From NCBI RefSeq assembly GCF_035474595.1, contig NZ_DATIND010000012.1, positions 1 through 38,627 on the forward strand: 38,627 nucleotides of DNA, given 5' to 3'. The notes under the pieces were generated by a model. That model searched no databases and was not told where the DNA came from. It was given only the letters and a program-made list of their open reading frames with translations. Position numbers and translations under genes: made by a program. Positions 1 to 38,627 of the stretch are shown piece by piece (the first letter of the stretch is position 1; every line of letters starts with the position of its first letter). The DNA is from Longimicrobium sp. (GTDB taxonomy: Bacteria > Gemmatimonadota > Gemmatimonadetes > Longimicrobiales > Longimicrobiaceae).

Positions 1-1166
1 CGCGCCGTGTTGGGCACGTAGTCCAGGTCGCACTCGGGGTCGGGACTGGTGAGATTGATGGTGGGCGGGATGATGCCCTCGCGCAGTGCCAGCGCGCACA
101 CGCCCGCCTCGATGCTCGCGCTGCCGCCCAGCGCGTGCCCGATCATCGACTTGGTGGACGAGACGGCCAGCCGGTCCGCGTGCGCGCCGAAGACGGAGCG
201 GATGGCCCGCGTCTCCGCCAGGTCGCCCACGGGGGTGGAGGTGCCGTGCGCGTTGATGTACGTCACTTCCTCCGCCGCGATCCCCGCGCTGCGCAGCCCG
301 CGCTTCATGGCCAGCGCCGCGCCCGCGCCGTCTTCCGGCGGCGCGGTGATGTGGAACGCGTCCGCGCTCATCCCGAACCCGATGATCTCCGCCAGGATGG
401 GTGCGCCGCGCTCCTGGGCGGATTCCAGGTCCTCCAGGATCAGGATTCCGCCGCCCTCGCCGTGCACGAATCCGCTCCGCTTCGAGTCGAACGGGCGCGA
501 CGCCGTCTCGGGCGAGTCGTACGTGGTGGCGAGCGCGCGGGCGGCCGCGAAGCCCGCGTAGGAGATGGGCGTGAGGCACGCTTCCGTGCCGCCGGCCAGC
601 ATCATCCGGGCGTCGCCGCGCTGGATGGCGTGGAACGCCTCGCCGATCGCGTGGTTGCTGCTGGCGCACGCGCTCACGGGCGCGTAGCTGGGGCCGCGCG
701 CACCCGTGCGGATGGCGATCTGCCCGCTGGCCAGGTTGATGATGCTGGCGGGGATGAAGAAGGGCGACACGCGGTTGAGGCCCTTTTCACGGGCCATGTC
801 CGACGTCTCCATGATGGAGATGAGCCCGCCCATCCCCGAGCCGACGATGGTGCCCGTCTCGTCGGGGTCGGGAACGGGCTGCAGGCCGCTGAAGCCGGCG
901 GAGCGCATGGCATCGTCCGCGGCGACGATGGCGTACTGGATGAACCAGTCCATGCGCCGCGCGTCCTTGCGGTCCAGCACCGGCTCCGGGGCAAAGTTCT
1001 TGACCTCGCCCGCGATGGCGATCTCCGGCGCGATGCCGGGCAGCTCGCACTTGGTGAGCGGCCCCACGCCGGAGCGGCCGGCCTTGACGCCTTCCCAGGT
1101 GTCCGCCGCGTTGTTGCCCAGGGCGGTGACCATCCCCACGCCCGTGATGACGACCCTGCGAGCCAA
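1..1166 (-). CDS. fabF: Beta-ketoacyl-ACP synthase II (3' end cut by window edge)
   Basis: Condensing enzyme of type II fatty acid synthesis: it joins malonyl-ACP to a growing acyl-ACP in the cytosol. The protein reads from a TTG start as (M)ARRVVITGVGMVTALGNN. It keeps the thiolase-fold triad: Cys at about residue 167 in SACASSNHAIG, His in NAHGTST, and the Lys/His pair in STKSMIGHALGG. The TTG at 1164-1166 is preferred because GGAAG lies about nine bases upstream and the N-terminus then matches the family exactly; the first ATG would remove part of the core beta strand. About 388 codons are visible, so only the last ~25 residues are missing. An acpP gene, often just upstream of fabF, is not present; the next gene upstream on this strand is a response regulator. 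The family assignment is secure, though FabB/FabF subtyping is less so. Confidence 0.95.
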   Translation of the reverse strand, partial: MARRVVITGVGMVTALGNNAADTWEGVKAGRSGVGPLTKCELPGIAPEIAIAGEVKNFAPEPVLDRKDARRMDWFIQYAIVAADDAMRSAGFSGLQPVPDPDETGTIVGSGMGGLISIMETSDMAREKGLNRVSPFFIPASIINLASGQIAIRTGARGPSYAPVSACASSNHAIGEAFHAIQRGDARMMLAGGTEACLTPISYAGFAAARALATTYDSPETASRPFDSKRSGFVHGEGGGILILEDLESAQERGAPILAEIIGFGMSADAFHITAPPEDGAGAALAMKRGLRSAGIAAEEVTYINAHGTSTPVGDLAETRAIRSVFGAHADRLAVSSTKSMIGHALGGSASIEAGVCALALREGIIPPTINLTSPDPECDLDYVPNTA

Positions 1167-1442
1167 CGTTCTATCTTCCGCTGGTGGATTTTCGATTCGT
1201 ACGAAACGATGCGCCGTGTGTACACCGGATGCGGCGTACGGTGCGTAACAAGGGCGCGGCCCGCGGTGGAGTCCGTGCCCCGGGGGAGGATCTCACCGGC
1301 AGCAAACCCGGTGCACCGCGGCGCACCTCACGAGCGCCCCCACCGCTCGCTCAGGCTCGCACCTTCCCCAAAAACCCCTGGGGGAGGTTAACCGCGGTCC
1401 CGCTCGGAGTTCGTGCCGGCGTGGCACTCGCCCGTGATGGAC

Positions 1443-1490
1443 AGTCCGCGCAGGCGGACTTCGTGTGTTTGTTGCAGCGAATTCATTCGC
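1443..1490 (+). repeat. Two-hairpin intergenic element, copy 1
   Basis: Stem 1 is AGTCCGC/GCGGACT with loop GCAG (1443-1460). A linker containing TTTGTTGCA follows, then stem 2 GCGAA/TTCGC with loop TTCA (1477-1490). It lies between fabF and the response regulator gene. The rest of the 1167-1584 gap holds only GC-rich sequence and an 8-bp array. Confidence 0.75.
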
Positions 1491-1537
1491 CCGGCAGGGA
1501 GCCCCGCCTTCAGCTGTCCGGTTGGGACTCCGCCGTT

Positions 1538-1575
1538 CACTCCCGCACTAACGCACTAACGCACTCCCGCACTTC
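1538..1575. repeat. 8-bp tandem array (GCACTNNC type)
   Basis: Short array of about five units with variable positions 6-7 (GCACTCCC, GCACTAAC). It begins about ten bases past the stop codon of the response regulator gene. A segment containing CAGCTGTCCG occurs on both sides of the array (about 1511 and 1586), so the 3' tip of that gene looks duplicated around it. Confidence 0.7.
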
Positions 1576-1584
1576 GTCCGCCGT

Positions 1585-2244
1585 TCAGCTGTCCGCCTTC
1601 AGCAGTCCGCGCTGCAGGGCGAACTTCACCAGCTCGCTGCGGTGGTGCAGGTTCAGCTTTTCCATGATGCGGGCGCGGTAGGTGTCCACCGTCTTGGGGC
1701 TGATGAACAGCTTCTTCCCGATCTCGCTGCTGCTGAACCCCTCCACGGTGAAGCCCAGCACCTCGCGCTCGCGGTCGGTGAGCTTCTCCAGCGGGTCGTC
1801 CTCGCCCGGCTCGGCCTTCTGCTTCAGGCCGCGCAGCAGGAGCTTGGCGCCGCTGGGGTAGAGAAAGACGTCGCCGCCGGCCACCGTTTTGATCGCCTCG
1901 ATCAGCTCCTCGTCGGCGCTGCGCTTGTTCACGTAGCCGCTGCCGCCCGCCTCCAGCACGGGAAGGAGGTGCTCCTCCTCGCCATGCATCGTGAGGACGA
2001 GCGTGCGGATCTCCTTCCCCAGCGCGGAGATCTCGCGCACCGCCTCCAGCCCGCCCGCGCCCGGCATCGACAGGTCCATCACCACCACGTCGGGAAGGAG
2101 CTGCTTCGCCTTCATCACCCCCTCCTCGCCCGTTCCCGCCTCGCCGACGACCAGGAAGCCGGGCTCGGCCTCGAGCAGGGCGCGCAGCCCGGCGCGCAGC
2201 ACGGCGTGGTCGTCCACCAGCAGGATGCGGATCTGCTTCGCCAT
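1585..2244 (-). CDS. NarL/FixJ-family two-component response regulator
   Basis: Cytosolic DNA-binding response regulator of 219 aa, the usual length. An N-terminal receiver domain (about residues 4-120) carries the acidic pair D11/D12, the phosphoacceptor D57 in VVMDLSMPG, the switch Thr in LVLTMHG and a Lys in VNKRSADEE. A LuxR-type helix-turn-helix (about 153-216) starts with LTDREREVLG, and its recognition helix is near SPKTVDTYRARIMEKL. The start ATG gives MAKQIRILLVDDH, the canonical receiver opening. No histidine kinase is adjacent, so the signal and partner cannot be deduced. The gene is flanked downstream by an 8-bp repeat array and a two-hairpin element, and seems to be transcribed alone. 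Confidence 0.93.
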   Translation of the reverse strand: MAKQIRILLVDDHAVLRAGLRALLEAEPGFLVVGEAGTGEEGVMKAKQLLPDVVVMDLSMPGAGGLEAVREISALGKEIRTLVLTMHGEEEHLLPVLEAGGSGYVNKRSADEELIEAIKTVAGGDVFLYPSGAKLLLRGLKQKAEPGEDDPLEKLTDREREVLGFTVEGFSSSEIGKKLFISPKTVDTYRARIMEKLNLHHRSELVKFALQRGLLKADS

Positions 2245-2387
2245 CGTCGGTTCGGGTGGTGAATGGGGTGCGCGGCCGGAAGGGAGGCGTGCCGAATCTG
2301 GCCCGCCGCTCCCGGCCGCGCAAGCAGAATCAAGCGCACGAACGTGTTACACCGCTTCCGCCGCGAAGGATCGCGGCCGCAGCGGCG

Positions 2388-2684
2388 TCAGTCGGCGACG
2401 TAGAGGGCGCGGACGTACGAGGCCACCGCGACCACGGCGGCGACCACCAGCACGATGGCCGTGGTCGACGCCTCGCCGCGGCGCTCCACCAGGCGCACGT
2501 CGCTCAGCGCGATGGCCATGTGCCGGCGCGGCACCTCGCGCGCGATGCCGGCCAGCGTGTCGCCGCGCACCCACGCGCTGTCGAGCACCACGGGAGCGCC
2601 GTCGGCCGTCGTCACGCGCAGGGTTCCCACGAACGCCGCATCCTGCGGAGCGGGGAGCTGGTGCGGTGCCACGCCGCCGCGCAC
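2388..2684 (-). CDS. Small membrane-anchored protein, probable N-terminal frameshift
   Basis: Unrecognised protein of about 98 aa as read from a GTG. The central part (about residues 18-70) looks like a small beta domain (FVGTLRVTTADG, RHMAIALSDVRLVERR). A C-terminal hydrophobic helix follows (TTAIVLVVAAVVAVASYV). Just upstream, in another frame, an ATG at 2729-2731 opens a clear lipoprotein signal, MIKRSISLLSLALCTGC, which runs out of frame before the conserved part. The most economical reading is one lipoprotein gene (2388-2731) with an indel near 2660-2685, either a real mutation or an assembly error. Without the correction the product would start after the signal peptide. It has its own stop and no obvious operon partner. 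Confidence 0.5.
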   Translation of the reverse strand: MRGGVAPHQLPAPQDAAFVGTLRVTTADGAPVVLDSAWVRGDTLAGIAREVPRRHMAIALSDVRLVERRGEASTTAIVLVVAAVVAVASYVRALYVAD

Positions 2685-2790
2685 CCGGTGCAGAGGGCGA
2701 GTGAAAGGAGGGAAATGGATCGCTTGATCATCGGGGCGGAAATGGTGTCAGTGTCCTAAATTTCTTGAGTTACACGCAGCCGGTCACCGG

Positions 2791-2849
2791 CGACTGAAGT
2801 CGCAGCGTCGCAGCAACAACTACGGGAAGCCTCGCAAACCGCGCGAGGC
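2791..2849 (-). repeat. Two-hairpin intergenic element, copy 2
   Basis: Read on the minus strand: stem 1 GCCTCGC/GCGAGGC, linker with GTAGTTGTTGCTG, stem 2 CGAC/GTCG with loop TTCA, then a third small palindrome CCGGTGACCGG. Compared with copies at 25387 and 31472 it has an 8-base insertion (GACGCTGC-like) before stem 2. It sits between the 3' end of ccdA and the small membrane protein gene. Confidence 0.75.
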
Positions 2850-2904
2850 TGATCCGCTCACTCCGCGGCATCGGCGCTCACGACCGCCCCCTGTCCCCTG
2901 TCCC

Positions 2905-3645
2905 CTACAGCCGCGCGGAGAGCCACGCCGGCGTCCACCGGGACAACACCGCGGAGAGGGTGGTGAACGAGCCGGTCACCATCAGCACGCCCAGCACCAG
3001 CAGCATCGCCCCGCTGATGCGGTTGATCCACGGCAGCAGGCGGCGGAAGCGCCGGAAGCCGCTCAGGAACCAGTCGATCAGCAGGGTGGAGAGGAGGAAG
3101 GGGATGGCCAGCCCGGCCGAGTACACCGCCAGCAGCCCGATCCCGTGCCCCATCGTGCCCTGCGCGGCCGCCATGGTCAGGATGCCGCCCAGCACCGGCC
3201 CGATGCACGGCGTCCACCCCGCGCCGAAGGTGATGCCGACCAGCACCGTGCCCAGGTATCCCACCGGCTTCTCGGCCAGGTGCATCCGCCACTCGCGGTT
3301 GGCGCCCGGAAGGCGGAGGACGCCGACCAGGTACAGGCCGAAGAGGATCAGCATCACCCCGCCCGCGGCCTGCACCCAGCGGCTGGCGAACTTCAGCAGC
3401 GCGCCGATGAACGTGGCCGACGCGCCCAGCGCCAGGAACACCAGCGTGAAGCCGAGAACGAACAGCAGCCCGTGGATGAACACGGTGCGGCGCCCGCGCT
3501 TGCTGTCGCGCGACTCCAGCTCGTCCAGGCTCATCCCCGTGATGAACGTGGCGTAGCTCGGCACCAGCGGCAGCACGCACGGCGACAGAAAGCTGAGGAG
3601 CCCCGCGCTGAAGGCGACGAACAGGCCGAGCGACTGCGCTTGCAT
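2905..3645 (-). CDS. ccdA: Cytochrome c biogenesis protein CcdA
   Basis: Inner-membrane thiol-disulfide carrier, related to the membrane part of DsbD. It passes electrons from cytosolic thioredoxin to periplasmic thiol proteins used in cytochrome c maturation. The 246 aa protein has six predicted membrane helices. The two redox cysteines are in LSPCVLPLVPSY (C23, helix 1) and GWTPCIGPVLGG (mid protein, helix 4), both with the family's flanking prolines. The ATG at 3643-3645 is chosen; an in-frame TTG lies one codon upstream. The ResB, CcsA and ResA/CcmG partners are not in the window, and the nearest thioredoxin gene is about 9 kb away. The start is weakly supported, as no clear ribosome binding site is seen. 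Confidence 0.92.
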   Translation of the reverse strand: MQAQSLGLFVAFSAGLLSFLSPCVLPLVPSYATFITGMSLDELESRDSKRGRRTVFIHGLLFVLGFTLVFLALGASATFIGALLKFASRWVQAAGGVMLILFGLYLVGVLRLPGANREWRMHLAEKPVGYLGTVLVGITFGAGWTPCIGPVLGGILTMAAAQGTMGHGIGLLAVYSAGLAIPFLLSTLLIDWFLSGFRRFRRLLPWINRISGAMLLVLGVLMVTGSFTTLSAVLSRWTPAWLSARL

Positions 3646-3781
3646 CAAGATGGCGTCAGGTGGATCGGTAGATGGAGATACGGCCGAGCGGACGATGATA
3701 CACCCGCTTCGCGCGGAAGGGCCAGAGGGCGTCTCCCCACTTCGCGGCGGGAAGATGCCTCCCGCTTCCAGACCCCGGCCG

Positions 3782-3858
3782 GGATCTCACGCGGAGACGC
3801 GGAGGCACGGAGATGCCGCCCGAACACCCCCGCGTCTCCGCGTCTCCGCGTGAGATCC
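3782..3858. repeat. Perfect 21-bp inverted repeat between divergent genes
   Basis: Arms at 3782-3802 and 3838-3858 are exact reverse complements, beginning GGATCTCACGCGG, around a 35-base spacer that repeats the GCGGAGACGCGGAGG theme. It lies between divergently transcribed genes (ccdA and a lipoprotein gene), so it is not placed as a terminator. The rest of 3646-3963 has no gene. Confidence 0.8.
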
Positions 3859-3893
3859 AGCGATGCGGGGCACGCGCTGCGGAAGCGAGGGGT

Positions 3894-3925
3894 TTGACGC
3901 GGATGGCGGGAATGCACAGTATGAT
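3894..3925 (+). promoter_or_regulatory. Possible promoter of the lipoprotein gene
   Basis: TTGACG (3894-3899) and TATGAT (3920-3925) resemble -35 and -10 boxes. The spacer is 20 bases, longer than the ideal 17, so support is weak. The gene starts 38 bases downstream, with GGAGG six bases before its ATG. Confidence 0.3.
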
Positions 3926-3963
3926 CGGACCGCAGTTCGCCGATCCCCTTCCGTGGAGGCCCC

Positions 3964-4431
3964 ATGCGCCGTCTCGCCCTCCCGCTCGCCGCACTTCTCG
4001 CCGCCGCCTGCGCCCCCGCGGCGATGAGCACCCCCCCCGCCGCCGCACCCCCCGCGATGGCCACGGCCGCGCCGGCGATGGGCGGCATCATCGGCAACTA
4101 CACCGTTACCCTGGCCGACTCCGACGTCCCCAGCGCCATGCCGGCGGACGCGCACGCGGGGCTGGTGGGCGCCTGGACCGTCGCCATCCACCCCGGCAAC
4201 CACTTCGTGGCCACGTTCAAGGGCAACCAGGTGGTCGAGGGGCACTACGAGGTGAACGGCAACCAGATCACCTTCCCAGTGGGCGAGTCCGGCGAGTACG
4301 CCTGCACCGACCCGGCGACCTACACCTGGCGGCGCAGCGGCAACCAGCTCACCTTCGCGCAGGTGGGGCAGGACGCCTGCGCCGGCCGCGCCGTGGTGCT
4401 GACCTCGCACCCGCTGATCGCGGCGCCGTAG
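3964..4431 (+). CDS. Small secreted lipoprotein of unknown function
   Basis: Protein of 155 aa with a lipoprotein signal peptide: MRRLALPLAALLAAAC, lipobox Cys at residue 16. An Ala/Pro-rich linker (about 17-40) follows, then a beta-rich domain (about 42-150) with IIGNYTVTLADSD, GLVGAWTVAIHPGNHF and FKGNQVVEGHYEVNGNQITF. The repeated G-x-W/Y strand pattern suggests a lipocalin-like or META-like barrel, but no named family is recognised. Two cysteines (YACTDP and QDACAG) could form a disulfide. GGAGG six bases before the ATG supports the start. A strong hairpin follows the stop. It is transcribed alone and divergently from ccdA. The envelope location is inferred from the lipobox. Confidence 0.8.
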   Translation: MRRLALPLAALLAAACAPAAMSTPPAAAPPAMATAAPAMGGIIGNYTVTLADSDVPSAMPADAHAGLVGAWTVAIHPGNHFVATFKGNQVVEGHYEVNGNQITFPVGESGEYACTDPATYTWRRSGNQLTFAQVGQDACAGRAVVLTSHPLIAAP

Positions 4432-4452
4432 CCTTTCGCGTCTCCGGAAGCG

Positions 4453-4488
4453 AGAACGGGTCCCGCGCACCTGCGCGGGACCCGTTCT
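4453..4488. terminator. Hairpin terminator shared by convergent genes
   Basis: A perfect 16-bp stem with a 4-base loop (arms AGAACGGGTCCCGCGC and complement) lies between the convergent lipoprotein and nitronate-monooxygenase-like genes. There is no T-run on either side, so it may act in both directions or need a cofactor. Confidence 0.75.
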
Positions 4489-4514
4489 GCATCTCCATAA
4501 ACCCGCGATGCCGG

Positions 4515-6017
4515 TCAGCCGACGACGGGCACCACCGAGCGGGCGGGCGCCGCCTCCACGCGGGTGCGGCCGCAGAGGCGGTCGATCCCGGACATCAGCC
4601 AGTCCACCACCTCGCCGGCGGTGTACCCCGCGCGGTCGGAGCCCAGGAAGCGGCGGATGTTCTTCAACTCGTCGCCGCTGGTGATGAGCGGCGGCTCCTC
4701 CACGCCCTCGTCGCGCGCCTGCGCCATGCCGATGGTGGAGAACAGCGCGTTGCACAGGCACTTGCGGCCGGCGGTGTCCTCGCGCAGGCCGCCCTTCTTC
4801 ACGTACGTCTCCACCGGCTCGGCGGCGCAGCGGTAGTCGATGCGGCCGTCGGCGCGCTTGTACGGCTGGCGCAGGTACCCCAGGTCGCACACGCGCTCGC
4901 GCGCCTGGTAGACCGGGAGCTGCGACACGGTGCCGCCCATCTGCACCACCTTGAACGGGAAGCCGGTGGGCGACGCGCGCCCGTCGGTCAGCACGTCGAT
5001 GGCGTCTTCCTGCGCCTGGCGGATCACGTCGCGCTTCAGCTCCGGAGAGATGCCGCTCTCGTCGGTGTAGGCGAAGAGCGTTCCCACCTGCACCCCGGCG
5101 GCGCCGGCGTCCAGCGCCTCGGCCAGCTTCTCCGGCGTCCCCGCGCTCCCGGCCAGCCAGAAGGGCAGGCCGTGCTCCTTCATCTTCTCCAGGTCCACCA
5201 CGTCGCGCTCGCCGTACAGCGGCTCGCCGCGCTCGTTGTACACGCCGGCCACGCGCGGCGGGGCGTTGTGCCCGCCCGCCGTGGGCGCCTCGATCACGAA
5301 GCCGTCCACCCGCCCCGTGGCCTTGCGCACCAGCATGGTGGCCAGCGAGTTCGAGGCGATGATGGGGAGGAAGTACGGGCGCTTCACCGTGGCCGGCGCC
5401 TCGGCGAAGTGCGCGCGCGGGTCGAAGGTCAGCATCTCGCTGTCGTCCCTGGCGCCGCCCTCCACCTCGAAGCGGATGGCGGCCGGCTCGTGCGCGGCCA
5501 TGCGGTCCAGCGCGCCCGGGATCTCCTTGGGGATCCCCGCGCCCATCAGCACGTAGTCCACCCGGGCCAGCATCGCCCCGTAGAGCGTGGCCAGGTTGGG
5601 CATCTGCACCTTGGTCAGCAGGTTCACGCCCACCACGCCGTCGTGGCCTTCCTTGGCCAGCCACACCTCCACGAACGAGGCCAGCATGGTCAGCTGCTCG
5701 CGCACCTTGCTGACCACCTGCCGGTACATGGGGATGGCGGTGTACGGCTCGCCCGCTTCGCGCCCCTCGGGGCGGAAGTACTTGCGGAGCACGTCCTCGA
5801 CCACTTCGGGGAGCGGGAAGTGGGCCATGGCGCGGCGCACGTGGCCCTCCGCGTCACCATCCTGGAGGCGGCGCACCAGCACGGTGTCGATGCAGGTGCC
5901 CGACACCACGCCGAGCTGCCCGCGCAGGGAGACCGCCTTGGCGAGCACCCAGTTGGACACGCCCACGCCCATACCGCCCTGGATGATGAGCGGATGCTCG
6001 ATCCCGAATGCAGTCAT
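4515..6017 (-). CDS. Nitronate monooxygenase-like FMN-dependent oxidoreductase
   Basis: Flavoprotein of 500 aa with the TIM-barrel fold of the 2-nitropropane dioxygenase / FabK / PfaD superfamily, probably cytosolic. The N-terminal HPLIIQGGMGVGVSN is the family opening. The FMN-binding and catalytic region is seen in GFVIEAPTAGGHNAPPR (His near residue 250) and GAAGVQVGTLFAYTDES. It is much longer than ordinary nitronate monooxygenases (about 320-360 aa) and closer in length to PfaD-type proteins. The extra C-terminal part (about 385-470) carries several cysteines (RVCDLGY, DYRCAAEP, GRKCLCNAL). No polyunsaturated fatty acid synthase genes are nearby, so the substrate is unknown. Start: ATG with AAGGG just upstream and a promoter-like pair about 50 bases further. 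The family call is firm and the reaction is not. Confidence 0.85.
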   Translation of the reverse strand: MTAFGIEHPLIIQGGMGVGVSNWVLAKAVSLRGQLGVVSGTCIDTVLVRRLQDGDAEGHVRRAMAHFPLPEVVEDVLRKYFRPEGREAGEPYTAIPMYRQVVSKVREQLTMLASFVEVWLAKEGHDGVVGVNLLTKVQMPNLATLYGAMLARVDYVLMGAGIPKEIPGALDRMAAHEPAAIRFEVEGGARDDSEMLTFDPRAHFAEAPATVKRPYFLPIIASNSLATMLVRKATGRVDGFVIEAPTAGGHNAPPRVAGVYNERGEPLYGERDVVDLEKMKEHGLPFWLAGSAGTPEKLAEALDAGAAGVQVGTLFAYTDESGISPELKRDVIRQAQEDAIDVLTDGRASPTGFPFKVVQMGGTVSQLPVYQARERVCDLGYLRQPYKRADGRIDYRCAAEPVETYVKKGGLREDTAGRKCLCNALFSTIGMAQARDEGVEEPPLITSGDELKNIRRFLGSDRAGYTAGEVVDWLMSGIDRLCGRTRVEAAPARSVVPVVG

Positions 6018-6408
6018 ACCCTTGGGGGGAAACAGGTTACCGAAGAGCTGAAGAGCCGGGGACTGTCCAATCTAGCGGCAAAGTGCGCCTGGTGCAAGCA
6101 CTTAGCGCAGCAGCACCCCTGGAGTGAGCCCGATTCAGCGGCGATGGAGACACCGCAGGAGAGGTGCCACAGGTCTTTCACAACCCCCATCTGCGACACT
6201 GCTGGCACCGGAAAGTGGCGCGCCCGCAGCATTTCGCGCCCGCCGCTCCGGCTCCCGCGGCGGCGGGCGACCCCCGTCGGACACTGCCCCGGCGCCCGAG
6301 GTTCCGCATCGTCCCGCGCCGTGCCGGCGCATAATGCTGCATTTCGGGGAAGATGAAGAGGAAGATCGGATGATTAAGATTTCATCTCCACCCCTCCGCC
6401 CCCCGCGT
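6018..6408. other. Intergenic region without a supported gene
   Basis: This 391-base gap lies between two minus-strand genes. Apart from a promoter-like pair near its left end, no conserved gene, repeat copy or hairpin stands out. Short reading frames here have no recognisable protein features. Confidence 0.5.
6069..6097 (-). promoter_or_regulatory. Promoter-like -35/-10 pair
   Basis: On the minus strand TTGCAC (6092-6097) and TAGATT (6069-6074) are separated by exactly 17 bases. The -10 box lies about 50 bases before the ATG of the nitronate-monooxygenase-like gene. Matches are 3/6 and 4/6 to the sigma-70 consensus, so this is suggestive only. Confidence 0.4.
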
Positions 6409-7449
6409 TCACGCCGCGCGGGCGGGGCCGGGGCCGGCGGCCAGGTCCTCGATGGCGCGGCGGACGTAGATGGGGACCATCGCGCGGCGCCAGTCGGGGT
6501 CCACGATCAGGTTCTCGAGCGGGTGGCACTGCTTGAACGCCTGCGCGCCGACTGCGTCCGCCACATCCAGCAGGCGCCTGCCGGAGACGATCTTCTCCAG
6601 CCCGGTGACCACGCGCGGCCGCGCCCCCAGCGCGGAAACGACGAGCGACATCGCGCGGGCGGTCTGGTCCGGCGCCACGTCCGCCGCCACGGCGATGGAG
6701 AGGAGCGGGAAGTCCACCGACTGGCGCTGCCGCACCTTGCGGTACGCCGTCCGCACGCCAAGGCCGGGAAGGGGAATGCGGATGCGCACCAGCAGCTCGT
6801 CCGGCCGCCGCACCGTGTTCCACTCGCCGTTGGCCACGAAGAACTCGTCCACCGTCACCGTCCGCATCCCCGCGGGGGAGGCGAGGTCGACCACCGCGCC
6901 GACCGTCATCAGCACCGGCGGCGTGTCCGCGGAGTGCGCGGCGACGCACTTCTTCCCCACCCTGGTCACGTGGCAGACGTCGCCGTCCTTCTTCAGGCAG
7001 AAACCCAGCGCCTGCCGCCAGAAGAAGGTCTGGTTGTAGTACGTGCAGCGCGTGTCCAGGCACAGGTTGCCGCCCATCGTTCCGGCGTTGCGGATCTGCG
7101 GGCCGGCCACGTGCCCCGCCGCGTCCGCCAGCGCCGGGACGATGCGGCGGACGAGCGGGTGGCGCGCCACCACCGACAGCGTCTCCGCCGCGCCGACGAC
7201 GAGCTGCGCGGCCTCCGCCGAGCCCTCCGCGACGGGATTGCCGCCCGCGTCCGCCAGCCCGATGCCGTGCATCTCCGCCACGCCCTTCAGCGCGACCAGG
7301 TGGCGCGGGGTGAACAGGCGGTGCTTCATGTTCGGCATCAGGTCCGTCCCCCCCGCGATGGGGAGGGCGTCTTCCTGGCCGGTGAGCAGGCCGAGCGCAT
7401 CGGCCAGCGTGGACGGGCGGTGGTACGTGTATTCGTGAAGCCGGAGCAT
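6409..7449 (-). CDS. 4-hydroxybenzoyl-CoA reductase beta-type FAD/[4Fe-4S] subunit
   Basis: FAD-binding subunit of the molybdenum hydroxylase (xanthine dehydrogenase) family, 346 aa. FAD motifs are AGGTD (32-36) and IRNAGTMGGNL (119-129); the CO-dehydrogenase flavoprotein C-terminal domain covers about 225-335. Residues 130-170 form an insertion with cysteines at 130, 135, 151, 159 and 168. The 16-8-9 spacing of C135/C151/C159/C168 equals that of the extra [4Fe-4S] cluster ligands known from the beta subunit of Thauera 4-hydroxybenzoyl-CoA reductase. That enzyme removes the phenolic hydroxyl in anaerobic aromatic degradation. The molybdopterin and [2Fe-2S] subunits expected beside it are absent, since its neighbours are a nitronate-monooxygenase-like gene and fumC. 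The ATG giving MLRLHEYTYHRP is the family start. Real substrate unknown. Confidence 0.88.
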   Translation of the reverse strand: MLRLHEYTYHRPSTLADALGLLTGQEDALPIAGGTDLMPNMKHRLFTPRHLVALKGVAEMHGIGLADAGGNPVAEGSAEAAQLVVGAAETLSVVARHPLVRRIVPALADAAGHVAGPQIRNAGTMGGNLCLDTRCTYYNQTFFWRQALGFCLKKDGDVCHVTRVGKKCVAAHSADTPPVLMTVGAVVDLASPAGMRTVTVDEFFVANGEWNTVRRPDELLVRIRIPLPGLGVRTAYRKVRQRQSVDFPLLSIAVAADVAPDQTARAMSLVVSALGARPRVVTGLEKIVSGRRLLDVADAVGAQAFKQCHPLENLIVDPDWRRAMVPIYVRRAIEDLAAGPGPARAA

Positions 7450-7468
7450 GGCCTTCTGTCTCTGCTTT

Positions 7469-7480
7469 GAACGGTCGTTC
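7469..7480. promoter_or_regulatory. Inverted repeat, possible TetR-type operator
   Basis: GAACGGTCGTTC is a 5+2+5 palindrome 20 bases upstream of the flavoprotein start, on the side of the divergent fumC promoter region. The AACG-NN-CGTT pattern is typical of TetR-family operators, but no regulator gene is close, so this is inference. Confidence 0.3.
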
Positions 7481-7635
7481 GAATGCGGGGAAGATAGAAC
7501 GCCGGTGGCGCGGTGACCAGTTGGCGCGCCGAGCGACGGGGCTCTCATATCATCCCCCCGACCCTATCTCCCGACAGCAGGAGAAGGAGGAGACCTGATC
7601 GCGGAGGCCGCGCCGGAGCGTCGCCGCGGCCCCCG

Positions 7636-7821
7636 CGCCCTCTCCGGCCGGCCGAGGCCGTCCACCTCTCCCGTACCGGTAGAGGTAGCTGGGCGACACC
7701 GGCGCCTGATGCTGAGTGTGGCGTGAGCCAGAGTCTGATTGGCGCGCCGATGCTGGAAAGCCACCCTCTCCCGGGACGGGAGAGGGTCGCGCCCTCCGGC
7801 GCGGGGTGAGGGCGGCGCGAG
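7636..7821 (+). repeat. Hairpin-rich repeat, family 3, copy 1
   Basis: About 186 bases sharing the same start (CGCCCTCTCCGGCCGGCCG), end (GTGAGGGCGGCGCG) and internal hairpins with 32601-32787. The hairpins are a CTCTCCCG/GGTAGAG arm pair near 7671 and CCCTCTCCCG/CGGGAGAGGG near 7766, followed by CGCCCTCCGGCG. The middle ~70 bases differ. The ends are imperfect inverted repeats, as in a small non-autonomous mobile element. It occupies much of the 7450-7950 gap, which has no gene. Confidence 0.7.
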
Positions 7822-7950
7822 GCTCGCGGACGCGCACCTGCGTAAGGGATGTGCGCCCGAACCCTGCCGTTCCATCCTTTCGCCCGGCCGCGCGCGCTGC
7901 CATCTTCCCCGCCGCAAATTCCTGGTCCGAACAGATCCGAGGGAATCGAG

Positions 7951-9372
7951 ATGAGCGATACGAGCTTCCGCACCGAGAAGGACTCGCTGGGCGAGATGCA
8001 GGTGCCCGCAGACGCGCTGTACGCCGCGCAGACGCAGCGCGCGGTGGAGAACTTTCCCATCAGCGGCATCCGCTTTCCGCGCCGCTTCATCCACGCGATG
8101 GGCACCATCAAGAAGGCCGCCGCGCAGGCGAACGCCGAGATGGGCCTGCTCGACGCCGCCGTGGCCGAGGCCATCGTCCGCGCCGCCGACGAGGTGATCG
8201 CGGGAACGCTGGACGCGCAGTTCGTACTGGACGTGTACCAGACGGGGAGCGGCACCAGCACCAACATGAACACCAACGAGGTGATCGGGACGCGCGCCAC
8301 GCAGCTCGCCGGCGGCGACAAGCGGGTGCATCCCAACGACCACGTGAACATGGGGCAGAGCTCCAACGACGTGATCCCCACGGCCATGCACGTCTCCGCG
8401 CGCGTGGCCATCCACGAGGACCTGATCCCCGCGCTGGAGCGGCTGCAGGGCGCGCTGAACGCCAAGGCGGCCGAGTTCGACGACGTGGTGAAGAGCGGCC
8501 GCACGCACCTGATGGACGCCACCCCGGTGCGCCTGGGCCAGGAGTTCGGGGGATACGCCAGCCAGATCGAGCATGGCATTCGCCGGCTGCGCAACGCGAG
8601 CGAGGAGCTGGCCGAGCTGGCGCTGGGCGGCACCGCGGTGGGCACCGGCACCAACGCCGTTCCCGGCTTCCCCGCCAAGACGATCGAGAAGATCAGCGCG
8701 CTCACGGGGCTGCAGTTCCGCGAGGCGGAGAACCACTTCGAGGCGCAGGGCGCCAAGGACGCCTGCGTCAGCGCGAGCGGCGCGCTGAACACGCTGGCGG
8801 TAAGCCTGCTGAAGATCGCCAACGACATCCGCTGGCTGGCCAGCGGGCCCACCTCGGGGCTGGCCGAGATCACCCTTCCCGCCATCCAGCCGGGAAGCAG
8901 CATCATGCCGGGAAAGGTGAACCCGGTGATGAGCGAGGCGATGATGATGGTGTGCGCGCAGGTGATGGGGAACCACGTGGCGGTGACCATCGGCGGGCAG
9001 CACGGCAACTTCGAGCTGAACGTGATGATGCCGGTGATGGCGCACAACTTCCTGCAGTCGGTGGAGATCCTGTCGCGCGCCTGCGACGCCTTCCGCGCCA
9101 ACGCGGTGGAGGGGATCGGCGCCAACCGCGAGCGCTGCCGCGAGCTGCTGGAGAAGAACCCGTCGATCGCCACCGCGCTGAACGCCTACATCGGCTACGA
9201 CCAGGCGGCCAGCGTGGCCAAGGAGTCGGCCAAGAACTTCGAATCCGTGCGCGACGTGGTGAAGCGCCGCGGCCTGCTGAGCGACGAGCAGCTGGACCAC
9301 GTGCTGAACGTGCGCGAGATGACGGAGCCCGGGATCCCCGGCGGCGGCGTGGTGGGCGGCGGGGGCGGGTGA
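7951..9372 (+). CDS. fumC: Class II fumarate hydratase
   Basis: Iron-independent fumarase of the TCA cycle, interconverting fumarate and L-malate in the cytosol. The 473 aa protein (usual about 460) shows all superfamily blocks: TGSGTSTNMNTNEV, HPNDHVNMGQSSND, KSGRTHLMDATPV with the catalytic His, and the signature GSSIMPGKVNP with the flexible catalytic Ser loop. The tetramer core and C-terminal domain are complete and end LLSDEQLDHVLNVREM. A Gly-rich tail (GGGVVGGGGG) is unusual. The ATG is preceded by GAGGGA, and the N-terminus SDTSFRTEKDSLGEMQVP is the family start. It is transcribed divergently from the flavoprotein gene and ends in a strong terminator. A decayed copy of its last ~100 bases lies about 850 bases downstream. 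Confidence 0.97.
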   Translation: MSDTSFRTEKDSLGEMQVPADALYAAQTQRAVENFPISGIRFPRRFIHAMGTIKKAAAQANAEMGLLDAAVAEAIVRAADEVIAGTLDAQFVLDVYQTGSGTSTNMNTNEVIGTRATQLAGGDKRVHPNDHVNMGQSSNDVIPTAMHVSARVAIHEDLIPALERLQGALNAKAAEFDDVVKSGRTHLMDATPVRLGQEFGGYASQIEHGIRRLRNASEELAELALGGTAVGTGTNAVPGFPAKTIEKISALTGLQFREAENHFEAQGAKDACVSASGALNTLAVSLLKIANDIRWLASGPTSGLAEITLPAIQPGSSIMPGKVNPVMSEAMMMVCAQVMGNHVAVTIGGQHGNFELNVMMPVMAHNFLQSVEILSRACDAFRANAVEGIGANRERCRELLEKNPSIATALNAYIGYDQAASVAKESAKNFESVRDVVKRRGLLSDEQLDHVLNVREMTEPGIPGGGVVGGGGG

Positions 9373-9394
9373 GGGCACGGTCGCGGAACGAGCA

Positions 9395-9416
9395 GGGCCC
9401 GCCTGACGGCGGGCCC
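9395..9416 (+). terminator. Hairpin terminator after fumC
   Basis: GGGCCCGCC and GGCGGGCCC form a 9-bp perfect stem with loop TGAC, 22 bases after the fumC stop. A convergent gene ends at 9439, so it may serve both. There is no long T-run. Confidence 0.75.
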
Positions 9417-9438
9417 CGTTGGTCCGCGGGCGCGGGGC

Positions 9439-9864
9439 TCAGCGCACGAACATCCCCACGCCGTAGCCGCAGTAGTCCGCGTCGCAGCTCGCCATGGTGA
9501 CGCGAAGCCGGAACCTTCCGGTCCACCGCGGCGTGACGACGACCACCGGGGTGGCGTCGGACTCCAGGTCGGTGCTGATGGAGTTGCCGTTGGCGTAGTA
9601 GAGCCCAAAGTCCAGGTCGGAGCAGTTCTCGTCGCACTTGCCGACGAAGCGGTACGAGACTCCGCCCGCGAGCGTGACGTACAGGTCGGTGTCGTCGCCG
9701 TCGTAGAGGGTCCCGGTCCACACGTCGGTCTCGGCGTACCCGTCCTGCTGCCACCGCCAGGTATCCCGGTCGATCGCGGTCCGAATGGCCTCCCGCCACT
9801 GCGCCGCGGCGGCGGATGCGGAGAGCACCAGCAGCGAGAGGGCAAGGGTCAGCGTGCGGATCAT
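9439..9864 (-). CDS. Small secreted protein with PPC-like beta domain
   Basis: Protein of 141 aa with a Sec signal peptide (MIRTLTLALSLLVLSASAAAAQ, cleavage likely after AAA-Q near residue 21). The mature part is beta-rich: WTGTLYDGDDTDLYVTL, VSYRFVGKCDENCSDLDFGLY and GRFRLRVTMASCDADYCGYGVG. It resembles the pre-peptidase C-terminal (PPC) fold, in which an aspartate-rich strand pair is followed by a DLDFGLYD-like turn. Two cysteine pairs (KCDENC, SCDADYC) probably form disulfides, consistent with export. No catalytic domain is attached, so it may be a free-standing binding or stability domain. It lies between fumC and the fumC 3' remnant, on the opposite strand. The function is unknown. Confidence 0.8.
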   Translation of the reverse strand: MIRTLTLALSLLVLSASAAAAQWREAIRTAIDRDTWRWQQDGYAETDVWTGTLYDGDDTDLYVTLAGGVSYRFVGKCDENCSDLDFGLYYANGNSISTDLESDATPVVVVTPRWTGRFRLRVTMASCDADYCGYGVGMFVR

Positions 9865-10130
9865 GGCTCACCTCCACGCAAGAAAGCTGCGGCAGGCCGG
9901 TTCGGCGGCACCCCGGGCGCCCTGCCCGGAGCGGAATGCGATCAGCGCATCGCGAGCGCCAGCCGGGCACCAGCGGACCGGATGCTTTCCGGCGCGGTCC
10001 AAGCGTTTGGAAGTCCGCATCTTGGAGCGGTGCTACGGAACGGATGAGGCCTGGTATGATGGTGCACATGTGCCGCGATTGGGGCGACGGTTCCTCGCAC
10101 CCTGAAGCGTGGCGGCGAAAGCCACCGCGC

Positions 10131-10240
10131 GCGACGAGCAGTTGCGTCCCGTGTTGAATGTGCGGGAGATGACGGAGACGGGATTCCCGGCGGCGGCGTG
10201 GCGGGCGGCGGGGGCGGGTGAGGGGACGCGGGACGAGGAA
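10131..10240 (+). pseudogene. Decayed duplicate of the fumC 3' end
   Basis: Bases from GACGAGCAG (10131) to past GGCGGGTGAG match fumC 9283-9395 along their length, at about 80 % by eye, including the Gly-tail codons, the stop region and some bases after it. One base is missing near 10185, so the frame is lost and no fumC product could be made. The match may extend a little upstream (about 10100). The remaining sequence of the 9865-10313 gap shows no gene. Confidence 0.75.
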
Positions 10241-10313
10241 CGCACGCACGACGAACGACCGAACGCTTTGAACGAGGAGGTGGCTGGACTAAACTTCGAA
10301 CTCCGGGGTATGG

Positions 10314-10847
10314 ATGCGCGCGATCGGCTTCCATGGCACGAGCGTCGAACGGGCGGAGCGCATCCTGGCCGCGGGGTTCCGGGCCAGCCGCAACGACTAC
10401 GACTGGCTGGGCGACGGCGTCTACTTCTTCCAGGACGCGCCCGGCCGCGCGCGCGAGTGGGCGGCGGAGCGGTTCGGCAGCGAGGCGGCAGTGGTCGGCG
10501 CGGAGATCGACCTCACCGACTGCCTGGACCTGCTGGACCCGCGGTGGCATCGCGTCATCGCGAACGCGCACCGTGACTTGGTCGCGCGCGGAGAACGGCT
10601 GCAGCAGCCGCTCCCGCGGCAGACTACGGGCGCGCGACGATTGGACCGGGCCGTCATCAATTATGCGGTGGACCTGATGGCGGACGACGGCCTTGTAATC
10701 CGCAGCGTTCGCGGAGCATTCGAGGAAGGCCCGCCGATCTTTCCCGGGTCCGCCCTGCGCACCCGGTCGCACGTGCAGATTGCCGTCCGCGATTCCTCCG
10801 CCCTGATGCGGATCTGGCTCGAAGGAGGTGCTGATGCTCGATCCTGA
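10314..10847 (+). CDS. ADP-ribosyltransferase-like protein, possible toxin
   Basis: Protein of 177 aa, probably cytosolic (no signal peptide or membrane helix). The N-terminus GFHGTSVERAERILAAGF followed by DYDWLGDGVYFFQDAPGRAREWA has the layout of PARP/ART-fold proteins: a His in HGTS, a Gly-x-Tyr-Phe-Phe strand, and an alpha helix bearing Arg-Ala-x-x-Trp-Ala. In such folds the His and Tyr bind NAD; the third catalytic residue cannot be placed with confidence. Its stop codon is overlapped by the next gene, which has a strong ribosome binding site, so the two are probably co-translated. Gene size and order fit a toxin-antitoxin module, though other roles are possible. The ATG is the only start after an in-frame stop at 10290. 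No clear ribosome binding site is seen. Confidence 0.7.
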   Translation: MRAIGFHGTSVERAERILAAGFRASRNDYDWLGDGVYFFQDAPGRAREWAAERFGSEAAVVGAEIDLTDCLDLLDPRWHRVIANAHRDLVARGERLQQPLPRQTTGARRLDRAVINYAVDLMADDGLVIRSVRGAFEEGPPIFPGSALRTRSHVQIAVRDSSALMRIWLEGGADARS

Positions 10848-11082
10848 GGATGTGGGCCGCAGGCTGGAGAAGCACTTCGCGGAGGTTTCCGACGAGGAGT
10901 TTCTGCGCCGGCTGAAGCGCGCGATGCCCGAAGACGAATGGGAGCAGGTCATGCGGAGCCGCGTGCCTCCGCGCCGGCCCGGCGTCGTCGCACGTGCAAG
11001 GCTGATCCTCCGCAAACTGCTTTCGCGCCCCGAGCCCGTCGGGCCCGCTGGATCGGGCTTGGCGGCACGCGCGAAGCCATAG
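10834..11082 (+). CDS. Small charged protein, possible antitoxin partner
   Basis: Protein of 82 aa that overlaps the ART-like gene by 14 bases. AAGGAGG at 10822-10828 is five bases before the ATG, one of the strongest ribosome binding sites in the window. The N-terminal half is acidic and helical (DPEDVGRRLEKHFAEVSDEEFLRRLKRAMPEDEWEQVM). The C-terminal half is basic and Pro-rich. No DNA-binding motif is recognised, so if it is an antitoxin it may act by direct protein contact. The tight overlap and small size are the only evidence for partnership with the upstream protein. A GTG two codons upstream (10828) is an alternative start that would overlap the ribosome binding site. Confidence 0.65.
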   Translation: MLDPEDVGRRLEKHFAEVSDEEFLRRLKRAMPEDEWEQVMRSRVPPRRPGVVARARLILRKLLSRPEPVGPAGSGLAARAKP

Positions 11083-11170
11083 ACGTCCGCTCACCGCGCA
11101 GGCGGTTCGACTCTCGTATTCTCCCATCCTGCTCCGGACGGCCCGATACGCCGTCCCCACCCGAAGCCCA

Positions 11171-12043
11171 GTGGCCAACCTGACTACCCTTGCCTGCGGG
11201 CACCGCGTGCGCGACCCCGGGCAGACGCACTACTGCTCGTACCTGCGGCTCGACCAGCTGCTGACGCTGCAGCCCTCGCCGGAGCAGGCGCGGCACCCGG
11301 ACGAGCACCTGTTCGTGGTCACCCACCAGTCGTTCGAACTGTGGTTCACGCAGCTGCGCACCGACCTGCCGCGCGTGATCGCCGCGCTGAAACAGGACGA
11401 TGCGGGGATGGCGACGTGGCTCATCCAGCGCTGCACCGCGGTGGTGCGCATGTTCGGGCCGATGATGCGGGTGCTGGAGACGATGACGCTGGGCGGATTC
11501 TACGCCTTCCGCCATCATCTGGCCCCCGCCAGCGGCGGTGAGAGCGGGCAGTGGCACGAGATCGAGATCCTGTCCGGCGCGCGCGAGCCGGAGCTGCGCC
11601 GGTACCTCGAATTGGAGCCGGACCCCGGGGACGCGACGAGCCCCGTCGTCGGGCTGTGGACGCCGCGGCTGGCGGAGCTGTGGGAGCAGCCGTCCGTGGC
11701 CTCGGAGGCGAAGGCGCTGTTCGAGCGGCGCGGCGTGTCGCCGGCGGATGCGTACGCGGCGTCGCACGCGGGCGCGGAGCACTGGGAGCTGGTGCTGCTG
11801 GCCGAGGCGATGCTGGAGTACGACGAGGAGGTGCGGATCTGGCGCTTCGTCCACGCCCGCACCGCCGAGCGCACCATCGGCCCGGATACAGAGGGGACGG
11901 CGGCGACGACCGGGGTGAAGTACCTGGACCGCATGGCCATGCACCGCGCCTCGTTCTTCCCCTTCCTCTGGGCCGCGCGCGGCGAGATGTGGGAGCGGGC
12001 GCAGCGCGGCCCGGCACCTCGCGGGGATGGCGCCGGATCCTGA
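11171..12043 (+). CDS. Tryptophan 2,3-dioxygenase family protein (divergent)
   Basis: Haem dioxygenase family, 290 aa. Classical members open the indole ring of tryptophan to N-formylkynurenine, the first step of tryptophan degradation. Family features seen: YCSYLRLDQLLTLQ near residue 21; His52 in VTHQSFELWF, equivalent to the active-site His; FRHHL with the substrate-carboxylate Arg; and GVKYLDRMAMHRASFFPFLW, whose His258 should be the haem ligand. The usual SGFQSxQYR segment is replaced by SGGESGQWHEIE, so substrate preference may differ. The start is a GTG (11171) without a clear ribosome binding site; it gives the expected N-terminal length. No kynurenine formamidase, kynureninase or other pathway gene is nearby. 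The MBL-fold and thioredoxin genes follow on the same strand. Confidence 0.82.
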   Translation: MANLTTLACGHRVRDPGQTHYCSYLRLDQLLTLQPSPEQARHPDEHLFVVTHQSFELWFTQLRTDLPRVIAALKQDDAGMATWLIQRCTAVVRMFGPMMRVLETMTLGGFYAFRHHLAPASGGESGQWHEIEILSGAREPELRRYLELEPDPGDATSPVVGLWTPRLAELWEQPSVASEAKALFERRGVSPADAYAASHAGAEHWELVLLAEAMLEYDEEVRIWRFVHARTAERTIGPDTEGTAATTGVKYLDRMAMHRASFFPFLWAARGEMWERAQRGPAPRGDGAGS

Positions 12044-12146
12044 TCTCCATCAGAAGGCCTGCTCGCGGCGGGCCTTCGTGTTGCCGGGAGGGGAGATGCG
12101 CATCAGAATGCGCGGTGGCCGTCTTCACCGCCCGAATGCCACCGCC

Positions 12147-12902
12147 ATGCGCCGCCGCATCTTCATCTCCATCTTCCCCTTCTTCCTCCTGCCGCTGGGC
12201 GGGTGCACGTACCACCTGGCGCAGATCCAGGAGCCGGGGCGGGCGGTGGCGTTCACCACCGCGGGGCCGTGGCGCAGCATGATCTACGCGGCGAAGACGG
12301 ACAGCGGGACGATCGTCGTGGACCTGGGCTTCGTGGGCGCGGGACACCGGCTGCGGAGCCGGCTGCGCTCGATCGGCGCGGTGCCGGGCGACGTGACCGA
12401 CGTGTTCCTGACGCACAGCCACCGCGACCACATCGCCGCGTGGAAGACGGTGCGCGGCGCCCGCTTCCACCTGTGGATGCCCGAGGAGCCGCTGCTGGAG
12501 GGGGAGAAGCGCCACGCCGACGTTCCGTCGCGGCTGGCCACGTCGGTGTTCGGGCGCACCGGGCCCAGGCCGGGCGAGGTGGACCTGCGGCCGTTCTCGG
12601 CGGACACGGCGTTCGTGGTGGGGAGCGACACGGTGCGCGCGTACCCGGTGCCGGGGCACACGCCGGGGAGCGCGGCCTACCTTTTCCGCGGCATCCTGTT
12701 CGTGGGCGACGCCGTGGCGCGCAAGCCGCTGCGCGGGTACGGCGGCGCGGACCCGCTGTTCAGCATGGACCCGCGGATGAACCGGCAGACGCTGATCGGG
12801 CTGTTCGCGCGCGTGCCGATGGAGCGGGTGCGCTGGGTGTGCAACGCCCACGCGAAGTGCTCCGAGCCCACGGAGCGGTTCATCCGCAAGGTGACGCGGT
12901 AG
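12147..12902 (+). CDS. MBL-fold metallo-hydrolase lipoprotein
   Basis: Metallo-beta-lactamase fold hydrolase of 251 aa, anchored as a lipoprotein: MRRRIFISIFPFFLLPLGGC, lipobox Cys20. The di-zinc motif HSHRDH is at residues 90-95. Further ligands are likely the His in VPGHTPGSAAYLF and the Asp in LFVGDAV. The C-terminal His in CNAHAKCSE may complete the site. GHTPGS is shared with glyoxalase II-like and N-acyl hydrolase subgroups, so the substrate cannot be told. An in-frame ATG at 12096, right after GGGAGGGGAG, is an alternative start that would add 17 basic residues before the signal. The first ATG of the signal peptide itself is preferred because the n-region is then of normal length. It lies 104 bases after the dioxygenase gene. 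Confidence 0.85.
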   Translation: MRRRIFISIFPFFLLPLGGCTYHLAQIQEPGRAVAFTTAGPWRSMIYAAKTDSGTIVVDLGFVGAGHRLRSRLRSIGAVPGDVTDVFLTHSHRDHIAAWKTVRGARFHLWMPEEPLLEGEKRHADVPSRLATSVFGRTGPRPGEVDLRPFSADTAFVVGSDTVRAYPVPGHTPGSAAYLFRGILFVGDAVARKPLRGYGGADPLFSMDPRMNRQTLIGLFARVPMERVRWVCNAHAKCSEPTERFIRKVTR

Positions 12903-13013
12903 AACGGAACTTGCCCCGATGGCGTGGCCGCGGCCGGTGCGCTCGCGATCGAGCCCGCCCGACGCGGGGAGCGCATCGGCGACTCGGTCTGGAACCGACG
13001 GAGGAGAGTGGAG

Positions 13014-13469
13014 ATGGACAGCCCCACGACGCAGGAGCGGAAGGTGACGGTCGCGTGCCCGTTCTGCGGGCGACTGAACCGCGTGGACCTGGCCCGCGCC
13101 GCCGACCACCCCAAATGCGGCGAGTGCGGCCGCCCGATCCTGCTGGACCGGCCGCTGGCGCTCAGCGACGCCAGCTTCGAGCGCGTGATCGCCGACGCGC
13201 AGGTGCCGGTGCTGGTGGACTTCTACGCCGACTGGTGCGGCCCCTGCAAGATGGTGGCGCCCATCATGGACGAGCTGGCGCGCTCGCGGATGGGCAGCGT
13301 GCTGATCGCCAAGCTGGACACCGACCGCAACCAGCAGACGGCGCAGCGCTTCCAGATCGCCTCCATTCCCACGGTGATGGTGTTCCGCGACGGGAAGCCG
13401 GTGGCGAAGCAGGTCGGCGCCCTCCCGCGCCCCGGCTACGAGCAGCTGATCGACAAGGCGATGCAGTAG
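13014..13469 (+). CDS. trxC: Thioredoxin 2-type zinc thioredoxin
   Basis: Cytosolic thiol-disulfide oxidoreductase of 151 aa. An N-terminal zinc-ribbon has two Cys pairs, CPFC (15-18) and CGEC (35-38), as in E. coli thioredoxin 2. A thioredoxin domain (about 48-150) follows with the redox site WCGPC (C75, C78), the cis-Pro in IASIPTVMVF and the Asp/Lys charges of the fold (VDFYADWCGPCKMVAP). GGAGGAG lies upstream of the ATG. Thioredoxin 2 proteins are often linked to oxidative stress, because the zinc site is redox sensitive. The gene is the last on this strand before a long repeat-filled gap. An operon with the preceding MBL gene (110-base gap) is possible but not shown. Confidence 0.93.
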   Translation: MDSPTTQERKVTVACPFCGRLNRVDLARAADHPKCGECGRPILLDRPLALSDASFERVIADAQVPVLVDFYADWCGPCKMVAPIMDELARSRMGSVLIAKLDTDRNQQTAQRFQIASIPTVMVFRDGKPVAKQVGALPRPGYEQLIDKAMQ

Positions 13470-13497
13470 GGGGATCGAACAGCAAAGTCGCACGCAA

Positions 13498-13545
13498 GAC
13501 GCAGAGCCGGGGAGAAACGACGGGTTTTTCCGCGGCCCTGCGTCT
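13498..13545 (+). terminator. Possible terminator after the thioredoxin gene
   Basis: GACGCAG (13498-13504) pairs with CTGCGTC (13539-13545), with further pairing inside. The loop contains GGGTTTTTCC. It lies about 30 bases past the thioredoxin stop. The T-run is in the loop and not after the stem, so this is uncertain. Confidence 0.4.
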
Positions 13546-13612
13546 CTCCGTGAAACGATGTTGAGATCAGGGATCGATCGTGCGATCCGGCAGCGCACGT
13601 GCGACCTCGCCC

Positions 13613-13680
13613 ATAGATCCTTCGGCCTGCAACCATTCGTCCAATGGGAACGACAGTGTGGCCGGCCTCAGGATGACGTC
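13613..13680 (-). repeat. GTCATCCTGAG...GGATCT element, copy 1
   Basis: On the minus strand it reads GACGTCATCCTGAGGCCGG ... TTGCAGGCCGAAGGATCTAT. The outer segments GGCCTCAGGAT and GGCCGAAGGAT are near inverted repeats, so the unit folds into an imperfect hairpin. It forms an inverted pair with the copy at 13774. The 13470-13908 gap holds no gene. Confidence 0.7.
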
Positions 13681-13773
13681 TCTCTGTTCGTTTCTAAAGC
13701 AGAGGCGATTGCAAGATCCGGTCTGATACCGAATCCGGGAATTCAGTTCGTGCATCCTCGCCGCATCAACCCC

Positions 13774-13842
13774 GACGTCATCCTGAGGCCGACCACACCG
13801 CAGCCAGTGTCTACACAAGAGGTTGCAGGCCGAAGGATCTAT
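13774..13842 (+). repeat. GTCATCCTGAG...GGATCT element, copy 2
   Basis: Plus-strand copy reading GACGTCATCCTGAGGCCGAC ... GAGGTTGCAGGCCGAAGGATCTAT. With copy 1 it makes an inverted pair about 230 bases across. Both strands carry short open frames here only because the pair is symmetric. Confidence 0.7.
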
Positions 13843-13908
13843 CATTTCCGCAGCACGTGATTCGGCGAGGTGCGCTGATTCTTCCGCCGGATTCGGTTTG
13901 AGATCACC

Positions 13909-16900
13909 TCACCAGCGCGGGTCGCGGGCCAGCAGCTCGTCGGCCTCGGCACGGGGGACGGGGCGCGAGAAGAGGAAGCCCTGGCCGAAGTCGCAGGCCA
14001 GCGCGCGGAGCGCCTGCAGCTGCTCGCGCGTCTCCACCCCCTCGGCCACCACCGGAACGCCCAAGTTCCGCGCCAGCGCCACGATGGCCTGCACCAGCTG
14101 CTGGTTGCGCCGGTCGTGCTCCATCCCGCTCACGAACGCCCGGTCGATCTTCAGCTCGTCGATGGGAAAGCGGTGCAGGTAGCCGAGTGACGAGTAGCCG
14201 GTGCCGAAGTCGTCCATGCACAGCACCACCCCCAGCTCGCGCAGCCGCGCCAGCATCGACTGCGCCGGCTCGGCGTGTTCCAGGATCACGCTCTCGGTGA
14301 TCTCGAAGTGCAGCACCCCGGGGGCGATGCCGCACTCGCCGATGGAGCGCTCCACGTGGTCCACCAGGTCCGGCTGCGAGAACTGCGCGGCCGACAGGTT
14401 CACCGCCACGCGCAGCGGCCGGCCGGGGAACGCGTCGCTCCACCGCCTGGCCTGGCTGCACGACTCGTCGATCACCCAGCGCCCCAGCGAGTGGATGAGC
14501 CCCATCTCCTCGGCCACCGGGATGAACACGGTGGGCGACACCCAGCCGCGCTCGGGGTGCAGCCAGCGCAGCAGCGCCTCGAATCCGGCGATGCGGCCGC
14601 TGTCCAGGCGCACCAGCGGCTGGTAGTTCAGCGAGAACTCGCCGCGCTCCATCGCGCGCCGCAGGTCCGTCTCCAGCTGCAGCCGCTCGATGGCCTCGGC
14701 GTGCATGGCGCGGTCGAACACCTCGTAGCGGTTCTTCCCCAGCACCTTGGCGCGGCTCAGCGCGGCGTCGGCGTTGCGCAGCAGCACGTCGGGCTCCTCG
14801 GCGCCGGTGGTGCTCACCGCGATCCCCACGCTGGCCGAGGTGAACACCTCGTGGCGCTCCAGCGCGAAGGGCGCCGCCAGGATGTCGAGGATGCGCTCGG
14901 CCATGTGCGTGGCCTCGATGGCGCTGGCCACCCCGTCCAGCAGCAGGGTGAACTCGTCGCCCCCGAAGCGGGCCACGGTGTCGCCCGGCCGCAGCACCTC
15001 CTCCAGCCGCCGGGCGATGGCCACCAGCATCTGGTCGCCCACCCCGTGGCCCAGCGAGTCGTTCACCACCTTGAAACGGTCCAGGTCCAGGAAGAGCACG
15101 GCGAAGGGGTGCTCGCCGCCGCGGCGCACCCGCTCCAGCGCCTGGCTCAGCCGGTCGACGAAGAGCGCGCGGTTGGGCAGCCCGGTCAGCGAATCGTGCA
15201 GCGCGCCGTACGCCAGCTGGTCTTCCACCCGCTTGCGCTCGGTGATGTCGTGGATGATCCCCTGGAACCCCACCACCCGCCCCTCGCCCTCGCGCCGCAA
15301 AGTGGCCGAGACCAGCGCGTACACCGCCTCGCCGTCGCGGCGGCGCAGCCGCAGCTCGTAGTCGCGCACGTAGCCGGCGCGATGGATCTCGTCGCGGAAG
15401 CGCTGGCGGTCGGCGGCGGCGAAGTAGAGGTCGTCCATGCGGAACGCGTCCAGCTCCGCGCGCGCGAGCCCGAACATCTCCAGCATGGCCTGGTTGGCGG
15501 AGATCAGCTTTCCCTCCACCGTGCTCATGTAGATGGCGTCGCGGCTCTCCTCGAAGAGCGTGCGGTAGCGCTCCTCGCTCTCGCGCAGCGCCTCTTCCGC
15601 GCGGATGCGCTCGGTCACGTTGCGCGCGAACCCCTGCACCCCGCGCACCCGGCCGCCGCGCCGCACCGCCGTCTCCACCAGCTCCAGCGCCACGATCCGC
15701 CCGTCGCGGTGGCGCGAGAAGACCAGGTAGGTGTTGGGGGTTCCCGTGCGCAGCGTTTCCCGCGTCCGCTCCTCCACCTCCTCGTCGGTCGCGTGGCCGG
15801 TGTGCAGGGCGGTGTACGATTTTCCCACCAGCTCGTCGGGCTCGTATCCCAGCACGTCGCGCACGGAGGGGCTCAGCGACTCGTACACCCCCTGCACGTC
15901 GTGCACGTAGAAGAACACCTGCTGCGTTCCCGACAGCATCAGCCGGAAGCGCTCCTCGCTGGCGCGCAGCGCCTCTTCCGCCCGCCGCCGCTCGGTGACG
16001 TCGCGGTTCACCCCCAGCGCCCCCATCCGCCGCCCGGCCGCGTCGCGCAGGGGAACCACCAGCGTTTCCGACACGCCGCGCGAGCCGTCCTTGCGGACGA
16101 AGCGCACCTCGCCGCGCCAGCGCCCCTCCGTTTCCAGCGCCCCGGTGATGCGGCGGTCCAGCTCCGGCCCCTCGTCGGGGCTCACCCACAGGTCCAGCGC
16201 GGTGCGCCCCAGCACTTCGTCGCGGGTGAAGCCGTAGATGCGCTCGGCGGCGGGGTTCCAGTCGGTGATCCGCCCGTCGGGGTCGCTCAGGATCACCGCG
16301 TCGTACAGGTTCTCGAAGGTCAGCGCCTGCCGCTGCAGCGCCTCCTCGGCCTCCTTGCGCAGGGTGATGTCGAAGCAGGTGCCCAGCCCCGCCGGCTCGC
16401 CGGCGTATTCCACCTTTCCCGCGGTGTAGTCCACCCAGCGCACCGCTCCGTCGCGGCGCACGATCTTGAACTCGTAGCGGGTGGGCACGTCCTCGCCGCG
16501 CTGGCGGCCCAGCCCGCGCTGGCGCACCATCTCGCGGTGCTCGGGGTGCACCACCTCCCAGAAGTCGGCCGCCAGCAGCTCCTCGCGGGTGTAGCCGGTG
16601 AGCTCCGTGGCCGCGGCGTTCACGTACAGGAAGCGGGAGCCGCGGAAGATGAAGGTGGCCGCCGCCACCGCCTCGGCCACCTCGCGGAACTGGCGGTCGC
16701 TCTCGCGCAGCGCGGCCTGCGCCGTCTGGTGCGCCTCCCACCGCTCCTGCAGCTGGGAATACCGCTCCAGCAGCGCGCGCCCGGCCTCGTCCAGCGAGCG
16801 GCCCAGGAGCGCGCGCTCCGCGTCGGCGTCGCGGAAGGCGGTGTCCAGGTCGGCCAGGAAATCGCGCAGCTGCGGGGGGATGGGCAAAGCCGCGCCGAAG

Positions 16901-16962
16901 TGGCGCTCCACCAGCCGGGCGAGGTGGTCGTTCAGCGGAGGGACTGCGGGGGAGGCGGCCAT
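13909..16962 (-). CDS. Four-PAS diguanylate cyclase/phosphodiesterase
   Basis: Cyclic-di-GMP signalling protein of 1017 aa without membrane helices, so probably cytosolic. Order: an N-terminal helical segment (1-90), PAS domains at about 91-205, 215-330, 338-455 and 464-578, a GGDEF domain (about 585-750) and an EAL domain (about 760-1010). The cyclase site GGDEF (667-671) is intact and preceded by the inhibitory site RPGD (658-661). The phosphodiesterase motifs EAL (795-797) and DDFGTGYS (917-924) are also intact, so either or both activities are possible. None of the PAS domains shows an obvious haem or flavin signature. Start: the ATG at 16960-16962 gives the first helical segment; the frame stays open upstream but has no coding character. 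It is not visibly in an operon. Confidence 0.95.
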   Translation of the reverse strand: MAASPAVPPLNDHLARLVERHFGAALPIPPQLRDFLADLDTAFRDADAERALLGRSLDEAGRALLERYSQLQERWEAHQTAQAALRESDRQFREVAEAVAAATFIFRGSRFLYVNAAATELTGYTREELLAADFWEVVHPEHREMVRQRGLGRQRGEDVPTRYEFKIVRRDGAVRWVDYTAGKVEYAGEPAGLGTCFDITLRKEAEEALQRQALTFENLYDAVILSDPDGRITDWNPAAERIYGFTRDEVLGRTALDLWVSPDEGPELDRRITGALETEGRWRGEVRFVRKDGSRGVSETLVVPLRDAAGRRMGALGVNRDVTERRRAEEALRASEERFRLMLSGTQQVFFYVHDVQGVYESLSPSVRDVLGYEPDELVGKSYTALHTGHATDEEVEERTRETLRTGTPNTYLVFSRHRDGRIVALELVETAVRRGGRVRGVQGFARNVTERIRAEEALRESEERYRTLFEESRDAIYMSTVEGKLISANQAMLEMFGLARAELDAFRMDDLYFAAADRQRFRDEIHRAGYVRDYELRLRRRDGEAVYALVSATLRREGEGRVVGFQGIIHDITERKRVEDQLAYGALHDSLTGLPNRALFVDRLSQALERVRRGGEHPFAVLFLDLDRFKVVNDSLGHGVGDQMLVAIARRLEEVLRPGDTVARFGGDEFTLLLDGVASAIEATHMAERILDILAAPFALERHEVFTSASVGIAVSTTGAEEPDVLLRNADAALSRAKVLGKNRYEVFDRAMHAEAIERLQLETDLRRAMERGEFSLNYQPLVRLDSGRIAGFEALLRWLHPERGWVSPTVFIPVAEEMGLIHSLGRWVIDESCSQARRWSDAFPGRPLRVAVNLSAAQFSQPDLVDHVERSIGECGIAPGVLHFEITESVILEHAEPAQSMLARLRELGVVLCMDDFGTGYSSLGYLHRFPIDELKIDRAFVSGMEHDRRNQQLVQAIVALARNLGVPVVAEGVETREQLQALRALACDFGQGFLFSRPVPRAEADELLARDPRW

Positions 16963-17131
16963 GCGGTCCGCGGGAGGTGGGACGGAACGGCGCGTGAGGT
17001 GGCCGCCGGAGGTGCCATGCCCCAGCCGCCGGAACGTAAACCGGCGTTTGGGTTGCGGGAGAAAGATAGTGAGGGCCCCATCCGCGGGGCAAAAGAATCG
17101 TGCGGCGCGGAGCGGTTTCCACGCGCGGCGG

Positions 17132-17176
17132 GCGAATGAATTCGCGGCAACAACAGCACAAAGTCCCTGCGGGACT
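17132..17176 (-). repeat. Two-hairpin intergenic element, copy 3
   Basis: Minus strand: stem 1 AGTCCC/GGGACT, linker TTGTGCTGTTGTTGCC, stem 2 GCGAA/TTCGC with loop TTCA. Stem 1 and linker equal those of the copy at 35340, but stem 2 is different. It lies in the 16963-17289 gap between the PAS protein and wrbA, which has no gene. Confidence 0.8.
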
Positions 17177-17263
17177 GCTGTCCGGCATCGCACCGCTCCG
17201 CTGCATCTCCGCGATACAGGGAGAAACACAGCGGGCCGGAGGGGGCGTGAGGCGGAAGGCCGT

Positions 17264-17302
17264 ACTTCCGCACTCACGCACTCACGCACTCACGCACTTC
17301 CC
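17264..17302. repeat. 8-bp tandem array containing the wrbA stop codon
   Basis: About five units of GCACTCAC and GCACTTCC type. The wrbA stop (TGA, 17290-17292) and its last three codons (Gly-Ser-Ala, from GGAAGTGCG) are array units, so the array forms the 3' end of the reading frame. Confidence 0.8.
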
Positions 17303-17976
17303 TCGTGGTACTGCGGCGCGTCGGGCTGCTGTCCGTGCGGGTCGCTGGCCCGGAGCGGGCGCAGCGCGGCCGATGCTTTCGCCAGGCGGCTGCCCAGGTT
17401 GCGCGCGGTCGTCAGCTCCGTCTCCACCGGCTGGCGCGAGCCGTCGCCGCCGGCCAGCGTGCCGGGGCCGTACGGGCTGCCGCCCACGCCATCCGTCACC
17501 ATGATCTCGGGATTCTGGCCGTACGGCGTGCCCACGAAGATCATCCCCAGGTGCAGCAGGGGGATCAGGCTGGTGATGATCGTCGTCTCCTGCCCGCCGT
17601 GGATGGTGGCGGTGCTGGTGAAGATCCCGGTCGCCTTGTCCTCCAGCTCGCCCTTCTGCCACATCCCCCCGAGCTGATCCAGGAACTGCTTCACCTGCGC
17701 GGGCATGTTCCCGAAGCGCGTGGGAATTCCCCAGGCGATGCCGTCGGCCCAGCGCAGGTCGTCCTGCGTGGCCTCGGGGATGTCGGCCATCGCCTCCTGC
17801 GCCTTCACGTACCACTCCTGCGCGCTCATCGCCCGGCGCGCCTCCTCCAGCTCGGGGATGCGCCGCAGCCGGACCTCCACGTCCCGCACGCCCTGCGCGC
17901 CCTCGGCCACCGCCAGCGCCATGCGATGGACGTGGCCGTAGCTGCTGTAGAACGCCACCAGCACCTTCGTCGGCAT
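17290..17976 (-). CDS. wrbA: NAD(P)H:quinone oxidoreductase WrbA
   Basis: FMN flavodoxin-like enzyme that reduces quinones by two electrons, protecting against redox cycling; it acts in the cytosol as a tetramer. The N-terminus KVLVAFYSSYGHVHRMA is the FMN phosphate loop. ADGIAWGIPTRFGNMPAQVK, TIHGGQETT and FVGTPYGQ are the WrbA-specific flavin and dimer motifs. At 228 aa it is longer than E. coli WrbA (198 aa), mainly because of a C-terminal tail after RNLGSRLAKA that ends in residues encoded by an 8-bp repeat array. GGGAGGGGG before the ATG supports the start. The gene is monocistronic as far as can be seen. The family call is secure; the tail is probably unstructured. Confidence 0.94.
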   Translation of the reverse strand: MPTKVLVAFYSSYGHVHRMALAVAEGAQGVRDVEVRLRRIPELEEARRAMSAQEWYVKAQEAMADIPEATQDDLRWADGIAWGIPTRFGNMPAQVKQFLDQLGGMWQKGELEDKATGIFTSTATIHGGQETTIITSLIPLLHLGMIFVGTPYGQNPEIMVTDGVGGSPYGPGTLAGGDGSRQPVETELTTARNLGSRLAKASAALRPLRASDPHGQQPDAPQYHEGSA

Positions 17977-18094
17977 CTTCCGCCCCCTCCCATTTCGGTT
18001 GCTCTCGACCCGTCCGCGGCGCTCGCTCCGCGGCACGGAATCTCAGTCGTGAGAAACGCATGCGGCGAACCGGGCGCGTAACACGCTCACCGTT

Positions 18095-18550
18095 TCACGC
18101 GGGAGATGTGGATATGGAAGATTCCAGGCGGTGGATGGCGTCGCGCACCGCGGGCGGGAGGGCGGCCTTGCGCGCGTTGGCGTAGTCGTAGGCCATGAGG
18201 ATGCAGCCACCCTCGGCCGCGACCTGGCCGTGCGCGCGGCTGACCAGGCGGTACTCCTGTGTGAAGCGGTCGTCGCCCACCTCCGTCGTCCGCGCGCCGG
18301 CGAGCACGGTGTCCGGCCACTCGACCGGGCGGCGGAAGCGCGCCTGGGTGGAGTGGAGGATGGGGCCCACGCCGCCGTGCTCCGTTTCCTGCCGGAAGCC
18401 GATGCGCTCCAGGTACTCGATGCGCGCGCTCTCGAACCAGCGGAAGTAGATGATGTTGTTCACGTGCCGGAACCAGTCCATGTCGCCCCAGAACACCGGC
18501 AGCTCCACGACGACGGGATACTCGGCCAGCAGCGAAGAGGGATTGGGCAT
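18095..18550 (-). CDS. Acyl-CoA thioesterase, 4HBT/YbgC family
   Basis: Hot-dog-fold thioesterase of 151 aa, cytosolic. The motif WGDMDWFRHVNNIIYFRWFE (21-40) matches the 4-hydroxybenzoyl-CoA thioesterase/YbgC active site, with D25 as the likely nucleophile or base next to HVNN. The remaining strands (VEWPDTVLAGARTTEVG, FTQEYRLVSRAHGQVAAEG) complete the single hot-dog domain at normal length. The natural acyl-CoA cannot be predicted. The 4HBT name is a family label, and no link to the 4-hydroxybenzoyl-CoA-reductase-like gene 11 kb away is claimed. It lies 118 bases upstream of wrbA on the same strand and could be co-transcribed with it. Two inverted two-hairpin elements sit just upstream. Confidence 0.88.
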   Translation of the reverse strand: MPNPSSLLAEYPVVVELPVFWGDMDWFRHVNNIIYFRWFESARIEYLERIGFRQETEHGGVGPILHSTQARFRRPVEWPDTVLAGARTTEVGDDRFTQEYRLVSRAHGQVAAEGGCILMAYDYANARKAALPPAVRDAIHRLESSISTSPA

Positions 18551-18594
18551 CGGGTGCGGGGATCAGGGTTCGGGGTGTGAGCCGGCTTGGGAAG

Positions 18595-18639
18595 GCGAAT
18601 GAATTCGCGGCAACAACTGCACAAAGTCCCTTCGGGACT
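18595..18639 (-). repeat. Two-hairpin intergenic element, copy 4
   Basis: Minus strand: stem 1 AGTCCC/GGGACT with loop GAA, linker TTGTGCAGTTGTTGCC, stem 2 GCGAA/TTCGC with loop TTCA. It is inverted relative to copy 5, 50 bases away. Confidence 0.8.
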
Positions 18640-18688
18640 GCTGTCATGCCCGGGTGCTCGTTACATGCGCCGATGTGGCCGCTGTTGA

Positions 18689-18736
18689 AGTCCGCCAAGG
18701 CGGACTGCGTGCAGTTGTAGCCGCCACTTCAGTGGC
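18689..18736 (+). repeat. Two-hairpin intergenic element, copy 5
   Basis: Plus strand: stem 1 AGTCCGCC/GGCGGACT, linker GCGTGCAGTTGTAGCC, stem 2 GCCAC/GTGGC with loop TTCA, then ATTTTC. It forms an inverted pair with copy 4; both stems differ in sequence between the two. Confidence 0.8.
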
Positions 18737-18751
18737 ATTTTCGCGATGATG

Positions 18752-20002
18752 CTATCCAGCCTCTACAGCATCATTACTCGCCGCGCCGAGCCCCGCCGCG
18801 CGGCCCGTCGCCCAGGCCCAGCAGAAGTTGTAGCCGCCGATGGGGCCGAAGCAGTCCAGGATCTCGCCGCAGAGGAACAGGCCGGGGACCACGCGGCTCT
18901 CCTGCGTGCGCGGGTCCACCTCACCCAGCGGCACGCCGCCGCCCGTGACCTCGGCCTTTTTGTATCCCTCGTCGCCCGTCCACGGCAGGCGGTAGCGGGT
19001 GAGGCGCTCGACCAGGCGCGCGCGCTCGTCGCGGCGCAGCTGGGGGAGGGTGCGCGCCTCGTCGATCTCCGCCTCCGCCAGCAGCGTGTCGGCCAGGCGC
19101 GTGGGGAGATGGCGGCGCAGGAGGCCGAGGACGGTGCCGCCGGAGCGCTCCAGCAGCAGGCGCTCCCACGCGGCGGCGTCCATCTCCGTCCACCGCGCGT
19201 AGATGGGCTGCTCCGCCGGCTTCCGCGCGCGCACGGCGGCGTGCGAGACGTCGAGGACCGACGGGCCGCTGTAGCCGCGATGGGTGAAGAGGAAGCCGCC
19301 CTCGGCGGAGAGCGCGCCACGCTCCAGCGGCGCCTCCAGATGCGCGGTCAGCGACACGCCGGCCAGGTGCGCGTGCACCGCCGGCTCCGTGGTCAGCGGC
19401 GTCAGCGCGGCGTAGGTGTCGTGCAGCGTGTGCCCCAGCTGGCGGACGATGCGCAGCCCCGTGCCGTCGCTCCCCGTCTGCGGCACGGACAGGCCGCCGG
19501 TGGCGATGACGACCTTCGCCGCCTCCACCGTCTCCCCGCCGTCCAGGCGGACGCGCCACGGGCCACCGTCCACCGGCGGGTCGATGCCGACGACGTGCGC
19601 GCCGAAGCGCAGCCGCGCACCGCGCCGACGAGCGAGATCGAGCAGCCCGTCGCGGACGTCGCGCGCCCGGTTCGATTCGGGGAAGAGCTTGCCGCTCTCG
19701 TGCTCCAGCGCCAGCCGGATCCCCACCTCTTCCTCGAAGAAGCGGCGCTGGTCCGCCAGGGGCCAGGAGAGAAGGATCTTCTTGAGGGAGTTGCGGGACG
19801 ATGCGGAGAAGTACTGCGACGGGCTCATCTCCGACGGCAGCACGTTGCACCGCCCGCCGCCGCTGATCAGGATCTTCCGCCCGCCGTCCTTCGTGCGCTC
19901 CAGGAGCAGCACCGGCGCGCCCGCTCCGGCCGCGAAGATGGCGGCCATCGTCCCGGCCGCGCCCGCGCCGATCACTACGATGGGGAGGGAAGATGACGGC
20001 AA
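18752..20002 (-). CDS. FAD-dependent oxidoreductase, HI0933/YhiN family
   Basis: Flavoprotein of 416 aa in the HI0933-like family, with a Rossmann FAD-binding domain and an inserted beta-rich domain. Motifs: PIVVIGAGAAGTMAA for the FAD dinucleotide loop, GRKILISGGGRCNV (family hallmark), VVIATGGLSVPQTGSDG, and the C-terminal FLCGEILDCFGPIGGYNFCWAWATG that closes on the flavin. The biological substrate of this conserved family is unknown. The start is a TTG (20000-20002): AGGA lies about eight bases upstream and the next ATG would cut into the FAD fold. It is co-directional with the thioesterase and wrbA, though separated from them by repeats. Confidence 0.92.
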   Translation of the reverse strand: MPSSSLPIVVIGAGAAGTMAAIFAAGAGAPVLLLERTKDGGRKILISGGGRCNVLPSEMSPSQYFSASSRNSLKKILLSWPLADQRRFFEEEVGIRLALEHESGKLFPESNRARDVRDGLLDLARRRGARLRFGAHVVGIDPPVDGGPWRVRLDGGETVEAAKVVIATGGLSVPQTGSDGTGLRIVRQLGHTLHDTYAALTPLTTEPAVHAHLAGVSLTAHLEAPLERGALSAEGGFLFTHRGYSGPSVLDVSHAAVRARKPAEQPIYARWTEMDAAAWERLLLERSGGTVLGLLRRHLPTRLADTLLAEAEIDEARTLPQLRRDERARLVERLTRYRLPWTGDEGYKKAEVTGGGVPLGEVDPRTQESRVVPGLFLCGEILDCFGPIGGYNFCWAWATGRAAGLGAASNDAVEAG

Positions 20003-20080
20003 AGAAGTCCTGAGTGCTTAAGTCCTGAGTGGCCATCATCGTAGTACTTCCGCCCCGCTGAGCGCCCTCGGGTGCACGGT

Positions 20081-20135
20081 TCCGGTCCGGGGGGATGGAG
20101 ATGGATCGCGTAACCACGCAACAACGCGGCCCTGG
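20081..20135 (-). promoter_or_regulatory. Repeated upstream motif, copy 1
   Basis: On the minus strand it reads TTGTTGCGTGG, then GATCCATCTCCATCCCCC and GGACCGG. A similar segment lies directly upstream of the small lipoprotein ORF (20697-20750). Its placement about 80 bases before the YhiN-family gene suggests a shared promoter or leader, with TTGTTG as a possible -35 box. Confidence 0.35.
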
Positions 20136-20233
20136 TGAATCAAGTCCACAACTTCGTTGCACCGACTGAACGATGATGCCGCGAGTTCACTCGCATCTTG
20201 GACCCTTGCCTCCGCCTCGCGCTCCAATTGACC

Positions 20234-20290
20234 GCACTCCCGCACTCCCGCACTCCCGCACTCCCGCACTCCCGCACTCCCGCACTCCCG
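20234..20290. repeat. 8-bp tandem array, seven perfect GCACTCCC units
   Basis: Seven exact units (20234-20289), ending one base before the trinucleotide that encodes the stop of the minus-strand ORF at 20292. The other 20003-20233 sequence shows no gene. Confidence 0.9.
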
Positions 20291-20291
20291 T

Positions 20292-20555
20292 TCAGTGATC
20301 CACCCCCCGCGCGCGGTCCACCACGCCGCCGAGCCACACGATTGCGCCCAACATGGCCACCATCCGTGCGGTCAGGAACACCACCTGCCCCGTGTTCAGC
20401 TTGCCGCGCATGGCATCGGCGAAGCGGGTGCGCATCAGCGCGCAGTCCACCGTGGTGTCGGCGACGGGGAAGGTGCGCGCGTCCACCGCGGCGGTGTCGG
20501 CGGCGGTGCGGGCGCGGTGGAAGTCGCGGCGGCACCGGAGCATCGCACGGCTCAT
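20292..20555 (-). CDS. Small protein with C-terminal membrane helix
   Basis: Unrecognised 87 aa ORF. The N-terminal two thirds are charged and helical (RCRRDFHRARTAADTAAVD, DCALMRTRFADAMRGKL). A single hydrophobic helix follows (GQVVFLTARMVAMLGAIVWL). Its ATG overlaps the TGA of the lipoprotein ORF upstream (ATGA), so the two are either translationally coupled or halves of one gene split by a frameshift. The combined length, about 130 aa, would be ordinary for a small lipoprotein with a membrane-associated tail. An 8-bp array starts immediately after the stop. The coding nature is supported by codon bias only. Confidence 0.5.
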   Translation of the reverse strand: MSRAMLRCRRDFHRARTAADTAAVDARTFPVADTTVDCALMRTRFADAMRGKLNTGQVVFLTARMVAMLGAIVWLGGVVDRARGVDH

Positions 20556-20689
20556 CTCCACCCGTGGCGCGTGCGCGACTCGCCAGGGGCCACGGTGCCG
20601 TCCGCCCGCACGTGGAAGCCGCCGGAATCGATGCAGCTCGTCGCCATCAGCAGCGGCGCGCCCGCGATCACGGCCAGGCTCCGGCGCAT
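20552..20689 (-). CDS. Very small lipoprotein ORF
   Basis: ORF of 45 aa with a lipoprotein signal: MRRSLAVIAGAPLLMATSC, lipobox Cys19. The following residues IDSGGFHVRADGTVAPGESRT read like the start of a mature secreted domain that then stops abruptly. The stop overlaps the start of the 87 aa ORF. Either this is a genuine mini-lipoprotein coupled to its neighbour, or a frameshift near 20555 has split one gene. The second case resembles the split signal peptide at 2388-2731. Confidence 0.5.
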   Translation of the reverse strand: MRRSLAVIAGAPLLMATSCIDSGGFHVRADGTVAPGESRTRHGWR

Positions 20690-20696
20690 CGTCGGC

Positions 20697-20750
20697 TCCG
20701 GTCGGGGGGCGGGGGATGGAGGTGGAGATCGGGAAGCCACGCAACAAACT
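20697..20750 (-). promoter_or_regulatory. Repeated upstream motif, copy 2
   Basis: Minus strand: TTTGTTGCGTGG, then GATCTCCACCTCCATCCCC and CGACCGG, ending eight bases before the lipoprotein ATG. It matches the motif at 20081-20135. The position suggests a promoter or 5' leader. Confidence 0.35.
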
Positions 20751-20938
20751 CCGCATCCCCCGCCTCGTCGACAAGTTTCCCCACAGAGCGGGTGGAGATG
20801 CGGATCACCCGCGCGGAAGCGGCCTCCGCTGCGGTGCCGTTGCGCACGCCGCATGCATCGGGTTTGTACGATGCGACGAATCGACCGTCCGCACCCTGCC
20901 GCCGCACCGTCGGGCCCCGTGCCCCGGAGCCGCCGCTG

Positions 20939-22090
20939 ATGCCCGCCGTCCTGGAGCAGCTGCTCGGCGCCGTGGTGATGGCGGTCGTGCTGGCCGACGT
21001 GTTCCTGAGCGTGCTCTACGCCCGGATGGGAAGCTCCATCCTGGGGCGGTGGGTGGCGTTCGCCACGTGGAAGGGCTTCCGCCTCCTCCGCCGGGTGCTC
21101 GGCCGGCGCGCGGTGGGGCTGCTCTCCTTCATCGGCCCCGTCATCATCGTCCTGCTGATCGGCACGTGGGCCTTCGGGCTGGGGCTGGGCGCCGCGCTGG
21201 CCATCCACCCCGCGCTGGGCACCGGCGTGGTGACCATGGCCGGGCCCACGCCGACCGGCTTCGCCACCGCGCTGCTGGCGGGGGTGGGAAGCATCTCGGT
21301 GGTCAGCGAGGGCGGCTTCGCGCCGCACACCACCGGGTATCGCCTCTTCTTCGCCTTCGGGGGGGTGGTGGGCACCTCGGTGGTGTCGCTCACGCTCGCC
21401 TACCTGATGCAGGTGTACACCGCGCTCCGCTCGCGCAACGTGCTGGGGCTGAAGATCCACCTCCTCTCCGGGCAGACGGCGGACGCGGCCGAGCTGCTGG
21501 CGGGGCTGGGCTCCGGGGGCGACTTCTCCAGCGGCTACACCGTGCTGAACGAGATGGCCGTGGAGGTGAGCGCCACCAAGGAGGGTCACCACTTCTACCC
21601 CGTGCTCTTCTACTTCCGCTTCACCGAGCCGCTCTACGCCATCTCCCGGATCACCCTGATGTCGCTGGACTCGGTGTCGCTGATCAAGAGCGCGCTGCAC
21701 GACGAGGAATACGGGCGGCTGAAGGAGTCCGGCCCGGTGGAGCAGCTCTGGCGCGGCGCCATCATCCTGGCCGGGTCGCTCGAGGACACCTTCCTGCGCG
21801 GCGGATCGCCGGACGGCGCGGCGAGCCCGGACGCGGCCACGCGCGAGCGGTGGGAGCGCCGCTACGCCGCCGCCGTGCGCCGCCTGCGCCAGGCGGGGAT
21901 CCGCACGATGGAGGACGAGCGCGACGGCGCCGGGCGATACGTCGCCCTCCGCGCCTGCTGGGACCGCCACGTCACCCTCCTGGCCCCGGCGATGATGTTC
22001 GAGCTGCAGGACATCGACCCGGCCGGGGCCGATCCCGAAGCGTCGGACCGCCGCCCGCCCTTCCGCGGCCGCCGCTCCGCCCCGGCGTAG
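20939..22090 (+). CDS. Ion-channel-like membrane protein lacking a TxGYGD filter
   Basis: Membrane protein of 383 aa. Hydrophobic segments are at about 5-28, 55-85 and 95-160, followed by a soluble C-terminal region (about 160-383). The topology and the segment FATALLAGVGSISVVSEGGF, then a helix GVVGTSVVSLTLAYLMQVY, resemble the pore loop and inner helix of bacterial two-TM potassium channel proteins. The selectivity sequence TxGYGD is absent; SISVVSEGG stands in its place. It may therefore conduct another ion or not conduct at all. The ATG at 20939 gives an immediate membrane helix (VLEQLLGAVVMAVVLADVFL). No ribosome binding site is obvious. It is divergent from the two small ORFs upstream. 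The family link is inferred from topology. Confidence 0.75.
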   Translation: MPAVLEQLLGAVVMAVVLADVFLSVLYARMGSSILGRWVAFATWKGFRLLRRVLGRRAVGLLSFIGPVIIVLLIGTWAFGLGLGAALAIHPALGTGVVTMAGPTPTGFATALLAGVGSISVVSEGGFAPHTTGYRLFFAFGGVVGTSVVSLTLAYLMQVYTALRSRNVLGLKIHLLSGQTADAAELLAGLGSGGDFSSGYTVLNEMAVEVSATKEGHHFYPVLFYFRFTEPLYAISRITLMSLDSVSLIKSALHDEEYGRLKESGPVEQLWRGAIILAGSLEDTFLRGGSPDGAASPDAATRERWERRYAAAVRRLRQAGIRTMEDERDGAGRYVALRACWDRHVTLLAPAMMFELQDIDPAGADPEASDRRPPFRGRRSAPA

Positions 22091-22115
22091 ATCGAGCGGA
22101 GATGCCGGGGCAGGG

Positions 22116-22182
22116 AGTCCGCGAAGGCGGCGCGAAGGCGGACTTCGGGCCGTTGTTGCCGCGATGCCGCGATTTCAATTGC
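22116..22182 (+). repeat. Two-hairpin intergenic element, copy 6
   Basis: Plus strand: stem 1 AGTCCGC/GCGGACT with an enlarged 15-base loop, linker with GGCCGTTGTTGCC, stem 2 GCGAT/ATTGC (one G-T pair) with loop TTCA. The G-U-compatible pair favours folding as RNA. It lies between the channel-like gene and uvrA. Confidence 0.7.
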
Positions 22183-22367
22183 CCTTCCCCGGTGGCCAGC
22201 CGGAGAGGCGCGAGGACGAGGCACGCGTCCGGAGCCACCCGCCGTCCGCCATCCGTCACCCACGCAGAGAGCCCGAATCCCCGGGCCGATCCCCGTATCC
22301 CCATGCCCATCAACATCTTCCCCTGTCCCCTGTCCCCTGTCCCCTCTCCCCTAGTAGTTTCCCCCGC

Positions 22368-25250
22368 ATGAAGGACAAGATCGTCATCCGCGGGGCGCGG
22401 CAGCACAACCTGAAGAACCTGGACCTGGACCTGCCGCGAAGGTCGGTGATCGTGGTCACGGGGCCCAGCGGCTCGGGAAAGAGCTCGCTGGCGTTCGACA
22501 CCGTGTACGCCGAGGGGCAGCGGCGGTACGTCGAGAGCCTGTCCACCTACGCCAAGCAGTTCCTCGACCGCATGGAGAAGCCCGACGTGGACCGCGTCGA
22601 CGGCATCTCCCCGGCCGTGGCCATCGAGCAGCGCAACCCGACGAAAACGAGCAGGTCGACCGTCGGCACGGCGACCGAGGTGTACGACTACCTGCGCCTG
22701 CTCTGGGCACGCGTGGGCCGCACCTTCTGCCCCGGCGACGGCCACGGCCCCTGCGGCCGCGAGATCCGCCCCGACACCGTGCAGTCCGCCACCGACGCCG
22801 TGCTCCGCCTGCCGGAGGGCGCGCGGATCATGGTGTGCTTCCCGCTCCCCCGCTCGGCGCGGCTCACGCACGCGCTGGTGGTGGAGAACCTGCGCGCGCT
22901 CGGCTTCCTGCGCGTGCTGGCCGACGGGCGCGAGCTGCACCTGGACGACGTTCCCGCCGAGGGCGGCAGCATCGACCTCACCGCCGTCTCCGAGCTCCTG
23001 GTGGTGGTCGACCGCCTGCGCGTCGATCCCGAGGACCTGGGCCGTCTGGCCGACTCGGTGCAGCAGGCGTTCGCCGAGGGCGAGGGCGAGGCCGTCGTCG
23101 TTCCCGCCGACGGCCCGCCGCTGCGCTTCACCGAGCGCTTCCGCTGCCCCGACCACCCGGCCATCGAGTTCGCGACGCCGTCTCCCCAGCTCTTCTCGTT
23201 CAACAACCCGTACGGCAGCTGCCCGCAGTGCACGGGGTTCGGCGCGGTCCTGCAGTTCGACGAATCGCTGATCGTCTGCAACCCCAACCGCTCGCTGGCC
23301 GAGGGCGCCGTGGACCCGTGGCGGATGCCGCGCTACGAATCGCGCCGCACCAAGCTCTACGCGCTGGCGAAGAAGGAGGGCGTCTCGGTCGACACGCCGT
23401 GGAGCCAGCTGCCGGCGGACTTCAGGGAGAAGGTGCTGAACGGCGCGCGGGGGTTCCAGGGCGTCTACTCGTTCTTCGACGACCTGGACGAGAAGCGGTA
23501 CAAGCAGTACATCCGCGTCTTCATCCGCCAGTACCAGACGGCGCAGACCTGCCCCGCGTGCAACGGCGCCAAGCTGCGCCCCGAGGCACTCTGGGTGCGC
23601 GTCGGCGGCCGCGACATCGGCGAGGTGAGCCAGCTTCCGCTCACGCGGCTGCGTACCTGGCTGGCCGCGCTGCGGCTGACGGGCGAGGCGCCGGGGGAGA
23701 CGTGCGAGACGAGCCCGCTGACCGGGCAGGAGCGCGCCATCGCCGACACCATCCTGAAGGAGCTGGACGCGCGCGTCGGCTTTCTGGACGACGTGGGGCT
23801 GGGCTACCTGACGCTCGACCGGCAGACGCGCACCCTTTCCGGCGGCGAGGCGCAGCGCATCACCCTGGCCAACTCGCTCGGCTCGCGGCTGGTTGACACG
23901 CTGTACGTGCTGGACGAGCCCACCATCGGCCTGCACCCCGCGGACAATGACCGGCTCCTGCGCCTGCTCGTCCGCCTGCGCGAGCACGGCAACACCGTGC
24001 TGGTGGTGGAGCACGACCCCGACGCCATGCGGCTGGCCGACTGGCTGGTGGAGCTGGGCCCGGGGAGCGGCGAGCGCGGCGGCGAGCTGGTGTTCAACGG
24101 AACGCTGGAGGAGATGCTCCGTGCGGACACGCTCACCGGGCGCTACCTGTCGGGGCGCGAGTCGATCCCCGTTCCCACGCGCCGCCGCCACGTGACGGGG
24201 GCGAAGATCCGGCTGGAGGGCGCGCGCGAGCACAACCTGCAGGGCGACCGGGTGGAGATCCCCGTGGGCGCGCTGACGGTGGTGACCGGCGTCAGCGGCT
24301 CGGGGAAGAGCACGCTCGTGCACGACGTGCTGTACCGCGCGCTGGAGCGCGAGCTCTCCGGCGGCGAGACCAGCGCCAAGCGCCACCTGGGCGAGGCGGT
24401 GGGCGCGTTCGACCGCATCTCCGGCTCGGGGCTGGTGAAGGAGGTGGTGCTGGTCGACCAGAGCCCCATCGGGCGCACGCCACGCTCCAACCCGGTGACG
24501 TACATCAAGGCGTGGGACGAGGTGCGGCGGATCTACTCGTCGCTCCCCGAGGCGCGGAAGCGGGGGTTCGGGCCGGGGCACTTCTCGTTCAACGTGGCCG
24601 GCGGGCGCTGCGAGGCCTGCAAGGGCGAGGGGCAGGTGCAGGTGGAGATGGTGTTCATGGCCGACGTGTTCGTGCCGTGCGAGGTGTGCCAGGGCGCCCG
24701 CTTCAAGCCCGAGGTGCTGGAGGTGCGCTACCGCAAGGCCAGCGTGAAGGACGTGCTGGAGATGACGGTGGACGAGGCGATCCGCTTCTTCCTGCAGGAG
24801 GACCGCCTGGGCCAGACGCTCTGGCACCTGCAGCAGGTGGGATTGGGATACCTGCGCCTGGGCCAGCCCGCGCCCACCCTGAGCGGCGGCGAGGCGCAGC
24901 GCATCAAGATCGCGCGCGAGCTGGCGCAGGGCGCGCGGCGCGGCGGCAAGAAGCTGTATATCCTCGACGAGCCGACCACCGGGCTGCACCTGGACGACAT
25001 CAAGAAGCTGCTGCGCGTGCTGAGCGACCTGGTGGACGCGGGCCACACGGTGCTCCTCATCGAGCACAACCTGGACGTGATCAAGACCGCCGACTGGCTC
25101 GTGGACCTGGGCCCCGGCGCCGGCCCGGACGGCGGCCACGTGGTCGCCATGGGCCCCCCCGAGGAGGTCGCCCGCGTCCCCCACAGCCTCACCGGCCAGT
25201 ACCTCGCGAAGATCTTCGGCGAGGCGCCGAGGCTGGCGGCGGCGGGGTAA
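22368..25250 (+). CDS. uvrA: Excinuclease ABC subunit A (variant lineage)
   Basis: Damage-recognition ATPase of nucleotide excision repair, acting as a dimer with UvrB on DNA. It is 960 aa, the usual size. Walker A motifs GPSGSGKS (32-39) and GVSGSGKS (641-648), two LSGGEAQR signatures and two Walker B segments (VLDEPTIGLHP, ILDEPTTGLHL) make two complete ABC cassettes. Zinc-binding Cys pairs are seen in SCPQCTGFG, TCPACNGAK, RCEACKGEG and PCEVCQGA. The insertion after ARVGRTFCP differs from ordinary UvrA1: the usual RGRKGEH stretch is replaced by RSARLTHA. It may therefore be a second, UvrA2-like paralogue. The ATG yields MKDKIVIRGARQHNLKNL, the canonical start. Three TGTCCCC units lie 24 bases upstream. 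It ends before a repeat-rich gap. Confidence 0.95.
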   Translation: MKDKIVIRGARQHNLKNLDLDLPRRSVIVVTGPSGSGKSSLAFDTVYAEGQRRYVESLSTYAKQFLDRMEKPDVDRVDGISPAVAIEQRNPTKTSRSTVGTATEVYDYLRLLWARVGRTFCPGDGHGPCGREIRPDTVQSATDAVLRLPEGARIMVCFPLPRSARLTHALVVENLRALGFLRVLADGRELHLDDVPAEGGSIDLTAVSELLVVVDRLRVDPEDLGRLADSVQQAFAEGEGEAVVVPADGPPLRFTERFRCPDHPAIEFATPSPQLFSFNNPYGSCPQCTGFGAVLQFDESLIVCNPNRSLAEGAVDPWRMPRYESRRTKLYALAKKEGVSVDTPWSQLPADFREKVLNGARGFQGVYSFFDDLDEKRYKQYIRVFIRQYQTAQTCPACNGAKLRPEALWVRVGGRDIGEVSQLPLTRLRTWLAALRLTGEAPGETCETSPLTGQERAIADTILKELDARVGFLDDVGLGYLTLDRQTRTLSGGEAQRITLANSLGSRLVDTLYVLDEPTIGLHPADNDRLLRLLVRLREHGNTVLVVEHDPDAMRLADWLVELGPGSGERGGELVFNGTLEEMLRADTLTGRYLSGRESIPVPTRRRHVTGAKIRLEGAREHNLQGDRVEIPVGALTVVTGVSGSGKSTLVHDVLYRALERELSGGETSAKRHLGEAVGAFDRISGSGLVKEVVLVDQSPIGRTPRSNPVTYIKAWDEVRRIYSSLPEARKRGFGPGHFSFNVAGGRCEACKGEGQVQVEMVFMADVFVPCEVCQGARFKPEVLEVRYRKASVKDVLEMTVDEAIRFFLQEDRLGQTLWHLQQVGLGYLRLGQPAPTLSGGEAQRIKIARELAQGARRGGKKLYILDEPTTGLHLDDIKKLLRVLSDLVDAGHTVLLIEHNLDVIKTADWLVDLGPGAGPDGGHVVAMGPPEEVARVPHSLTGQYLAKIFGEAPRLAAAG

Positions 25251-25292
25251 TGCGGACGCCGCCGAAACTCACCAAAAGCGCGGAACCCCACT

Positions 25293-25524
25293 GACGTCAT
25301 CCTGAGTCGGACACCGCGCTGCGCGCGACCACAGAGGATGAAAGGAGATTGGTCGTGAGCACCGGGGCCGCGGAGTGAGCGGATCAGCCTCGCGCAGTTT
25401 GCGAGGCTTCCCGTAGTTGTTGCTGCGACTTCAGTCGCCGGTGACCGGCTGCGCCCGGAACTTTCTATTCAGGCCGGCCACGCTGTAATCTGCCCTTCGC
25501 AGGCGTTTGCAGGCCGAAGGATCT
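25293..25524 (+). repeat. Composite element: GTCATCCTGAG...GGATCT with nested two-hairpin unit, copy 3
   Basis: It starts TGACGTCATCCTGAGTCGG and ends GCAGGCCGAAGGATCT. The middle holds a two-hairpin element at 25387-25438. A second composite of about the same length and high similarity lies at 31378-31614. The 25251-25625 gap has no gene; a terminator follows at 25573. Confidence 0.75.
25387..25438 (+). repeat. Two-hairpin intergenic element, copy 7 (nested)
   Basis: Stem 1 GCCTCGC/GCGAGGC, linker TTCCCGTAGTTGTTGCT, stem 2 GCGAC/GTCGC with loop TTCA, followed by CCGGTGACCGG. Nearly identical to the copies at 2791 and 31472. Confidence 0.8.
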
Positions 25525-25572
25525 GTGGCCTCCTCAGCACGCGAGCCGCGGATTCACGCCGATCTCCGCACA

Positions 25573-25605
25573 AAGCCCCTCTCCCGCGGATCGGGAGAGG
25601 GGCTT
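25573..25605. terminator. Terminator between uvrA and the DUF2442 gene
   Basis: AAGCCCCTCTCCCG pairs with CGGGAGAGGGGCTT (14 bp, 5-base loop). It sits just past the 3' end of the minus-strand DUF2442 gene, and uvrA converges from the left. There is no T-run. Confidence 0.75.
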
Positions 25606-25625
25606 CGTGATCGCTCAGCCGGTGT

Positions 25626-25928
25626 TCAGCCGTGTTTGCGGCGTGCCTCCAGCCATCGATCCAGCGAGCGTTGGCTTTCTCCGGACCGCTTCCCCGCGAT
25701 CAGGTTCTCGACGCTGATGTCCTCGTCCAGGTCCGGCCAGTGAATGCCTTCCCCCTGACCGATGAACCGCCAGTGGTTCCGCTCCTCTGCGGTCCCATTC
25801 GCCAGGCGCGGGTACCAGGACAGCGGCACGGAGACGCTGCGGCCGTCCGCAAGCTCCACCACGAGAGCGTCGTCCGAAACGGTCACCCGCGTGGCTGCGG
25901 GGACGCGAAGTTCAGCCAAAGTAGTCAT
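25626..25928 (-). CDS. DUF2442 domain protein
   Basis: Small cytosolic protein of 100 aa with the DUF2442 layout: a first beta half (VTVSDDALVVELADGRSVSVPLSW), then YPRLANGTAEERNHW and GEGIHWPDLDEDISVENLIAG, the family's hallmark. A charged tail (GESQRSLDRWLEARRKHG) closes it. Its ATG (25928) overlaps the 3' end of the DUF4160 gene by 17 bases in another frame, showing translational coupling. DUF4160 and DUF2442 genes are often paired and have been regarded as a toxin-antitoxin-like couple; which is the toxin is not known. A hairpin terminator follows the stop. Confidence 0.9.
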   Translation of the reverse strand: MTTLAELRVPAATRVTVSDDALVVELADGRSVSVPLSWYPRLANGTAEERNHWRFIGQGEGIHWPDLDEDISVENLIAGKRSGESQRSLDRWLEARRKHG

Positions 25929-26145
25929 GCCATGCTTCGAGTAGTTGGTCGCGGTGCACCGTCACGAGGCCTGCAATCCGGTTCAACTCTATCGCGCTGA
26001 AGCCGCCGCCATTCTGGATCCGGACCGGATCGAGCCAGAACTTCGCCCGGTGATCCTCTCGTTCCACGTGGACGTGCGGAGGTTCGTCGCGATCGCCTGC
26101 GTAGAAGAAAAACCGGTATGGCCCGCTACGCAATACGGTTGGCAT
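25912..26145 (-). CDS. DUF4160 domain protein
   Basis: Protein of 77 aa matching DUF4160: MPTVLRSGPYRFFFYAGDRD followed by EPPHVHVEREDHRAKFWLDP and a C-terminal helix (IAGLVTVHRDQLLEAWHDYF). The conserved H-V-H-V pair and the Asp/Glu residues around it could bind a metal or nucleic acid, but no biochemistry is established. AGGAGG lies just before the ATG. First gene of a two-gene unit with the DUF2442 gene, which it overlaps. An AT-rich stretch upstream separates it from the divergent pabBC fusion and probably holds both promoters. Confidence 0.9.
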   Translation of the reverse strand: MPTVLRSGPYRFFFYAGDRDEPPHVHVEREDHRAKFWLDPVRIQNGGGFSAIELNRIAGLVTVHRDQLLEAWHDYFG

Positions 26146-26164
26146 CCCCCTCCTGTTCCGCGGG

Positions 26165-26215
26165 TGTTTTGTGCGATTTGTTAAAAAGGCCTAAAGGATA
26201 CACGCACGATATCAT
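26165..26215. promoter_or_regulatory. AT-rich divergent promoter region
   Basis: Locally AT-rich stretch (TTTTGTGCGATTTGTTAAAA, then CTAAAGGATAC and ATATCAT) in a very GC-rich surrounding, between the divergent DUF4160 and pabBC genes. TTGTTA at 26178 with a weak TACACG 15 bases on could be a plus-strand promoter. Exact boxes are uncertain. Confidence 0.35.
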
Positions 26216-26295
26216 CTGATCAAGGTGAACATGGATGGCCGGGCCTTGCGTGGACCGCACCTAGCCGATTGCTTGCGCTGCTGGGGATCCACAGC

Positions 26296-28149
26296 ATGAA
26301 CCCGACGTCTACAACCTTGAACGTGATCTCTGGACAGCCGTCCCTCGACTCCCCCCTTGTGCGGTTCGATTCGCTGGACCCGGTGCGGGGGGCGAGGTCG
26401 TTCCGCTTCGAGGGGCTGCGGCGCGTGGTGCGCGCGGATGCGGTGGGCGACGTGCTCCCCGCGCTCGGCGAGGTGGAGCGCGCGGTGGCGGAGGGGCTGC
26501 ACGCGGCCGGGTTCGTGGCGTACGAGGCGGCACCCGCGTTCGACGCGGCGCTGGCGGCGCACGCGCCCGATCCGCGGCTGCCGCTGCTCTGGTTCGGGAT
26601 CTTCGGCGAGCGCGTCGAGACGGAGCCGGTCGGGGCGCCGGAGGACGGCGCCGCGGCGGAGGTCGGCGAGCTGCGCGCGGACGACGGCGAGGCGGAGCAC
26701 TCGGCGCGGGTGGCGCGCATCCGCGAGCTGATCGCGGCGGGCGAGACGTACCAGGTGAACCTCACCTTTCCGCTGCGGGCGCCGTTCCGCGGCTCCGCAT
26801 CGGCGCTGTACCGCCGGCTCTGCCACGCGCAGCGGGCGGCGTACTGCGCGCTGTTCGATTTCGGCGGGCGCGCGATCGTCTCCGCATCTCCCGAGCTCTT
26901 CTTCCGCTGGGCGGACGGGGAGATGGAGCTGCGGCCGATGAAGGGAACGCGGCCGCGCGGCCGGACGGCGGACGAGGACGCGGCGCTCGCGGCGGAGCTG
27001 GCCGCGTCGCCCAAGGACCGCGCCGAGAACCTGATGATCGTGGACCTGCTGCGGAACGACGCGGGGCGCATCGCGGAGTTCGGCGGGGTGCGCGTGGAGC
27101 GGATGTTCGAGGTCGAGCGCTACCCCACCGTGCACCAGATGACCTCCACCATCCGCGCGCGGACGCGGGCGGGGACCACGCTGACGGATGTCTTCCGCGC
27201 GCTTTTCCCCTGCGGCTCCATCACCGGCGCGCCCAAGGTGCGGACGTCGCAGGTCATCTCGGAGCTGGAGGGCGCGCCGCGCGGCGTGTACACCGGCGCC
27301 ATCGGCTTCGCGTCGCCGGGCGAGGCGGTGTTCAGCGTGGCCATCCGCACGCTGCTGGTGGACCGCGCGGCGGAGACGGCGGAGCTGGGCGTGGGCAGCG
27401 GGATCACGTGGGATTCGGACGCCGCGGAGGAGTACCGCGAGTGCCTGTCCAAGGCCGCGTTCGTCGGCCGCGAGCCCGATCCGGCGCTGATCGAGACCTT
27501 TGGCTGGGCGCCGGGGGAGGGATTCGTCCGCGTGGACGGACACGTCGCGCGGCTCGCGAGATCCGCGGAGCACTTCGGCTACCCGTTCGACGACGGCGAG
27601 CTCGCGCGGCGGCTGGATGCGCTCGCGGCGTCGCTCCCGCCGGAGCCGCGGACGATCCGCGTCACGCTGCATCCCACCGGGCACATCGGCGTCGCTGACG
27701 AGGCGATGCGGCGGTGGGCGGAGCCGGTGCGGCTGGCGCTCGCGCGTCGCCATCTCCCGAGCGACCATCCGCTCTGGCGGCACAAGACGGCGCGGCGGGA
27801 GATCTATCTCCAGCACGATCCCGTCTCCATCCCCCACGACGACGTGCTGGGGGTGAACGAGCGTGGCGAGCTGGCCGAGACGCGCATCGCCAACGTGGTG
27901 CTGGAGATCGGCGGCGCGCTGTGGACGCCGCACGCCGGCGCCGGCCTCCTCCCCGGCGTGCTCCGCGCCGGGCTCCTGCGCGACGGAACGATCCGCGAGC
28001 GCGTCCTCCGCATCGCCGACCTGCAGCGCGCGACCGCCGTGTGGGTCATCAACTCGCTGCGCGGCTGGGGCCGGGCGGAGATCGTGTCACCCAGCGAAGT
28101 GCCGGCGTGGGAAGGCGAAACGGGAACCGCGGCATCGCAGGCCATCTAA
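26296..28149 (+). CDS. pabBC: Aminodeoxychorismate synthase component I fused to aminodeoxychorismate lyase
   Basis: Bifunctional enzyme of 617 aa for p-aminobenzoate in folate synthesis, cytosolic. The N-terminal PabB half (about 1-400) makes 4-amino-4-deoxychorismate from chorismate. It shows YQVNLTFPL, RPMKGTRPRG (K216 matches the catalytic Lys of PabB), DRAENLMIVDLLRND and GSITGAPKV. The C-terminal PabC half (about 405-610) is a class IV PLP lyase. K497 in HKTARREIY is the likely Schiff-base Lys, and the PLP-phosphate loop includes AETRIANVV and GLLPGVLRAGLL. The glutamine amidotransferase PabA is not in the window and must act in trans. An in-frame TTG at 26269 could extend the N-terminus by nine residues; the ATG is preferred. 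It is transcribed divergently from the DUF4160 pair. Confidence 0.94.
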   Translation: MNPTSTTLNVISGQPSLDSPLVRFDSLDPVRGARSFRFEGLRRVVRADAVGDVLPALGEVERAVAEGLHAAGFVAYEAAPAFDAALAAHAPDPRLPLLWFGIFGERVETEPVGAPEDGAAAEVGELRADDGEAEHSARVARIRELIAAGETYQVNLTFPLRAPFRGSASALYRRLCHAQRAAYCALFDFGGRAIVSASPELFFRWADGEMELRPMKGTRPRGRTADEDAALAAELAASPKDRAENLMIVDLLRNDAGRIAEFGGVRVERMFEVERYPTVHQMTSTIRARTRAGTTLTDVFRALFPCGSITGAPKVRTSQVISELEGAPRGVYTGAIGFASPGEAVFSVAIRTLLVDRAAETAELGVGSGITWDSDAAEEYRECLSKAAFVGREPDPALIETFGWAPGEGFVRVDGHVARLARSAEHFGYPFDDGELARRLDALAASLPPEPRTIRVTLHPTGHIGVADEAMRRWAEPVRLALARRHLPSDHPLWRHKTARREIYLQHDPVSIPHDDVLGVNERGELAETRIANVVLEIGGALWTPHAGAGLLPGVLRAGLLRDGTIRERVLRIADLQRATAVWVINSLRGWGRAEIVSPSEVPAWEGETGTAASQAI

Positions 28150-28194
28150 CCGTGGGGAGCATCGATCCAGAATCCGCGATCCGGGGGATGAGCC

Positions 28195-28839
28195 ATGCTG
28201 GACGTCGTCATCGATCTGCACGGACCCGAGCCGGTGAAGTCGTGGGAGATGGTGAAGAACGCCGGGATCATGGCGGTCATCCACAAGGCCACCGAGGGGA
28301 TGGACTTCACCGACAAGAAGTTCGCGCAGCGGCGGGTGGAGGCGCAGAAGGCGGGGCTGCTGTGGGGATCGTACCACTTCGGCACCGCGTCGGACCCCGG
28401 GAAGCAGGCGCGGAACTTCCTTGAGGTGGTCGATCCCGGGCCGAAGGACCTGATCGTTCTCGACCTCGAGGAGAACTTCAAGAATCCGCCGAACAGCATG
28501 TCGGTGCACAAGGCCGAGGTGTTCGTCACCTTCGTGCACGACAGGCTCGGCCGCTGGCCCGTTCTCTACGCGGGCGCCGACCTGCGGTCGCTGCTGAACG
28601 GCAAGCCCAACGAGATCCTGCGCAACTGCGAGCTGTGGCTGGCCGACTGGCGCGACGAGCCGCACCTGCTCCCGGGCTGGGACCGGTTCGCGCTCTGGCA
28701 GTATTCCGGCGGAACGAGCAAGACTACCGGGTCGCACACGAAGGTTCCCCACCCGGTGCCCGGCCTGGTGGAGCCGCCCGACCGCAGCAAGTTCAACGGC
28801 GACGAGCAGGAGATGCGGAAGTTCTTCGGCGCCGGCTGA
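28195..28839 (+). CDS. Glycoside hydrolase family 25 (lysozyme-type) protein
   Basis: Muramidase-type protein of 214 aa, which in this family cuts the MurNAc-GlcNAc bond of peptidoglycan. The (beta/alpha) barrel opens with DVVIDLHGP, then VIHKATEGMDFTDKKF, WGSYHFGTASDPGKQARNF, the catalytic DxE pair D90/E92 in LIVLDLEEN, and ELWLADWRDEPHLL and ALWQYSGGT near the end. These are standard GH25 blocks. There is no signal peptide, as in phage endolysins and some cytosolic members, so export would need another route. Start: the ATG gives MLDVVIDLHG and the barrel begins at once. It lies 45 bases after pabBC, perhaps co-transcribed, and ends in a strong terminator. No phage genes are nearby. Confidence 0.9.
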   Translation: MLDVVIDLHGPEPVKSWEMVKNAGIMAVIHKATEGMDFTDKKFAQRRVEAQKAGLLWGSYHFGTASDPGKQARNFLEVVDPGPKDLIVLDLEENFKNPPNSMSVHKAEVFVTFVHDRLGRWPVLYAGADLRSLLNGKPNEILRNCELWLADWRDEPHLLPGWDRFALWQYSGGTSKTTGSHTKVPHPVPGLVEPPDRSKFNGDEQEMRKFFGAG

Positions 28840-28860
28840 TCGTCGAAAGGCGGGGATGAC

Positions 28861-28896
28861 GAAGGGCCGCGCGGGAGACTCGCCGCGCGGCCCTTC
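28861..28896 (+). terminator. Terminator after the GH25 gene
   Basis: GAAGGGCCGCGCGG and CCGCGCGGCCCTTC make a perfect 14-bp stem with an 8-base loop, 22 bases after the GH25 stop. There is no T-run, and a convergent gene ends at 28962. Confidence 0.8.
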
Positions 28897-28931
28897 GTCC
28901 GGTCATGTCTCCCGCTCGCACCCGACCGACG

Positions 28932-28949
28932 TGTCGGAAAATTCCGACA
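28932..28949. promoter_or_regulatory. Short palindrome near the 3' end of the CDF gene
   Basis: TGTCGGAA-AA-TTCCGACA, an 8+2+8 inverted repeat 13 bases past the CDF stop. It could be a protein-binding site or a weak terminator stem for the minus-strand gene. Confidence 0.4.
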
Positions 28950-28961
28950 TGCCGCCTCGAT

Positions 28962-29567
28962 TCAGCAGCAGCAGAGCGTGCCTTCGCGCAGCGCCTCGCG
29001 GCCCTCGCGGAACAGCAGCAGCGCGATGATGATCGCCACCGCGGGGTCCGCCTGCCAGAGCCCGAGCCAGCGGTTCAGCACCAGCCCCAGCAGCACCCCC
29101 GCCGACATCCCCATGCACGCCAGCGTCTGCTTCGAATCGGCCGCCAGGCTGCGGCTGCCGAGCGTCCGCGCGGTGCGGCGCTTGGCCACGTAAAGCAGCG
29201 GCATCACCACCAGGGACACGAGGGTGATGGCGATGCCGAGCGTGGAGCCCTCCGGCCGCTCGCCCGCCCACAGCTTGCGCGCGGAGTCCAGCAGCACGAA
29301 CGCGCCCAGGACGAAGAAGGTGTAGCCGACCAGGCGCACGGCGCGGTGCTCGGCGCGCTCGGCGTCGGCGTGCGGGCGATCGGTGCGGAAGCGCCAGACC
29401 ATGATCCCGCCGGAAAGCGACTCCACCACGCTGTCCAGCCCGAAGCCGACCAGCGCCGCGCTTCCCGCCGCCCCGCCCGCCAGCAGCGACGCCACGCCCT
29501 CCAGCACGTTGTAGCCGACGGTGAAGTACGACAGCCGCAGCGCTCTCCGGTTCGATTCGATGTTCAT
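28962..29567 (-). CDS. Cation diffusion facilitator transporter, membrane domain only
   Basis: Membrane protein of 201 aa of the CDF family, which exports divalent metals such as zinc by proton exchange. Five or six hydrophobic segments are seen. The metal site is formed by helix 2 (GFGLDSVVESLSGG) and helix 5 (SLAADSKQTLACM), which carry the paired Asp residues. The C-terminal cytosolic metallochaperone-like domain of full CDF proteins is missing, and the chain ends GTLCCC, a cysteine tail that might bind metal. Such short forms exist in several bacteria. The start ATG follows AGAGGA closely, and a small hairpin (29582-29597) sits in the leader. The metal specificity is unknown. Confidence 0.85.
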   Translation of the reverse strand: MNIESNRRALRLSYFTVGYNVLEGVASLLAGGAAGSAALVGFGLDSVVESLSGGIMVWRFRTDRPHADAERAEHRAVRLVGYTFFVLGAFVLLDSARKLWAGERPEGSTLGIAITLVSLVVMPLLYVAKRRTARTLGSRSLAADSKQTLACMGMSAGVLLGLVLNRWLGLWQADPAVAIIIALLLFREGREALREGTLCCC

Positions 29568-29581
29568 CCGTCCTCTGGCTC

Positions 29582-29597
29582 GCGGGGGATTTCTCCC
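29582..29597 (-). promoter_or_regulatory. Leader hairpin of the CDF gene
   Basis: GGGGGA-GAAA-TCCCCC (minus strand), a 6-bp stem with a GNRA-type loop, 15 bases upstream of the CDF ATG. It may influence translation or be a regulator site; nothing identifies a ligand. Confidence 0.35.
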
Positions 29598-29702
29598 CCA
29601 GAATGTAACTCGCGCCGCGCGTTCGGCACGGGTCTTTCGCCCGCAAGCGAACGCGCCCGGCCACCCGCGGGGCGGCCGGGGCGCGTCCCCGGGCGCGAGG
29701 CG

Positions 29703-30140
29703 TCAGATGCGGATGTGCCGTCCGCCGCCCCTGCAATGGCCCCGGCCCCGGCTCGAATGCCGGCTCCGGCCGGAATACCGGCCGCGGTCCGGGTACCGAT
29801 CGCGATACTCGTACCCGTCGCGGTAGCGCGCGCGGGCGGCCAGCAGCAGCAGGTCTACGACGCTCACGCCCCGGCGGACGCGGTAGCCGTCGCGGTACGC
29901 GTACACTTCGCGCTGGCGGTAGCCGTCGCGGTATCCCTGGCGGCCGAGGTCGATGCGGACGCGCCGGACCGGCTCCCGGGACCGCGTGGGGATGAAGATG
30001 CGGTCGCGGTAGCCGCGGCCGTCGCGGGAGACGTACACCCGCGCGGGTTCGCGGTGGCGCTGCGCCACGGCCGCGCGCGGCGACGCGGCGCAGAGCAGGG
30101 GGACGGCGGAGAGCAGGGCGAGGAGAAGCTTGGGGCGCAT
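29703..30140 (-). CDS. Secreted Arg/Tyr-rich low-complexity protein
   Basis: Protein of 145 aa with a Sec signal peptide (MRPKLLLALLSAVPLLCAAS, cleavage near AVA-Q, residue 26). The mature part is dominated by Arg, Tyr, Asp and Gly, with recurring Y-R-D/Q-G-Y-R type units: GYRDRIFIP, GYRDGYRQREVYAYRDGYR and RYRDGYEYRDRYPDRGRY. One short hydrophobic stretch (GVSVVDLLLLAARA) interrupts it. The C-terminal end is Ser/Arg/Gly/His-rich (SRHSSRGRGHCRGGGRHIR). No enzymatic domain is visible; structural or cell-surface adhesion roles are possible but unproven. AGGAGG eight bases before the ATG supports expression. Upstream it is divergent from the putative aminopeptidase gene. The composition is unlike its neighbours. 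Confidence 0.75.
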   Translation of the reverse strand: MRPKLLLALLSAVPLLCAASPRAAVAQRHREPARVYVSRDGRGYRDRIFIPTRSREPVRRVRIDLGRQGYRDGYRQREVYAYRDGYRVRRGVSVVDLLLLAARARYRDGYEYRDRYPDRGRYSGRSRHSSRGRGHCRGGGRHIRI

Positions 30141-30234
30141 GGGAGGATCCTCCTGCTGGCGTTACGGGCCGGCACCGACCAGGGATGGTTTGCCGATGGG
30201 GTGGCCGCAACGATTTCGATCCCGCGAACGGCGG

Positions 30235-31308
30235 ATGGGTTGGCTCCCGGCGGCGGCGAGGCGGCGCGCGGTTCTCGCCGTCGCCTTCGCAGCTGCGTTC
30301 GCTTCCGCGTGCTCGCCCGGGTACGTGCTGCGCGGCGCGTGGGAAGAGGCGAAGATCCTGGGCCGGCGGCGCCCCATCGCCGGCGTGATCGCGGACCCGC
30401 GCCAGCCGGCCGAGACGCGGCGCAAGCTGCAGCTGGTGCTGGACGTGCGCGCCTTCGCCCGCGACTCGCTGGGCGAGCGGACGGGGGAGAGCTACACCCT
30501 GTTCGCGGAGAAGAAGTCCGACACGCTGGCCACCGTGCTCTCGGCGGCGTACAAGGACCGGTTCGCCGCGAAGACGTGGTGGTTCCCCATCGTGGGGAGC
30601 GTGCCGTACAAGGGCTACTTCAAGGAGGACGACGCGCGGCGCGAGGCGGCGGCGCTGGAGGCGCAGGGGTTCGACACCTACATGCGGCCCACGTCGGCGT
30701 TCAGCACGCTGGGGTGGTTCAACGACCCCGTGCTCAGCACGCTGCTGCGCTACGACGACGTGGACCTGGGGAACACGGTGATCCACGAGCTCTTCCACAA
30801 CACCTTCTTCGCGCCGGGGAAGATCGCGTTCAACGAGAGCATGGCCAACTTCGCCGGCGGCCGCGGCGCCATCCACTACTTCTGCGGCCGCGACGGGCCC
30901 GACGCCGCCACCTGCCGCCGCGCCCGCGACGAGTGGGACGACGACCTGGTCTTCGGCTTCTTCATGAGCGAGCTGATCCACGACCTGGAGTCGCTGTACG
31001 CGCGCGCCGACATCACCCGCGAGCAGAAGCTGCAGCTGCGCGAGGAGGTATTCGCGCGCGCGCAGCGCCGCTTCGCCGACGAGGTGCGGCCGCGGCTGAA
31101 GGTGAACACCTTCGGCAGCTTCACCCGCGAGCCGCTGAACAACGCCACGCTCATCTCGGGGCGCATCTACTACGACCGGCTGGACCTGTTCGAGCGCGTG
31201 TACGAGAGCCGCGGCGGCGACCTGCGCCGCACGCTGGCCGACATCATCGCCGCCGCGCGCGCCAACCGCGCGGACCCGTACGCCGGCGTGGAGTCGCTGG
31301 TGCGGTGA
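30235..31308 (+). CDS. Putative zinc aminopeptidase lipoprotein
   Basis: Lipoprotein of 357 aa matching the putative aminopeptidase (Aminopep) family. The signal peptide MGWLPAAARRRAVLAVAFAA continues to lipobox Cys26. The zinc site HELFH is at residues 184-188 in TVIHELFHNTFF, with E201 in FNESMANFAG as the likely third ligand. Upstream blocks include SYTLFAEKKSDTLATVLSA and WWFPIVGSVPYKGYF, typical of this family. It should act at the periplasmic side of the envelope or the outer membrane. The physiological substrate is unknown. Start: ATG at 30235 gives a normal-length signal; ATGs at 30130 and 30196 are in frame and would add 35 or 13 residues. It is divergent from the Arg/Tyr-rich secreted protein gene. 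Confidence 0.85.
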   Translation: MGWLPAAARRRAVLAVAFAAAFASACSPGYVLRGAWEEAKILGRRRPIAGVIADPRQPAETRRKLQLVLDVRAFARDSLGERTGESYTLFAEKKSDTLATVLSAAYKDRFAAKTWWFPIVGSVPYKGYFKEDDARREAAALEAQGFDTYMRPTSAFSTLGWFNDPVLSTLLRYDDVDLGNTVIHELFHNTFFAPGKIAFNESMANFAGGRGAIHYFCGRDGPDAATCRRARDEWDDDLVFGFFMSELIHDLESLYARADITREQKLQLREEVFARAQRRFADEVRPRLKVNTFGSFTREPLNNATLISGRIYYDRLDLFERVYESRGGDLRRTLADIIAAARANRADPYAGVESLVR

Positions 31309-31377
31309 CTGCCAGCGGTGCGCCGCCGTGACGCGGAGATGTTGATGGCGATCGCGCTGAGACAATCGCGAAAACCC

Positions 31378-31614
31378 GACGTCATCCTGAGTCGGACACC
31401 GCGCTGCGCGCGACCACGGAGGATGAAAGGAGATTGGTCGTGAGCGCTGATGCCACAGAATGAGCGGATCAGCCTCGCGCAGTTTGCGAGGCTTCCCGTA
31501 GTTGTTGCTGCCGACTTCAGTCGCCGGTGGGGGGGCCAGGCCGCGAACTTTCTATTCAGGCCGGCCACGCCGAAGCCGCGTCCGTACGAATGCCTGCAGG
31601 CCGAAGGATCTATA
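31378..31614 (+). repeat. Composite element: GTCATCCTGAG...GGATCT with nested two-hairpin unit, copy 4
   Basis: It starts GACGTCATCCTGAGTCGGAC and ends CTGCAGGCCGAAGGATCTAT. It is closely similar to 25293-25524 along both flanks, with differences concentrated between the flanks and the nested unit. The 31309-31915 gap holds no gene; this composite, the copy at 31755 and a terminator fill most of it. Confidence 0.75.
31472..31523 (+). repeat. Two-hairpin intergenic element, copy 8 (nested)
   Basis: Stem 1 GCCTCGC/GCGAGGC, linker TTCCCGTAGTTGTTGCTG, stem 2 CGAC/GTCG with loop TTCA. Same subtype as the copies at 2791 and 25387. Confidence 0.8.
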
Positions 31615-31754
31615 ACCCGAGAGCACGTCCGCCGGAAATTCTCACGAATGTTGCCCTCGCGTTTTCTTCTCCGCGCGGATTCGGGAGATGGCGAGCGGAG
31701 TTGAAAGCCGGCAAGCTCCTCCGCGCGGAATCAGGCGGACGTGCGAGGCCGGTT

Positions 31755-31822
31755 ATAGATCCTCGGCCTGCAATCTCTTGTGTGGACTTCGGTTGCGGTG
31801 TGGCCGGCCTCAGGATGACGTC
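31755..31822 (-). repeat. GTCATCCTGAG...GGATCT element, copy 5
   Basis: Minus strand: GACGTCATCCTGAGGCCGG ... GATTGCAGGCCGAGGATCTAT, with no nested unit. It faces the composite at 31378, making an inverted pair about 445 bases across. Confidence 0.7.
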
Positions 31823-31863
31823 TTCTCTGATTTCCGTGATGACGATGAGATCCAAAAACAGAA

Positions 31864-31892
31864 GCGCCCCGGCTCGCGTGGAGCCGGGGCGC
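31864..31892 (-). terminator. Rho-independent terminator of the DUF2939 gene
   Basis: On the minus strand GCGCCCCGGCTC pairs with GAGCCGGGGCGC (12 bp, 5-base loop) and is followed by TTCTGTTTTT. It lies 24 bases past the stop and is the best intrinsic terminator in the window. Confidence 0.88.
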
Positions 31893-31915
31893 CTGGTGCA
31901 TCGTCTGCGCGATGC

Positions 31916-32461
31916 TCAGTCCGCGGTGTGCGCGGCGGGGAGGCGGATGCCGGTGAGCTTCCAGTGGAAGAGGCCGTCGCGGTGCATCACCAGCGCCATC
32001 TTCTCCGTCCCGTCCGTCTTGTCCTTGAAGTGCACGACGAACTGGTCCATCCCCTCGTAGCCGCGCTCCACCTTCACGTTCTTCACGCGCACGCCGCCGT
32101 CCTGCTGGCCGTCGCGGTGCTGGCCCGGGCGCTCGCCCTCGGTCAGCGCGGCGATGCCGCTGGGGGTGACGAACGCGTCCACCAGCGGTCCGGCCACGGC
32201 GCCCGCCAGCAGCCCGCCCAGCACCGCCAGCGGGTTGCGGTCGTGCCCCACCGAGTTCTCGACCGCCGAGCGGACGTTGGTCTTCACGCTCTCGCGCAGG
32301 GCGGGGAAGTCGACCAGCTCGTTCAGCGCCTCGGTGTCGCCGGCCTTCGCGGCCTTCTGCAGGCGGTTCATCGCCAGGTACGGGGTGAAGTACATCCACA
32401 CCGCGGCGAACAGCACCGCCAGGATCAGCAGCGACGAAAATGCGCTTCTCTTCTTGGCCAT
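31916..32461 (-). CDS. DUF2939 family protein, single-pass membrane
   Basis: Protein of 181 aa. The N-terminal helix (FSSLLILAVLFAAVWMYF, about residues 8-25) is preceded by MAKKRS, giving a cytosolic N-terminus and an outside or periplasmic remainder. Residues 26-70 match DUF2939: YFTPYLAMNRLQKAAKAGD followed by ALNELVDFPALRESVKTNV. The rest is polar with two beta-like stretches (VRVKNVKVERGYEGMDQFVV, TEKMALVMHRDGLFHWKL). The family has no known biochemical role. No ribosome binding site is clear; the ATG is the only sensible start before the helix. It is transcribed alone and ends in an intrinsic terminator. Confidence 0.85.
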   Translation of the reverse strand: MAKKRSAFSSLLILAVLFAAVWMYFTPYLAMNRLQKAAKAGDTEALNELVDFPALRESVKTNVRSAVENSVGHDRNPLAVLGGLLAGAVAGPLVDAFVTPSGIAALTEGERPGQHRDGQQDGGVRVKNVKVERGYEGMDQFVVHFKDKTDGTEKMALVMHRDGLFHWKLTGIRLPAAHTAD

Positions 32462-32600
32462 GGGAATCGGATCTAGGAGATGGGGCGCCGGTCGAACGCC
32501 AGCGCGAGTGTGTGACGCGGAAATATAACCCGTTGCGGCGCAACGAGGAACGGGGCTACGGGACGTGGGGATGAGCTTGGGCTGCGCGTCCGCGGCAACG

Positions 32601-32787
32601 CGCCCTCTCCGGCCGGCCGAGGCCGTCCACCTCTCCCGTACCGGGAGAGGTAGCTGGGCCAGCACTCGCGCGGATTACAGCGTTTGGTGTGAGCGGATGT
32701 CGAGATGTGGCGCCGATGCCATCCCGCCACCCTCTCCCGGAACGGGAGAGGGTCGCGCCCTCCGGCGCAGGGTGAGGGCGGCGCGGA
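32601..32787 (+). repeat. Hairpin-rich repeat, family 3, copy 2
   Basis: Copy of the element at 7636-7821 in the same orientation, with identical outer blocks (CGCCCTCTCCGGCCGGCCG ... GTGAGGGCGGCGCG), the CTCTCCCG/CGGGAGAG hairpin intact here, and a diverged middle. It fills about half of the 32462-32867 gap, which has no gene. Confidence 0.75.
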
Positions 32788-32867
32788 GCCCACCGAAGCG
32801 CGCCGCCGTCCGCTATCCGCCGTTCGTCCCGCCGTCCGCCGTACGTCCGCCCTGCGTCCGTCGAAAT

Positions 32868-33830
32868 CTACCGCGGAACCAGCACGTTGATGCCGCCGGG
32901 AACCGCGCGGGCGCGGAGCGGGGTCTGGCCCAGCGGCTCGCCGTCGGCCTCGGTCAGCACGGTCGGCTCGGTTTCGATGGTGATGTCGCGCGCCTGCAGG
33001 AAGATCATGCGCTCGTCGCCACCGAAGCGCTGGCGGTACATGCGCCACAGCATCTGCGCCGCGTGCGTGGCGGTGCGCGGCGCGAAGATGCACAGGTCCA
33101 GCCTGCCGTCGCGGTGCGTTCCCTCGGGCGCCAGGCGAAAGCGCAGCGTCTGCGGGTTGGTCACCACCATCCCCATGTTGGCCACCAGCACCATCGACGC
33201 GTCCAGCTCCAGCTCCTGGCCGTCGGCGGAAATGCGGTAGCGCGCGGCCGGCGGCGCGCTGGCCACCTTCAGGATCGCGTAGATGTACGCGCCGAAGCCC
33301 CAGCGGTCCTTCAGCTCGCGGGTGGCCAGCGCCACGATCTCCGCGTCCACCCCCGTCCCCGCCGCCACCGCGAAGTATCGCCCCTCGGCCACCTGCCCCA
33401 GGTCCATGGGCTCGGTGCGGCCGTTCACCACCACGTCCACCGCGTGCTCCACCGAGCGCGGAATCCCCAGGTTGAACGCCACCTGGTTCCCCGTGCCCTT
33501 GGGGATGATCCCCAGCGGCACCCCGGTTCCCGCCAGCCCGGTGATCACCTCGCCCACGGTGCCGTCGCCGCCGACCGCGACCACCGAGCGGTAGCCCTGC
33601 TCGGCGGCCTCGCGGGCGAAGCGCACGGCGTCGCCCGCGCCGCGCGTCTCCACCACGTCGAACGGGCTCCTGCGCACGGCGAAGGCGCCCGCCAGCAGCC
33701 GCAGCACGCGGTCGGTGTCGGCCTGCCCCGCCACGGGGTTCAGGACGATCAGGTTGCGGCCGGCGTACGCGGGCTCGGGGGCGTCGCCCCGCAGCACGGG
33801 CGGGTCCAGTGTGGCTAGCGGATGATCCAT
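32868..33830 (-). CDS. Diacylglycerol kinase family lipid kinase
   Basis: Soluble or peripheral kinase of 320 aa of the DAGK/YegS/BmrU family, which transfers phosphate from ATP to a lipid or sphingosine-like alcohol. The ATP-binding GGDGT is at residues 87-91 (VAVGGDGTVGEV) and GIIPKGTGNQVAFNLGIP follows (Lys111), both typical. The C-terminal beta domain (about 150-315) ends with the acidic TEADGEPLG motif of the family. The protein begins NLIVLNPVAG near residue 26. Its ATG (33830) overlaps the last 16 bases of pgi in another frame, so it is translationally coupled to it. Which lipid it acts on is not evident; bacterial members make phosphatidic acid or similar. Confidence 0.9.
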   Translation of the reverse strand: MDHPLATLDPPVLRGDAPEPAYAGRNLIVLNPVAGQADTDRVLRLLAGAFAVRRSPFDVVETRGAGDAVRFAREAAEQGYRSVVAVGGDGTVGEVITGLAGTGVPLGIIPKGTGNQVAFNLGIPRSVEHAVDVVVNGRTEPMDLGQVAEGRYFAVAAGTGVDAEIVALATRELKDRWGFGAYIYAILKVASAPPAARYRISADGQELELDASMVLVANMGMVVTNPQTLRFRLAPEGTHRDGRLDLCIFAPRTATHAAQMLWRMYRQRFGGDERMIFLQARDITIETEPTVLTEADGEPLGQTPLRARAVPGGINVLVPR

Positions 33831-35227
33831 TCGTCGCGCTTGGGCTCTCGCCCTTCCCATTCCTGTTTGAACTCGTCGTAGCCCTGGCGGCCCATGATGC
33901 CGTACGTCAACTGTTTACCCAGCTCCACCCCCGGCTGGTCCATGGGGTCGATGCCGTACAGGTGCCCCGCGTACACGGTGGCGATCTCCAGCAGCATGAG
34001 CAGCCCGCCCAGCGACCGCGCGTCCACCCGCGGCAGCTCGATCGTCATGTTCATCCGCCCGCGCTTGGCCAGCGCGGCCTCGGTCGCCAGCCGCTCGGTG
34101 TTCAGCAGCTCGTTCAGCGTGTGCCCGCCGAGATAGCCGAGCTCGCCCAATTCAGCGTGCAGCTTCGGGATGTCGAGGTCCACGGCCGGCTCGCGGACGG
34201 CGAGGAAGGTGATGGTCTTGTCGAACGGCCCCTCCACGTACTCCTGCACCTGCGAGTGCTGGTCCGTGGTCCCCAGCGCCTTCACCGGCGTGGGGCCCAC
34301 GAAGATATCGTCGCCGTCGCGCGATTTCTGCTTCCCCAGCGACTCGGCCCACAGCTGCCGGAACCAGTCCGCCACGTCCTTCAGCGGGTCCGAGTACGGC
34401 ATCATCACCTGCACGTTGGCGTGCTTCTCGGTGTCGGCCAGGTACTGCAGCGTGCCGAAGAGGGCGGCCGGGTTGCGATGGAGATCGTCGGTGTCGCACC
34501 GCTCGCGCATCTCCGCCGCGCCCGCCAGCAGCCCGGTGATGTCGATCCCCACCATCGCCGCGGGGAGGAGGCCCACCGCGGAAAGTACGGAGAAGCGGCC
34601 GCCGACCGAGGGGGGGATGGGAAGGGTGGCGATCCCCTCCGCCGTGGCGATCTCCCTCAGCACCCCCTTCTTCGGGTCGGTGATGAAGAGGAGATGGCGC
34701 ACGTACCCGTCGTCCAGCTCCGCCTGCAGCCGCTGGCGGATGATCAGGTACTGGCTCATGGTCTCCGCCGTCCCGCCGCTCTTGGAGACGACCAGGAAGA
34801 GCGTACGGCGGATGTCGAGCCGGTCCAGGAAGGGGGCGATGGTGGCCGGGTCGACGTTGTCGAGCACGTAGAGGCGGGGGAAGAACTCGCGCTCCTCGTC
34901 GCCCAGCTCGTTCCAGAACGGGTGCAGCAGCGCGGTGCGCAGCGCGATGGTCCCCAGCGCGCTTCCGCCGATGCCGAGCACCACGATGGTGCTGAACGTC
35001 TGCCCCACCCCTTCCGCGAACTGGCGGATCGACTTCACCGTCTCCACGTCGTCGGGGAGCGCGTAGAAGCCCAGCTCGCCGGAACGGCGGCGCTCCTGCG
35101 CGTCGGCGTGCGCCGCGCGGAAGCGCTCCGCCATGGCGTCCAGGCGCGCGGGGTCGATCCCGTGCCCGCCGCCCAGCCGCGGCGCCAGCATGTTGTTGTA
35201 GTCGAGCACGATTCCGTCGCCGCCCAT
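33815..35227 (-). CDS. pgi: Glucose-6-phosphate isomerase
   Basis: Glycolytic enzyme interconverting glucose-6-phosphate and fructose-6-phosphate in the cytosol; 470 aa, of the shorter bacterial PGI type. Blocks seen: VVLGIGGSALGTIALR for the SIS phosphate site, VVSKSGGTAETMSQY, IPPSVGGRFSVLSAVGLLP, TDQHSQVQEYVEGPFD and the catalytic-loop region near the C-terminus (GKQLTYGIMGRQ). Length and motif order are normal. GGAGGGG lies about seven bases before the ATG. The stop overlaps the start of the lipid kinase gene, so the two are an operon. Upstream is a two-hairpin element and then the CASTOR/POLLUX channel gene on the same strand. Confidence 0.97.
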   Translation of the reverse strand: MGGDGIVLDYNNMLAPRLGGGHGIDPARLDAMAERFRAAHADAQERRRSGELGFYALPDDVETVKSIRQFAEGVGQTFSTIVVLGIGGSALGTIALRTALLHPFWNELGDEEREFFPRLYVLDNVDPATIAPFLDRLDIRRTLFLVVSKSGGTAETMSQYLIIRQRLQAELDDGYVRHLLFITDPKKGVLREIATAEGIATLPIPPSVGGRFSVLSAVGLLPAAMVGIDITGLLAGAAEMRERCDTDDLHRNPAALFGTLQYLADTEKHANVQVMMPYSDPLKDVADWFRQLWAESLGKQKSRDGDDIFVGPTPVKALGTTDQHSQVQEYVEGPFDKTITFLAVREPAVDLDIPKLHAELGELGYLGGHTLNELLNTERLATEAALAKRGRMNMTIELPRVDARSLGGLLMLLEIATVYAGHLYGIDPMDQPGVELGKQLTYGIMGRQGYDEFKQEWEGREPKRDEWIIR

Positions 35228-35339
35228 CGTCCACCCCTCCAGAAGTTGAAACCGATTCGGCAGATGCGTCGCTCACGCGCGCCGGGAGCAGTTTCGATCC
35301 AGCGCCGATCCCGGCCCAGGCGCGCGGATGCAGCCTCGC

Positions 35340-35389
35340 AGTCCCGCAGGGACTTTGTGCTGTTGTTGCCCGCCAATTCCATTGGCGGG
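35340..35389 (+). repeat. Two-hairpin intergenic element, copy 9
   Basis: Stem 1 AGTCCC/GGGACT with loop GCA, linker TTGTGCTGTTGTTGCC, stem 2 CCCGCCAAT/ATTGGCGGG with loop TCC, the longest second stem. It sits between pgi and the channel gene. Confidence 0.8.
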
Positions 35390-35474
35390 AGGCAAGGCCG
35401 CGCGACTTGGCTTCCGGCAACACCGGGGCCGCAAAGCGCACACGAGCCGTCCTGATCGCCCCCGCGCGTCGCGG

Positions 35475-37400
35475 CTACTCCTCCGCCAGCACGATCACCT
35501 GGTCGGCGGCGGCGAAGGTGACCGGCTGGCTCTTGCGCGGGTTCAGCTTCACCCCGAACGACCGCGCCGGGTCCAGCGCGTCGGCCTGCGTGCGGTAGCC
35601 GATGGCCACCTGCCCCTGCCGCCGCGCCGACTCCACCACGGTGTGGAAGTTAACCGGCCGCCCCGTTTCCACGAAATCGCCGGCCGGCTTCAGGTAGATC
35701 TCGCTCCCCTCGGGGTCGAACAGGTCGCGGAAAACTACCGCCAGCTCGCGGTTCTCGGAAATCTGCGACAGCAGCAGGCTCACCAGGTTGTCGCTGACGA
35801 TGAAGTCGTCGGCGCGGGTGACCTGCGCCAGCTCGCGGTTGCGGATGTCCAGCATCTCGCTGACGATGCTGAAGTCGCGCCCCAGCCGGTCCTGGATGTC
35901 GCGCAGGTGCAGCAGGGTGATGAGCGTCCGCGCGTCGGCCTGCTGCACCGCGTCGCCATGCCCGCACCCGTCTCCCGCGCCCTCGGCGCTGCTCAGCACG
36001 ATGATGTGGTCGAAGGTCTCCACCTCCAGCGCGTCCAGCATCCGCCGGTCGGTGGTGTCCCCGCGCCGCAGCGTGACGGCCAGGTTCGCCAGCTGCCGGT
36101 CGCCCATCCGCCCCGCGTCGGCGCGCGCCTGCGCCACCTCGTCGCCGTCGCCCACCACCAGCGCGGTGCTCCCCGGCCCCACGTAGGCGTCCAGCTCGGC
36201 GATGATCGCGCTCGCCCGGTCGTTCCACCCCAGCACCAGCGTCCGCTCGGGCGCCTTCTCCCGCGCCCGCGCGGTGCGGATGGCGCCCTCGTCGATCGCC
36301 GCCGCCGCGCCGGAGAGGCGGATGGTGTCGTCGTCGGCGGAGATGGCGATCACCCGGTCGCCGTCCGCCAGGCGCGTGTCCATCGGCGGGTTCAGGCGGA
36401 TGCGCCCGTCCGCGAAGCGCAGGCCGACGAGCGCCGAGTCCTCGTACGCCGTCAGCGCCTCGCCGAAGGTCTTCCCGGCGAGCGCGGGCTCGGCCTTGAA
36501 GTAGATCTCGTCTCCCCCGAAGTCCATCAGCTCGGTGTAGGCCACGGAGAGGCCGGACTGGCGGCAGGTCTGCGCCGTCACCCGCGCGATCAGGTCGCCG
36601 GCCAGCACCAGGCTCACCTCGTCGCCGCCCACCATCCTGGCCACCTCGTGGTTGCGCGGGTCGCGCAGCGCGGTGACGATGTGGTACGGCTCCTGGCGCC
36701 GCGCGGGATTGTTGGTGATCGCCAGCACCGCCTTGATCACGTACGCGTCCGGGTCGCCGCCCTCGGGAGGGAGGATGATGATCGCCTTGGCGCCGTGCGG
36801 GTTCACGATCTCCAGGTCGGCCAGGTCGATGGGGTTCCCGGTGCGGTAGACCAGGCGCGTGCCACCGGGGCGGGGAACGCGGGCGCGGATCTCGTCCTGC
36901 ATCTCCACCGCGTCGCGGTCGGCCAGGATGGCGATGCACGAGCGGCGCAGGTTGGCGTTCGCCAGCACCAGCTCCTGCACGATGGTCACGACCTGCGGCG
37001 ACCAGCCCAGGATGACGGTGTGCCCCTCCTCGGCCACGAACGAGCGCCCCTTCCTGAGCCGCTCCAGCCGCGCCCCCAGCCCCGTGGTCAGGATGCCGAT
37101 GAGCGTGCTGACCAGGAAGATGCCGACGATGGTCACCGCCAGCATGGCCAGGCGCAGCGGCCATCCCTCGTCGCCCGCGATGGTCCCCGTGTCCAGCGCG
37201 TGCAGCAGCGCCGACCAGGTGTCCTCCACGAAGCCGCTGCCAGCCGGCCCGATCCCCGCCACCACGATCACCGCCGCCACCGCGGTGATGATCACGGCGG
37301 AAACGAGGAAGAGCCAGAAGATCAGCGCGCCCGGCCCGCGCGCCATGGTGTTGTCGAACCGGTAGCGCAGGCGCTGGCGCGGGGAGATGGTGCGGGGCAT
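35475..37400 (-). CDS. CASTOR/POLLUX-type ion channel protein
   Basis: Membrane protein of 641 aa of the CASTOR/POLLUX (DMI1) family, related to cation channels with RCK-type regulatory domains. Two membrane helices (about 27-50 and 83-105) are followed by two soluble NAD-binding-like modules. The first begins HTVILGWSPQVVTIVQEL (about 130) and the second RTLVLGWNDRASAIIAELD (about 385); these have the shape of TrkA-N Rossmann folds. Plant members conduct potassium or calcium at the nuclear envelope; bacterial ones are presumed cation channels. The ATG gives PRTISPRQRLRYRFDNTMA before helix 1. No ribosome binding site is clear; a repeat array lies 10 bases upstream. Neighbouring genes give no hint of role. 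Confidence 0.9.
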   Translation of the reverse strand: MPRTISPRQRLRYRFDNTMARGPGALIFWLFLVSAVIITAVAAVIVVAGIGPAGSGFVEDTWSALLHALDTGTIAGDEGWPLRLAMLAVTIVGIFLVSTLIGILTTGLGARLERLRKGRSFVAEEGHTVILGWSPQVVTIVQELVLANANLRRSCIAILADRDAVEMQDEIRARVPRPGGTRLVYRTGNPIDLADLEIVNPHGAKAIIILPPEGGDPDAYVIKAVLAITNNPARRQEPYHIVTALRDPRNHEVARMVGGDEVSLVLAGDLIARVTAQTCRQSGLSVAYTELMDFGGDEIYFKAEPALAGKTFGEALTAYEDSALVGLRFADGRIRLNPPMDTRLADGDRVIAISADDDTIRLSGAAAAIDEGAIRTARAREKAPERTLVLGWNDRASAIIAELDAYVGPGSTALVVGDGDEVAQARADAGRMGDRQLANLAVTLRRGDTTDRRMLDALEVETFDHIIVLSSAEGAGDGCGHGDAVQQADARTLITLLHLRDIQDRLGRDFSIVSEMLDIRNRELAQVTRADDFIVSDNLVSLLLSQISENRELAVVFRDLFDPEGSEIYLKPAGDFVETGRPVNFHTVVESARRQGQVAIGYRTQADALDPARSFGVKLNPRKSQPVTFAAADQVIVLAEE

Positions 37401-37410
37401 GGGAGGGCCG

Positions 37411-37490
37411 GTGCGAGAGTGCGAGAGTGCGTGAGTGCGTGAGTGCGTGAGTGCGTGAGTGCGTGAGTGCGTGAGTGCGTGAGTGCGTCG
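37411..37490 (+). repeat. 8-bp tandem array, ten GTGCGNNN units
   Basis: Two GTGCGAGA, seven GTGCGTGA and a last GTGCGTCG unit. On this strand it runs opposite to the arrays that follow stop codons. It begins ten bases upstream of the CASTOR/POLLUX start. The 37401-37821 gap has no gene and holds arrays plus two two-hairpin elements. Confidence 0.9.
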
Positions 37491-37536
37491 GCGCGGCGGC
37501 GGTGGTGCGGTTCGGTTGCGTGGGAGTGTGGAAGAT

Positions 37537-37584
37537 GCCACTGAAGTGGCGGCTACAACTGCACGCAGTCCGCCTTCGCGGACT
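37537..37584 (-). repeat. Two-hairpin intergenic element, copy 10
   Basis: Minus strand: stem 1 AGTCCGC/GCGGACT, linker TGCGTGCAGTTGTAGCC, stem 2 GCCAC/GTGGC with loop TTCA, then ATCTTC. It forms an inverted pair with copy 11. Confidence 0.8.
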
Positions 37585-37678
37585 TCACCTCCGTGCGGGC
37601 GCAGCCCCGGTGCGCGCACCCGTCATCGATCGACGGCGGCAATGCTGGACGGCCGCACCATCGGCGCGGCGCGCGCGA

Positions 37679-37726
37679 ACTCGGCGCAGGCCGAGTGCGT
37701 GCCGTCGTAGCCGCCACTTCAGTGGC
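37679..37726 (+). repeat. Two-hairpin intergenic element, copy 11
   Basis: Plus strand: stem 1 ACTCGGC/GCCGAGT, changed on both sides relative to the AGTCCGC form so that pairing is kept. Linker GCGTGCCGTCGTAGCC, stem 2 GCCAC/GTGGC with loop TTCA, then ATCTTC. Confidence 0.85.
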
Positions 37727-37768
37727 ATCTTCCCCTCGCCGCGGCGCTCGCTCACGCCCATGCTCAAC

Positions 37769-37824
37769 GCACTTCCGCACTTCCGCACTTCCGCACTTCC
37801 GCACTTCCGCACTTCCGCACTTCA
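37769..37824. repeat. 8-bp tandem array, six GCACTTCC units plus one
   Basis: Six exact units and a last GCACTTCA, whose final TCA is the complement of the stop codon of the PhnP-like gene. Array and reading frame meet without a gap. Confidence 0.9.
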
Positions 37825-38598
37825 GATTTCGATCTCCAGCCCGTCGTACGCGGCCTGGATGCCGGGCGGGAGACGGCGGTCCAGCTCCTCGGCGCTGGTG
37901 CGGTGGCTCAGGTGCGTGAGGAAGGTGCGCTCGGCGCCCAGCCGCGCGGCCGTCTCGCACGCCTCCTCCACGCTGAAGTGCGTGGGGTGCGGCGTGTCGA
38001 ACCAGAGCGCGTTCAGCACCAGCACGCGTACGCCGCGCAGCGCCTCCTCGGTGGCCGGCGGCAGCCGCTTGGCGTCGGTCACGTACCCCAGCGCGCCGCA
38101 GCGGAACCCGTGCACCTTCGCGTGGCCGTGCGGAACGGGAACGGGAAGGAGGTCGAACCCGGCGATCGACAGCGGCTCGTGCGAGCGGTAGTAGTGCAGC
38201 TCCGCCTCGGGCTTGCTGGTCCCCTCGATGGGGCGGATGGACGGGTCGAACACGTAGGCGAAGCGCGAGGCCAGCACCGCCGCGTCCTGCTCGTGCGCCC
38301 ACACGTCCAGCGCGTGCCCGGTGCGCTCGGAGAAGACGCGCAGGTCGTCCACCCCGTGCACGTGGTCGGCGTGCGTGTGCGTGTAGAACACGGCGTCCAC
38401 CTCGCGCACCCCGGCCGCGACGAGCTGGAGACGCAGCTCCGGCGGCGTGTCTATCAGCAGCCGCCGCCCGCCGTCCTCGAGCAGCGCGGCGTGGCGGGTG
38501 CGCTTGTCGCGCGGGTCCGCCGAGTGGCAGACGGCGCAGCGGCACCCGATCACCGGCACGCCGAACGAGGTGCCGGTGCCGAGGAAGCGCAGCCTCAC
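37822..38598 (-). CDS. MBL-fold hydrolase, PhnP-like
   Basis: Metallo-beta-lactamase superfamily protein of 258 aa, cytosolic, related to PhnP (phosphoribosyl cyclic phosphate phosphodiesterase) and tRNase Z-like enzymes. The N-terminus MRLRFLGTGTSFGVPVIGC is the family start. GCRCAVC (Cys19, 21, 24) gives the extra zinc-binding cysteines typical of PhnP, and HTHADH (74-79) forms the main metal site. Further His residues are in PVPHGHAKVHGF and FLTHLSHRTSAEELDRRL near the C-terminus. No other phn genes are nearby, so the substrate is uncertain. The start is a GTG (38596-38598) only four bases from an 8-bp array on its 5' side, and the stop is inside another array, so both ends of the gene abut repeats. 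No Shine-Dalgarno is visible. Confidence 0.87.
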   Translation of the reverse strand: MRLRFLGTGTSFGVPVIGCRCAVCHSADPRDKRTRHAALLEDGGRRLLIDTPPELRLQLVAAGVREVDAVFYTHTHADHVHGVDDLRVFSERTGHALDVWAHEQDAAVLASRFAYVFDPSIRPIEGTSKPEAELHYYRSHEPLSIAGFDLLPVPVPHGHAKVHGFRCGALGYVTDAKRLPPATEEALRGVRVLVLNALWFDTPHPTHFSVEEACETAARLGAERTFLTHLSHRTSAEELDRRLPPGIQAAYDGLEIEI

Positions 38599-38602
38599 GG
38601 AA

Positions 38603-38627
38603 GTGCGAGAGTGCGAGAGTGCGAAAG
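38603..38627 (+). repeat. 8-bp tandem array at the right edge
   Basis: Three GTGCGAGA-type units (AAGTGCGAGAGTGCGAGAGTGCG), cut by the window end. It is inverted relative to the array on the other side of the PhnP-like gene. Confidence 0.75.

Follow-up and report, generated by a model that had tools for sequence, protein, structure and literature searches.

Among described molybdoenzymes, the closest to the one encoded here is the 4-hydroxybenzoyl-CoA reductase (HCR) of Thauera aromatica, HcrABC (1rm6). The two share a three-subunit set, a beta subunit with four cysteines spaced 16-8-9 and, by alignment and in 1rm6 numbering, an alpha subunit with Y326, C354, an RGHG motif that contains H360, E723 and E726. 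They differ in several respects. The subunits are 36-43% identical to those of HcrABC and score under the HCR equivalog cut-offs, and the beta gene is detached in the family studied here, whereas in HCR it is part of an adjacent operon. Moreover, benzoyl-CoA pathways are mostly missing from the carriers, and in relatives alpha and beta are separated by a gene of the AmiA-like or nitroreductase type. PaoABC (5g5g) and the aldehyde oxidase of Methylobacillus (5y6q) also possess an FAD subunit of the xanthine oxidase family in which a cysteine-rich loop is present, but their cysteine spacing is different, they score less than half as high as HCR beta, and they occupy a separate branch of the beta tree. 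A further xanthine oxidase family member, the urolithin C dehydroxylase Ucdh of Enterocloster, removes an aromatic hydroxyl and is likened to HCR by its authors (PMC12771579).

We analyzed a window that comprises an entire contig (C12; 38,627 bases) of a Longimicrobium genome (G000; 6.57 Mb in 163 contigs, 96.85% complete, 3.95% contamination). The beta gene lies on the minus strand at 6409-7449, flanked by 6.4 kb and 31 kb of the contig, and its product is 346 aa long. The proteins of relatives start at the position of the ATG at 7449, M1 being at least 90% conserved; a longer in-frame alternative begins at 7548. The plus-strand reading frame at 6409-7449 is unrelated to beta. In HMM searches, the product matched the FAD-binding domain PF00941 with 145 bits and CO_deh_flav_C (PF03450) weakly, with 25.8 bits against a cut-off of 25.5. 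The top NCBIfam model was TIGR03195, the HCR beta subunit, with 256 bits, below its equivalog cut-off of 404.55, and assignment to XdhB (NF043083) was also below the cut-off (136 bits versus 310). The top PDB chain by sequence was 1rm6_B at 194.9 bits, with the runner-up at 93, and Foldseek on the predicted model likewise ranked 1rm6_B first (E 3.1e-27, 36% identity). Because pLDDT is below 50 over residues 132-173 of this cofactor-free model, the cysteine loop is poorly modelled and the model says nothing about cluster geometry.

The predicted FAD and [4Fe-4S] subunit contains an inserted loop running from C135 to C168 (6946..7047, minus strand). Its four cysteines, C135, C151, C159 and C168, which by analogy with HCR are the predicted [4Fe-4S] ligands, have the 16-8-9 spacing that a preliminary description of this DNA had compared to HCR beta, and the match to 1rm6_B is exact. 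Six-frame translation of the window (77,250 codons) yields the pattern only once. All four cysteines, together with C130, are unchanged in 14/14 orthologues. Two other motifs presumably bind FAD, as in the FAD subunits of the CODH-M/XDH family. AGGTD (residues 32-36; 7342..7356, minus strand) is invariant in the 14 orthologues, as are T124, G126, G127 and N128 of T-x-GGN (residues 124-128; 7066..7080, minus strand), which directly precedes the cysteine loop.

Where are the partners of this subunit? The preliminary description held that the molybdenum and [2Fe-2S] subunits are not adjacent, and indeed neither was found anywhere in the 38,627-base window. In the genome, MoCoBD_1 (PF02738) was matched only on contigs C83, C141, C16 and C22, Fer2_2 (PF01799) only on C141, C16 and C83, and FAD_binding_5 (PF00941) only on C12 (the beta gene of the window), C83 and C141. 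C83 and C141 hold complete trios, and their FAD subunits lack the cysteine loop, having 2 and 1 cysteines. C16 encodes gamma and the first part of an alpha that runs to the left end of the contig, and C22 encodes the remainder of an alpha, starting from its right end. Both alphas match TIGR03194 best, the C16 gamma matches TIGR03193 best, and no FAD_binding_5 gene was found on either contig. The C16/C22 locus, the only type of large and small subunit locus in the genome without its own FAD gene, was recovered by the genome search that the preliminary description had proposed, and it supports the suggestion made there that beta pairs with subunits encoded elsewhere. A search of the genome for a second HCR-type beta found none.

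Three HCR-type subunits are therefore encoded in this genome, with alpha and gamma at C16/C22 and alpha incomplete, since both contigs end inside the gene. Positions 1-956 of C16 and the right end of C22 cover the same alpha region, and this 956-base overlap is 87.6% identical (12% differing). The divergence reflects two variants, which arose by duplication or were brought together by a bin that mixes species or strains. The alpha/gamma locus of a relative, G008, is syntenic with both pieces. We consider it very probable that beta is a subunit of a three-subunit xanthine oxidase family enzyme, sister to HCR, whose alpha and gamma partners are those at C16/C22 and from whose operon the beta gene has moved. 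Beta would then assemble physically with the C16/C22 products. In such an enzyme, beta would hold FAD and one [4Fe-4S] cluster, alpha the molybdenum cofactor and gamma two [2Fe-2S] clusters. By analogy with HCR, electrons would pass from ferredoxin to the [4Fe-4S] cluster, FAD, the [2Fe-2S] clusters and finally molybdenum.

Gene order and co-occurrence were surveyed in 61 genomes, consisting of the Longimicrobium genome and 60 relatives. With thresholds of our own choosing (alpha, E <=1e-150; beta, E <1e-80 in the 61 genomes or 1e-100 in a larger set of 298), a strong beta was found in 49/61 genomes and a strong alpha in 46/61. Both were present in 45 and neither in 11, while four had beta only, three of these being just 61-86% complete, and one had alpha only. 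In the family to which the window belongs, alpha and beta are on separate contigs in 13/13 genomes with both (0/13 adjacent). In the order's other two families, 26 of the 32 genomes with both carry the two genes on one contig and no more than 10 kb apart. Several betas of the window's family have long flanks and alpha is still absent nearby; in G009, for example, beta is found 578 kb from the start of a contig of 805 kb, and alpha is on a separate contig of 232 kb, at 142 kb. When 80 named beta loci were scored for alpha by tblastn, alpha fell within the locus in 59, and several of the other 21 are cut by contig ends.

The usual gene order is gamma-alpha-(AmiA-like PF07313)-beta, and in one family a nitroreductase-like gene stands between alpha and beta. 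Genes for molybdenum cofactor maturation, MocA-like and XdhC-like, flank gamma-alpha in two loci (L088 and L090). The AmiA-like gene, an odd companion for a molybdoenzyme, is present in 44/80 loci, and many operons have it in the space that separates alpha from beta (for example L075, L076, L113 and L119). Named matches come from Gemmatimonadota, including Longimicrobium and Longimicrobiaceae bins, with a few bins that carry proteobacterial labels. In the beta tree, the window gene is nested within its own family, as expected under vertical descent. The simplest history is an ancestral gamma-alpha-beta operon from which beta moved out in the window's family.

How close is this enzyme to HCR? 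The alpha of a full-length relative scored 642.8 bits to 1rm6_A, and the next PDB family scored 287.1. The HCR alpha positions Y326, C354, H360, E723 and E726, presumed active-site residues, are kept in 15/15 orthologues. The preliminary description had also called for a phylogeny of the FAD subunit. In that tree the window group joins HCR and a second Gemmatimonadota clade with support of 88/82, and the alpha tree gives the same cluster with 89/89; support in both trees is moderate and the branches are long. The remaining subunits, like beta, miss the equivalog cut-offs, with 872-903 bits against 994.55 for alpha (TIGR03194; full-length relatives) and 168-177 bits against 257.8 for gamma (TIGR03193). 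Because no subunit reaches its HCR cut-off, we file the enzyme as a sister group of HCR and not as HCR; judged by its sequence, it is probably HCR-like in function. The label HCR-type in the preliminary description thus stands as a statement of kinship but not as one of identity.

The second HCR-like clade is found in other Gemmatimonadota families, in 39/298 genomes (examples are L222-L227, from G072, G133, G062, G223, G093 and G203). Its alphas read GAKEVGQG where HCR and the window group read GAKEASEG/GAKEAGEG, and the family's catalytic glutamate (E726, 1rm6 numbering) is glutamine in 6/6 alphas checked. The exact 16-8-9 cysteines are present in 5/6 of its betas checked.

We found that the enzyme is closely associated with a divergent homologue of the oxygenase subunit PaaA. 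At thresholds of our own choosing (E <=1e-20 or 1e-15; G013, with PaaC-like only, was scored as PaaA-negative), this homologue is present in 46/61 genomes, at 80-143 bits against a cut-off of 280. All 46 carry the HCR-like enzyme, as do 4 of the 15 genomes without PaaA-like. In an evenly sampled set of 298 Gemmatimonadota genomes, beta occurs in 91 and the divergent PaaA-like gene in 97 (both in 87, beta only in 4, PaaA-like only in 10, neither in 197), so that PaaA-like is present in 87/91 genomes with beta versus 10/207 without; these counts and their p values ignore kinship. Five of the 10 genomes with PaaA-like only carry a second-clade beta. At the level of genera within the order, for the rows listed, both genes are present in 25, beta only in 1, PaaA only in 1 and neither in 10. 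Two genomes (G059 and G187) miss both genes although their congeners have both. Canonical PaaA, present in 95/298 genomes and mostly in one family, never occurs together with a window-type beta (91 genomes).

The Paa-like cluster comprises paaA-like, FeS_assembly_P, PaaB, paaC-like and PaaD zinc ribbon genes, and no PaaE was seen beside it. Beta is 2.1-7.7 kb from paaA-like in G003, G005, G006 and G009 (4/13 family genomes with both). In the Longimicrobium genome the cluster is at C70, where PaaA-like has solved PaaA as its best match (107 bits), misses the TIGR02156 cut-off (129.6 bits versus 280) and meets the Pfam PaaA_PaaC cut-off (197.1 bits). The link to PaaA may be explained in part by general catabolic poverty, because genomes lacking the enzyme also lack a benzoate-CoA-ligase-family gene, which is over cut-off in 0/11 of them versus 25/50 carriers.

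Several other readings of these data can be considered. The enzyme could be a genuine HCR that converts 4-hydroxybenzoyl-CoA to benzoyl-CoA and feeds a benzoyl-CoA pathway. Among curated families HCR is nearest to each of the three subunits, it is also the nearest solved structure for alpha and beta, the HCR-specific alpha residues are retained, and the ligase is over cut-off in 25/61 genomes, including the Longimicrobium genome. However, the equivalog cut-offs are not reached, and most carriers lack the known routes for benzoyl-CoA in a search that covered BoxB (over cut-off in 0/61), Oah (over cut-off in 2/61) and, among benzoyl-CoA reductases, the class I family PF06050 (7/61, none in the window's family) rather than class II BamB. 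Moreover, the ligase in the Longimicrobium genome, as in several relatives, belongs to a tryptophan/anthraniloyl-CoA-type cluster (C46; L192), in which a salicylyl-CoA 5-hydroxylase/oxidoreductase scores 1257 bits, over cut-off. We therefore regard a genuine HCR as possible but unlikely. Distinctly less probable is an enzyme that works oxidatively, as a hydroxylase or aldehyde oxidoreductase, and has no more than the [4Fe-4S] loop in common, in the manner of PaoABC. The medium subunits of PaoABC and the Methylobacillus aldehyde oxidase do have a related cysteine loop, and the organisms have oxygen-using aromatic pathways. Yet PaoB and 5y6q_B reach less than half the HCR beta score with a different cysteine spacing, and alpha argues in the same direction. 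Its 39 positions that are invariant in 15 alphas are common only to HCR, any other compared alpha sharing at most 19, and E723 of HCR is retained where the six other compared alphas have G.

Two readings would separate beta from the C16/C22 subunits altogether. Beta might function by itself or within some other complex, such as by serving as the reductase for the Paa-like oxygenase, which would suit an operon without a PaaE-like neighbor and the proximity of beta to that operon in four family members. However, family searches with beta gave no NAD(P)H-reductase match other than to the XDH-type FAD family, beta is usually beside gamma-alpha, and the presence of alpha and beta coincides. A role in a different electron-transfer complex, which the preliminary description had also raised, thus has little positive support, and we consider it very unlikely. 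It is scarcely credible that beta is a remnant of a lost operon, although it is solitary in its neighborhood. The gene is intact throughout the family and under purifying selection (dN/dS of 0.17, 0.27, 0.29 and 0.45 against four congeners, the lowest against G008), and alpha and gamma are kept in the genome. The preliminary description had named a combination that would refute its proposal, another reductase operon that is complete and includes a beta, together with decay of the window gene in relatives; we looked for both and found neither. Beta is an orphan by position only.

If the enzyme is an HCR-like reductase with partners at C16/C22, on what might it act? With less certainty, we suggest that its substrate is an aromatic CoA thioester from which a ring hydroxyl is removed. 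Thiolase-family genes in 33/80 beta loci and Zn-alcohol-dehydrogenase-family genes in 30/80 fit CoA-thioester metabolism, but this is weak evidence. Tryptophan breakdown was considered because of a tryptophan-dioxygenase-like gene in the window (11171-12043, plus strand; 133.6 bits, far under the equivalog cut-off of 390.7) and an arylformamidase-like gene near beta in G009. We dropped it as the enzyme's pathway since the ligase is over cut-off in only 25/50 carriers. The anthraniloyl-CoA clusters themselves (L192, L193, L194, L195 and L197) also contain enoyl-CoA hydratase, acyl-CoA dehydrogenase-like, SDR and RidA-like genes, and those of another family add a tryptophan dioxygenase and a kynureninase-like gene; some of these gene names were assigned by eye. 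HGD-D genes, which are relatives of class I benzoyl-CoA reductase, occur as pairs in 7/61 relatives. In L203, L204 and L205 (G023, G041 and G045) they are accompanied by two activase genes, and L203 is below equivalog cut-offs.

The divergent PaaABCD-like oxygenase may belong to the same pathway, and we infer that the two enzymes share a route of CoA-thioester metabolism. Speculatively, the dehydroxylated product would next be oxygenated by the Paa-like complex. Many Gemmatimonadota, mainly Longimicrobiales, might then have a hybrid aromatic pathway, so far unrecognised, in which HCR-like aryl-CoA dehydroxylation is followed by PaaABCD-like di-iron ring oxygenation, a proposal that we put forward tentatively and consider rather doubtful. 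Beta would contribute a low-potential [4Fe-4S] cluster to such a pathway from outside the operon, beside the oxygenase genes in some family members.

We found no report of an HCR-like enzyme in Gemmatimonadota in the open-access literature, to which our search was confined, and the string 'gemmatimon' is absent from the main text of a phenylacetate-pathway study that dates from 2026 (PMC13186573). Most likely, the enzyme is a widespread and unstudied relative of HCR in which beta works with partners encoded elsewhere. Automatic annotation that labelled beta a stray subunit of xanthine dehydrogenase would conceal a full enzyme. Across a common soil phylum, this sister group of HCR occurs mostly without known benzoyl-CoA routes and is tightly co-distributed with a Paa-like oxygenase. 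Together, these features make it possible to test whether oxygen-tolerant metabolism employs HCR chemistry.
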